Source: Norana najaformis (lineage: Eukaryota > Annelida > Clitellata > Crassiclitellata > Hormogastridae). Taken from it: a DNA stretch of 64,000 nt. The notes under the pieces are model-generated. The model ran no database searches. It was not told the origin of the DNA and saw only the letters and a program-made list of their open reading frames with translations. The position numbers were made by a program, and so were the translations under genes. Of the stretch, positions 1-64,000 are shown piece after piece (the first letter of the stretch is position 1; the number at the start of each line of letters is the position of its first letter). The stretch lies in contig OZ029915.1 in assembly GCA_964023275.1 (NCBI GenBank), positions 18,329,775 to 18,393,774 of the forward strand, given 5' to 3'.

Positions 1-1260
1 TAATCACCAATTCGCAAACATTTTGGTAATCATGTTCACAAACCATATTTCAACATTACATTAATGACTGCAAGCTGCCTGGGTAGCATACAAAAAGCAA
101 CTTTCTGCAAACATACCCAATATCATTTCTCTTCTGAACTGGTTTGCTTGCACCTGAAGGATGCTGAAACAATACACACAGATTAGACTTGTCTTTTATA
201 TGTGATTAAAAAACCTACCAGCCAACTTGACAACAATGACTTGCAGCAATTCTCTGATCAAATGGCCTTGCAGATTTGTTACCAGATATATTACTATGCT
301 ACACAGTCAAGCATTAGCAGAGCAAATGTTATGTGTGAAATGCCATGTGTGGTGAGAAAAAGTCCAAAATTAGTGTTTCTCTATAGCTAGGCTAACTTGG
401 GAATGCAATGGTTGGATAATTTTACTTGTCAGGGATAATAATGCCTATCAAGTTGGAAGTGTAATTCATGTTCGACTGTAGAAGACACATTCACTGGATC
501 AATAATCCTGTAAAGGACCATTTGTTGCCAACATGTTAGTCATTGACATACTCAATCCACCTGAATACAACAACGCTTTGCAACCCTTAAATTTAACCTA
601 TAATCTTACCCAAAATAAATCCCTAACCAATGGTCAAAAGTATCCACATCTTAGCAAAAACCCCTTAAACCTCCACTTGAATGCATTGCCCTTCATTGTA
701 AGAAATACTGCAATCGTTAACCAAAAATATTAACCAATACCATACACCCCAACCATGTAACTACCTAAAACACCCATCCAAAATCCATACCAAACACCTT
801 TATCTCCACATTTAACTCTGAAACTTCCCACTTCATTGTATTGGACTTCATCATAAAAAACTTCATGAGCATATGTACAAAATTTGACTTCCCATTAAAC
901 CGCCTCCAAATTATAAACTGTTAGATTTCATCCTTAGCATAAATTGACTTAAACACACTAAAATATGATATCTTGGCATCTTCGTTATTGGAATCTCCAG
1001 TACAAACTGCTAATGAGCAAGTTCTGCAGTTCCTAGTCTACTTTAACTGAGCTTCTTGATATGCAAATTTCTTTAGAACTAAGCGAGTAGCAGTAAATCA
1101 CACACTACAGCTTTAGTTTAACTCTGCTATCTCTGAGGCTAGGCATCACAGAATAATCAGCTAGAACATTGGTGTCATCATTCTCATCTTCCCTCAAACC
1201 ACACTAGCACACTAGCCTTAAGCAACAGTGTAGACTTGTTTCATCTGCCAAATCTGAATA
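1..1260. other. intergenic, no gene recognised
   Basis: AT-rich DNA with only short random open frames. No splice-bounded coding segment, tandem array or repeat terminus could be supported here. Confidence 0.5.
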
Positions 1261-1269
1261 TTTAATTAA

Positions 1270-1530
1270 TTAATTTAACTTCTTGCAATTTCTGCATAGG
1301 CCTTTCACTCAAAACTGAAAACATTCCTCTTTCACTGATCCTACCCTGACTCCTCTTCTTCCTCTTATCCCTATTTCCACTCCAATCCCAAACCACCACC
1401 CACCGTAGCTGCCACGCTGTCTCTCTGCCTGACCTTTTGATCTTGACCTGGAATAAGCTGGCCCTCGTGACGTGGCTTTCGTTGGGCGCTGTAGAAATCT
1501 CGAGATTACGACATGCAATAATGTAACACA
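1270..1530 (+). repeat. LINE 3'-tail family, copy 1
   Basis: The segment shares a long common core with copies near 13.84, 32.4, 46.98, 48.4 and 62.64 kb. The core begins with CTTGCAATTTCTGC, contains TTTCACTCAAAACTGAAAAC, and ends with GGGCGCTGTAGAAATCTCGA followed by TTACGA-like units. In fuller copies the upstream part reads as a LINE C-terminus (W-N-K-L-P followed by F-H-S-x-L-K-T-x-L-F). This copy is therefore interpreted as a 5'-truncated LINE end or a SINE borrowing that tail. Confidence 0.7.
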
Positions 1531-1984
1531 AAAATTGACCAAGAAACAGAACATCTGAATTTTGTATCGGGTACAATTATCTTCTACCAGCTCATCGAAT
1601 ATTGAATGCAGTTAACACTACGCTGTCGGTTCTTTTATATTATAAATATGAAAATGATTTTACAGATATTTAGTAAAATTTGTTACAGAACGGCTTTACG
1701 GTGTCCAAATGCAACTTGAGACCTTTGATCATCTGCCTGAAACAATTTGTTTACTACTTGCCTTGGACTGCTTGGCCATGATTTAAGTTAATAATTTCTT
1801 TTAGTCTATTTCCATTGATAACATCATCCAACACGCGCTTATGCAAAGCACACGTTCTGTTTCGTGGTTTACATTAGCAACACAAGCTATTTCACTGCAA
1901 CGCCTTCTAGTGACGTCATTCCACCTTAAGCGGCATCTGGTAGTTGACTACAATTTAAGGGGCCCAATGTGAAACTCAAATGTT

Positions 1985-2570
1985 AATGTACATGTTTTTA
2001 TATAGCGACTGTATGGCCTCGACCCAGCTCATTTTTAAATGAATTTATCGGGCGAGATCCTTCCCCACCGCTGTCCGTTTGAATGGACGCCACGCCATTT
2101 AAGGTCCCTGTGTACCGACCGTGCGACGCTTTGTCAGCAATTTCCGAAATAGGGAGGGTTATCATCTGAATTTGGAAAATGAGGCAAGTTTTTATGATCC
2201 AAATGTTGCGAAGGCGTTAGGCCAAATGTTAAGCTTAAAATTAGCTTAATTATGTATATTATTTTAATCAACTTTTAAAAGAAAACCTGGAAGAGAGCAA
2301 TTCTTGCCTATATGCTGGCCTTAGTTAGCTATATCGGTTAGTGCGTACGCCACGGAGCCTCTGTGCGTGAGGATCCCCGGTTCGCGTCCCGATCGTGGCT
2401 TATTTCAGATATTTAAATCTCAGGCTAGTACGGTCCGTGCACGGGGACCTTAAATGGCTTGGCGCCCATTCAAACGGGCAGCGGTGGTGAAGGATCTCAC
2501 CTGATAAATTCATTGCAAAATGAGCAGGGTCGAGGCCATACGGTCGCTATATAATACCTATACATTTTTA
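1985..2570. mobile_element. foldback (inverted-repeat) element with tRNA-like core
   Basis: About 130 bp at the left (roughly 1993-2124) recurs inverted at the right (roughly 2437-2565), with only scattered mismatches. Shared blocks include TATGGCCTCGACCC, GAATTTATC, CCGTTTGAATGG and CCATTTAAGGTCC. The roughly 300-bp spacer holds a tRNA-like A box and B box. No clear target-site duplication was seen because the outermost bases have diverged. The right end abuts a LINE 3' tail, so insertion into that tail is possible. Confidence 0.7.
2326..2389 (+). promoter_or_regulatory. tRNA-like pol III A box and B box
   Basis: TAGCTATATCGG at 2326-2337 fits an A box, and GGTTCGCGTCC at 2379-2389 differs from the B-box consensus GGTTCGANNCC at one fixed position. 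The spacing is within the tRNA/SINE range. The sequence does not fold into an obvious full tRNA, so it looks like a SINE head rather than a working tRNA gene. Confidence 0.5.
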
Positions 2571-2584
2571 CATTTTATCGATTT

Positions 2585-2668
2585 TGTTTTGATTGAACGC
2601 CTGGGTATGAGCTGGTTCCCGCGTCTTGGCTTTCGTTGGGAAATCTCGAGCTTACGATAATGATACAC
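2585..2668 (+). repeat. LINE 3'-tail family, partial copy
   Basis: Only the distal tail is present: GATTTTGTTTTGATTGAACG, then CTGGTTCCCGCG, then GGCTTTCGTTGGG and AAATCTCGAG with a TTACGATAATG end. It begins about 15 bp after the right arm of the foldback element. Confidence 0.6.
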
Positions 2669-2669
2669 G

Positions 2670-3739
2670 AGCTCTGTTGTCCAAAGTTAACCTATACAGA
2701 GAGCACTGCTTTGCTAAAAGAGACAGCGTCGGTATTTATAGAAATCTGTGCTTGCCGTTTAACACGCCCTTAGTGAGAGATTAGGAATCTTTGTCCGTCG
2801 TGGTTTGCGAAGTACGCCTTGCAAATCGCTCTTGTCACTGAACGTGGTGCGTCTTTCGATAGGTATGTCGATTGAAATGGTTTGCTCTGTGTGCCCGCTT
2901 CTGTTAGCGTCGTCGTCTTCGTCAGTCGTCTCGCGTTTTCAAATCACAGTCACTTTTTAGCAACATGAACGCTTTATAGTGCATTGCGGTGAAAAGTTTT
3001 GAGCAGTTGTTGAAACTTTTAAGCTTTTGAACTGCTAAATAAACTGTCGGCTTTGTCCCGTGAGTATTCTGAGAGCAGTACATTTGAGAATAACGAAATA
3101 ATGGCAGTATAAAAAATAACCAATTTTATTTCTTAACAAAATTTCTTAAGACAGGACCGACTTATAAGGTTGTGACGTTGCTTTTGCGCCACACCTAATT
3201 CACAACCTGACGGTGACGGAGATGTAAGCCTGTCACGAAAATGTAAATTGTAAATCTACGAAATATTTCAGCACCACAAAAAGCTGTGTCAAGGAGACCA
3301 GCTAATTCATTGGTGCTTAAGTCAAAATCCGCAAGAACCAAATGTTGAACAGTTCATATCCAGCTCAAAAAGCATAGGTCAAGCCGTCAACCATAGGTCA
3401 AACCGACAACCATAGGTCAAGCCTAGACAGTTGTAACCCAGTTGTAGCTAACATGGAAAGTAATTATGATGATGACAGGATTCACAAGATAGCCACTGTC
3501 ATTTACTCTGGTTACTAGTATAACTTTTTGTTTGCATTTTCTCATAACCAGTTTTAGTTGGAATGGCAAATTCAGTGTGATTGTTCACATTGACATCTGC
3601 TTAGTCAGCAGTTACATCAGAGGAGGATCATGTTTCTCGTGTATTTTGTTCCCTCTTTAGGTAAAACAAACTGCTAAGGTCTTGGTGGCAGTGATTCTTT
3701 CAAATGATCTGCTTTTATATCTCAGTTTGTTGTGTCAGA
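2670..3739. other. intergenic, one short tandem repeat, no gene
   Basis: No coding segment was recognised. At about 3372-3425 a unit of roughly 20 bp (CATAGGTCAAGCC plus a short linker) is present three times in tandem with one or two changes. Confidence 0.45.
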
Positions 3740-3960
3740 TCCATCAACTTGCTTTCTCTGCAACTTCTAGTTCAGCACGCCTAGTTTTCTCTGCAGCTTC
3801 TGCTCTTCCTCTGTGAGCTCAAGTTGCTGTCTCTGCATTTGCAGTTCAGCATTCCTTGTTCTTTCTATCTCTGTCATTTTTCCCTTCCTTTCTTTCATTT
3901 CTAATTCTATTTGTTGTCTTTGTAATTCCATTGCTGCCTCTGCATTTCCATCATTGAAGC
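3740..3960 (-). pseudogene. frameshifted coiled-coil ORF remnant
   Basis: Read on the minus strand, this stretch encodes a Gln/Glu/Lys-rich coiled coil (A-E-A-A-M-E-L-Q-R-Q-Q, then E-L-Q-M-Q-R-Q-Q-L-E-L) that hits a stop. The coiled-coil pattern (A-E-A-A-E-K-T-R-R-A-E-L-E) continues in the next frame, so at least one frameshift has occurred. Such highly charged helices occur in gag-like or transposon-associated proteins, but no specific family was recognised. Two further open minus-strand stretches downstream (4307-4579 and 5071-5357) might belong to the same dead element; that is only proximity. Confidence 0.35.
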
Positions 3961-4769
3961 ATTATTTCCATAGCTAATGGGGTGAAAGCAGGTTTTTCCA
4001 CTGGCTCCCTGTCAGGTTTTGCTGTACACCAATTTCCACCGGTTCCTCAATGAACCACTCTAACTAGTGCTTCTAGTAATGCTTTTTGACTACAGTCTTT
4101 TAGTTTCTCAGTCTTCAAGCCATACTTAAGCAAGGCTTGCTTAAGCCATGCCTAATTTCTTTTTTTCTGCCAACAGTCATTTCATCTTACTTACTTAATT
4201 AACCTATGACAACGGTAAATTTATGCAACATGAGGAAAAATATAAATTCTTTATATTTACATAAAAAGACACAAGTGCAAATGATAATCAAGTTATTAAA
4301 ACATTCTTAAGATGCAGGATGAGCATTTTCACCTATCTCGTCTTCATTCTTTCTTATGTAGTGTCTCTTCTTTGGCTGCTCCAAACTGACATTGACTTTC
4401 TCCGTGAAACTCTTTCTTGTTGTCGACAACAGGATCTTCCGATGATTCCAACCGGATCGACGATCACCAGTCAAATTTAAATACTGGAAAAGGTGGCCAT
4501 CATGTGCCATCGTAGTTGCTTGTCGACTATTGAATTTCAGTCCTTCAGTCGTTGCACTTGCATCTTTGGCTGAAATCATCTACCAGCATTAGATTCTGTA
4601 ATTGAATCATCATCCACAAGTTTCTTCATGACCCAGAGATATGTGAATCCCACTGCACTGTATAATTTCAACCAGACAGTTTCAGCAATCTTCATAACTG
4701 TCGGCAACTGGGCTCCGAACCATCCGCTCACGCAATTCATAGTTCGGCTTTAACTCAAGTAAATACAAA

Positions 4770-4965
4770 CACTGTCTTTGAGTTACAAAATTATAATTAA
4801 ATAATTAATTAAAACACAATAATACTTGAATTCTTACAGTTCCTAAATGTCTGAATCTATTAACAACATTTGTAACTCAAGCTTTCAGCTTGGCACGCAA
4901 CGGACTCTTTCTGCTCGCTCTCTTCAAGCCAACCCCGTTGACTCGAGACTGGAACACAAGAGTTC
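4770..4965. repeat. three-copy interspersed repeat, copy 1
   Basis: This copy shares an ordered series of blocks with about 26150-26350 and 52930-53180: an AATTATAATTAAA-like run, a TGTAACTCAA...TTTCAGCTT segment, and CGCTCTCTTC...AA. The three copies lie tens of kilobases apart. Family and orientation are unknown. Confidence 0.5.
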
Positions 4966-5849
4966 CCTTATGTATGCCAGTGCAAAACCAATTCAAGCAA
5001 CCATTGAGTCTTGCCCCAGGAGAATCATGAAATTTATTCCATCTTCAAAGGGGAGTCAATGGAGTGTGTCTCATATTGTCTGATATATGAGAACTTCAGC
5101 AGATTGGCTAGTAGTTGGGCAGTGCAGTTGATAGATGACAGTGTTGATCAGATCACTTGCTGTTGCAAAAGAACGGAGTAAAACCTCAAAAGGGTAATGA
5201 TCGCATTGAGTTCCACACGTTTTGGGCACAAATCTGTCAAATGTAAACTGTGATCCTGCTGCCATGATGGAGAGGTGAGCAGGTCAGAATCTTGCTGTGT
5301 CGCATCTACAGTGTGATGACTTGTAGTTGCAGATCCCTGTTGTACATCTGGTGCCATGTCTCAACTGCAACCAAGATGCAATGATCATGGCTGGTGTCGG
5401 ATGTCATGCTGTTTTCGACTGAGGCTGTGGATGTTCTACATTCCAAGCCACAGTACAGTTAGTTGCATTGAATTGTCTGCTTGTTGCGTTGTAAAGGCAG
5501 TGTTCCTTTATAATGTAACAAGCTAAGCTTATGAGTCTTGGGAGATTTTCTCCAAAACAACAAACTATTTCTGATGAGGTGTTCGGTGTTATGTTTTCAA
5601 CATATTTGCTGTCGTCTGGATTTAACTAGACAATTTTTAAAACTGTAATGTTGACTGTTTAGTGTGCTATGCTTTATTATAGTCAATGACCGCAGTTAAA
5701 TATGGCTTTAAATATTGTATAAATGTTTTAAATGTCTGTGATTTTTTTGCATTTTAGTCCATTGCTGGTAGGAAAGAATAAATTGGCTTTGTCAGAATTT
5801 TCTGGTTTTAAGCAAGAGTCCTTTATCTGTTATATGGATCAGTTCCAGT

Positions 5850-8472
5850 ATGCCTTCAATTAAAGTTGGAACCAAAGCAAGAGATTGTTTAGTATCGACT
5901 GCTGCAGATTATGTTGTTACAAAAGATGTTAATTTCGTATCAGAGGTTAAAACTGAATTTGTATGCAAAACTGTCACAGATAAAACCTTGGCAACAATAC
6001 CAGAATTTAACATTCGTTGTTTATTGCCAAAACACAGTAGAAAACTACAAGCTAATTCAAGGAAATTTACTGGGATGAATTATTGTGGTGGTTATGATGA
6101 GAACAAAAGAAGAGTACTAAATTCTGCTTCAGCAGTTCCTCGTTGTGATGTTGATGTCGGTCATCTTAAAGGGGAACCTTTAGTAACATCTGTCATGAGC
6201 TCTGATGTGTCGAATGGTACAGCAATGACATTGGAACAGGTAATTCCAGACTTTGCGTTTATGATGAAGACCTGCAGTGAAAACCCTGTTGTCATACAAT
6301 CTATCATGTTGCTGCTCTTGGATTGTTACCCTGAGCTGGCCTCTGACATCATGACTCTTGAACTGGCTGCATTTAGGGAGTTTATGCTGCTAAAGTTAAA
6401 CAAGGACAGGACTGATATACTTGCTGCAGGTGCAGTTTCTCTACACCAGCAAAAACAGAATCGGTTGTTACAACAGAAAGAAACTGCACCTTATCCAAAA
6501 CATGAAAATAGTACATGTCACACTGTTCAATGTCACAGCCGTCCAATATTGTCGGGCATGCATTTTATGCCAAATCCTCCATCTTGCAGCACTGTTGCTC
6601 CTGAACTGATGGGTCATAAAACAGCCTTATCACAGCTTCAGCTTAGTGAATGGTTTAGAAACCCAGTTTCAAGAAGCTGTGCACCACATGCTAGTCTTGG
6701 TCAAGTTCCAGCGACATCAGACATGCTAAGTTTAGTGACTGACGATGTTTCCAGTACTTGTAATAGCTGCGTGAATGGGAATATGAAGATTCAGGATCTT
6801 AACTATCAAGGTCGGAATGTAAATTGTAGATGTCAGAGTGGCAGTTTAATGTCAAGACCATCAGTTGAGTGTAGCAAAAAGATCTGCAGTTCATTGGCAC
6901 ATTCTGTAAACCCAGACTTGTATCAAAAAGATAAAAAATGTTCTGTGAAAATTTGTGAATGTAAAACTAGGAAGACTGATTCTCTGTGTGATAGCATTCA
7001 GTCACACTTGGACCTGCCAAAAGCACACTCAAGACTGAATGTTTCTTGCTCAAACTGTACAGCAAATATTGTTAAAAGTGAAGAAAATGACTTGGTACGT
7101 ACTTCAGATGCAAAATTTCAGCTGGCTAATTATTTATCCATAATAACTGTCAGCAACAGTGGCTTTAAGACTGGCATCTGTTTACCTACAGCATCAGCAG
7201 AATGCAGCAGTTTTGCTTCTGGACATACAAGTGCAGCTACTCTTATTCCTGGTAAGCCCATTGTGTTTTCCCAGAGGAGCAGACCAGTAGCAACAGACTT
7301 CATCAGTGTCGTATCAAAGCCACCAGTTGAATCTTGTCTGGTGACTAATAAAAATTCACAGAGCAGTAGCATTATTAAAACTGAAACAACTTCTACTTTT
7401 AATTACCTGGTAAACCAACATGGAATATCTCATCCTGCTACTACAGATATCATTAAGCCTGATGCAAAGTCAGCAGGCAGTTTTAATTCCACGCTAGATC
7501 ATCAGTCATTTCCTTACATGTGCCAAACAGAATTTCTTAAAACTGAAGCAAAGGCACAGGATGGGTTAAATTTACAAGAAATTATTCAACCATCTGTGAC
7601 AGAAGTTACTAAAACTGAATCGGAGTTGCAGAGTTGTACGCCAAATGGACAAGCAGTTACTCAACCACCAGAAGTCACTGCAACTGGTGCTGTAAAAATT
7701 CAGGCAAAACTGAGCAGCTTAAATAGTATAACTAATAATAACATAGTTTCAGATTCAAAAGTCAGACTTGCCTATCAGAACAACATCAAGCAACTTGGTT
7801 TTTTACCTTTTGATGAACAAAAGAAAGCTGCTGATCAAAAGAATCCAGCAGGATGTGTAAATAATGCAATACCCAGGTTTAAAAGGAAATGTAGAACAGT
7901 AAATGGACCCAGATTTCAGCATAACAGGGAGTCATTTGGTAGTCCAAGAGCTTCTGCCAGAGACTCCAAACCAGTCTTGAATCTGACAAATTTTAATAAA
8001 ACCTCCTCTGTCACTTGTTTAAACAGTTCTTCAATGGATACAGGTCAAGTAAAGTTGTTTAGCAAGAATTCAATGCTTGACACAAAATGTGCACAACTGA
8101 AAGATGAAAGCAATGCAAAGCAATTCAGTAGTGTGCCAAATTTGTTGAAAAACTGTAGTCAAAAGCGACCACCAATGTATAAATGTGCAAGATGGGAGAA
8201 AAAGAACTCGCAGCAAAACGTTTTCCAGTGCTTGTATTATAACCCATCATGTAGAAGCTCTGGATGTGTGATGCCATTAAATGATTACAAGGAAGTTGGA
8301 AGATCTGCAGAGCCCTCAGCTAGGTTGACTACCAAGAGTTGTAAGTTATATAGTGGGAATTGCGATGTCAGATCGGAGTCTGGTGGCTTTTCTTGTTCTA
8401 ACAGAGCAAGAGCCATTAAATCATTAAAGCCTTGCTATGCAGAAAGAAGTTTACCTGCTTCATCTTCACAAG
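5850..8472 (+). CDS. helicase-like gene, exon 1: long disordered N-terminal region
   Basis: This exon gives about 874 residues open from an ATG. The frame closes with a stop 36 bases upstream of a credible acceptor region, so the ATG at 5850 is the simplest start; a 5'-UTR intron ending near 5757 is possible. The exon ends CAA G|GTATTT in phase 1, which matches the next exon. The protein is Ser/Thr/Cys/Lys-rich with no recognisable fold except a short hydrophobic helical patch around residues 130-185 (M-L-L-L-L-D-C-Y-P-E-L). It contains several SUMO-consensus tetrapeptides (V-K-T-E at residues 33-36, then V-K-S-E, I-K-T-E and L-K-T-E). If the intron is retained, translation ends two codons later. 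No function can be assigned to this part alone; it is joined to the helicase domain by phase and spacing. Confidence 0.7.
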
Positions 8473-9458
8473 GTATTTGATTTTATTTAAGTTGGCTGTC
8501 CTTTTAATTTAAAAAATTCAGTAACATATCTGTTTATAAATCAGTAAGTGGGTTGAGTTTCATTGGTAAACATTTGTGACTGTGACTGGTATAACTTTTG
8601 TTATTTATATGAAAAAAACTTGTAACCATTTAATCGTCATGAAAAAAGTAAATAGCAGCTCATAGGTGTATTGATTTTGGTCATTTCTGTTTGCTTTTTT
8701 GGATGTTTGCAGCATTCAACACAGTTGATACTGACATCTCAATAACGCATCTTAACATAACCTGGCCTATGTCAGAAAAATTGATGTGCATTAATTGAAC
8801 TCAGGTAGTGAAATATGTCTCAAAAAGTTCTTTGCATGATTCTCTCAGATATGTTACTGAATTTTTTCTAAATATTTGTTCAGAAACTTGGTCTACATAT
8901 TACAAAAATGTATAACTTTTTACTATTTGTAGTAAATATAATGTAGTTTCATGAAATTATTCAACACTTGCACCCTAATCCAATACAGTATTAAACCAAT
9001 TTTCAAATTTTTCCAACTTTGGCCGGATTTTCTCAGGTTTGATCATATTTTGACAGAAGTAAAGAACTGCCAAGAAGCTGGTTGATTTCAGGTCATTCTG
9101 TTCTTTATCATGCATATTGAAAAGTTCTTTTGAGTTCTTTTAAAAGTTGGCTTTAAAACATCCTTGCCATAATGCATTCTCATAACTATGTTGTGTATGA
9201 TCTGGCTCCCAAGAATGAAATAAATGTACGACTTTTGCCAGCTTTCTATTTCCCAAATTTATAAACTGTGAGAGTTTCTGTGTTCATGACTGAGTGGTCT
9301 GTTACAACTTGCATCTTGTTTTTGGTCATCCACAACCTTTATTACAATTTATTTTGGCCGATGGGAGTAAGAATGCACTTGGAAAACCAGTTAAATAAAT
9401 GATGTTGCAAAATGAGGATGCGAGCAGTGAAAGTGATGGTTGTTGCTGTGCAATTCAG
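8473..9458 (+). other. intron 1 of helicase-like gene
   Basis: AT-rich intron with no repeat terminus or extra exon recognised. It is bounded by GTATTT and a weakly pyrimidine-rich CAATTCAG acceptor. Confidence 0.55.
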
Positions 9459-9782
9459 GTAACTGGAATGTGTCTGGTCATCCGGATTACAGTGGTCTGT
9501 CATATTTCAAGAACAGCAGAACAGGCTTTGGAGTACTAGATGAGCATGACGTTGCCTCTAATGCAAAAACAGTTTTAAATGATCAGCTGAGCCAAAATCC
9601 TGGTATCGCTTGTCGTAGACGGTACATGTGGCACTTTTGCAATGCGGTATCTTCTGAAAGTTCCACGTGCAAATGTGGTAGAAAGCAGGATTTGGATGTG
9701 TATTATGGATTCAGTGACTTTGATATCAGGCCTGAGTTGCGGAAAGTCATGTCAGAGTTGGATTTTGAAGTTCCAACTAAAG
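9459..9782 (+). CDS. helicase-like gene, exon 2: lead-in and Q motif
   Basis: This 324-nt exon runs phase 1 to phase 1, between CAATTCAG and G|GTAGGT. Its last third follows the usual entry into a DEAD-box domain: F-S-D-F-D-I-R-P-E-L, then L-D-F-E-V-P-T-K, which completes P-T-K-V-Q with the next exon. This is the Q motif that contacts the adenine ring in DEAD-box helicases. A Cys cluster (C-K-C-G just after C-N-A) lies upstream, but a zinc site cannot be asserted. Confidence 0.75.
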
Positions 9783-10187
9783 GTAGGTTACTTTTCTATA
9801 TTTCATAGATCTGTGTATGTTTGTTTGTGAACATTTATGTAGTGCCTTTGAAGAACCTCTCAAAAATGTGTATTGCTAGCCTAACTGTATGTGAATGATG
9901 CTTTTGTAGCTGAAGGTCTCCAATGGCAGTTTGAGCAGACATGGGAAGAAAGACCTGTACATTTCCATTCACAGTTGACACATTCGAGCTTGGTCTAAAT
10001 TATGTCAGTCGTGCCAAGGTTAACAACTGATTTGAGTCCCCACGCCTGCAAATCTATACTGGATGACAAAACAAGTTTGGTGTTTGGCATCGGTTACTTC
10101 CCTTCTAATGTGGCAATCATGGCATTTTTGTTGAATGATTTAGAAAAACTGGTTTATATATGATTTTGGGGTAATTTTTGTTGATAG

Positions 10188-10315
10188 TTCAAGGATGTTG
10201 TCTGCAGCCTCTTTTGGATGGTTTGGATGTCATCTGTGCAGGAGGTTTGGGAGCTGGTAAGACCACTCTTCTGGCTCTGTGTATTTTACAGCGTCTGCAG
10301 TCAAGTAATAATCAG
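10188..10315 (+). CDS. helicase-like gene, exon 3: Walker A
   Basis: This 128-nt exon runs phase 1 to phase 0, from TTGATAG to CAG|GTGAGA. It completes the Q motif (V-Q-G-C-C-L-Q-P-L-L-D-G) and carries the P-loop G-G-L-G-A-G-K-T-T, then hydrophobic L-L-A-L-C-I-L-Q. The GxGKT core is intact, so nucleotide binding is plausible. The order (Q motif about 15 residues before the P-loop) is that of superfamily 2 DEAD-box proteins. Confidence 0.8.
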
Positions 10316-10569
10316 GTGAGAATAGAAGATGTAGATACAGTCTTTTTTATATGACTTGGATTGTAAAGACATTCTTTGTGATTTTTAGGAAGGTTTTATA
10401 GAGCTTCATTGCTTTTATTAATGTAAAAAACTTATTTAACGATTTAATGGTTAAAAAAGTTCTTTTGCATTTTTTTACATAAAAAAGGAAGTAAATAATG
10501 CATTTGTTAACACGCCATATGTCCATCAGCTGAGCGAGGAATCATATGTGTGGGTGGGTCACAATGGTC

Positions 10570-11400
10570 AGACAACAAAATTAAGACAGAACAAATAGGT
10601 CATAAGCCACTTTATGAATTTGTTTAGTGAGATATTGTTTTGAGTAATGTAAACAGGGAGATTATTCCAGATGGCTGGTGCAGAATTGCTGAATCTACTT
10701 TGGGAGAATTCAGTCCAGTAGTCCCTGCTGTCAGGGAGAGACAAACGGTTTTATGTAGCTGATTTCTGAGATCTTGATGGCTGGTTGCACTGTCTTCTCA
10801 GAGATGAGAGGTAAGTCGGTGGATAAGCTGAAAGAACCTTGCGTGCAGGTGATTTTGGACTTCACAGTCAGCCAACGTAGCTTTGCCAGCACAGGAGTGA
10901 CATGATCATGCCTGCGGGTTTGTGTCACTAGTTGGGCCAACAAGCTGTGGATGCTTTACAATGTGGAATTTTTAGACGGTAGTGCTGGACAGCAGTGAAT
11001 TACAGTAGTCGAGTTTTGTTCTGACTACAATACAAGCAACTGTCCTAATTAATTAAGCTCCAGCAGCAAGCACAATTGAACATGATGCATGGCTAGTATG
11101 TGGAAATACAAGGTTTTGTAGACAGCAGTAACAGGATGGTTAAATGTTACTTTAGAGGTGTCACCGGCTGTTAAACATTCCTGATAATGAATGTCCATAC
11201 CCACAGTATTGACTATTTTTAGGTCCTCAGTTGATGTTACTGATGAGGAAGTGCCAAGTACAATGACTTAACTTCCTTGAATTCAGGCAAAGTCTGTTAG
11301 TTAGGAGACAGCAGCAGACCGCTTCTGTACACTATGTTAGATTGTTGGTATTGGTGTCGATGTAATCTTGCTCTATGTACGATTGTAAAGTAAAGCTTGT
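10570..11400 (-). mobile_element. LINE reverse-transcriptase C-terminal fragment (degenerate)
   Basis: The minus strand reads, with stops, through K/x-V-I-V-L-G-T near 11250 and then T-R-R-H-D-H-V-T-P-V-L-A-K-L-R-W-L near 10860-10930. The latter matches the TRxYDHITPVLxxLHWLP signature downstream of the RT catalytic region in CR1/L2-type LINEs. It is disabled and lies antisense in intron 3 of the helicase-like gene. Confidence 0.65.
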
Positions 11401-11409
11401 GATTACAAT

Positions 11410-12540
11410 GGTCTGCCACAGTTCAACATGTGTAAGTTGATTCTAGTTGTCATGCTGCTCTCTCTGTTGGGTGTAAGCGCAAAGTTTGACATAATTGATA
11501 ATGATCACACATTTCAGTTCCTCTTATGGAATCACTGGACAACCAGTAGACTGGATTTGGACTGGATGGATGGACAGACAGTGACAGTGGCCATCAGATT
11601 GGACTGTGTGGCTTGAACACCAGTTTGACTCATTGTTTCACAAGGCTCAGTACTTGGACTGCTTCTCTACATCTTATATACCTGGCAGACATAGCTCAGC
11701 TCATCACTGTCCTGGGAGCATGGGTCTAGCAGATGCCAATGATGCTAAGCTGTACTCTGCATGCCATCCGACATCCTTGTGTATCTTCTACATGGGGCAT
11801 TGCAGCGGATTTAGTGTCATAGATGTCTGTAAATTGGCTGCGGTTGAATTCAACAGAGACACAGCATGCTTGGCTGGGCACATACCAGGCATGGTAAAAC
11901 ATTGATGAGGAATCAATTATGTCACAATTCCCTGATTGGAATCAATAGCTTGTGGTCTGCAACCTAAGTTTGCTTCAGGACAGAGACCTATCAATGGTGT
12001 ACCATGTTTACTACCTCTGCAGGTCCTGTTTCTACCAGTTGCACCAGATATGGGCCATACAATTTGTTGTTCTGTGCTCCAGCGATTTTGTTCATTCATT
12101 CATCATGATTTGCCTGGATTACAGCAATTCAGTCTGCAGGCATGCTAAAGTTCTGGTAGTGCCAGATCCTGTCTGTCTTTAACTGTACTGCCAGCAAGCT
12201 AAAATATTCATATATATTGGAACATATACAAAAAATGTTACACTGGCTTCATGTTGTGGAGCGCTTTGCATTCAAGATCGTCCTGCTGGCATATGCCTCA
12301 CTTGTTGTCATGGCCCCAGCATGCATCAGGGAGCTTATTGTTCCAGTGTCAGGTCAGCTGTTTGGCGATCATTGTGTTATGTGATGCATGGATATGTAAA
12401 GCTGCCACCCTTCTGCAGATAGCTTGAGCCCTTCATGACTTTTTACGTATTGGAGCATCCTCCTGGAACAGTATCCCTTTGCATTTCATTATGTTTTACA
12501 CCTTTACCTTTTACATTGCCGATCTGGAAAGCCAGTAAAA
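11410..12540 (+). mobile_element. LINE reverse-transcriptase fragment (degenerate)
   Basis: Shifting frames show Q-G-S-V-L-G-L-L-L-Y-I-L-Y-L-A-D-I near 11645-11695 and a D-A-K-L-Y-S region matching the YADDTQLY area. Further on are S-F-I-M-x-x-L-D-Y-x-N-S-V near 12090-12135 and L-H-W-L-H-V-V-E-R near 12243-12270, followed by F-K-I-V-L-L-A-Y. These occur in the right order for a CR1/L2-like RT. Stops and frameshifts show it is dead. Confidence 0.7.
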
Positions 12541-12937
12541 ACAGGTGTATCTTGACCGAGTGTCGACATGTGTGGACAGCCATCTCAGTGCTTTATCCTG
12601 CCAATAGATGAAGTGGTTTTTTGAATGTATAGTCATGTGATATATTCCTTTCCCCTGCTAACGAACAACTGACATTTGCTGCGGACTTGTCATTGACCAT
12701 TGGTTGCATGTGAATGCCATATTGCTAGGTGTTTGATTGCTGTTGAACAAAGTAAGATCTGACATACTTATTAGGAGAGATATTTCAGCATTAACAGTTT
12801 TCCTTTATATCTGTGCAACATAATGACCAACTGTTTTGCTCTTTTCTTTTAGGACAAGGCCTGATTAGCATTTTGTTTTATGTATCCAGTTATCACCAAC
12901 TTTAATGTATTGAAAATGGAAATTTTGTTGCTTTTAG

Positions 12938-13205
12938 GTGGCAGTTCTGGTGCTGTGTCACACTTACAGGACAATGGTTGATGTGTATGAATGCTTCCGA
13001 AAGTTCAGCGCTTACATGATCAATGTTAGAGTCCACATTTTGCCTGAGAAGTTAGAAAGCAGTCAGTTTCTGCGACTTAGTGAACCTCAGATTCTGATTG
13101 GAAGTGTGCAAAGTGTCCTCCAACTGACAGGTGTACGTCCAGATTTATTTCTTCAACTGAAGCATTTAATTCTTGAAGACTGTGATGTCATGCTCAGGCA
13201 AACTG
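12938..13205 (+). CDS. helicase-like gene, exon 4: RecA1 middle with EDCD
   Basis: This 268-nt exon runs phase 0 to phase 1, between TGCTTTTAG and G|GTGAGA. It starts with a beta strand V-A-V-L-V-L-C-H at the motif Ia position, where the usual PTREL is not conserved. It continues with I-L-I-G-S-V-Q-S-V-L at the motif Ib position and L-K-H-L-I-L-E-D-C-D-V-M-L at motif II. The DEAD tetrapeptide is thus replaced by EDCD. Spacing and hydrophobic pattern fit RecA1 of a DEAD-box protein and, from memory, resemble the divergent helicase domain of TDRD12 (L-I-L-D-E-V-D). The missing catalytic Glu position argues against normal ATP hydrolysis. Confidence 0.75.
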
Positions 13206-13837
13206 GTGAGATAATTTTTTTGGTTATGTTTGCCTCACAAGGTCATCATTTTTTGTGTTTTAGTGTATAAAATGTAAACCCATTAGGTGTTATTGTTTGA
13301 AATGAAAATAAAAATGTGGTATCTCATATTGTATCATGCCATTACTAATGCAATAAAACAAAACTATATTTATTAAGCATCACTTATACCTCAAGTGATG
13401 AATGATAAATACTGCATTATATTGTCAGCCAGGAAGCCAATTCTTTCTTACAGTGGTTGTAAGTACTCTGAGTAGATTTTTAGATAGTTGTATATGAATT
13501 GTTTTACATTACAAGAAATTACAGCAATGTTAGGCTTTGAGGCAGAATTTGGCTGCCTTTGATGCCATGCCTTGACCTTGGCTTTATGACTTCTAGCATC
13601 AGCCTCTTGATATTTGGCCTCATTACTGGTCTACTGGAGTTCTAGTACTGTTATGTTGTTAGCTTATTAAAATACATGACATTTATCAGTGCAGCACAGG
13701 ACTTCTACAACGGAAAGAGGCAAGTTGCAATCAAATAAGGGGCCATTTCATTAATACATTACTAGGCATTGGGATGTTGAGAAATTGCAGATAGCCAGTC
13801 ATTGCTTCTAATGCATTAAATGTAATAACAGGGATTA

Positions 13838-14108
13838 ATTTCTGCATTGGCCTTTCACTCAGAACTGAAAACACTCCTCTTTCACAGATCCTATCCTGAC
13901 TCCCCTTCTTCCTCTTATTTCTCTTTCGGCTCCAATCCCAAACATCACCCACTGTAGCTGCCACACGGTCTTTCTACCTGACTTTTGGATCTTGACCTGA
14001 AATCAAACCCTTTGCCTATCGATTTTGTTTTGACTGATGAATAAGATGGTCCCTGACGAGCCTTTTGTTGAGCGCTGTAGAAATCTCGGGATTACGATTA
14101 CGATAATG
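13838..14108 (+). repeat. LINE 3'-tail family, copy 2
   Basis: Near full-length copy of the tail described at 1270: TTTCTGCATTGGCCTTTCAC, then CTCAGAACTGAAAACACTCC, then TTGTTGAGCGCTGTAGAAAT, ending with two TTACGA units. Confidence 0.7.
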
Positions 14109-14369
14109 TGTCTCAAAGGTCAGTGTGAGCTGTGGTTTAGCACATCGAGATGGCTGGCTCACAAACTTGGCCTCTGTTGCAGTTCATTTCAAGGCTTTTC
14201 TTTATTTGACAATAACTAGTAGCCTTTCTTACATGGAGCATCTACGTGCTAGTTGGGCAAAATGTCCCTGATGAGAAAGTCCCTGTTCCTTCCTTTACGC
14301 TCCATTTCCCTATCACTCTCCCCCACTCACCCCACCCCTCTTCCTCCCTCCCTGTGGTGACATACTAGT

Positions 14370-15230
14370 TGTATGTTATTTTAGAGTTTAGCATCACTCC
14401 ACTGCTCTTAAACGTTCATGATAGTGAATGTCCACACCTCCGGTGTTGACTGTTTTAGGTCCTCCATCAGTTTTATTGATGAGAAAGTGCCACGTACAGC
14501 AACTTCAGATTTCTTTGGATTCTGGCACAACCTGTTTGTTAGGAATGAACTAGCAGTTTAATACTTCAGTAGACTGTTAGATTTTTGGTGTCTGAGTCAG
14601 TGTACTTGAGCGCTTTGTTCAACTGTGTGTCTCAGCATACTGGTGGTGACTGATGCTGTGTGTGGAAATGACACCAGCAACTGGAGCCGCATACAGCTTG
14701 AAGCACTGGGCCAAATACAAGGACCAACCCTTGTGGGACACCGTATTCACAGGTAGATGACGGCGACCGTGATGATCCAATGCTGTAGTGCTGTGACCGG
14801 TCCATCAAGGATTTTCAATAAGGCCATTTCAGTCAAGTGATGCCAATGGTGAGCTGAGTGTTGACTGTTGAAATTACAGGAGCTGCTGACGTGGGGCAAG
14901 AGACAAGCCAGGAAGACATGTTCCAACATTTTTGACATAGTATTTAAGTTTGAATTTGCCCTATATTCAGAAGGATCGTCCGGATCAAGACCTTGCTTTT
15001 TCGGCATGGGTGTGACAGAGGCAGATCTGAAGCAGGCTGGAAACCAGCTGCTGGTTAAAGACCAGATGCAGAGATGAATAATGGTTGGAGTGAATATGTC
15101 TGCACATGATTTAACAGGGACAAAGGGGAAACATTCATCAGAGATGATTTTCCCGGTAAGGAAGACATATTTTGAAGATTTCAGCAGCAGCAACCGGTCT
15201 GAGCAGAGGCGTCGATCCGTCGTAAACATT
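14370..15230 (-). mobile_element. LINE reverse-transcriptase fragment (degenerate)
   Basis: The minus strand is open for 160 codons (14747-15229) and encodes S-W-F-P-A-C-F-R-S-A-S-V-T-P, then K-K-Q-G-L-D-P-D-D-P-S-E-Y-R and L-N-T-M-S-K-M-L-E. This is the conserved fingers region (KKPGLDPSDLSNYRPISNL-like) of CR1/L2-type reverse transcriptases. Homology continues to about 14370 in broken frames. The 14455-14640 part is recognisably the same element as 11210-11350. Confidence 0.75.
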
Positions 15231-15300
15231 GGGGGGCCTATTATGGAGGTCTGGGTGCAAAGCCCCTATTGGTTTCAAAGGAAAAGCCCCTGACATGGGG
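15222..15300. repeat. GCAAAGCCCC-type repeat remnant
   Basis: The segment contains GGGGGCCTATTATGGAGGTC and GTGCAAAGCCCCTA. The same GTGCAAAGCCCC phrase in a similar G-rich setting recurs near 22370, 33690 and 47795. These look like ends of a DNA transposon family with GGCGGATCC-type termini. Confidence 0.4.
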
Positions 15301-15469
15301 GTAGGATTCATGAAGTAGGCCTAATGCAGGCAGACATAAAGCCCAACATCATAATAGACAACAAATGAGAAATATCACTAATATTAGGCCTATTTGCAGT
15401 GGAATGTCAACACACACAACAGTTATGAACAGTATGTCAGCAATGCTAAAGCAGCGCAATCTGAGCACA

Positions 15470-15730
15470 TATTTAACTCGGCAAACTCTTTTTCGGCCTT
15501 CAGATCTGGACTAAAAACTCACCTCTTCCTTAACTCATTTCCTCAGTATGCTGTCTCTGTGCCTTCTTGACTTCACCTTGGCTTTTTGACCCGGACTCAC
15601 CATGGAATTTGGCTTGGACAATGATTTTGTCTAGCAGCGACCTTCGACTGATGCCTTGAGCCATTATTACAGTGGCGCTAAAGAAGTTCTTAGATTATTA
15701 TTTATTATTGTTATTATTTATTCAACATTG
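15470..15730 (+). mobile_element. LINE 3' end with TTATT-type tail
   Basis: The plus strand reads S-A-N-S-F-S-A-F-R-S-G-L-K-T-H-L-F-L, the last conserved phrase of many CR1/L2 ORF2 proteins. It is followed by a GTGGCGCTAAAGAA segment and an ATTATTTATTATT run as the 3' tail. Only the extreme 3' end is present. Confidence 0.6.
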
Positions 15731-16802
15731 AAATTGCCGAAAATGTTCTCCCTGACTGTGCTTCTGTTAGCTAGTGTCATTACGTCCAATCTGTCAAGAA
15801 TGTCTGTTAAAATGGCGCACAGACAGCATTTAACCGTTCCTGCATCATTGTACTTCGCATCCATTTCTTTAGCCGACGCAAGGCACTAAACTACAGATAA
15901 GATGGATAGCTGACTCAACTTATGAAAATTTTCTATACCTGGAGTTGAACCTTGGAAAACTAAGTAACTGGCTTTCAGTTTCATCTCATTGCATCTAGAC
16001 TGAAAGAGTGCTGAAAGCTGATGAGCCTAGCTCCACAAGTACAATTTCACCGTCAATACTGTCATCAGGTCATTTCAGTTTTATAACAGATTTATCTATT
16101 TTCGTTCAGCAAATTCAAACGCAATGTTTCTAAAATTTTACTTGTTCAAAATTAACGAAATCCTATATTCATATATTTAACAGAGGGAGCTTTCTTCGGC
16201 TAGCGATGCAGAGACTGAGTGGGGATTATAATTATAAAGGGCGACTATACGAATATGGGTATATATGTACCCACCCCATATTTACAAAACCATATGTACA
16301 TAAGGTACATGTATATGGTTTTGTAACTGAAGGAACTAATTTAGCGGGTGGGCTCACACCCCTTAGTACTGCCTGACTGGTCAAAGATGACATCCAGATG
16401 GAGATGGCAATGAGGTGAGGCATGGACCCCATTATTTAGTTCTCCATGGGTGAGGCCGAGTTGTCTGACCTGCATTCCATTAATTTTCAGGGTTCTGTTA
16501 AATCTTGCTATAGATCTGTGCCCTCTGGCGACCTGTGTAGCTCAATTAAAGGCTGCATGTCTGACTGCCTGTGACTCAGTTCGCTTGCTCGACCTGCGTA
16601 TCATTAAAAGTACATATGTTCTGATGCAATACATATTCATGTATCTGTCCTTCTGTCTATCCGTTTGTCTACCTAAGCAAAGGTAGGCATAGACAGCAAT
16701 ACCTAGAGAGGTACAATTGGAAATTATGGACTGGCATTGTTTATTAACATCTTAAAGTGAAGACTGACAACTAAAATTGTCAGTCCAGAGCTGCCTTGTA
16801 CC

Positions 16803-16904
16803 GATTTTACAGCTAAAATATTGCCGGGGCCCAAGTAATGGCCGGGCCCCCAGACTTAAAATATTGCCCGGGCCCCAGGGCACCCATAGGATCAACGCCA
16901 CTGG
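16803..16904 (-). mobile_element. DNA-transposon terminal remnant (hAT-like end)
   Basis: A GC-rich block with repeated GGGCCC and a CCCATAGGATCAACGCCACTG end. Read on the minus strand it begins CAGTGGCGTTGATCC, which resembles common hAT-type termini (CAGTGGCGGATCC-like). A plus-strand relative starts at 40951. Only one end is recognisable. Confidence 0.4.
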
Positions 16905-17109
16905 GTCTGAGGTCACTGAGATGCATGTTGACTTGGTCCCTATCTGATGCAAGAGGGTCCATGGGTTGTCCAGACAGTTGCTTGGCAGTCGATACCTTAA
17001 TTGGCTCATCTTGTTGATTGAGAAGTCTGAGAACATGGTACAATGTTTTTTCAGTCAGTAACTTCGCTGCATACCGCTGTTGACGACCTTTTCCAATAAA
17101 GTGTTACTG

Positions 17110-17650
17110 TAATGTTGTCAGCATGATTCTTTGATTAGTGTTTTGGCATTCTGCCATACTGACAGATACGCATGGCATACAAGTTCATCATTGGTAGTCT
17201 TCATCAACTTTCTAGCTCGGACCTTTCTCCCACTGAGTGTTGCCGTCCTTCAGTGTGCAGAAGACACCCAGATGCCCATGGTCCAGCAGAGGCGGCTCCT
17301 GCCCTTTTCCAGAGGATTCTCGACATCACCTCTGTCCTTGACCTCTGGATGTCCTCCATTCGCCTCTGTTTGAACTGTAACATGACCCAGTTCATCTGGC
17401 TTGGTGGCCACTTGCAGCTCACCAAGATCAATCTCTCCTCCTTACGCCAGAGATTTCCAGATATCTTCTTCTCTACCATGGTCCGGGATCTCGGGGTTGT
17501 ATTGGATCAGGAGCTTACCCTGTCTGCTCATGTTAACAGCGTCTTTCACTCTTGTTTTTACCATCTTTGTCAGCTCCACACCATTTACCATACTCTTTCC
17601 TTTTGCGCTATCTCTGGTCCATGCCCTTATTAGCAACCAATAGGCCCAGT
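17110..17650 (+). mobile_element. LINE reverse-transcriptase fragment (degenerate)
   Basis: In shifting frames the plus strand gives A-E-D-T-Q at the YADDTQ position (about 17260). It continues with L-D-L-W-M-S, L-N-C-N-M-T-Q-F-I-W-L-G near 17370-17405 and V-R-D-L-G-V-V-L-D-Q-E-L-T near 17480-17520. This is the usual order after the catalytic aspartates in CR1/L2-like RTs. Confidence 0.75.
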
Positions 17651-17854
17651 ACATTGAGAGAAGTGTTGCTTGGTAACAGCATTATGATAATGTAACTATC
17701 TTACCGGAATAGCTCGTGAAGTTAAATTCCATCCAAAATCACATGATCAGATGTTAGAAATTAAAATCTTTCAAAAACCCAAGTTTGACTGGAATTTCAA
17801 TATAGATAATCAAAATCCAGATAGTCTAAGGAAGCTGCTAGTGCTGAAACTTCA

Positions 17855-18245
17855 CTCTACCTGCTCCAGTTGATTATCATGTGCTGTGATGCCGCAGATA
17901 GTACCATTTGTTGATGTGATCTTGAATGTACAGTCTGCTGGCCTTTCCCCAGTCTCCCATAATGCCTCACATATTCAGTGCATCCTTTCCACTGTTGTTT
18001 CTCCACCATTCTTGAACAGCTCGACTGGAACATCATCTGGACCGGTGCTCTTGCCACTAGCTGTCTCACCAATTGCACAAGCCACCTCAGTTTTGAGTGT
18101 AGCTGGTTCACATGTAAACTGCCTGTTGATGCCTTTCACCTCACTGTCGTACAATACTTTACAGTTCTCGCTCCAGTGCTCCGCAATGTTTCTACTTGAC
18201 CATTTCGCCAGTGCTGTTAGAGGTCCTTTGTTTCCGGTGATACCT
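17855..18245 (-). mobile_element. LINE reverse-transcriptase N-terminal fragment
   Basis: The minus strand reads A-S-G-K-S-T-G-P-D-D-V-P-V-E-L-F-K, then E-A-L-W-E-T-G-E-R-P. This matches the KxxGPDGIPAELL...W..G..P phrase at the start of non-LTR reverse transcriptases. A stop interrupts it. Confidence 0.7.
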
Positions 18246-18393
18246 TGTATATTAAATAAATAACTTATTTTTCAAACAGTGTGTGTTCGTTTTATCATTG
18301 CTAAAACTCAAAATTTAGTTGCAGTGCCATTAATGGGCCCCTTAAATAATCATCTCAATCTCCAGTTCAGTGCTTGATGTTGTCTTCTTTTAG

Positions 18394-18542
18394 GCATTTT
18401 CAAGAACATCGAGAAAATTGCTGAATTTTTGCCACTGGAAAAGCAAGTCATACTCTTTTGTAGAAAAATGTTTCCTGTTATTAGCAACATGTTTAAAAAA
18501 CTTGTACCGTATGAAGTGAAGATGACAGCTGTTTGTCTGTAG
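18394..18542 (+). CDS. helicase-like gene, exon 5: end of RecA1 and stop
   Basis: The exon starts in phase 1 after a strong TTCTTTTAG acceptor and encodes I-F-K-N-I-E-K-I-A-E-F-L-P, then E-K-Q-V-I-L-F-C-R-K-M-F-P. It stops at TAG 18540-18542. In DEAD-box proteins this strand carries motif III (SAT); here the position reads F-C-R-K. No second RecA domain (motifs IV-VI) was found downstream to 24.9 kb. Either the protein ends after RecA1, or a weak donor (GAA|GTGAAG near 18516) leads to exons I could not recognise. From memory, the C-rich strand and following helix resemble the equivalent part of TDRD12. Confidence 0.65.
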
Positions 18543-18830
18543 AGGGCTGATTTTCATGCAATTTTTAGACCTGTAATTTTGAAGACTCTGCTCTGTTTTT
18601 CGTGTATTCTTACAACCTAGTAATTTTTATTGTGGCGTAATTGTTATAATTAAGACTATATACTTGGTTAGTATGTTTTTGAAGCACGAGTTAATTGTTT
18701 TTTCAGCTACCCAGGTGAGGTAGGCTGCCTATTGTGAGAGTCATTAAGTATGATGTTCTCCACGATTGTGTTAAAATTCTGTTTAGTTGATCAAAACGGG
18801 ATTTGATTGGTAGTTTGAAAAGATTAACTT

Positions 18831-18931
18831 GTGTTGATTGTGTTCTAAATATGAGACATATTGATTTGTTGGAAGTTTTTGTGTTGATTGTGTTCTAAAT
18901 ATGAGACATATTGATTTGTTGGAAGTTTTTG
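18831..18931. repeat. perfect 50-bp tandem duplication
   Basis: The unit beginning GTGTTGATTGTGTTCTAAAT is present twice without visible mismatch (18831-18880 and 18881-18930), indicating a recent slip or duplication. Confidence 0.9.
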
Positions 18932-19429
18932 TTAATTATGCTGATTGAATTATGGAAAATAATTCTGACAGCTTTGCTGAATGGCATGATTGTTATCATT
19001 TTTTCTGAGTATGGTTAATAACAGACTTTGAACGTTTGAGCTACAATATTTTATGAGGTTGGAATTATGCATGATGAATGTAATATTGTATACTGCTATA
19101 CTAAATACTGCAAGTTTAATATGATGGTTCTACTTATGTGTAATAATGGATTTTCAGCATTTTCTTTGAACAAACTTCAAGTATTTTCTTTACATGATGA
19201 ATGTTATAAAAGGAAGCAGGCTGTGAAATCTGTTCCAAGTTCTGAAAAGGCTGGTAATGCAATGCAATACAACTGTAATTTGATAATGCCCCTCTGTATG
19301 AGTTCAGAAGTGCACAATGAAAACAGATATCAGTAAATGTTAAAAGCCATGAACAGATTGGAAGAGGTAAATTTTCAGTTTAGAGCGAAAGATAGCTGGG
19401 GTTAGAGAGTTGTGAACATTGGGAGAGAG

Positions 19430-20000
19430 AGAGTTCCAGACCAGCTATGACCATCCCTTCTACTCGCTGCAGAGCTAGATTTGCCGGGCATCTTGGGGAT
19501 TTTCAACCCCCTGCAGGCCAAAAGTTAAGATCCTTGGTCATGATTGAAAAGTTAAGGCTAAGAGTTGTCAGTTTTAGCCACTTCGAACCTGCATTTCTTA
19601 CATGCAGATTGCCCTTTGAAAGTCAAATTTCAGTAAGTGCACTTTTAAAATGTTGGCAGGCCTGAGCTTTGCATCAGATGTTACTGAGGAGTTTAAGGAC
19701 AAGGTCAAACACTTTAGTTTTTATCAAAAAGCTTGGAGGGTGTTGTTTTAACCGGCAACTCCCCTAGTTTAAGCACAAATTGCCCTTTGAAAGTCGAATT
19801 TTCAATATAAAAACTTTCAAAGAATACCGTCTGAAACCCTTGGCCGCCTCTAGGGAGTGTAATGACGAGGTCAAAAGTCAACCACCCTGGTCTATTACTA
19901 TGGTCTTGATCAAAAGGTTGAGGCCAGGATTGTCAGTTTTAGCACCCATGGCAATTAGCACCCATGGCAATATCCAGCTAAGTTCTTGTGTCATCCTTCA
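19430..20000. repeat. diverged local duplications
   Basis: ATTGCCCTTTGAAAGTC occurs at about 19609 and 19787. A GTTGTCAGTTTTAGC/GATTGTCAGTTTTAGC phrase occurs at about 19564 and 19930. The blocks suggest an old partial tandem array of 180-360 bp period. No coding role is seen. Confidence 0.5.
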
Positions 20001-20689
20001 CCATCTTTCACCAGATCCGTCCATCTTGACAGAGACATTGTCTCCTTTTACGACAGGCTTGAGCTCATTTGTTATGCCACTATTAACGACAGTCCCTCTT
20101 TACAATATAGTTCTAACAAGTTAAAATAAATGAATATAGTGCAAAGAAGCTAAGTAAAAAAAATCTGCACATATATTAAACTAATCCAAACGCTATCTTG
20201 CCGCATTTCGCTACATCCTGTAATAGTTTTCCAGTAGAGTGACAAGTAGTTAAGTAAGTACAAAATATGACCTACCCGTGAATAATTGTGGTCTAGGCAT
20301 TTTCATACCCATGGAAAAAGGATCCACATTAGGTAATAGCAAAGCGATAACTGTTGAGGCAACACATTAAGTTCAAATTTATCCAAACTCTGAAATGTGT
20401 ATGCTAGCACATTATGGTGAATATTTATTCACATCCAGCTTGCAGTTTGGAATCAAAAAGGGTTGGGTTGTTCACATGCACTCCTTGCAGTCAGAGCAGT
20501 AGTGGGTTACTTTACTAGTCGTGATTCTACTTTAAATGGACACGTCTAAGCTTTTGACAGAGCAAATCAATTATGCCTTGTTCATTAACAGACATATTCC
20601 TCATATTCCTTTTTAGTTAACCACCCTTATAACCTGGTACAGTCTCTGCATCTTTTGTGAGATGGGATAATGGGCTAGCATGACAGGAT

Positions 20690-21600
20690 AACACTGGCCT
20701 GCAGAGTTAGACTGGGTGATCTGTCTCCAATTCTATTTGCTGTGTATGTTGGTGACATAATTAAAAAGTTAAATCGATCCAATTGGGCAATTATAAATTT
20801 GGGGATTATTCTTGGAGTGTGTCATGTATGCAGATGACCTCCTTTTGATATCAGCTTCACTATGTGATCTTGAAGCAGTGATTGACATTTGCTCTGTGGA
20901 ACTGGAAAGTTTGGATATGAAATTAATTGTAACAAAACCTCAAGTTATAAGGGTTGGATCATTATTTTGTAATATGTGTAAGAATATGACTGTCCATGGA
21001 ACAGAAATCAGTTATGTTGGTACGCTTAAGTACCTCGGCTGTTTTCTGGTTGAAGTCAAGTCATTCACAGTTAGTCTGCATGAAATGTGAGTGAAGTTTT
21101 ATAAAACATTAAATCTTTGCATAGTAAATGCTACAAATTAATGAACATGTCCTATTGCATTTAGTTAGTGCCCACTGACTGTAAACCTTTCCTCCTTTAT
21201 GGAATGGAAGCTATTAGCCTAAAGAATAGTGAGCTGAACTCTTCGGAATACGCTTACAACACTGCCTTATGTAAAATTTTAAAAATCTGTCATAGCAGTG
21301 TTGAGGCTATTCTGCACTTCACCCAGGAGCCCAACATTGAAGACTGGTGGTTGACCAGAAGACTATAATAGTTTCAGAAAAGTTCTTTCAGTTATTATGC
21401 TTTGTCAGTTTTTGTAGGCCTATGTGATTTTCTCAGTTACCATAGCTGATTTAATTTTTTTATACTGTTAGTAGTATAAGATCACAGGCAGGTATGCTGT
21501 ACTTATCAGTTTGCTGTTTTTTTCTTATTTCTAATTTTTTGTCTTTTGTGCTACCATTGTTTGGTGAAATAAAAGATTGATATGTAAATAGATCGTACAA
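20690..21600 (+). mobile_element. LINE RT fragment with 3' end
   Basis: Open stretches encode V-M-Y-A-D-D-L-L-L-I-S near 20820-20855, the reverse-transcriptase catalytic box. These are followed by K-Y-L-G-C-F near 21030 and L-L-Y-G-M-E-A-I near 21190, in the proper order. Stops separate the blocks. The element ends near a GAAATAAAAGATTGATATG segment, a polyadenylation-like 3' end. The catalytic box style (YADDLLLIS) differs from the YADDTQ copies, so this is a second LINE lineage. Confidence 0.75.
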
Positions 21601-22304
21601 GGTTTCGCTGCCAGGGATGACGCTTCATATGCATAGGCTATGTGACAATGACCAATCACCAGTTATTGAAACAACAGCTAATTGCTGCATGTAATCTATT
21701 TATATGTGACCTTCCCCTCCAGTCCCTGACTCTCGTGCATGAAAAGATACAGAAATCCATTGGCATTGTCCCTCAACCTAAGCTTTGTGGTGGACATGTC
21801 TCGTGTCCCCCATAAATCGACTCCCTGTTCTCATCTACTGTCTTCAAAATGTTCCCCATATTTGGGGGTTTCAGTCATCATCAGCAAAATACAACAACAG
21901 CTTCATTTCTCTCGTCAGCAGAACTGTATGCCTGTATCAGTCTAAAGATTGATGTTCCATCAACTTATGCATGTGCATATAAAGCTACTCTGTCTCTCGC
22001 TGATTCGCCCTTCTGGTATTAACGGGCAGTATGCACGTACGTAAGTATATCTGTTTGCATGTATGTGTATGTGTGCATGTTTATATATAAATCAATTCAT
22101 AACCACTAGAAAAACGTTGTGTAAACAGGACATGCATGTGTTTGATGTTCTTCTGGTCCATCCAGTTATTAAAAGGACTTGTGAGGTGGTGAGCCCTTGT
22201 TTATACCAGACCAGACTGGCCCTTCCACTTATTTGACAGAAACAAGTGGCCTCTTGAGACCTCTGATCCCTAAGTAGACCTATGTACCTTGTTTTGGAAT
22301 TTCT

Positions 22305-22440
22305 TTGTGCTTGTGCCGTCATCCCAAACCCCTCAGTTTCGAGGTTTGGGAAGAAGCCCCAGTGGGGTCCAGGTGCAAAGCCCCGGTAAAGGGTCAATAA
22401 TTTAGGCCCACTGAAGATGAAAGCATTTGTAAGAACAAAA
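22305..22440. repeat. GCAAAGCCCC-type repeat remnant
   Basis: CAGTGGGGTCCAGGTGCAAA followed by GCCCCGGTAAAGG is shared in part with 15222-15300, 33640-33720 and 47708-47830. Confidence 0.45.
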
Positions 22441-22850
22441 TAGAAGTGTTTTATGCGTGTTTTAGAACTGAAATATAAACCCAAAAGCTTAAAATGGTTC
22501 GAATATACATTGAGTTAAATCAAGCGCTGATCGTGGAAAAGGCCTCGGAAGAGGAAAGCATTTATGCCTACATTGCCGAAGAACAATTTCAGTGTTTTGT
22601 TAATTTCAACGTATTTTAGAACAGGAACATAAGCCCAAAGCTTTAAAATGTTTCGAATAGCCTACACATTAAGCTAACTCAAGCACAGATCAGAGGCGAA
22701 GCCCTCTGACTATGAAGCATTACATGGCAAAGGAACACGTTTTTTGTTAACTCACGCATAGTTCTGTATTTGAGAACATGTTCATAAGCTCAGTAGCTTA
22801 AAATGTTCCGACTGAGGATTGGATTTTTAAAGCGTAACCGGTGCTCATAA
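22390..22850. repeat. diverged tandem array, unit about 135 bp
   Basis: Three or four units share AGAACTGAAATATAAACCCA / AGAACAGGAACATAAGCCCA, then GCTTAAAATGTTTCGAATA, then ATTAAGCTAACTCAAG and a GAAGCAT...GTTTTTTGTTAA end. A related unit lies at about 23485-23640. Confidence 0.65.
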
Positions 22851-24916
22851 TTTATGATCATTGAAATCACTATAGGTTCAAAGGCGCCTAGCACCTGTGG
22901 GTGAAGATGCGTGAGTTGTCCAATATCTACCGACACGGGTCTGAGAGGGGCACCAACCAGCATTTCTTATAAAGACTGGGGTGACCGAATGTTGACCTAG
23001 TCATTTAGCTCACCAGTGGGGCTAGGCCGCAAGCGATTTTTGAGCGTATCTTCTTAAAATTCCTATTGAAAATTTGGCCTTGAATGGTAATTAAAGGGTA
23101 GGCCTAGACGACAGGAGTGTCAAAGTGAACATGATAGCCTGAACGCTTGACTTTTGATTTTGATGTGAGTAGTGGGATTTCCAAAGAAGTCCGGAAAATT
23201 CAGACCTGCAGCAGACAGCAGTGTAGGCTTATATTGTCTAGGAAATGCAACATTATATGTAGACCAAGAGCACTGTAGGCCTACGTTGTTCTTAGCATCT
23301 GCCGGAAGGCCATACTGAGAAATTAGGCCTAAACAAAATGTTTAAAACTTCTATGGTCTCCCTTCAACAGCTTGCATCTGGGGGTGGGGGTTAAAACTGA
23401 TACCTCCGAGACGGTGTTGTTATCGCGGCTGAAGGCTGTCTTTTGCCCATGGAATCGAACTCCTAACCCTACAGCAAATCCAACTCTATTCGCAGTAGGC
23501 TACATATTGAGCTAATGAAGTTCCTATCAGAAGTCAGAGGAGAAAAGCCCTTCAAGATGAAAGTGTTTACATAGTTCGATAACAAATTCAGAAGTGTTTT
23601 GTGACTTTCAGCGTAAGTATTTTAGAATAGACAAAACATTAAAGAGTAATATAGTACAAGGATTCAGAACCCATGGACAACTGTGCAAATATTTCAGTAA
23701 TTTGAACATGCAATATTATTGTTTTATTATTATTTTATTGTTGTAAGCATACATCTATAAATCAGAAAAATAAACCAGCACACGCACTCAGAGGGAGCAA
23801 ATAAGGAGAAAATTAGTAAGTATTTAGCTAAAAATTAACGCATTCTGTGATGCTGCCATTACATGAAGTCATACTAAATGTGAGAGGTGCGCTTTAACTA
23901 GCATCCAACTAGACGGAGCCTGTCTTGTGGGCTGCTGTTTACTGATAGGCCTAATGGTCAGTGCAACAACACGCTTCTGCTGGTCGTTGGAGGTGAAAGC
24001 CGAGTACGAGAAGTAGGCCTACTGTACGTCATATCGTTGGCCTGTAGAATTTATGAAAAACGCCAATTACTAAATAATTACGCCTTAAAACCATTTTAAG
24101 TAGGCCTACTAGGTGCTCATGCCCCTGCTAGTTCATATTTTTATTTTATTTTTTGAACAATTCAGTTGTACCTATATCAAAAACTTCACCATGGGGCGGA
24201 CTTCGTTGGGCTTGTGGCAAAACCTGAGGATTTTTAAAGCCTATTCTTATATGCTCTCTGACGAGAATTCCGATTTGAAACTGTAGTAGCATAGTGTAGG
24301 GCTGCACGTACGGCTACACGCCCCGATCAGAGAAGCCATCGATAACAGACAAATGGTCTGAGTTTGATTTACAGCGCTTCAGATGATCAGACTTAGTTCG
24401 GATGAACCTTGATTAGGCCTACTGTTATTATCACGTTTGTTGATGTTGGTCTTCTGATTCCTTTTTGAAGTAGTCTGACATATTCAGCCCACGCAGTTGC
24501 AAGCAGTTCAACTGAAGATGTGAATCTAAGACGTTTTTTGAGAGCAAAGAACTTAGCCACGTAGCCCATGCAGTAAACGCCATGTAACGATCATGCTTAT
24601 CTTCTTGAACCACTTGACTTTGTGGCTCAGCCATTAGGTCTACGTAATTCATCCTGTTTGTAAGTGCAAACAAAATCAAAGCGGAACGACGGAGCATGTA
24701 AACACACGACGCAGGCAAACAGGCCTTTAGCAGCCCGAGACTGAACAGGCGCGCGTGCATGGACTGACGAGGTATGCAAGTGGCTTCGTATGATCCCCAA
24801 TTTTCCGATCAATGATCTGTTGTGATGAGTCCTTGTAGTCGTGGCGTCGGCGGCGGCGGGTGATGACGGCTTAGCTCGACGAGAGCTCAGTCGATGAATG
24901 CATGAGTTGCGGAGTC

Positions 24917-24923
24917 TATAAAT
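24917..24923 (+). promoter_or_regulatory. TATA box of CA-A (putative)
   Basis: TATAAAT in a GC-containing context lies about 200 bp upstream of the signal-peptide ATG at 25115. A similar arrangement is seen before CA-B. No initiator was identified. Confidence 0.4.
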
Positions 24924-25114
24924 CGGCGCAGACCTGTTTTAGACTAGGTCATAACGAGACACTAGGGAAGTTAAACTTTGCAATTGAGGAGCACAGAGTT
25001 TTTCCGATTATTTTAAACTTGTGCAAAAGCGTTTTTGTTGTGTAGTGTAGCGTTTTTGACGAGAATCTTAATAAGGAACCATTGTCGTCATTATCATTCG
25101 TAGTTGCAGAAAGA

Positions 25115-25235
25115 ATGGTTTGCAAAAGGTTAACATTGTTATGTTGGTATCTGGTCGGTGTCGTCGTACGAGACTGTCAACCGGTGGAACTGGATGTTAA
25201 CGCGAACCTACAAAAAGAAGGCAAGATTGTGATTT
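25115..25235 (+). CDS. CA-A exon 1: signal peptide (3' end uncertain)
   Basis: The ATG at 25115 opens a classic secretory start: basic residues (V-C-K-R), a hydrophobic core (L-T-L-L-C-W-Y-L-V-G-V-V-V) and then R-D-C-Q-P. It is the best signal-peptide exon upstream of the acidic linker and parallels exon 1 of CA-B. The next exon needs a phase-1 donor. The only in-frame NGT codons offer weak sites (G|GTGTCG after L-V, or T|GTCAAC), so the exact end is unresolved and a further small exon may exist. The membership call is therefore an inference. Confidence 0.45.
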
Positions 25236-26149
25236 TTGTAATAAGAAATTTGTACAGCACCTCTTAGCAAGAAACTAATCGACCAGACGCGCTCTGTGCG
25301 ATAGTCTAAATGATGTTGAAATTAATTAATAGCAGCTATGTCACCAGTAAGCAAACTAACTACTGCAGAAATGTCACCTGCAGTTTGTTCGGCTTCAGTG
25401 GCGGTCTCCCACACATGGAACCCAAACAATGGATTGCCATCCAGTGTAGGCTGCCTAATAGTTGACACCTTGTTCAGAGTTCCAGGACCGCGTGGCATCG
25501 ATTATAAGTAACGATGACCGATCGATGAATGATCACTTAGGCCTACACCAATTCAGTATAGGTTATACATCCATAGGCTGTGAATGCATGTTCACGAATA
25601 TGAGGGTAGGCCTATAACTGTATACAGTCTACTTACAGCTGTCAAAATGGAAACATTCTTCACCAATAAACGGATTAGCATTTGAGCACAGGTATAATCA
25701 TCGGGTAACGCATACAATTCACTTGCTTGCTTTTGTTACTTTCACTTAGTCGATCGAGACAGTCACGTTCAGTGGGCTCACGGCGAGCAAGCGCTGGGCC
25801 ACTGGTGGAAACTGTTGCCATCTGTGGGTTCAACGAACGTGGCTGTCAGAGCAACGACGAATGTTAATGTTTAAGATCAGAATAGGTAAGTTTATCACAC
25901 AGTGGTAAGCCCTCTTATCGACCAAACCGAATTTGGACGGAACTACACTATAAAGAAATCATAAGTACTGCAGTATGATCGCACAAGTCATTCAGCCTTC
26001 ATTACGGCTGTACGACGTCGGTATTCTAATCCTGAACCCATTGATGAAATTGTTCAGCGTTGTCGACGAACATTTCGTAGTTGTCCACGATCGGGCTTCA
26101 AGTTATAGACTTGCTCGATTCGTTGCTTTAAGTCGAATAAAGACACACA

Positions 26150-26350
26150 GTCTTTGATTTTCGAAATTATAATTAAAGGACAGTTCCGTCACAACAGTCT
26201 AAGCGCACGAATCTATCGATGTCATTTGTAACTCAAATTTTCAGCTTAGCACACGCTAGACCACTGCTATAAATCTTCGCGCTCTCTTCCAACAATGCAT
26301 TTGCGACCTCCAAAATAGGCCCTTTCCCGCCAAGACAGCAGACTAGTACA
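26150..26350. repeat. three-copy interspersed repeat, copy 2
   Basis: Contains TTATAATTAAAGGACAGTTC, a TTGTAACTCAAATTTTCAGC segment and CTTCGCGCTCTCTTCCAACA. It matches copies near 4.8 and 52.9 kb and lies in intron 1 of CA-A. Copies 2 and 3 are the closest pair and both continue into CCCGCCAAG. Confidence 0.6.
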
Positions 26351-27818
26351 AACTGGTTTAGTCCAGTCTCCCGATGTTGCGCAATTGTGGGTTTTCAAAA
26401 ACCCGCTGAGTCATCAAACTTCGGTCTCCTATTTTCTGAGCCGAAGCATGCAGCACATAGTGTGCATACAGCGATAGCCTCTGGTTTAAAATAGGTCAGG
26501 TTACATTTGTTAGCTAGAAAAATGAGCCACTTAAAACCACGATAAAAGACGAAAGGAAGCGAACCCTAAACAGCTTACTCTACTGCAATACTAGGCTGCT
26601 TAATAAGTGTATCTGTTTGGCATAAATTCGTCTCATTCGAATGAGTGTTCAAAGGGTGCAATTTGTAACCGGAAAATGGGCCGGAACTTTTCCTGCCTGG
26701 CTCAGACAATCCCACATGGATGTAATTTCCACTTTCCTTTCACTCCTGCTGATTGGTCTTTCCCTTTGCTGCTTCCAACTACAATATACACCCAGCACCT
26801 AATGTACAGTACGGTATTATCTACCCATGAGCTATGCACTGTCTGTGACCGAGAGATTTGTAGATTCTGCTCTCTTACAGCAAGTCAAAGGTTCGCCATC
26901 AGCTGGAGTTCACCGACCATGTGCATGGTCCCTTGGCCTTTAATTTCCCCAAGCGATATCTGAAGCGTGCGCCAGTGCGGACTGCTATCAACTGAAGAAA
27001 GTCCCGTCGGGGAGAGTAATCCTCAGTCTATATATAATTTATGTGCCAGGGACTTGCCATGCATTTGCGACTTGCTGCTTTTCTGAGCTCATCGAGCAGT
27101 GCAAACCCAAAATGCGTTTGCTTCTTCTCAATTAAATGCACCTGGCGTCCATTGTGGGAACAGAACATCCTGGGCGTTATTTGCTTTGTGAGAGTTTCGT
27201 CGGTGGAAGTCTCCTCAAGCCATGATTACCGAACTCCATTGCGATCAAACTACAATCACTATAACTGGGTTTTGATAAACTTGACAGCAAGTTCAGGAAG
27301 AGCGCTTCATAATTCGTAAATTATTGTAGAAATCCTTAGCCTGCAAGGTTGAACAGAATTAGCACACTTTAGCTTATCTTACTGTTCAAGGTCGCCGCAG
27401 GTCCACGCTTCGAGACGAGTTTGTGGATTAAGAGTCCTCTGGTGAATAAAAACATTGAGCAGTCGACTAAGTCTGAAGTAGGCCATGGATTCAGAGGTCG
27501 ATTTGATTGTGCATATACAATAAGTAGGAGGAGAGATATTTCGAGTACTCGGACCCGGTGAGAGAGATTGGCTCTTCATAAATTAAACAATTGAAGACAA
27601 GATGTATGTTATTATTTTGATATTGTTCGAAGCGACTCCAACTTGCATTAATGGGCCTGCAGGACAGGCCTAGGCGGTGTAAGCGTACATAGGTACTCTA
27701 GGCCTCTGATCGTACCTACAGAGATAGATGTGTACATGCATGTATGACTAAGACAAACATGAATGTATAATCTGAACAGAGGTTTTCTTTTATTGTTCAT
27801 TTTTTCTGTTACCCCAAG

Positions 27819-28799
27819 ATCTTGAACAGACTCTCGAAAATGCTGGCTTACAAGTGGTCGACACACAGCGCACGCCTGTCATTCATCGGAAAAGCAACAC
27901 TAGCGACGACGCTGAGGCCGAACAAACAGAGGCGGATCAGCAAGCTTCTGACAGAAGACGCGCAGATTGGTTTGAGGAGGAGGAGGAGGGGGAGGATGAA
28001 GAGAAGGAGGAGGAATGGTTGCCGGTCTACGACGGAGGAAAGCAAGTGATAAGTGGACAGCATCGAGAAGGAAAACGGGTGAGAAAGGATGGCGACGGGA
28101 AGAATCCCGAACTGCAAGAAGGAGCAACTAATGGACATCTACAGTATACTACTCTTGACCCGGGAAATCAGGGCGTCGCTGCAGAGGAACTAACTGAAGC
28201 TGGAAACGGCGAAACGGATGCATCGGGAGAAGACAAAGAAGGACAGGACGACGATGAAGCATCAAAGGACAGCGCAAAAGTAGAAACTGGATCAGAAGAT
28301 GAACCTGCAAAAGAGGGCGAATTGGTGAAAGAACAGGATGGAGAAGTAAAAGTGAAAGCTGAGGCACCGAGTGATGATGAGGAAGAAGAAACTCCAAAAG
28401 AGGATACCACTCAGAATGGAAAGGAAACGTCAAAGCAAGATGATATCTCAAAAGAAGACGACATTCCAGATAAAAAGGAACCGTCAGACGCAGAGGGGGA
28501 TACTTTGAAAAAAGATGACACTCCAAAGAAAGATGGAACACAAAAGAAAGGTGACATTTCAAATAAGGATGACACTTCAAAGAATGATGAAGCGCAAAAG
28601 AAGAATGAAAAAATAAAACCAACGAGAGAATCAAAAAAAGGTGAGAAACGGAAGGAAGAATCCAAGGACACGAGCAGAAGTAGCAAGACGGCTCAAAACG
28701 AAGAAGGTGATGACAGTGAGAATGGCAGCGCTGAAGAACATCTCAAGAACTTAGACCCGTCGAAAGAACAGCACGAAGAACCTGCCTCTGACGATGATG
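27819..28799 (+). CDS. CA-A exon 2: acidic/lysine-rich linker
   Basis: This 981-nt exon runs phase 1 to phase 1. It follows a very good pyrimidine tract and CCCCAAG acceptor and ends GAT G|GTAGGA. It encodes about 327 residues: a short ordered-looking start (L-E-Q-T-L-E-N-A-G-L-Q-V-V-D), a run of Glu (W-F-E-E-E-E-E-G-E-D), then a long Asp/Glu/Lys/Ser region. In its second half, degenerate D-D-T/I-S/P-K-K units repeat at a spacing of about ten residues. No hydrophobic core is visible, so it should be extended and strongly negative with interspersed lysines. Extracellular CAs can carry acidic extensions (the proteoglycan-like segment of CA IX, or the repeat regions of nacreins). A calcium- or mineral-surface-binding role is possible but inferred. 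Confidence 0.75.
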
Positions 28800-28877
28800 G
28801 TAGGAGAAAATGATCCTTTATTATTCTTTTAGTATTTAAAGCATATGTTTGGGTAGAAATGTCTGACATTATTACAC

Positions 28878-28975
28878 TTCGCGTGTAAATCGTCGTCGTC
28901 AGCATTATCATCATTGTCATCATCATCATTGTCATCGTCGTCGTCGTCATCATCATAATCAATCATTATCATAAA
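28878..28975. repeat. TCA/TCG trinucleotide tract
   Basis: A mixed TCATCA and TCGTCG run sits 80 bp after the exon 2 donor. A similar TCATCATC/TCGTCG tract lies at about 29480-29575. Confidence 0.8.
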
Positions 28976-29617
28976 ATCGTCAGCAGCTTTATCGTCGAAT
29001 AACCTGCGTAAGCCTAGGCGCTGCTAATTTGCATACAGGCCTAAAGTGCATTATGCTGTGTTAGACCAATTCATACGTTAGGCATAGATGCGCTATTTTA
29101 CCTGTTAGTTTACTTGAATTGATATAGGACAACGACAGGAGGATATGCGCTGTTACCCTTTGCACCTTCTTGAACTACTCCTCCTCCTCCACCACCTCCT
29201 CCCGCTCCTCCTCCTACCCCTTATTTCATTACTTCTTAGTATCCGATCTGCTATAGGTCTGGGTCATTGTGCACGCGTGTCTCCTTTTGTGGCCGTCTGC
29301 CAGTCTCAGCACGGAATTGAAAGCGTCTTTTGCAGAGTAGAAATCTTCTGCAACGGACAGAAATGCTTCCAGCTAGAGTTGCTTCTATCTCGTATCTGAC
29401 ATTCTTTTGTCTCCTTAGTTTAAACCCAGCTTTCACTGAGCTGCTCGATTTTACAGAGGATAACGGTTCGTAGACCTGTTCTAATGTTTCAAATTTGTCG
29501 TCGGTGCCGTTGTCATTTTCAGCGTCGTCTTCATCATTACGATCATCATCGTCGTTGCTGTCATTGTCGTCAAAATATAAAGCTTCTATTCTGCTGCCTT
29601 GCCACGGTCTGTAACAA

Positions 29618-29852
29618 TGCCAACTGACGTAATGGGTTAATGCCAATGAGTTGATTTCACAGTGTGTTTGTTTTTCCAGTAGGTCTACTGCATGGTTTGA
29701 GATCTCTATCAATTAAGAACTAATTAAGAATTAAGAGAATTGAAATTGACATGCCAACTGATGTACTGGGTTAATGCCAATGAGTTGATTTCACATTGTT
29801 ATTCTTTTTCAGTAGGTCTACCGCATGCTTTGAGATCTCTATGAATTAAGAA
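29618..29852. repeat. tandem duplication of about 100 bp, diverged
   Basis: AATGGGTTAATGCCAATGAG and its relative ACTGGGTTAATGCCAATGAG, each followed by TTGATTTCACA, TAGGTCTAC and GAGATCTCTAT, appear about 135 bp apart. Confidence 0.8.
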
Positions 29853-30815
29853 CGTCCATGCTTAGGTCTTTCCAATCGTAATCTGCCTTTTTACCTCAGC
29901 GAAACGACTTTTCTGAAGTCTTTGGACTTCGTTGATAGGCTTTAGTCTATCGATTCGTTATAAATATTTGACACCTTAGAAGTCATTAGACTAGATTCGC
30001 ACTTGTCCAGTCATTCAGGACTACATTTACGGACTATAGTCGATGCGGCGCGAAGTCAATTTTTAGTCATTTTTACTAACACTACCATTTTTGTGAACTA
30101 GTACGAATTAATGAATTAATTAGTAGAAGTTGTTAACTTATTTTCGACACTGATCTGTTATTAAGTCTGGAGAAGTAATATGACTCCAGGCGCAATGGCC
30201 TAAGGCAAATCTCGATGGGAAATTTTATGTCAGTGACTTCAAGCATAAACAGCAATTGAATTTTCAAAGCTGATAGGTGCGGACTAGGCCTACCTGTCCT
30301 AACTGTAACCTTTACACCGCCAAGATTTCGAAAACATGGCCGTAAATTTGGTATTAATTCAGATCTGCAGTTAAGCGAGTAGCGAGTACATCGGCTATCA
30401 AATAAACACAGTCTAATTCTGGGCATAAATTAGACGATTTCGCTGTTGAGATTATTGCACGGGTGAGAGACTTAAGTAGCATAAACTCTTTACTTCTTCA
30501 TCGCCAAATAAAAACCAGCCTTGAAGATTGGCCTAACGAGTCACCGATGGTAACTATATTAGCGTCATAAAGGCTACAAGTGGAAGGCTTTCCGGAAACC
30601 CGCATGTAACATAGAAAGTAAAATAAGTAAATTAATGTGAATCGGACTGATGGTTCCTCAGGTCGGTTCCATTGGCGACTGATAATTATAATGAGAGAGC
30701 ATTTGTTAGGAATGCCATAACGCAGATGAGTGCAAATGAAGCTGTTCAGTGGTGGATCTGATTTCTCATCTCATGCAATTCAGCCAATAAGTTAACAACA
30801 AGAAAGTGAAAGCAA

Positions 30816-30873
30816 AACAATTAGTATTTCAGAGGAAAGAGAGGTTGTTAGTATTTCAGAGGAAAGAGAGGTT
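30816..30873. repeat. 28-bp tandem duplication
   Basis: TTAGTATTTCAGAGGAAAGA followed by GAGGTTG/GAGGTTC occurs twice in direct succession. Confidence 0.85.
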
Positions 30874-31194
30874 CTTAGTGATAAGAAACTTGGAAACACG
30901 AACAGTTCGAGAAGTTGGGTCTTTATTTCCAAATTGGCTTTAGGTTCTAAAACGTCTAGAAAGAATTTCATCAATTGCTATAGGTTATATTGATCACAAG
31001 AAAATAATAAATTGCTCTGTAGGCAAATTATCTTCAACTCCACAACAAAAAACTGGATAGCTTCGCTTTCAATTTAGATTTTAATGTGCACTGATGAAGT
31101 AGGTTATAATAAAGAGCCTCTTATACCTTCAGTGACGAGAGGGGCATTACAGTCAGTTAAATTATGAAGTCAATACCTCGACCGCAGATATATA

Positions 31195-31435
31195 GCCATG
31201 TATGTATTTATGTATCATGCACTTATGTATGTATGCATGTATATATGCATTCATGTATGTATGTATTTACGTAAGTACGTACGTACGTACGTACGTACGT
31301 ATGTATGTATGTATGTATGTCTTCATGTATGTATGTGTATATGTGTATGTATGTTTGCCTATGTATGTAAGTAAATATGTAAGTAAGTAAGTAAGTAAAT
31401 CTGTATACATATGTGTATGTAGGTCCTACGTATGT
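31195..31435. repeat. TATG/TACG microsatellite
   Basis: Long imperfect ATGT units with an internal perfect TACG run (about 31269-31300) and GTAA units at the right. The TACG run is an alternating purine-pyrimidine block. Confidence 0.9.
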
Positions 31436-32259
31436 ATCATAGCGTTTGCATAGCACCTTTCAATGACCTCTCAAAAGCGTTGTGAGCATAGATGTCTAAG
31501 TTATCTCGTCCTTCTGACGCGCGCTGTTTGCACACATCTTTAGATCTGTTAGATAACCGCGCTTCAGCGCCTTTCAGACGTTTATAAAAGACATTGTTTA
31601 ACTACCCAATGGCCTAGCATTCCAAGTGCGGTGAAATCATATAGCGCCTGTTTAACAAAGAACTGTTCAGAGGCGTCATGGCGCCGGCGGATCCAGAAGT
31701 TTGCAAAAGGGGAAGGCATTAATTGAAGCAAGGTCGTACTTAACTTTCATTTTAGTGATCAAAACATTTCTGTCATCAGGACCAATTAAGTGTCATTAAC
31801 ATTTCTTGTGACCTTTTAAAAATCAACAAATTTTTAACAATCTTTTTCTTCAGCACTGTGTTTATGACCTTTGCTTCTTTTCTTATTATGCCTGTCTTAC
31901 TTTCTCAGACTGCCACAATTTTTCCTGAATTATTGACTGTTAATTCCTCAGGTTCAATGGCTCTCCCTCCCCCAATCAAAGGGAGGACATTGTTGAATTG
32001 ATCTCCTGGGCAGATATTAGGCAACTGCAGCTCAGTGATAGTGCAGCTCAGTGATAGCCGTAAAAGCTTTAGACCGACATCCGCCTGGATAATAAATAGT
32101 TTCATACTTTACACCTGTGTAAGAATTGAGTAAGGGTTCAATTATCGTCAGGAATAAGCCCGAGGTTACGCGTAGACCTATAGACACAATTTCACAACGC
32201 AGCGTTTTGAAAATAGACCGATAAAAAATAGTTAGACCTATTCATTCATTCATTCATTT

Positions 32260-32735
32260 CATTTTTATTGCTCCACAAAAAGACAACAGCTTCCCTCACT
32301 TCATTTTTAAAATCTGGAAAGTCGTTCCATAGCCATGGCCGAGCCACCCTTCTGGAATAAACTTCCGTCAGAATTACGACAATTATATGACCCATCATAC
32401 GAACTCACCAACACTTCACCTCTTGCAATTTCTGCGACGGTCTTTCACTCAAACCTGAAAACACTGCTCTTCCACAAATCCTATCCTGATTCCTCCTCTT
32501 GCCCTTAGCTCACTTTCCGGTTCAATTTCAAACACCATCCACCATAGCCATCTGGCTACCTGACCCTTTGTTCTTAACCTGGAACCGAATCTGATCCTTC
32601 CTGCCTACCGAATTTGTTTTGACTGAGCGCCTGTGAGTAAGCTGGTTCCCGCGACTTATCTTTCGTGAATTATTTACTACCACTCCGTTCAACCCGCTGT
32701 ATAAGTGTCGAGTTTACGATTTCGATTACGATGAT
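32260..32735 (+). mobile_element. LINE 3' end family, copy 3 (long copy)
   Basis: This copy explains the tail family. The plus strand reads F-W-N-K-L-P-S-E-L-R-Q-L, then V-F-H-S-N-L-K-T-L-L-F-H-K-S-Y-P, which is the C-terminus of a CR1/L2-type ORF2. After a stop come about 200 bp of 3' UTR and a GAGTTTACGATTTCGATTAC tail. Left of about 32260 the similarity ends, as expected for 5' truncation. Confidence 0.75.
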
Positions 32736-33639
32736 GCTTTTTACTGTGTGACTGAACCGTGGTCCGTGTTATCTTTTCGATGAGTAGAATAAGAATCGAC
32801 ATTAGGTGGACGAGTAGGTCTACGCGGAGGCCAAATTGAAGTATTAAATTAAAACATGTCCTCTTCATAGGCCTATGCTTAGCTAGATAAGATATCGGAG
32901 TATGTTTGTCTAATCATAACTTTCTTATCTTCACCTCTGAAGCCGGACTTATAATGACAGTATTAGGCCTGACTCGAGTTTCGCTTATCTCAGGCCGACG
33001 AATTTATGGCAGAAAGTCGAGAGGATGTTTCATTCTGTCAAGGCTTTATAGGCCTTCAGTCTGTATATCATATTCTTCATGTGTTATCAGTTCTTCTTCT
33101 TTGTTCCATCATTGTTGCTTTATGACTACAATATAGACATAAATTTATCTATTTGTGATTGTGCATGAGAAAACCATCACAAAGTGGGGGAAATCAATTT
33201 GCGAGAAACGCGCTCAGAAAGCAAGTAGGCATAAAATGGAACAAAATAAGTTCTTTGCACATGAATATTCCTTGTTGTGTTAGCCATCAACCTGCAAGTC
33301 TTTATGTACAGTTTCGCTCTCTAAGCATGACCGGATTAACCACTCGGGAGCCCAATGCAAACTGCATACCCCACCCCCGTATGTCATATACTGCCATGGG
33401 ATAATGGGATGCCGTAAAGACATCAAAGTGTAGCATATTGGGTCAGTGTTGTATACTGTGCTACTCAAATCAGTAGTCAAGTGTATCTAACAGATAAGGT
33501 CAATGCTGTACTTGCATATTGGAGTCGACATAAATTTGTTTCAATGAAACCGTTATACTGACAACATGCATCTATGATAGACCATGGACAGCGCTTACGC
33601 GACTTGTTTTAGCGAGGGCGTCCAGTGTGCAGACGAAAC

Positions 33640-33720
33640 TTGAGTGATCTGGGGCAGCAATCGCCGAAGGCGCAAAGCCTCAAAAACTGAAGGGTCTGGA
33701 GCTTCATAAGTTCCCAGCGG
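33640..33720. repeat. GCAAAGCCTC-type repeat remnant
   Basis: GATCTGGGGCAGCAATCGCC and AAGGCGCAAAGCCTCAAAAA resemble the GCAAAGCCCC copies elsewhere in the window. A short CCCTATC-rich run follows at 33725-33770. Confidence 0.35.
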
Positions 33721-33999
33721 GATCTCTTTCTATCCCTATCCTTATCCCCATCCCTATCCCTATCTTAAACTGAAATATCAAAACCAAGAAAATCAACAGA
33801 ACTATAACCGTCTAAATAAAGAGCAGTCTAACGTCAGCATGTTTATTTTATGTATTTATTAAAGCACTTATAATACGTGCTATGTCAGTACACCTGAACC
33901 CGAGATGCGGATGTTATGTCCGCTAGGGGCCAAGATGGAATCGTGCAAAAGCCAGGGAGAAGTTGTGAATCTTAAGAAGTGATTTAAAAGATGATAGCG

Positions 34000-34440
34000 A
34001 GTTTGCAAGTCGGACCTTTTGTGGTAGACGATTCCAAATTCGAGGAGCACAGCAGCTAAAGGCACGTGGTACTACAATTGTCCTGAACCTAGGTTCTAGG
34101 TTCTTGCAACAAATCAGTATTAGAAGAACGCAAGAATCTAGGAGGACGATATGGAGTCAGTAAAGTATTAAGATATGATGGAAGGCTAGTGTTCTGAGGC
34201 TAAAGGTCAAACATGCAATTTTAAACTAAATACGCCATTCAAAAGAAAGCCAGTGAAGTCCACGAAGGCGATCTAATGCATTTGATGAAGAAGAACATGT
34301 AACAACCCTAGAAAGAGAATTTTGAACCCTCTGGAGCTTTTTTACATTAAGAGAGGATATACCGTACAACACCGTATTTGCATAGTCTAATGGAGAACCA
34401 ACATATGCACATGCCACTGCTTTAGCCAGCAGTCAGAGAA
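34000..34440 (-). mobile_element. LINE RT C-terminal fragment
   Basis: The minus strand reads S-P-L-D-Y-A-N-T-V-L-Y-G-I, then K-K-L-Q-R-V-Q-N-S-L-S-R-V-V, then R-L-R-G-L-H-W-L-S. This is the LDYCNSLL...LQRVQN.AARLV...LHWLP signature of CR1/L2 LINEs. Sequence toward 34000 continues as its 3' UTR-like part. Confidence 0.8.
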
Positions 34441-34962
34441 TGTCTGATGTGACGAAATGCCTTGATGTGGTAGAACAAGACTGCGAATCGAAGGTGCATG
34501 TGAAGTCATAGTGAACGAGTAGTCAAGGGTGACAACGAGAATTTTAATTTTGTCTCATAACGGGATTTTGGTTCCTGCAAGATCAATAGGCGAATGCGGA
34601 GAGAAAGACTGCATACACTGAGTTGTAAAATTAATTGCGTTGCGTAAATATTGCTGGTTACATGGTTGACATTTTAATTATGCAAGATGGTCATGGTGTA
34701 GGCCTATATTCTTATTTAAAATGAAAGCTAATAACTCGTTCCTATGAACCAAATAGCTGGTGTCATGAATGCTGACTCTAGTCGAGGCCCCTGTGAGCGG
34801 AGGGCATGCAATTGCTTATTTTGCATAGCTTTAATCCAGCTCTGTTGCAAATGATCCTCCAGATCCTACAAAAAGTAGGATGACCAAAGTATCTGGCAAA
34901 AGCTAAGAGTAGTGTATGCTTTTTACTTTTCGTTCCAGCAAAATAGGCAGTAAACGCTGCAG

Positions 34963-34965
<3 letters not shown>

Positions 34966-35039
<74 letters not shown>
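34966..35039. repeat. (CT)n microsatellite
   Basis: About 36 uninterrupted CT dinucleotides form a polypyrimidine/polypurine tract. Confidence 0.95.
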
Positions 35040-35043
<4 letters not shown>

Positions 35044-35669
35044 TCTGCCAACTCAAGGATGACTTTCAGATGCATGCAGTCTCAAAGCATAACCTTCCCA
35101 GGTCCCATATCTGACGTCGATTGCCTCTCTGTCTTTCTCGAGTGAGCTGACAAGATGTAGCTCACATTCTGAAGTTTAATTTTGAAGCGACCATCGCCGC
35201 GATTGCTGTCTTTATAACTGCCATAAATTGCATATAAGATGATTTTGTCCAAGGGTCTGCTTTTTTACTTTTTCTCAAACTTAACCACTTTAATTGGCAT
35301 AATTACAAGCCTAGCTGTAATATTTTATGCACCTATGTCTGTAATACTGCATTATGTAACCATGCCAATATGTGCGCTTGTCCATCAACAAGTAGAAATA
35401 TGAACGGACATTCAAACAGACTAACAAGCAGACAATTAGAAAGACAGACAGGCAGACAGACAGACGAACAGATTGAAATCGATAACTGGAGTAAACAGAA
35501 GTAACGCACTGAATGTCTATATAACCATCTGGTTGTTCTTTATCACAAATGAGTCGTTTTGTAGACCTACTTCAGTCTGTCTGGTTTCTGTCTTTCTCTT
35601 GGGCTACCTGCCCATCTGCTGACCTGCTTTCGTCTCTGCCTGGCTGCCTGAATGAGTCAACTCTCCTCT

Positions 35670-37107
<1,438 letters not shown>

Positions 37108-38547
37108 GTCCTGTAGCTTTTCATTCAATACTTAAACCGGACTTTGCTGTCCTATCCTGCTTCTTCTGCTGCACCATCCCATGACCACCATCAGTCTACA
37201 TCAGTCTACATTATCAACGATTTCCATCGTAGCACTATAGATGTCTCCCTGGTTTGACCACCCTCCCCCCCGATTCTGACCTGGCACCAAAAGTGACCAA
37301 AACAACATGGCTCTTGCTGACTTGATTTGATATAGCGCCAGTGATTTAAGCAGGTCTCGCTGAAGTGGCTTTTGTGCGGTGCTGAGAAATTTTTTAGATT
37401 CACACCTAAAAATAGGCTTACCTTAATTATTCCAAATCAAATTTTGTGTAATTAACATAAAGCATAGCCCACAGTTTCAAGACAAGCTTGGTTTAGAAGA
37501 ACAAGAGAGGTGCTTAAATTACAACGCAGTCTGACTTTTGCATCAACCATTACTCTAAACTTAAACACAATCAATAGAATAATAGAAGGCGCGAAGGACT
37601 GTTAAACCAACCAACATAAATCTGTCCTTCTTGCTCATAAATGTTCTACTCGATCATTGAACACTTCGGCTCGTGCTGTATTAAAACCAGGATGATACTT
37701 AATAGACTCGAGGGCGAAAGTTTCCCGGATGCTTGTCCTAGGCCTTGGAATTCGCGCACTGTTTCTGTCCGCTCTGCCAACTCTCCGATGTCGCTCAGCT
37801 CTGAATTGGTCTCATCTTTTCCGGTCTCTATAGCCATATGAATCTCGACTGATTCTGTCCAAAGGATTGTGATTTGGAATTCAGTTTTACACAAGAAGCG
37901 GCCATCGATTAATGCCTTGTATGCCTATATTACGCTAGCGGCGCTATTAAAAAGTATTTCATCAATCTAATATAACCTGGAAACTTCTATTGACAGTATT
38001 CTGTAAACTGCAGCAACTGCTCTTGAGCACTTCATTTGACATAGCACCAGTAGTTGAACTAGTCTCCCTGGTGCAGATTTTGTGTGGCGCTGAAAGATTT
38101 CGGATACAAGTTTACATTTATATTATATTTACTATGAGAATGTGAAACTAAAGACTTCTACAGGTAAAAAAAGTAAAGGCAGAAAAAAGGTGAAGGCAAA
38201 AAGACAAAGGTAGCACACGTTTCTCTGTAACTCATTCAAACTCCCGCTAGAGGTCAAACGATCTGATCCGTCGGCTGAACCCAAACACAACCGCAGCAAT
38301 TTAAAACCTACGGATAACCATGCATCGAATGATTATATTCCACACACACATCATATTACATTTTGTCAACATTAACCGTATTTCTTATTTTTCTGTCCAA
38401 ATGAATAGATATATTTAAATCATTCTGTATACTGACAACATCCTCTATACAGTTCTTGTATCGTCAGCATAATTCAGAATTTTAATTCGTGTGGGTTGTC
38501 AGTCAATACGTAAGTGAATTGTGAAGATGTTTTGTTGCTTATTGAAG

Positions 38548-38937
38548 GATCCGGTGACGAAGAAGACGAAGGAAACATCTTCGTAAATGAGATACCTGCA
38601 ACAGCATACGACACAAGCGACGATTCACCGGCAGCAGACGAAGAACAGGAGCTTATCCCAGTCCTCGACGACGAAGTTAAGAAACACCAGACAGCCGTGT
38701 TGAAGGAAAACGCAGAGAACGGCAGAGACAAACAACCATCGACAGAAGAAGACAAGAAAGACAGCAAACAAGGTTCCCGTGAATCAGGCGAAGACGACAA
38801 AGAAGGAAGTGGAGAAGCAGAAAATCAAAACAGCGAATCTAAGGACGGAAAAGAGAAGAAAAATGAAAATGAGAAAGACGATACTGCAAATAAGAAGCAG
38901 TTGAAAGGAAGCAAGTGGAAGTATTACGGCGCATACG
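38548..38937 (+). CDS. CA-A exon 3: acidic linker and entry to CA domain
   Basis: This 390-nt exon runs phase 1 to phase 1, from TTGTTGCTTATTGAAG to TAC G|GTAAGC. It codes about 130 residues: G-S-G-D-E-E-D-E-G-N-I-F-V, then Asp/Glu/Lys/Ser-rich sequence, ending K-W-K-Y-Y-G-A-Y-G. The last nine residues begin the alpha-CA fold (W-x-Y...G of the N-terminal lobe). They match the end of CA-B exon 3 (S-W-K-Y-Y-G-V-Y-G), which anchors the frame and the paralogy. Linker exons 2 and 3 are similar in composition. Confidence 0.85.
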
Positions 38938-39039
38938 GTAAGCGAAAGGCATTCGTCAATTGTCCTTTGCTTGACATCATTGGCGGTTTACTAATGTCTC
39001 ATATATAGATAACAACAACAAAACAACAACAACAATAAT

Positions 39040-39600
39040 AAACTGTGTACTTTTATAGCGCCACTGTCATAATGTTAAAGGCATCAGTCGATAGTCGTTA
39101 CTAAGGCAAAGTTAAGACGTGAGTCCTAGAGGACACGGAACAGCCTACGGAGGAAATGAATCCACGAATACGAAGGCCAAAACGCACTTTGCAGAGCGAA
39201 CTTTTGCCGGAAGAGAGTTCAGAGTTTAGGGCCAGCGACAGAAAAGGCACACCTGCCGAGGCCTGTTTTTGTCCACACAATAGTCATATTAAGACAGTCA
39301 GACGACTTCGACTTCGTTGAGTAGAGACAAGTCTTGGGAGTCAGTATAGAGTGAAGGTATTAAGGTTGGTTGAAATGTAAAGTCTTGTATAAGATTAACC
39401 CAGTCTTGAAAATTATACGCTTTTCTATAGCAATACTTTTGGGACCGGTGATATATGTTCGTATTTTAGAGTTTTAGTGAGAGCTCTAGGTAGGATATTT
39501 GCCGGAAGGATCCGATAGAATCTTTGAAGCTTCATCAATTTAGCTTTTGAAATGCCAGAAAGAAGCAAAGACATCTGGAAACCAGCGCAGTGCCCAAACA
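39040..39600. repeat. TATAGCGCC-type interspersed repeat
   Basis: Starts TTTTATAGCGCCACTG and continues with a GAGAGTTCAGAGTTTAGGGC phrase. TATAGCGC heads also occur near 31440, 37330, 50940, 60450, 61387 and 63948. It lies in intron 3 of CA-A. Confidence 0.5.
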
Positions 39601-40294
39601 AACAAGAACAGAAAAGAGAATATGGCGCCTAAATCTAATCCACTACCCCACCTTTGATGTCACGGATGGGGTAGTTTGGCAAACCTTTATATCGAATTAA
39701 TGTGTTCACTGTATGATGGGTTGGAGTCAAACCCAAAACCCAAAATGCGAGCTGAATAGCTGTGTTGTATGACAGAGATGCACAGGTGTAGGAACATTTA
39801 AAGGAACAAAACTGTTTTTACATATGCAACATCTTAAAAGCAAAACCAACTTAATTAGACATGTTTGAATGACCCTGCAGTCGCTACACTCTCGCTAGAA
39901 ACGTAGGGTCAAAGTGCATGAGCAGATGTCTGCTCAGAAGATGTCTCCTGTTTGCTGTGAAGCTTCTACTCAGAAGATCCCTCTGCTCAACGATCCAGAG
40001 ATTTATTATGCACGAAATACGACAATACAACGCGTATCCACTCAGTGGTTGGGCAATCTACCTAGAATGAACTGCCTCAATATCTGCGTCTTCTCCTGTC
40101 TAGCTATCCTGCATAGTCAGCGCTTGAAACTGTTCTCTTACCCGAGGCCGAGCTATAGCAGTGCTTCTGGGTATAAACTTCACAGGTGCTGCATAAGTTC
40201 ACTGAATGAATGAACACATATACGGGACGCACCTATAGAGACAGTTCTAGCCGTCGATGTTGCAACTAAATGAGTGTGAATGATTTATTGGCAG

Positions 40295-40471
40295 GTCCTG
40301 GCAACTGGTCGAGGGAGTTCAGCGGATGTAACAGCGACCATCGATTTCAGTCGCCGATCAACATCGTTCCGGATCAGGCTCGCTTCGATGACACTCTGAA
40401 AAAGATCTCTTTCTCAATGAAGCACAATGAGAAGCCGTGCAACAGCAGACTGTTTAACGACGCACAAACAG
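40295..40471 (+). CDS. CA-A exon 4: first CA-domain exon, His64 to Gln
   Basis: This 177-nt exon runs phase 1 to phase 1, between TTGGCAG and G|GTCTTC. It encodes G-P-G-N-W, C-N-S-D-H-R-F-Q-S-P-I-N-I and finally R-L-F-N-D-A-Q-T. This is the segment G-P-x-x-W ... R-Q-S-P-I-x-I ... N-N-G-H of alpha-carbonic anhydrases. The Cys before S-D-H-R is the partner expected for the conserved extracellular disulfide; its mate is in exon 7. At the proton-shuttle position (His64 of human CA II) this protein has Gln, whereas CA-B has N-N-G-H-T. Confidence 0.9.
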
Positions 40472-40950
40472 GTCTTCTAAAAGTTTCATATGCCTGCCTA
40501 TGTTTATATGCTTTCTACTGCTTTAACACAGACAACTCTGCTGAAAAGCTTGGTCTTTATATGGATTGCCGGCTAATTACAGACTTATTTATAATTTCAT
40601 TTCTAAAATACTTGAACGCCTATTTTCGTAAGTTCTTAGGGCCGTGTAACACTTCTTGTTAAGAGTTCCTCGTCCATACTGCTTTAAGAATGAAATGACG
40701 ATAGCCGAATGCACGTTCGCAGCACACGATTACGCTTTGTCGGCTTCGGCAATAAGTGTCCAAATGCCGTACAGAAACGCCAGAAATGCAAAACAGACTT
40801 TAAAAATAACGTCTTTACGCAAAACTTGGACACGTTGTACCGTTGAACATACAAGAATTATTGAGCAAATTTCGCATTGACGAACTAATCTGAAATGTAA
40901 ATGAACCAGATGCTCAACAACGCTATCGACAGATGGCATAGGCTTAAGAC

Positions 40951-41050
40951 AGTGGCGGGTTTAGCTATAGGCGTGGGGGCGGTTCGCCCTGCCGCGCCCT
41001 TCATGGTGGACTGCCAGAAGGTGGGGCCCCTCTGAAAATGCTATCCCCCA
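40951..41050 (+). mobile_element. DNA-transposon end remnant (hAT-like)
   Basis: CAGTGGCGGGTTTAGCTATA, then a G-rich stretch and GTGGGGCCCC. The CAGTGGCG start is shared, inverted, with the remnant ending at 16904. It lies in the 684-bp intron between CA-A exons 4 and 5. Confidence 0.4.
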
Positions 41051-41155
41051 CGCAAGCAATCCTAGAGCCCCCAATGCCTTAAGATATATGGAAATACTTG
41101 GGGTTAGCCTGTATTCGGGGTCACACAGTTGCATTTGCGCATTTGTTTTATTTAG

Positions 41156-41298
41156 CGAAAGTGATTTTCGAGAACATGGTCATACACGTTATTGGTCTGG
41201 ACAAGAGCTACCAAGTGGCTGAGGTGCAGTTCCACTGGGGAAACACGAACAACGCTGGCTCAGAACACATAATCGCCAGCAAAAGATATCCACTGGAA
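41156..41298 (+). CDS. CA-A exon 5: zinc-site exon with His94 to Gln
   Basis: This 143-nt exon runs phase 1 to phase 0, from TTTATTTAG to GAA|GTCAGC. It encodes the G-L-x-x-x-Y-x-x-A-E-V-Q-F-H-W-G strand and G-S-E-H-I-I...K-R-Y-P-L-E. Aligned without gaps to A-Q-F-H-F-H-W-G of active enzymes, the first zinc ligand (His94) is Gln, His96 is kept, and the Glu of G-S-E-H (E106) is kept. Exon length and phases equal those I recall for the equivalent exon of vertebrate CA IX. A one-ligand-short site predicts poor or no zinc binding, as in CA-related proteins. Confidence 0.9.
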
Positions 41299-41976
41299 GT
41301 CAGCAGTTTTCACTACTTACTCGTAATAATAATTTATAGTCAATAATCGTTAGCAATAATGATAACAGACCTAATAAATTTTAGAGCTCTACCGAATATT
41401 CGTATTAAATTCGCTTCGGACCCAAAGAGTGCTCCGTATAGTTTATTCTTTTTCAGCCAAATACCGTAGTTTCTTGAATCCGAATACAAAAAATGAATGT
41501 GCTATATAAACTTTAGCGCATAGAAATAGTAAATGCGCTATATAAAATTTATGCTTCCGTTTGCAGCTTTCATTGCTGATCTAAACTTTCATAATAACTT
41601 CCGGTTTGATAGTTTTGAGTAGAACGACTCCTCGTGTTTTTATGAAATTGAAAATTGTAACCTACAAGTGCAGTCAACCGTGGATAAGCAAAGTCTAGTA
41701 TGAAAATATTTTAAGCGGACAAAATTTCTAACAAAGCCACATGCGCCGTGTGGATGCCTGCCAAATGCAAATTGAAAAGCAATGTGGCACAAGTCGCGAT
41801 TTATTTCCTATGTGTCTAAAGAAGTTCGTGTGGCTCGGGGCCTTTCGTTATGAGAACATTTTCTCAAAATTTCTTATATGTATTTAAGAAACTAGCTCGG
41901 TTTGATAATATCTTCGAACCAGTGAAAGTGTTTGAATAAAAATTTTAACTTTGTTTCTTACTGATTAGACCTTCTA

Positions 41977-42465
41977 AGGTACGAGTCGGTATTAAGAACT
42001 TACACCGAATTACATGAAATTTTACCTGGTGATAGATCTCAACTTAGATCGTCGAACGCGCCTATTCCCGTCTTGCGGAAACGGCGAAAATGACAAAAAA
42101 ATTAATTCGATTATCGTTTTATAAATAAGAAAACCGATAATCGTTTTCGAAACCGATTATCGGATTTCCGAATATCGTTTAACATCCCTACTGGTAGCGC
42201 AAGGGCATCTCTTAGTTTTGAAGGTGGCCTAGAACCAGCCGATACCTTACGACTGATATCTGCGTATGACCACTTCCGGAAATGTGTAAACATACATGGC
42301 TTCGACCGTTTCCAAATGAGGAAAAGCCTGGCTTTGAAAATTCATAAAAAATCCCGGATCGTTTCCGCAAGACGGGAATAGGTGCGTTCGACGACCTAAG
42401 TTGAGATCTATCACCAGATAAAATTTCATGTAATTCTATGTAAGTTCTTAATACCGACTCGTACC
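41977..42465. mobile_element. foldback MITE with 8-bp target duplication
   Basis: Terminal inverted repeats of about 108 bp (41977-42085 and about 42357-42465) start GGTACGAGTCGGTATTAAGA, with few mismatches. CCTTCTAA flanks the element directly on both sides (41969-41976 and 42466-42473). The middle holds further small palindromes built on CCGATAATCG. Non-autonomous; the 8-bp duplication suits hAT, Merlin or P-type transposases, and the GG terminus is more like Merlin than hAT. It lies in intron 5 of CA-A. Confidence 0.9.
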
Positions 42466-43179
42466 CCTTCTAACTTAATTGTAGGCCTATATGCCTTTTG
42501 GATAAATGCCGTGGGCCTGGAGCGCTATACTTAGCTCATATAGCTGGGATGTCATATTGTTGATCAAATTAAGGAGTATTGCAAAACTTTGCCGTGAATG
42601 GAAAATATTTGAAAAAAACGAAACATCCGAAAACTTTGAGCGACTATATTGCTAAGAACCACCGCAAAAGTAACGGCGCCTATAAATTTCTCGAGATGAC
42701 TCTGATTTTTGGACGGGGTGGGTTTCTTCTCACCCTCAAGAGAAGAGACTTCGACAATTATAATTACAGACGTGGAAATTAAATTAATAGATCATTAACA
42801 GAGCCTTGCACGCCAAGAGCTTCAGATACGGTGTCAACATCCAGAACACAATTAACTCGGTAATAACCCAAACCCGAGGATGTGTGCATTGTCTTGCTGG
42901 TAATCCCACTGACAAGTGTTCCCAGTGAAGGTTTGTTCGGTGCTACGATTGCTTTCTTGTCTAATGACAGTTAAGACATGCAAAATTTAGGATGGACGCT
43001 TTCGAAAGCTCGATGACTGTAGAACAGATGAGTTATGTTAAACATTAAGAATGTGCTTGTCTGGTTTTTACTCGAATTTAAAAATTAAGAATATTTTTAG
43101 CATTTTCCTACTTTTGCTGCTACCTACTATTAGTATTCGTATTCAGCCAAATAGTAAAATATGCTCTTTGGTAGCCCCT

Positions 43180-43325
43180 TACAGCTGTGATAAAAAGAAA
43201 GACAATAACAAAAAATAATAAAAAGTAAAAAATTATAACTACAACAATAAGCAAAATGACGACGACATCGATGATGATGATGACGAAGTTAAAGATTGCG
43301 ATGATGATGATGATGAAACCAACCA
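43180..43325. repeat. AAT/GAT trinucleotide-rich tract
   Basis: ACAATAACAAAAAATAATAA at the left passes into ATGATGATGATGACG at the right. Simple sequence only. Confidence 0.8.
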
Positions 43326-44089
43326 CTTGCTGTTTTGTAGTCGACAGTCAACTTAGTCGTGGGTTTAATTTCTGTTCTGATGCATAACTGGTTAAACTAG
43401 ATTAGACCGCTGAATTTTATGCGCCCGCCTTAAGTAGCCTACTGGTTGTGGGGGATGATGCCACGGAGTTCTGTGCTTGCGCAGCCGAATGCCAAGGCTT
43501 TTCTACGCGATTTAACCGCGTCAGTTGCCTGGCGTGGTCATTTGGAACCTTCCGCAGGATCACTTGGTTATGAAGGAACGAGATAGTGTAAGCGAACAGT
43601 GAGTTAAAGTCTATGCCTTGCTGCGTGTAAGTGGTTAGCGAGCTCAATCAGTAACGAGAAAGTTTGGGTTCCTACCTTGCTAGATGTAAAGCCCAGTGCT
43701 ACAAAATATCCGTTACACTCGGCGCCGATGCAACACCGTCGACAGCATTTGGTTCGTCAATGTCTGAAGAATATTCTAGTTTACGGAAGCACAAAAATAG
43801 TTCCAGCTAAAGAGTGCTGAACTCTTTCGAGTTTCTGCCAGTTTGATTGTGTGATGCCAGTAAGAAGCGAGCTAATGTATCTATGCAGCTGGAGACCAAT
43901 GCATTCGCCAGAGCTATCCTAGAACACATAGGGACATGACGCAAAATTCAGCGTATGTCACGAATATGCATGTATGACGATTTACAAATACCATTTATGT
44001 GACCTATGAGGGACATTCTGTAGAGTAGAAAGCAAACGCCGAAGTTACGAGCATCATCAGCCAACACAGTGAGTCGCCCTGTTTAAAGA

Positions 44090-44870
44090 TTTAAGCCATT
44101 CAAACTGCTTGAGATGAGGAGGGCTTAGTAACCACCATCCAGTACTGCACCTCCTCAAAGGCACTGGACAACAGATGCACAGACGAGTGAAAAGATTAAC
44201 TGCCAAACGAAATGAAAATTTGAGTATCATCTACATAGAAATGGTACCCTAGTAAATGATTGTCAAGCAGTGCACCTAGTTGTGTGGTGTATAGTGTAAA
44301 CAAAAGAGGACCGAGCACAGAAACCTGCGAGCCGCCATATGTCAACAATGCCCTAGATGAATAATTACCACATGAATACGCCGAATGACTGTGTAGACTG
44401 AGATAGATAGCAAACCAATGCAGGGCGGGACCAGAAACCTAAAACCATTGTTGGAGATGATGCAAAAGAAGAGAATGGTCTACAACAGTAAAAGCGTGAG
44501 ACAAGTCAAGAACAAGCGCTAATACTGTATCCCTATTCATAGAGCACATGATGTCAAAATGAACAGCTAGAAGTGCGGATTCCTTCGAATGAAACTCGCG
44601 ATATGCTAATCGAAAGGGGATATTAGTGAATTGGAAGGTAGGTGAGTTTGCACGCGATTCATAACTATACCATTAGAGAATTTTAGATACAAAATTCAAA
44701 ATTTAGATAGGTCGGTAATGAGACAAGTCACCAGGGTCAACCGATGGTTTCTTTAGGAGAAATAATGACCATGCCATGAGCAAAGACAGGCGGGAAGGAT
44801 CCCTCATACAACTATCATAGTTTTGGGTTCTGCCACCAACTGTGGTAGAATGACATTCTGTTTCGCATTG
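44090..44870 (-). mobile_element. LINE RT fragment (degenerate)
   Basis: Read on the minus strand: K-K-P-S-V-D-P-G-D-L-S-H-Y-R-P-I near 44740, S-V-L-G-P-L-L-F-T-L-Y near 44310, and F-Y-V-D-D-T-Q-I-F near 44225-44250. This is the complete motif order of a CR1/L2-like reverse transcriptase with the catalytic Y-V-D-D box. Stops and a frame change disable it. The open minus-strand stretch at 45145-45495 could be its 5' side but shows no recognised domain. Confidence 0.85.
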
Positions 44871-46412
44871 TACCTTTACATCGTTTATTAGAGATTCACT
44901 TTCAATCAGTAGTAACGCGAGCGAGATTCTAGTTCAATTGTGGAGCAAGCCACTTAGTCTACGACAAACTTTAGACTACTCTACCCATGACGATTACTGT
45001 AGCGCCAGAAGACGCTAGACTATCTTCTCTACATTTTACTACGACCTATCTGCTCGATGTCTGAACTCCGACTGCTTCTCGATGAGCGAATCTCTCTCTG
45101 ACGAGACTCACGTGCAGTTCTCCCAGTCTGCACCTTCATCTTGGTCAAACGGCCGAGCAGTCCTCCTCTTCTGGTCTTCTCTGCGGATTGACTGACTGAC
45201 CCCTGTGTGCAGTCTGCGAGCTCTTTTCTACCTGAATCCTCTGAACTCTGGGCGCATTCCTTCTGGGCCGGTCAGTACCCAAGACCCGAGCTGACATCAG
45301 CTGTCGTGTGCCTTTTGGTTCTGATTCTCCGAAGTCAATTGTATAGCTGTGGACATCCATCTGGCTATCACGTGGACCTCTCGTGCTTAGCTGCAAAGCC
45401 CCCTGATGTACCTGGAGATTGCTTGCTACCTGTGGATTGCTCAGCTTACCCCAGCGGAATCCTTTTGACGAAGCTACACTCCTGCTGCATTCCATAGCTC
45501 ACCTGCATTGCTACCAACAATAGCCCTTCCACACAGTGTAACTTGCGGCCCGTCCGTTTCTAAGAATCTGACCTCTGTAGCTTAGGGCTACTTGCTAGCT
45601 GTGTTGCTGCTCTGAACTAAGGTCCTAATAAATCATTCGCCTCACTGCCTACGCACTGGCCAGCAACGACTACTGAGTAAGTCTGGTAATCTACTGACGA
45701 CTACTACTACTTTACTTACTTACAAATATACCTGAACTAGCTCGGTTATACAACGATAAATTGATTATTTATGTAATGGTTGGACCCAGGACACGAAAAC
45801 ACACTTTCATAAGAGATGTAGGAAAACTGGCAAGAATTGAAAACTTTTATTCCAATCTAAAAAATTAAGGAACGCCGACAGTAACATGACCCATTTCAGT
45901 TGGGCAGACATTGTAGGGAATCAACTTGCAATCGATTCGAACCAAGTAACAACTATGAAGACGTGACCTAATTTGGCAAAGGAAGGAATATAACGTTCAC
46001 CTTATGGGCGACACATAAGCATAGAAAGCTAAATTGTGCCAGCCACGTTAGAGTGGATCTATACCGAGACAGTTATAGAGCAGTGGGGATACTTGTTGCA
46101 CGGAACAAACTAGATCAGCAGGTGAGACCACTCGGCTATAGAGGGCGATAATACAAAGTATCTGTCCAAATAAAGATTAATTTATATCGAAGCACGACGA
46201 TAGTTAAATGAAGTCGACTAACAGATTAATGGCGAACGATTTGATTGACAGATGCAAGTATTGTGCTACGACGAAGAGAATTTTCCGGATCTCATGGAAG
46301 CTGAATGGATGGCCGAAAACACATCATATACAATTGTCGTGCTTGCCACGCTCTTTGAGGTACTTCGATCGAAAGCACTTTGTTCACACAGCAATCGAAG
46401 ATAAGCTGCTCT

Positions 46413-46414
<2 letters not shown>

Positions 46415-46475
<61 letters not shown>
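46415..46475. repeat. (CAT)n microsatellite
   Basis: Twenty CAT/ATC units in uninterrupted succession, followed by a TTA/TAG/GTG region to about 46560. Confidence 0.95.
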
Positions 46476-46564
46476 GATTATAATTATTATTATTATTAGT
46501 AGTAGTAGTTGTAATAGTAGTAGTGGTAGTAGCATTCTTATTATTATTATTATGATAATGATCA

Positions 46565-46805
46565 TCATCATCATTTTTTCTTTTTCTTCTTCTCTTCCTT
46601 CTTCTCCTTCTTCGCATTGTTCTTCTTCTGCTCCTTCTTCTGCTTATTCTTTGTCGTCGTCTTCGTTTTGTTGTTGCTGTTGTTTTCTTCTTCTTCTTCT
46701 TCTTCATCGTCATCTTCTTCTTCTTTTTCTTCGCATTCTTCTTTTCCTTCTTCTTTACATTGTCTTTCTTCTGCTCCTTCTTCTGCTTCTTTTTCGTCGT
46801 CGTCT
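46565..46805. repeat. polypyrimidine CTT/TCT tract
   Basis: About 240 bp of almost pure pyrimidine, built of TTCTTC and CTCCTT units with CATTG and TCGTCG interruptions. Long apparent open frames on both strands here are by-products of the repeat. Confidence 0.95.
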
Positions 46806-46977
46806 ATGATCATGTGGAATTCATAATTCGATAGTTAAGTTTTTTGCATAGTTTTATGATTACTTCAATGTGTTGCCTAAAATAGCAAAACTTTATGAAA
46901 TTTGGATAACTCCATTTGAAAGTTAAAACAATGAGCATTCATATCAATGCACTTCAATCATATGCAATAAGGGCTTG

Positions 46978-47108
46978 GCTCACTAGAACCGAATCTTTTC
47001 TGCCTATCGATCTTTTTTTAACTGAGCGCCTTGGAATGAGCTGGTTCTCGTGACTTAGCTTTCGCTGGGCGCTGTAGAAATCTCGAGATTACGACTACGA
47101 CTTCTATT
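46978..47108 (+). repeat. LINE 3'-tail family, copy 4
   Basis: Distal part of the tail: CTGCCTATCGATC, ACTGAGCGCC, CTGGTTCTCGTGACTTAGC, GGGCGCTGTAGAAATCTCGA and TTACGACTACGAC end. Confidence 0.65.
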
Positions 47109-47569
47109 AGCGCTTATTTGTAGAGAAAGTAATTGGTTTAGTCGAGAGAACTTCTCGCCTGATTATCTGTATTACAAACACACTAAGCGTGTAAGACAGT
47201 TTGGTTCAGAGCAACACGAGTTCATTATTTTCGCTGCTTACGATGACTTTTGCTCAATTTTTGGAAGGCTAGGCATTTAAAAACTCCTGTTAGGCCTACT
47301 TTTATTAGCCTGGAAGAAGAATAGCCTCGTCGATGGCTGGAAGGCCGATAAAGGTCTCGGCGTCTCCTGATGATGTTCGTCAGATGTCGTTTCAATAGCA
47401 GTCGTCGCTTTATCCCGTTTTTCCTCTGCTTTCATGGTCATGCTCTCGTGTAACATTTATTGACATACGATTAGAGTGTCATCGTTTTCTGTGTCAGGCG
47501 ATCACCTTCCGTGCACGAAATTAATGTTCATAATCAATTACTAATTCATGTTTGAAAACATGTTTTCAG

Positions 47570-47636
47570 CTGTCTAACCAAGACAATCCTCTGCTTAGTT
47601 CAGTCGTGGAGAATCTCAAATCAATTCAGTCGCCAG
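47570..47636 (+). CDS. CA-A exon 6
   Basis: This 67-nt exon runs phase 0 to phase 1, from TGTTTTCAG to CCA G|GTCAGT. It encodes L-S-N-Q-D-N-P-L-L-S-S-V-V-E-N-L-K-S-I. This is the helix found after the central strand in alpha-CAs (N-P-A-x-Q-x-V-x-x-A-L-x-x-I). Length and phases match the equivalent exon of extracellular vertebrate CAs as I recall them. Its phase-0 start also equals the phase-0 end of exon 5, so the two can be joined directly in frame. Confidence 0.85.
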
Positions 47637-47707
47637 GTCAGTTACCAACAGCAGAGTCCTGCAGTGCAGTTTTCATGCAGGTATTGGAATGTAATGTGCT
47701 GTAACGT

Positions 47708-47830
47708 AGGCCTGCTCAGAGGCGGATCCAGAATTTCAGTACGGGAGCCACAGGGCGAGTGCGGAGCTAAGACGCCAGTGGGGTGAAGAGGCAAAGCCCC
47801 TGGTGGGGGTTAGAGGGCAAAGGCTGCATA
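47708..47830. repeat. GGCGGATCC/GCAAAGCCCC repeat remnant
   Basis: Begins AGAGGCGGATCCAGAATTTC, then GCCAGTGGGGTGAAGAGGCA, then AAGCCCCTGGTGGGGG. A related start (GGCGGATCCAGAAG) lies at 31687. Terminus style suggests a DNA transposon. Confidence 0.5.
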
Positions 47831-48107
47831 GCTGAGTTTATTTTACAAAATACATGTAGTCCTATGCCAGTTTGAGCTATGCTTCTTGCATCATTTTTAG
47901 GTTTTACATTGTATTCCAGTCCATATTTCGCACAAACTAATAAAAGCTGACAACACTTTATTCTCTTATACAAAAATGACCCTATTTAGAAGACCCGCAG
48001 AGGTAAATCCAGCAGGAGAATCGAAAGCCCATATGATTAAATTGAAGTTTTTGTACCTAAACTAGCACACTTGTTTACTAATATCTGCATAGGCGTGTGT
48101 ATGCGTG

Positions 48108-48165
48108 TATATATAAGTATATATATATATGTATATATATGTGTGTGTGAGTATACGTATAATTG
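48108..48165. repeat. TA/TG dinucleotide-rich tract
   Basis: TATATATATGTATATATATG followed by TGTGTGTG. Simple repeat. Confidence 0.85.
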
Positions 48166-48404
48166 TATATGTTTTCGTATAATTCTATTCGTTTACCACT
48201 TCTATCATGTACTTCTAACATAGGTCTAAATTGTTATAGGATAACTTTAGAAATGAATTTGAATGACTTCTCATGCTGTAAGGTGGTTTTACCAGCAAAT
48301 TATATTTTGCACTTACTTCACGAGGTCATCTAGAAAGCGTAGGCCTATCTGCTTCATACCTCGCACCAGCCTCAGGAAGTAGGACTACAGTGGCAATAGC
48401 ATGA

Positions 48405-48513
48405 CCCTTTTGCCTATCGATTTTGTTTTGACTGAGCGCCTGTGAATAATCTGGTTCCCGCGACTTAGCTTTCGTTGGGCGCTGTAGAAATCTCGAGATT
48501 ACGATTACCATGA
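48405..48513 (+). repeat. LINE 3'-tail family, copy 5
   Basis: GATTTTGTTTTGACTGAGCG, CTGGTTCCCGCGACTTAGCT, GGGCGCTGTAGAAATCTCGA and TTACGATTACCATG end. Only the last 110 bp of the tail are present. Confidence 0.7.
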
Positions 48514-48519
48514 CTGGCT

Positions 48520-50586
48520 ATTTCTGCGCCAGCACTGACAGTTTGTAGACTTTCAACTGAAACAGCTGTTGATGGTTCTGCAGTAGCTCTTCTTTTAACT
48601 CAATTCCATAATAAAACAACGTATAACTAATTTCTACACAGCCTTAAACAGGCTACAGTGCAGTCAGATTTCAATACTTTTTATAATGGGACATATTAAG
48701 TACCCCATTATACTATATAGGTACTCATGTACTCATGAACATTTACATTTAGTAGGAAAATATTGAGACAGCATCTATAACAGTGTGTCATTTGTGAAAT
48801 GAATGGAACCGCAAAAGTCGTCATTTGTAGTAGTTTTCTTGCATTATTTTAAGTTTTTGGCGTTGTACTGAAGCCCTAGTTTGAGTCTTTCATCTCAACA
48901 CAGCAGATCCAATCGTGTTTAAGATCCTACTATCAAGTCAAAGTACAATCACTGACAGCTTAAGTCATATACTTGAAAATGTACAGTGTTGTTTAGTTGG
49001 ACAGACGAGTTTGAGTTTCGTTTGGCTCAGCGATGAAATTCATGAAAGACACGATTTCCCGGTAAAGACAGGAATTTGCGAGGCATGATTTCGAGACGAA
49101 GCTAAAGAGATATTATGTTTGGTGAGAACGAAAGAAAACTGAAATTATGTGAAGAGGACGGTTTCTTCTGAGTGGAAATTTCTTCTCAAGAACATGATGC
49201 ATGAATTCAATGAATCTCGAAGCTTCTATGGCAACCATGTATTAGGGTCTGCTAAGTGAAGCCACTAACTAGCAAGCCAAATGTCTGAGTCAGTCTGGTC
49301 AAACCCAGCGGGACAAATTTTTAGATGTAGTCTAGCCTATAGGATCATAGCAAACTCTTACGTTTACGTTATGACATACGTAGTCTTGATCCAAATGTCA
49401 GCGCATGCATTGGACAGGATTTCTAGACCAGGAGGCCAGAAAGTCGTTCCCATGAAGAATCATCCGATTCCTCGAAACAGTCAGCGTGAAGAAATATCAT
49501 GCAGATACATACAGCACTGATAGGACACCGTAGAGATGTTGGCATAGAGATATATGAAACTGCAGCTATAAACAAGTAGACAGCTTTTCATCGGTTGAAA
49601 GCCGGCGAGATGGACGATGTTGATTTTTTGTCACATTTTAAAAGAAAGATGAATCTTTTTGGTCGCCACATTAAGAAATTTGTTGTCTCTGCTGTTCCAA
49701 GGCCCTTTCATTCAATATGTCGAAATTTTCAATTCTCTGTACGCATTAGTGTAGGAAAATAAGTTGCTTCTCAGGGATTTTGGAAAAACCGCAAAATATT
49801 TATATCACAGCTGTTGTCCCCCCCCCTTAACTTCGATGACTGCAATTGGCCTATATCGCCTATGTGGAAATCCGCCTCCACGTCTGAGATTAGATAGCTA
49901 TGGCGAATACGATGGACAGCATGGATCAACAGTGGCGTATTTAGCAGAGGTCACTGTGTCACGGCTTCTGGCTCAAGACTTTCGTGTTCAGCTGCAGAGT
50001 TAATATCTAGGGTACTTTCCTCGCATTTTGGACACCTCCATGCAGCTATTATGAATGCCATTCATTGTAAGACTTTCATTTGCGAGATACCAAACGTGTG
50101 ATTTTGAATATTTTACTCGCTCATGTTTCTTACGGTCTCAGAATCTCTAGATGTGCGAATGGTGGATGGCGTCTTTAGGTTCCTAAAGCTGCATTAAAAC
50201 CGAATTTACACAGTATGATGACATAACATTAAGAATAGTGTGATAGTGGCTCTCGCGCAAGCTAGGTTTCCCGAACTGGGTGAGGGCAAGTAGGGGCCAA
50301 GAGCTTCGAGAGGACCATAGTTACTTGCAAACATGTATGACGACCTTTTATATTCATTGGCGCTCAATTCTACTTACAACATGCAGTAGGTTTTTGCCTT
50401 GTGTCTCTAGAATTTCTGGTTACGACGTTTCGGTAAATTAAAGAGGTTGTGAATAAAATGAAACTGAAAGATGAATCAGTATCAGAGTGGACAATTTTCA
50501 TCTTCAATGTAACAACGCACTTCGAACAATAGTGTAGGCGATAAATATAGCGTATGCGATCTGATTAAAGCAATACATTGTTTCAG
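48520..50586 (+). other. right part of CA-A intron 6, no other feature recognised
   Basis: Unique-looking DNA; the open stretches at 49281-49520 and 49764-50003 encode nothing recognisable. A TC-rich branch/acceptor context precedes 50587. Confidence 0.5.
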
Positions 50587-50744
50587 GTCAAAACATCTCC
50601 ATTCCGTCTCTGAAATTGGGTGGTCTCCTTCCGAAGAAAAGCGATTACTTCTATAGGTACTCTGGCTCACTGACATCTCCACCTTGCCAGGCAGAAGCTG
50701 AATGGATCGTCTTTCACGAACACCAGACTGTTTCACCATCTCAA
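50587..50744 (+). CDS. CA-A exon 7: S-L-T-S-P-P-C exon
   Basis: This 158-nt exon runs phase 1 to phase 0, from GTTTCAG to CAA|GTACGT. It encodes L-G-G-L-L-P-K, Y-F-Y-R-Y-S-G-S-L-T-S-P-P-C and E-W-I-V-F-H-E-H-Q. The Thr of S-L-T (T199 of CA II) is kept, so the substrate-orienting part of the site survives although two His positions are lost. The Cys of P-P-C is the expected disulfide partner of the Cys in exon 4, as in secreted and membrane CAs. Length and phase again match extracellular vertebrate CAs. Confidence 0.9.
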
Positions 50745-52238
50745 GTACGTCCTATGATTTCTCGTCTTAGTATTAATTTAACAGCTCATTTAATATTCCC
50801 CATTATCAGCAGCAGAACACTGACGTTTTAACATTTTTTCGCCTGACGCCTGCCATCTGACAACTGGCCAACTTCAATTGTGTTACATGACAAACTTGAA
50901 AGTCACTGTGATATTTAACTTTGATTGTAATCGTAAATTTTTATAGCGCCTCTTCAGATAAGCTAACTGGAGGCGCTGTCTACGCTAGCTTTAATGATGT
51001 TAAATTCGATTAAGAAGAAAGTTCCTAAGTAAGCAAGCAATGCTCAGGTAATTGGAAAAGTCACCACTGGCGGGCTCCCGCACACACGGATTCCCATCCA
51101 GAGTTGATAGACGATACCCTTTTTAAAGCCGGGTTAAGTGCCCGCTCGTTTAAGACACTTTGATGCCTACCACCCTTCATTACTTCCTCCATGGATCGAA
51201 ACAAATGACGAGCTATTAACCAGAAGGCTGCTTGGTGCTGTGGATACCACGCTGACAAGAACAGTGAAATGAAGAAACTTCGATCTCGCTTATATCTCTT
51301 AGAAAGTCTGGAGCCAGGGCAGCATTCCTCCTTTCTGGGTAAGCAAATAAGCACCAGCGTACGGTTACCTGTGTCTGCGCCTCAGCCGAAATATCGTAGG
51401 TGTGAATTACACAGCGGTTTTTCCAAAAACAACTCAAATTTCGCACATTTGTCATAATTTTAATTGAATTGTTATTTATTTAATCACCAGCAACAACAGT
51501 AGACTATATACCACATAAGAAAACTCAAAGTTTAGGCCTAACAGTTGATGTCAGTGCTTCAACAGGTCACCCAAAAGGAATAAGTTCCGCTACAAACTGG
51601 GTTTGCAGCGGGGCTTGAGTTTTACATCACACACCCGCAACAGTTTCCTGGTTTTTGACCTGTTGGGTTTCTTTTTGCTCAGTTAGTTTGTGCTTTAAGT
51701 TGTGCTGTTCCGACTTTAAATGTCTGTCTGTTGCTCCTTTCTGTGGGCGATCAACGGTGATGTTACAAAAGGGCTTCCCTCCATCGGCATGCAGGGTGCC
51801 CTAAGCAGGGTGCCCTGACGTGAAATATGTTTTGTGTACGGAATATCGAAGAATGTGTTTAAAACACATGTGTTTAAAACTTTATGTAAAAAACGGCAAC
51901 GCACTATAAAAATACCAAAATCACGGCATTTCACGGAATTTTGCCGATTACACTGAAGCGTCAAAATTACACGATCTACGTCACGTCCGCGTAATCGTGA
52001 ATTAGGTTGGGCCCTAGACATTGACTTGTGCGATCGATTCCTTATGCGCATTTTTTCCCGTTCATTTGGCGCAAGATTATTGCGTTGAAATAATTAATTT
52101 CGTTACAAATTTTAATTGCGTTAAAATTGTATTGCATTAATAATGCAATAAGTGCTCACCTCTACATCCAGATCGATAGGAACATCCATGCAGTTTCATA
52201 GTGTAATTCCAACCGTCGTTTATTGTCGCTGTTTCCAG
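50745..52238 (+). other. CA-A intron 7
   Basis: Contains a TATAGCGCC-head repeat near 50930-50990. The minus- and plus-strand open stretches at 51061-51457 and 51716-52051 are not recognisable. No additional exon is required by phase, which runs 0 to 0. Confidence 0.55.
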
Positions 52239-52514
52239 TTAGAAAAATTCCGGCAGCTGCACGAAGAGGAATTCGAAGACGGGAACTACACAGTAGTCAA
52301 CTACAACTGGCGTCCAATCCAACCGTTAACCGGCCGAGTTGTTACTCGCAGTTTTCCCATCCCTAAGAAGGGGAATCCCAACACGCAGAAGCCTCGCTCT
52401 GGCAAAGTATCCATGTCATCTTCTCATCTGATTCGAGCGATAGACGTTTCTGTATACATACTGCTCTTCGTGTCTAGTTTTTTCTTGGTTAGAGCAGAGC
52501 TTTGCGTAAGTTAG
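52239..52514 (+). CDS. CA-A exon 8: CA C-terminus and hydrophobic tail
   Basis: The exon starts in phase 0 after CTGTTTCCAG and reads L-E-K-F-R-Q-L, then Y-N-W-R-P-I-Q-P-L-x-x-R-V-V, the closing segment of alpha-CAs. A basic/polar stretch (F-P-I-P-K-K-G-N-P-N-T) leads to a hydrophobic tail (V-S-V-Y-I-L-L-F-V-S-S-F-F-L-V), seven more residues and a stop at 52512-52514. The tail is short and close to the C-terminus. It could be a GPI-anchor signal after the S-S-S region or a single membrane span with a tiny cytoplasmic end. If alternatively spliced, a donor GTATCC near 52407 would remove the tail. Confidence 0.85.
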   Translation, partial: LEKFRQLHEEEFEDGNYTVVNYNWRPIQPLTGRVVTRSFPIPKKGNPNTQKPRSGKVSMSSSHLIRAIDVSVYILLFVSSFFLVRAELCVS

Positions 52515-52929
52515 AGGTTCACATCATCACAAGTTACTGAGTAGAGTTAGGAAATTCACCCAAGGCAACGGTCGGTTCTTACACTGTTTGCAGGTATCCA
52601 ACTGAAGCTTGCCTTCTTGATTTCGTCAGCGTACAGAAGAAGGTAGTGTTCTTAACTGCCAGAGACGCACACTTAGATCTTTTGTAACAGGCGATGTAGG
52701 CTTACTTAAGTTATGAAGCTATCGTAACTTAGTTTAACAAACTGATTTATATAATTACCGAAGTCTGAAGAGAAACTGCTTTGTTTGATGTCTGATTTCA
52801 TTAGCCCATGTCTTATCATCATTACTTGACTATTGACAATTAATGAAGTAAAAATGCCTTTACTTTTGTCGACGATCGGCTTTCCAATCATCGGCTTACC
52901 TGATTCGTAGCGTAGCGCTGACTCGAGTA

Positions 52930-53180
52930 CAGGCAGAGTTTTGATTTTCCATATTACAATTAAACGAACAGTTCAATCACAACAGTAGGCCTACTTGAAT
53001 CATCACAGTTTCTAAACGCATGAATCAATCAGCGACTTGTGTAATCAAACTTTCAACTTCGCACACGACAGACTTCTGCTACAAATTCTTCGCGCTCTCT
53101 TCTAACAATGCACCCGTAATCGTTTTATATAGGCTGTTTCCCGCCAAGTCAGCATGCTCCAGTAAATTACCTTGCCTTGC
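52930..53180. repeat. three-copy interspersed repeat, copy 3
   Basis: ATTACAATTAAACGAACAGT, then ACTTGTGTAATCAAACTTTC and TTCGCGCTCTCTTCTAACAA, then TTTCCCGCCAAG. It aligns in order with 26150-26350. Confidence 0.6.
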
Positions 53181-53904
53181 GACAACGAACAGAGCTTCCG
53201 ACGGTGTTTTAAGATTTGATCATCAAAAATCTCAGGGCTCATATACACCCTGCGCCTATCTGGCGTTCACCTGGACCTTTTCGGCGCTTCCTTCAGAGCA
53301 ATGACCCTTGAACTTGCAAGCATGAGCGCACACAGAAGTTTTTGCAAGAGGGGTAAAATCTAGTAGCACAGAAATCGTGCACATGTAAGCTGCACGATAG
53401 TACTGCTATTAACGGTGGCATCAACATCACTGGCATATTCAGTGCCCTATAATAATATTTTATGTTTCCTTAAGTTAGGCCTCCTCTCCACTTTTTGGCA
53501 ACCCTCTTCATTCAATCTCTTGAGACTCTTTCATAAAACTATCCTCAGCCCATGGGCTTATCACCGGTGATCTAAACAAGTTCAAACGTCTTTAGGATGT
53601 ATTATACGAGTCTACAACTGAAATGGTGCGTGCAAACAGTAACTTCAAACACAAATGAATAATCTAAACAGGAGTGAGTTAGGCTGACTGTCTCACGTGA
53701 ACTTGACGACGACGATGACGACGACGACGGTGAGTCAATCAGTTTAACTATGTCTTGTGGCAGCAAAGGTCGCTGACGTCACTGAAGTTTCTTCTTGAGA
53801 TTCTTCTTTATTCTTAGTTTTCTGGCCCGTAGACCTATTTTTTATTTAATGGACGCTGTTTCGGTTTTCGTTTTGTATTATCTATTTATTCTTTGAACTT
53901 ATTC

Positions 53905-54260
53905 GCTAGAACTTCGTAGTTTCTACCTTTGTTCTTCGTAGTTTCTATTCGTTCTTCTTCGTAGTTTATACTCACTGCTCTTTGTAGCTCCAATTCGTAG
54001 TTTTCGCAGTTGTATTTGTTCCTCGTATTCCCCTATTTATTCTTTTCCTAGGTTTCTATTAGTTTCCCTTCGTAGTTTCTATTCGTTCTTCGTCGCAGCT
54101 TTCCTCTCGTTCTTCTTCGTAGTGTCTAATCATTGTTCTTTGTAGCTTCTATTAGTAGTTTTTTGTACTTCTATTTGTTCTACGTATTCCTCTGTTTGTT
54201 CTTCGTGGTTTTCTATTCGTTTTTTCTTCGTGGTTTCTAATCTTTCTGTTTCGTATTTAC
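53905..54260. repeat. degenerate minisatellite, unit about 20-25 bp
   Basis: TTCTTCGTAGTTTCTATTCG and variants recur more than ten times, with inserts of a few bases and drift between GTAGTTTCTA, GTAGCTTCTA and GTGGTTTCTA. It is pyrimidine-rich on the plus strand. Confidence 0.85.
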
Positions 54261-55639
54261 TCATGCGAAACTGTTGATAATATCTTCTCTGCGCTGGGCA
54301 TATTTTGTAGTCTTCTTAACTGAAATAAAATAATTTGCATTTCTAATTTTCATTACATTATTTGGGAACGCAAATTACATTATTAAGGATATTTACATAA
54401 ACAGCAATATATACAAGAGTTTTGAGGTTAAGTAATTTGGCCTTCGCGACATAGCACGTCTATCCCGTTGATCAATCATTCAACTTTCATCCCATCAGCC
54501 ACAACGCTCGACCTATCAGGTAGTAGCACAGCGCCGACTCGCCTTACCTAAGGAAGGAAGACTAATTATACGGGTTGGACCTTTTAAGACAGTATTTATT
54601 AACAATTGCAGACGTTAACAGAAGGTTACAACAGTTTACCGCCAAACCTTCGCAAAAGAAGTCTAGATATCACATCCTGCAAGCTTCCCACACATAGGCC
54701 TAACAGATTTTTCGTAATAAAATCAAACTTTCTAGCAATACATTTTTGTTTCAATAAACCGGTAGATTATCTTTTTTAACAAAACCATAAGACTCGGTCA
54801 ATAGTTTCTTGTTGAAATAATGTTGCACACAGACAAATGTTGCATAGGCAAATACAATTTCATTTTACAAAGTCGGCCATTTAAATTTACGTGGCCTAGT
54901 TTTAGCCGGGTTACCTGCACTTCATTTTCTTCTGGTAGGATTCATAAATTTTGTATTATAATCAATTACTGGCCAAAGGGTTTTATAAAATCGACTTTTC
55001 ATATTCTTATCGTATTCTATTTGTCACTTTTTCGAATTGAAAGCCAAGATTAAAATGTTAATTTCCCTAAGTTCACGACAGTTAGTAGGATTTACTTTGG
55101 CCAAAGTGACAGCATCCTTAGCATGTGTGTCAGCATTTCCTGATATACTTATATGGCTGGGAATCCAGGTGATTTTTATAATACTGCATTTCATTTTATT
55201 AATATCGATAGTTTCCTGAAATAATAGGAGCCGCGAGATTTAGAATAATTTTGTTTTAATTATATAAGCACATTAAGAGAATCAGAAAATATAGAAAAAT
55301 TACTCGTACCTTGATTTGCATTAACTAACATCCACAACAAAGAAACTTTTACTTCAGTTCGTTCTGCTGGACAGATACTCGCATCTCTGGACAGACACAG
55401 CGTTTTATCAATGTGCAAGCTAAGAATTGTAATGTTGGAGCAATAGTAGTAGCCTACCATCTGCCTTTGAGTCTCCTGTGTCAATATGCACACACGAATC
55501 ATATATAGAAATTAATTCTGTAACGGCACATCCCCACCCCGCGTCTTTCCTTTTCCCACGCTTGCAGGAGAATGTCAGTGGTAAACGTGAGAGTTAGGAA
55601 TAGGATTTAGCGGCGTATTTCCCATTCCTACTGTATCTA

Positions 55640-55720
55640 TCCTAACCCTAAGACTAACCCTAGCACTAACCCTAACCTTAACCCTAACCTTAACCCTAAC
55701 CTTAACACTAACCCTAACCA
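55640..55720. repeat. interstitial CCCTAA-like tract
   Basis: ACTAACCCTAGCACTAACCC followed by alternating CCCTAA and CCTTAA units to about 55719. It resembles the animal telomere hexamer but alternates with a variant unit. Confidence 0.85.
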
Positions 55721-56489
55721 TTGACATCCTTATGCTGGACATCCTCGTACTAGAGTGGGAATCGGAAAAACTCTCCCCGCTCTAATACAACAATGCCTCT
55801 CGTCGGCCAAGCCGGCTTGCGCACGTGACCCACCAATTTTTATGGCGCAATATAGATTCCTTTTTATGGCGCAATTTTTTATGGCGAAATGTATTTAATT
55901 TTTTATGTTACAATGTCTAATTTTTGTGGCGCCTGTCGACGGCCTGTACAAGAACTCGACTTCGGAAGGAGAGCGAGCGAGAATTATTGTTTAGCCTTGT
56001 GTGATCGCTCAGACGTTGGATGAGTCGGAGGCTTGAATGTTCGAGGGAACATGACTCGACTGGAAGACAACGCGTCGGCGCTTCTCCACGCCGTTGAATA
56101 CTCGCAGACGGTCTTATTTATTTGTGGACAAGTATTCAGCGTTTTTATTTTTATATATATATTTATTAAAACCATTCTTATGACACCAATTACCAATAGC
56201 AGTTAGAGATGAGTGAATTTTTTGCTTATGTGGATTTAGTACTTGCGCCTCCCGTTTTTATGGCACTATTATCCGCAAACAGTGACACTAACATCATCTA
56301 TAGGCCTATATCATATCGTTAATCATTAGCAGAAATAATAGGCCTAACGGGAAGATGACAGACCCCTATGAGGTAACATTTTCTTTATGATATCTCTGGG
56401 AAAATTCAACCTCAACTATATATAACCCTAAACTTTCGAGTAGGTCTAGCAAGAAAAGTTTCGATTCAGTTATAGGCTATGTTCTACGT

Positions 56490-56760
56490 GTACATTTACA
56501 TTTTACCCGCTGTGCTTAACTTCTGAAGTTTTCTAAGGAGTGTTGGAACATGTAACATATCGTATGCTCTCTCAGAATCAATAATTACGGCAAGAATATG
56601 CTTCCTATTTTTAAGTTGCTTAATTATTTTATCCTGGAGTGAAAGAACTTGATCGAATGTGCATTTATTCTTCCTAAAACCGGTCTGATATTTCTCAAAA
56701 CACAATTTTTCTCTAGAAACCACTGCAGCCTATTAATTAACTTTTTCCATGATTTTACAA
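56490..56760 (-). mobile_element. LINE RT fragment
   Basis: The minus strand encodes Q-T-G-F-R-K-N-K-C-T-F-D-Q-V-L, then L-A-V-I-I-D-S-E-R-A-Y-D. This is the QxGFRxxxST.D.. to (F)LDxxxAFD segment of Jockey/CR1-type reverse transcriptases; the catalytic-block Phe is Tyr here. Open for 75 codons but truncated on both sides. Confidence 0.75.
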
Positions 56761-57778
56761 AGGCTTTACGTGAAGAAAATCGATCTATAAGAATCGGGAA
56801 ATGATGAATTTATTAGCTCAAGTAGGGGTAGAATGACAGCATGGTGCTAATCTAGAGGCAAGTCCACTTGGTCCCAAATTTGTTAAAAGCTAATAAAACC
56901 TGAATTGTGTCATTATGCAGATTCATACGATTCATATGAGATTTTATCGTCTCCTGGACACCTATTGTTTGAGCTTCTAACTGCCTGTTTCAGTTCAATA
57001 TAAAATAAAATTCATTGCATCCGTCTCTTTATCCAAAGCGACATTAACTTTATCAGGGAGCTATTCAGTTTGACTCTCTTTCAAGAAGTTTAAAAACTTC
57101 GTATTATAATTATCTTAATGAGGTCTATTAAGTTCAGTATAGACGTTAGCCAAAAGATTTGCTTTATCCAGATTAATTTCTGCTGTAATAACTTTATATT
57201 TCAATGTAGGTATAGAAGTATGAGAGGCGATGTTTCTCGTTTTATTTCTCATTTTATTCCTTTTACAGATTGCTCGTTGCACTTTGCATTCTACAATGTT
57301 TTAATTCTATTCCCTGAATGTCAATGCCAGGTAGATCTTCTTATATTCAAAGATGTGTAGTTTATCCCTACTTTAACAAGAGTAACTAATTCGCTTTTAG
57401 AATGTTTGGATAATCTTGGCAAATTATATTAAACCCATTGAACTATATATTGTGACTGCCAGGACCATAGACGTCGACCTCACCTTCATCTATTTTCCTC
57501 AAATGAACTGTCCAACAGCATGAACTAATTTATAGCTGAGAAGTGCTATGCTAACAGAGCTTATCAATCACTTGGCCATCGGACACCTGTGATTAGCGGT
57601 GACTGACAGGCAGGACTCTGACATGAAAGAAACTCTTCACTGATCTCCACTGACAGTGTCATTGGCAAAACGTCCTTTCAGAAGATTTATTTACAGCGAT
57701 ACATCTGTAATGTCTCCACTTATGTAGAACCACATCTTGCGTCGTCGACTGATGCTACGTGCATTTCGATACTCGCTC

Positions 57779-57786
57779 TATTTAAG
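57779..57786 (+). promoter_or_regulatory. TATA-like box of CA-B (putative)
   Basis: TATTTAAG lies about 180 bp upstream of the CA-B ATG at 57962, a distance close to that of the TATAAAT before CA-A. Confidence 0.35.
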
Positions 57787-57961
57787 GCGACGTGTTAGAT
57801 CAGATTCGTGTATTAACAGGTAAACTTGTTCTCGGATGGCCTTTTTTGGTCAGAGGTTACATGTCAGCCTCAGATGTTCTCGTCAGCGAACTGCATTGAG
57901 AAGTGATCCGTTTCAGACATTCAGAAGTTGATATCTAACATTTTCTTTAATAAATTGCACT

Positions 57962-58112
57962 ATGAAGACAACCTTCCTACGACTTCGCCTTCTATGCTGT
58001 CGTAGCACTCTTCTGCTTCTAATGACAAAGTTGTTGTTGAATAGTTCGCTGTGCGATGCCATGGGGCTTGAAGCAACTGCTCACGCTTCAAATGAAATCG
58101 GAACTAGCGGTG
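57962..58112 (+). CDS. CA-B exon 1: signal peptide
   Basis: This 151-nt exon runs from ATG to a GGT G|GTAGGT donor in phase 1. The protein starts M-K-T-T-F-L-R-L-R-L-L-C-C and has a long leucine-rich core (S-T-L-L-L-L-M-T-K-L-L-L), then S-S-L-C-D-A-M, consistent with a cleaved secretion signal ending near residues 28-34. The phase matches the next exon exactly. The product would enter the secretory pathway. Confidence 0.75.
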
Positions 58113-58195
58113 GTAGGTCGATTGATTGATTTTCATGTGGTACTAAACTGTTTTTCACTCGCTGCATGTGCTACTGCTTCTGTTACTCGTCGTCG

Positions 58196-58270
58196 TCATC
58201 TTTATTAATATTATTATTATTATTATTGTTATTATTATTATCATCATCATCATCAACAACAACAACAACA
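58196..58270. repeat. TTA/ATC/AAC trinucleotide tract
   Basis: Three trinucleotide blocks in succession (ATTATTATT, ATCATCATC, AACAACAAC) in CA-B intron 1. Confidence 0.85.
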
Positions 58271-58954
58271 TAATCGTCCATGCGAGGCACGGTGGTCTAT
58301 TCAACGATTGCAGGTTCGAACATGCTGAGCGGACTCCTTGTAACAACCATTGTCAAATTTTTGCGCAAACTTGTCTCGCGCCTCAGATTCAGATTTATTG
58401 ACCTAATAATAATGAGTACAATAAATAAATTAAATGACTACATAAAATCAACATCACCTTATGTATTCAAATTTGTTGTCATCACTTGGTTACGGTATCT
58501 TATGAACTGTCGCTGACATGCATCAATGGCTCATATATCCAATGGTCCTCGGCTTATGTATTCAAATTTGCTGTCATGGCCTTATCGTCACCATCTTAAA
58601 CAAAGTCGATACTAATTCTATGCTTTTCCTGTAAAACTGATAGTGCTTACCATATTAGCACAACAACTTTTAATTCCTTTGTCCTACTAAGTTACTTCTT
58701 TAATTCCAGACTACAAAACGACATTAGATAGAATATTCGGGAATAGAAGAGAAACGGGAAAGTGGAAACATTGGTAAGAGAACAAGAGAGACAGAAGCAG
58801 ACAGAAAACAACGACAGACAGGCAGACACAGACAGACGCAGACAGCAACCAATTAAGCAAAACGCTCCATGCGATAATGCAACTTACATCCTTAAAACCG
58901 TCTCTATGAAAGTTTTAACCAAACGGAGCAGTTACTGTTTTTTATTGTATGTAG

Positions 58955-59163
58955 GCGAACCACAGTCGATTGTAATTCGTTTCGATGAAGAAACGAGAAA
59001 CAGAGAAGGAATAGGAGCAAGAGGAGGAGGAGAAAGAGAAGGAGGAAGAGGAGGAGGAGGAGGAAGAAGAGGAGCAGATCTACCAGCAACTGAATTACCG
59101 TCAGAGGAGTTGGATCAGAAAGAACAACAGTCCGTCAAAGCCAAACTGGAATCAAATGTCAAG
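58955..59163 (+). CDS. CA-B exon 2: Gly/Arg-rich linker
   Basis: This 209-nt exon runs phase 1 to phase 0, from TTGTATGTAG to GTC AAG|GTATAG. It begins G-E-P-Q-S-I-V-I-R-F-D-E-E-T and passes through R-G-G-G-E-R-E-G-G-R-G-G-G-G-G-R-R. It ends with a helical-looking charged segment (E-E-L-D-Q-K-E-Q-Q-S-V-K-A-K). Phase continuity to exons 1 and 3 is the main support. The linker is basic and glycine-rich, quite unlike the acidic linker of CA-A, which suggests that linkers evolve by exon replacement or repeat growth. The GGA/AGA core is repeat-like DNA, so a fortuitous open frame is possible. Confidence 0.6.
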
Positions 59164-60429
59164 GTATAGGCAATGCATTAATACTCATAAGCTATGTCCA
59201 TATCGAGCTTGCACATACGAAGGTTTCATTACAATAAAACCGTATACATCGTATAAGACAATACAGCTATGGCGCACTGAGATCTCCATCTAAAGTAATT
59301 ATATCTATTAACAGTTTGCAAAACACTGTATGGCCTCAATGCACAACATTTTTACTTGCATTCACGAATGCAAACGTGGCTTGTAAATAGTTCTCATCGA
59401 TATCAGCAGCACCAGCAAAAGGCTTTTCTGACCGGGCCTCGGATTATTGTGAAGCAGTAAGGATTCAAAAATGTTTTGCGCTTTTTCAAGTTTCGGAAGA
59501 GGCCCAAAATACGTAGCATTTGTGTGTCTGGCGTGTGATAGTCAACTGGTAATAGTGTATTAGACTGTAACTCAGACAGAGGTAGGGAATTCAAATCCAC
59601 GCCATAACAGAAAGATTCTAAGATATGACAAACGAACTCAGGAATGTAATGAATACATCGATCGTACACTGTCGGTGAGAAGTTTAGGCGGCAAAGAAGA
59701 GGACTGGCCACTCTCACTCATGTGCCAGACCATAGACATCTAGATAGTTTAGCTAAATTAGGCTATATAAATGTCTATGGCCAAGCTAAGAAACACTTCA
59801 GATACTTGGCTGCGTTTCGAGGTTTGTGACTGTTTATCTTCTTCTCTTCTTTTCTATCGGGCTGTTTTGCGACTTATGTTTCAGCAGGTCTTTTCCAATG
59901 TCTTCCTAACTGTCGTAACTCTGTACTTTCTTTTGCCACATTTACATATAAGCTGCCTCCATGTCAAGTCTCCGCATAGCTCACAGAATTCAAGTTACAG
60001 CTTTCGGGCAAAATGATTGGCTTCACATTTGTCACGTGTCCTTTCTCGTGCATATAACTTCTACAATTGGCCTAATGCCAATGTTATACCAAGTACGACA
60101 CCCACCTGCGATACGTGACACTCCACTGAGAGTTTTAAGCAGAATTTTCTATACATTTTTTTGTTACTGCTTTAGTTGTTTTGTTCTGGAGCAGCGTGGC
60201 GGCTTCTAATATGATTGTCCGACTGAGCAACTGTCTCGTAGAAGGACTTTGGACTAGATTAGGATGAAACCTCGTCGAAATGACCCTCTTAGCTTAGTCA
60301 ATAGGTTCACTTGCCTCTTTAATTTATAAAGATCACGCGCAACATCTGACGCAAACTCACTCACGCACTTGTTCCGAAAAAAATGTGTGAATATCTGTGA
60401 AAAATAGTAGTAATATTGCATTGTATTGT

Positions 60430-60720
60430 ATTGTATTTGATAACTTATATAGCGCTTCTTACAGAACAAACTACTCAGAGGCGCTTCCAGCATGAGAGCC
60501 CCTGGGAAATAAGAACATCTTTAAAAAACGAGCTGACTGAGCTCTAGCACCAACAGTGACCCTTGCACGAAACGATAGCGGAAGTTCATTCCATAGAAGA
60601 GCCAACAACAGCAAAAACCCTCTGCTGAGCAAACGAGGACTTAACACGAGGATCTAGAGAACGTAAAGGACGGGATGAGGTACTAGAGTGTGGAGGCCGA
60701 ATAAGAGTCCGAGGCCGAGT
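60430..60720. repeat. TATAGCGC-type interspersed repeat
   Basis: ATATAGCGCTTCTTACAG and CTCAGAGGCGCTTCCAGCAT, then TTCATTCCATAGAAGAGCCA and AACAGCAAAAACCCTCTG. It has the same general layout as the repeat at 39040. It lies in CA-B intron 2. Confidence 0.5.
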
Positions 60721-60721
60721 A

Positions 60722-60987
60722 ATAGTAGTAGTAGTAGTGGTGATGATGGTGGTGGTTGTGGTGGTAATGGTGGTGGTAACGGTAGTAGTAGTAGTAGTGG
60801 TGGTAGTAGAAGTGGTAGTAGTAGTAGTAATAACAATAATAATAATACTTATTATTATTATTATTACTTATTAATATTGCTTATTATTATTATTACTTAT
60901 TAATATTGCTTATTATTATTATTATTATTAGTAGTAGTAGTAGTAGTAGTGGTGGTAGTGGTAGTAGTGGTAGTAGTGGTAGTAGTG

Positions 60988-61032
<45 letters not shown>

Positions 61033-61062
61033 TTACTACTACTACTGTCATTATTATTACAA
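60722..61062. repeat. TAG/GTG/TTA trinucleotide array
   Basis: About 340 bp of GTA, GTG and ATT trinucleotides in blocks, with TTATTACTTATTAATATTGC repeated as a short tandem in the middle. It ends about 75 bp before CA-B exon 3. Confidence 0.95.
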
Positions 61063-61137
61063 TCATGACAACTACACTCTCAGCTATACCAAGTTACTCC
61101 GCTATGTAATTGTTTTCTGGCTGACTGAAACAAAAAG

Positions 61138-61315
61138 TTGGGTGAGAGAAAGAGGAACTGGAGAAGCGTAGAAGGAGCCGTCGGTCATGAGAACGAAACC
61201 TATCATGAGAATGATATGGCAGCTGACCAGGAACTCGATCATCATGACAAAGACACGAGTCACGAGGAACATCACGACGACCACGCACACTCATGGAAAT
61301 ACTACGGCGTCTACG
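61138..61315 (+). CDS. CA-B exon 3: His/Asp/Glu-rich linker and CA entry
   Basis: This 178-nt exon runs phase 0 to phase 1, from AACAAAAAG to TAC G|GTAAGT. It starts L-G-E-R-K-R-N-W-R and becomes His-, Asp- and Glu-rich (H-E-N-E-T-Y-H-E-N-D, then D-H-H-D-K-D, then H-E-E-H-H-D-D-H-A-H). It closes with S-W-K-Y-Y-G-V-Y-G, the same CA-domain entry as CA-A exon 3. Nine His fall within about 38 residues directly before the CA fold. This pattern could bind Zn2+ or other divalent metals; that is inference. The acceptor has a modest pyrimidine tract, so the exact first residue may differ. Confidence 0.75.
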
Positions 61316-62634
61316 GTAAGTATGCGAATGGCATTCGTATATGGCAGCAGATATCTATACCATTCGTACCTGTAATCGCATATTTATATAGCGCTACTTC
61401 AAGAGAAACTTCTACGTCATTTGTACGTGACAGTGACTCAAACCAATTCGTGCATGACAGCGTTGATGTCCATAGTCTTTGATGCGAAAGTGTCATTATA
61501 TGATCTGATAAATATAGGCCAGTAGACTTAGGCATGATATCGAAGGCGGAGAGAAACCGGAAACAATCGTGCTTGACAACGAGCGTATACATAAGATACG
61601 ATTCGTGCGTCACAGCCGATAACGAAACCTGAAGCATTCAGGCATGACAGACAATGTAGATAACATACCAAAAGAATTCGTCGTGATAGGAAAGTTAGGT
61701 ATGATGCTGGTGCAACTCAGGCATGATAGACAAGATCCTAAGACAAACGTCGGTGCATTGATGCATGGAAAAAGCCGAGATCCATTGGATATGTGAGCCA
61801 CTCATGCATGTTAGCAACAGTTTATAAGACACCATAACCAACTGATTTCAGCGTAAAAATTAACCCAACAGACATGCAGAAATCGTGTTGAATATTATTA
61901 GAAAGTTGTTCTTGTAATTAGCAGCCTTCTACAAACTTGCCCTCAATTAAAGAACACCCCTTATGCAGAGATGTAGCAATATAGTTGTCACTAACAAAAT
62001 TAGCTAGTTTTATCGATAATCATTTGAACCTATGCTTAGTTCATTTATCAGTCAACGATTTCAGACGATGAGATTTGTGGGTCCCACGAAGTCCACCTCT
62101 ATTGATCAGACACAGACCTACACGTCATAAACACACCTCACAGAAGCAAACAAAGACACAGACACAAGTCATCACACACACACACAGGCGCGCCCACATG
62201 CCTACCATAATATATTGTACATAGGATGCAAGTGTACTGAGTAACATGAAGAGTAAACCAAACGAAGACGGAATATCTTCTTAATGTCATACTTTAATGA
62301 ATATCACATCTCTTAAGATCATAAATGAACAGCCTATAAATTATTAATGTCGGTGTCAAAATTACCTTCTCTCGAATAGGCAACACATTTGGTCACCGTT
62401 AACAAACTATGTACTTGAAAGTAGTTTGGAAACAGCAGGTTAGGATTGTGTCATACAGATTCCACTGGCTCAACATCATACCCTAGCTACGGTGATATTC
62501 AAAGTTCAACTCTTCTAAAATTAGAAATGTCCCAGTGTAAATGGGAGAGGGTCTCGATGTCTTCAACCTAACCGGTGTGCTTCATTTGTCCCCGTCCCAT
62601 ACTCAACAACAACGTCATATATAGGTATAAAGCC

Positions 62635-62852
62635 CACAGCCATAGCTACCCCACCACTCTGGAATAAACTCCCTCAAAACTGCGACAGTTATCTGACTCA
62701 TCATACAAACTCATCTATACTCCATCGCTTGCAAATTCTGCATTGGCCTTTCACTCAAAACTGAAAACACTCGTCTTTCACAGATCCTTTCCTCCTCCTC
62801 CTCCTCCTCCTCCTCCTCCTCCTCCTCCTCCTTCTCCTCCTCCTCCTCTTCT

Positions 62853-62887
<35 letters not shown>

Positions 62888-63150
62888 TTTTCTTTGCATT
62901 CTTCTTCTTCTTCTTTGCATTCTTCTTCGCATTCTTCTTCTTCTTCTTTCTCTCCGCTGCAATCCCGAACATCAAACACTGTATCTGCCACACTGTCTCA
63001 CTGCCTGACTTTTGGATCTTGACTTGGAACCGAACTCCTTTTGCCTGTTGATTTTGTTTCAACTGAGCTCCTGTGAATAGACTCATACCCTTGACGCGGC
63101 TTTCGTTGGGCCCTGTAGAAATCTCGAGATTACGATTACGATTACTATGT
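62635..63150 (+). mobile_element. LINE 3' end family, copy 6, interrupted by TCC/TTC arrays
   Basis: Starts with T-L-W-N-K-L-P-Q-N-C-D-S-Y in one frame and continues as the shared tail (TTTCACTCAAAACTGAAAAC). It is interrupted at 62787-62951 by TCC and TTC expansions, then resumes to TCGTTGGGCCCTGTAGAAAT and three TTACGA-like units. The interruption lies where other copies have a short CTCCTCTTCTTCCTC seed. Confidence 0.8.
62787..62951. repeat. (TCC)n and (TTC)n microsatellite
   Basis: About 14 TCC units, then TTC units with GCATTCTTCTTC interruptions. Polypyrimidine on the plus strand; apparent Pro- and Glu-rich open frames here are artefacts of the repeat. Confidence 0.95.
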
Positions 63151-63201
63151 CCTGTACAGCGATGCATATCCTTAGATCACAGCCTGATCGATCGAATGTA
63201 G

Positions 63202-63378
63202 GTCCAAGCAACTGGTCGCTGGTGGCTCCTGACTGCAGCAGTGATCGACCGAGACAGACGCCGATCGACATTCAGAAGACCTTGACCGAACTGGATGAAA
63301 CAATGACAGACATCAGCCTGACTGTCAGTGACCCACAACCAGACGAAAAGGTCACCATGGCCAACAATGGACACACAG
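63202..63378 (+). CDS. CA-B exon 4: first CA-domain exon
   Basis: This 177-nt exon runs phase 1 to phase 1, between CGAATGTAG and ACA G|GTAAGC, identical in length and phase to CA-A exon 4. It encodes G-P-S-N-W, P-D-C-S-S-D-R-P-R-Q-T-P-I-D-I and ends A-N-N-G-H-T. The R-Q-T-P-I-D-I motif and the N-N-G-H proton-shuttle histidine are intact, so this paralogue may be a working enzyme, unlike CA-A. The Cys before S-S-D matches the extracellular disulfide position. The zinc-ligand exon lies beyond the window. Confidence 0.9.
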
Positions 63379-64000
63379 GTAAGCTGAGAGACAATCCTAG
63401 CTCTTACATCATCATTAAAATGCCACGAGGCAAGTCCAAGTGGGAGATTCAGGCGGCGGTGGTGGGTTTCACCATAAAAATAAAGTAGAATCGTCTATCT
63501 TCAAGATCGCATTCCTTCCAGTTTCCACTCGCTTGCACGCGTTGCCCTTTGGAGCCGGACTTAGCCATGTCTTCATACCTACGCGTCTCTGTCTTTCTCC
63601 TTTCCTTTGTCTGTTCTGTTTGTCGTCCTTTCGTCTCCGCATGAGTCATGCCTAAATGTTTCTGCCCTTTATTTATAACTAATTTAATTCTACAATACTA
63701 CAGTTAATTCATTGTTCATATAATTAATTGTTCATATAATTATTTAATGTCCTCTATTTATGGCCGTATATCGTATCATCGTCTTCTCGGTTCCATATCA
63801 GGCGCCGATGAAGCCGTCCGTTCCTCCGCCGTCTGAGTAGTGGGCCGACGAAGTGAGATTTGGCCCGGTCAAGTTGTTGCTGGGCGGGAAAACATTAGAT
63901 GGCTCCAAACTCCCATAATACATTCTACTTTCAGGCATTTCAATAATATAGCGCCACAGCTGACATTGAAACGCAGATTCAGTTAGCGTAAAAATTATTT
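63379..64000 (+). other. CA-B intron 4, running off the window
   Basis: No further CA exon was found before the edge. A TATAGCGCC head lies near 63948. The rest of the gene, including the zinc site, is outside this sequence. Confidence 0.6.

Follow-up and report, generated by a model that had tools for sequence, protein, structure and literature searches.

The window analysed here (the whole stretch of 64,000 nucleotides from Norana najaformis contig OZ029915.1) carries an apparently intact gene, CA-A, whose carbonic anhydrase (CA) domain lacks the proton shuttle and retains one zinc ligand of three, the zinc triad now being Gln-His-Gln. Based on its sequence features, we propose that CA-A encodes an extracellular membrane-anchored CA-related protein (CARP), composed of a signal peptide, a long acidic arm, a Gln-His-Gln CA fold without His64, and a hydrophobic anchor. 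We estimate the probability of this reading at about 75%. Since the zinc site lacks two of three histidines as well as the proton shuttle, such a protein would more likely bind or sense than make bicarbonate. CA-A appears to be inactive on these grounds, with the qualification that a site altered from His to Gln can still retain zinc and part of its activity. A role in binding or structure is suggested.

Gene structure of CA-A

CA-A was modelled as nine exons on the forward strand (25115-52514) that together encode 801 residues, with compatible splice phases and no internal stops in the spliced translation. The exons, and a candidate promoter element upstream of them, are:

24917..24922 (+), TATAAA, possible core promoter element 198 bp 5' of the CA-A ATG
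25115..25220 (+), exon 1, ATG and signal-peptide-like start (MVCKRLTLLCWYLVGVVVRDC...) with a GC donor; putative link, from the splice phase (1)
27819..28799 (+), exon 2, acidic D/E/K-rich stretch; putative link, from phase and composition
38548..38937 (+), exon 3, acidic stretch, then in the same frame KWKYYGAY, where the CA domain begins
40295..40471 (+), exon 4, CA domain with Cys23 and NDAQ (His64 to Gln), reading ...LFNDAQT (alignment)
41156..41298 (+), exon 5, ...EVQFHWG (His94 to Gln, His96 kept), GSEH (Glu106) and Glu117 (alignment)
46252..46359 (+), exon 6, MQVLCYDEENF..., Gln at 119 (alignment)
47570..47636 (+), exon 7, short alpha-CA exon LSNQDNPLLSSVVENLKSIQSP (exon-candidate scoring)
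50587..50744 (+), exon 8, SGSLTSPPC (Thr199, Ser200, Cys203) and Trp209 (alignment)
52239..52514 (+), exon 9, end of the CA domain (NWRPIQPL), linker, hydrophobic tail VSVYILLFVSSFFLV and stop (spliced frame)

Support is good for exons 3 to 9: exon 3 runs in frame into KWKYYGAY, exons 4-6, 8 and 9 match CA family members, and exon 7 scored above its competitors. Scored against alpha-CA fragments, exon 7 reached 21.75 and ranked first among the 67 candidates of its intron (7.0 for the next independent candidate). It also topped all 1231 candidates on the + strand (next 17.25) and exceeded every one of the 1026 - strand candidates, whose highest score was 14.5. It also sits at the expected place and phase. 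A later acceptor for exon 5 was rejected, as the upstream AG gives the usual length after position 65 in the alignment. Exons 1 and 2 probably belong to the same gene, judging from phase, composition and the signal-peptide-like start, and exon 1 requires the GC donor.

The CA domain of CA-A is complete (PF00194, profile 2-254 of 254, 222.1 bits, E 1.2e-65) and is 266 residues long. It is preceded by an acidic arm (residues 22-484, 463 residues) with 17.3% Glu, 13.2% Asp and 12.1% Lys and a computed pI of 4.07. Within exon 2, a degenerate 18-bp tandem repeat was found at 28511-28590 (4.4 copies, 72% matches). The best 19-residue Kyte-Doolittle mean of the C-terminal tail is 2.02, as would suit either a membrane span or a GPI signal.

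The introns of CA-A contain (TATC)n at 36749-37107 (about 89 copies, 94% matches), perfect (TCA)n at 46414-46475 (about 21 copies) and, in intron 5, an inverted repeat at 41978-42465 with arms of 106 nt that are 95% complementary and 276 nt apart, which looks like a small foldback element. Weak reverse transcriptase (RVT_1) matches at 20797-21087 (+, 24.8 bits) and 44199-44438 (-, 18.2 bits; Pfam cut-off 29.6) are probable retroelement remnants. Elsewhere in the window, an open frame at 12938-13267 matched a DEAD-box helicase with 26.3 bits (cut-off 26) and is probably part of a neighbouring gene; a second open frame at 5772-8477, with 902 residues and without a Pfam match at E 0.01, is possibly a large exon. 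Rfam, applied to the window with gathering cut-offs, returned nothing.

The active site

The CA-A domain was aligned (MAFFT) with 11 human CA-family domains, and the same 12 rows were used for the tree described below. In this alignment CA-A has W5, Y7, C23, Q64, Q94, H96, E106, H107, E117, Q119, T199, S200, C203 and W209. The Cys23 and Cys203 pair of extracellular CAs is hence present, and the shuttle and zinc positions are encoded as follows:

40465..40467 (+), codon CAA, Gln at position 64 (proton-shuttle position)
41227..41229 (+), codon CAG, Gln at position 94 (zinc ligand 1 lost)
41233..41235 (+), codon CAC, His at position 96 (zinc ligand 2 kept)
46255..46257 (+), codon CAA, Gln at position 119 (zinc ligand 3 lost)

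The initial annotation had claimed the loss of the His64 and His94 positions, reading N-D-A-Q at the first and V-Q-F-H-W-G at the second, and had proposed a family alignment as a check. Both losses were borne out by the alignment, which added Gln119 to them. Exon 6 opens with ATG CAA and its Gln lies two residues past Glu117, so His119 is Gln as well. The loss of the site was thus understated in that annotation, which had missed the second zinc ligand. The same annotation had the equivalents of His96, Glu106 and Thr199 as kept, in agreement with the aligned rows; Thr199 (ACA, 50673-50675) lies outside the piece it described (40295-41298), in exon 8.

Among the 12 aligned rows, the Gln-His-Gln triplet is unique to CA-A. 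The row of RPTP-gamma has K64, E94, H96 and Q119 and that of RPTP-zeta K64, T94, H96 and Q119, while CA10 (R64, R94, H96, Q119) and CA11 (R64, R94, L96, Q119) carry Arg at the first two positions. CA8 has R94 alongside retained H64 and H119, and all four histidines (H64, H94, H96, H119) are kept in the remaining six rows. Q119 of CA-A is common to four of the five inactive rows. Of the four histidines that mark a catalytic membrane CA of the IX/XII/XIV type (His94, His96, His119 and His64), CA-A has His96 alone. Cys23, Cys203 and a hydrophobic C-terminal tail, a putative anchor, are features of that type which CA-A does have. A CARP in the broad sense has a complete alpha-CA domain, has lost at least one zinc-binding His and does not hydrate CO2; CA-A has such a domain, has lost two of these His, at 94 and 119, and would probably not hydrate CO2. 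The Arg94 and Gln119 combination of CARPs X and XI is not found, CA-A having Gln94 with Gln119.

We do not regard the substitutions as chance, because both exons in which Gln64 and Gln94 were read fall within a model that has a full-length CA domain and compatible splice phases. Decay of the gene into a pseudogene, or a mistake in the assembly, could also be invoked to explain them, and the long branch of CA-A (1.83 in the 12-row tree) would fit this, as would the simple repeats and the inverted repeat with 106-nt arms in its introns. However, the model has 801 open codons in nine exons, its splice sites are usable, residues of the fold are conserved, and three separate active-site His changes occurred with His96 and His107 left unchanged. 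We give decay or error only the slightest chance, and a pseudogene is unlikely in view of the open nine-exon frame.

It is also conceivable that the Gln-His-Gln site still binds zinc via carboxamide ligands, which would make CA-A a slow but real CA or esterase, like the eta-class CAs (proposed His-His-Gln) or perhaps the mussel protein MgNACR. Consistent with this, all three lost histidines are now Gln, with codons (CAA/CAG) that are each one base away from those of His (CAC/CAT), and Glu106, Glu117 and Thr199 are retained. CA II His119Gln is said to stay active, and two His and one Gln have been proposed as ligands in eta-CAs (both as stated in PMC8843172). MgNACR, in which one ligand is His and two are Gln, is presented in PMC6639325 as the most abundant CA transcript of the mantle edge; that source also reports CA activity in mussel mantle extracts, where two of the three His are missing from the most abundant CA transcript, but could not assign the activity to that protein. 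On the other hand, two ligands of CA-A changed together and the proton shuttle was lost too. Moreover, the zinc probability predicted for H119Q (0.38) is the second lowest of the CA II mutants discussed for Metal3D (PMC10175565), and RPTP CA-like domains with one ligand left are described as inactive in PMC11215419. We consider a slow enzyme to be an unlikely outcome.

Relatives of CA-A and the neighbouring CA-B

The best PDB matches of the CA-A domain, among the best 60 of 242, were RPTP-gamma (147 bits), RPTP-zeta (129.8), CA14 (127.6) and CA12 (124.7). With all columns included, the 12-row tree joined CA-A to PTPRG/PTPRZ at 90/89 (not starred). When the columns around 64, 94, 106, 119 and 199 were masked, this branch was not recovered and CA-A was unresolved among the extracellular CAs. 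Its position on the extracellular-CA side of the tree was found with all columns (97/97) and with masked columns (91/93). AU tests on all columns (uncorrected p) rejected placement of CA-A with CA14 (0.010), CA12 (0.011), CA6 (0.027), CA8 (0.042) and CA2 (0.049), did not reject CA9 (0.088) or CA4 (0.11), and were marginal for CA10+CA11 (0.05). With masked columns, CA14 (0.028) and CA12 (0.035) were rejected and CA4 (0.44) was not. A scan of prokaryote contigs gave seven pattern matches, none of which was confirmed as a relative.

These results bear on the possibility that CA-A belongs to an invertebrate RPTP-gamma/zeta orthologue (an R5 receptor tyrosine phosphatase), either as its CA-like domain or as a truncated form of it. 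The PDB ranking and the all-column grouping agree with this, as do the common Gln119, the resemblance of PLEMQVLCYD in CA-A to PLEMQIYCFD in RPTP-zeta, and an identity to RPTP-zeta of 35.4% across the first 65 residues compared, which is close to the figure for CA-B given below. But the frame of CA-A closes with a hydrophobic tail and a stop at 52514, the acidic arm precedes the CA domain, and the grouping was not recovered once the active-site columns were masked. In addition, tblastn searches for FN3 and PTP on both strands of the window returned nothing significant (the lowest E was 0.89 for D1, in a match with a stop, and 2.3 for FN3), and none of three loose motif hits in the window carried the PTP signature. 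We did not accept R5 membership, because the window has no significant FN3/PTP match (exons past its end being possible) and the masked tree does not recover the grouping; this origin is very improbable.

A second CA gene, CA-B, lies on the same strand, its first exon found being 8.6 kb downstream of CA-A. The exons recognized are:

61138..61315 (+, start uncertain), His/Asp/Glu-rich stretch (HHDKDTSHEEHHDDHAH) ending SWKYYGVY
63202..63378 (+, about), exon with NNGHT, His64 kept (CAC, 63372-63374)

The claim in the initial annotation that CA-B retains His64 was therefore confirmed. Between 63202-63378 and the window end no further CA-B exons were found, and the zinc ligands fall outside the window. 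CA-A and CA-B have in common W-K-Y-Y-G-x-Y-G and a charged exon directly before the domain. Both also carry two inserted residues between Cys23 and the QSP motif, which none of the 11 references has. Over 67 residues, identity of CA-A was 35.8% to CA-B, narrowly ahead of RPTP-zeta (35.4%), and 20.6-30.8% to the other references (ten in number). PDB matches of the CA-B stretch were about equal for CA12 (25.3 bits) and RPTP-gamma (24.5 bits). Altogether, CA-A and CA-B are probably tandem relatives, on a comparison that spans 67 residues, which is few. The His/Asp/Glu-rich exon of CA-B at 61138-61315 could be a metal-binding arm, in contrast to the Glu/Asp/Lys arm of CA-A.

Proposed role and comparison with known systems

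That CA-A is a CA-related, probably acatalytic protein had already been suggested in the initial annotation, and the CARP reading is strengthened by His119Gln, by the inactive RPTP-gamma/zeta domains as best PDB matches, and by the tandem CARPs of cnidarians. CA-A would be exported and tethered to the membrane by its tail. Its site would hold zinc poorly or not at all, and CO2 hydration at a useful rate would not be expected. The gene may have originated by local duplication from a secreted or membrane CA like CA-B, after which catalysis was lost. By comparison with the RPTPs, the CA fold could serve as a cell-surface binding or sensing module, either for a partner protein or for CO2/bicarbonate in the emptied pocket. 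The acidic arm might act as a proton or calcium buffer near the surface, similar to the non-catalytic proton antenna proposed for CA9.

A more specific idea, which we regard as a rather long shot, is that CA-A is a dead-enzyme partner of the neighbouring CA. Its zinc-free Gln pocket would then be under selection as a CO2/bicarbonate sensor or competitor, and its 463-residue acidic proton/calcium antenna would represent the non-catalytic half of CA9 as a separate protein. Under the CARP reading, CA-A is a further extracellular CA without a metal site, adjoining a relative that retains at least the proton shuttle, and among its changes is once more the Gln at position 119 that RPTP-gamma/zeta and CARP X/XI also have. 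Should the pocket be under selection rather than in decay, tandem pairs of this kind could test CO2/bicarbonate sensing, competition with active CAs, and non-catalytic proton/calcium carriage. If it is ordinary, CA-A is one more repeatedly invented secreted CARP.

CA-A resembles RPTP-gamma/zeta in its extracellular alpha-CA fold, Cys23/Cys203, His96, Gln119 and altered positions 64 and 94, but differs in having Gln at both of the latter (K64 and E or T94 in the RPTPs), an acidic arm before the domain, and no significant FN3/phosphatase match in the window. In PMC11215419 the CA-like domains of RPTPs, having neither the shuttle nor more than one of the zinc His, are described as inactive and proposed as CO2 or bicarbonate binders. 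CARPs VIII, X and XI are reported to be inactive via lost zinc His (PMC2873310). CA10 and CA11 share with CA-A the extracellular type and the loss of zinc-site His including Gln119; however, they have Arg94, and CA-A groups with extracellular CAs (97/97) while its placement with CA10/CA11 is marginally rejected (AU p 0.05).

The nacrein-like mussel CA MgNACR and other NACR proteins also have zinc ligands changed from His to Gln, two of these being Gln in MgNACR (PMC6639325), which retains the first zinc His whereas CA-A retains the second. The Gly-X-Asn repeat insert of nacrein is absent from the 266-residue CA-A domain in the alignment. Compared with CA IX, XII and XIV, in which the zinc triad and His64 are intact, CA-A has lost both and bears an arm of 463 residues. 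The PG region of CA IX is acidic. CA-A and CA IX are alike in having a PG-like N-terminal region, a CA domain and a single C-terminal anchor, and the N-terminal PG domain, which according to PMC7051959 no CA other than CA9 possesses, has been proposed there as a proton buffer and possible catalysis-independent proton antenna.

Secreted or membrane invertebrate CARPs (for example coral SpiCA9 and SpiCA14, C. rubrum CruCA2, sponge SciCA4) have, like CA-A, lost zinc His, either one or two of them. SciCA4 has lost two His and has a terminal transmembrane domain according to PMC4265532, comparable to the two lost ligands and hydrophobic tail of CA-A. As reported in PMC4981384, secreted CARPs were reinvented several times in cnidarians and some CARPs lie in tandem with alpha-CAs (SpiCA14, SpiCA9 and Nve6), as CA-A lies beside CA-B, and a role as acatalytic competitors was suggested. 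The same source gives R-H-Q as a common cnidarian CARP triplet, especially in cytosolic forms, with R/H/Y-H/R-Q/H covering most CARPs; CA-A has Q-H-Q with a long acidic arm. In the literature listings searched, no title or abstract opening describes a CARP with the acidic-arm layout of CA-A, which does not prove that none exists. The long acidic arm is unusual among CA-related proteins of known kind. Since tandem secreted CARPs have been published in corals, this kind of CARP is already known, and CA-A represents a variant of known CARPs in that it combines Gln-His-Gln, a long CA9-like acidic arm and an anchor next to a relative with His64.
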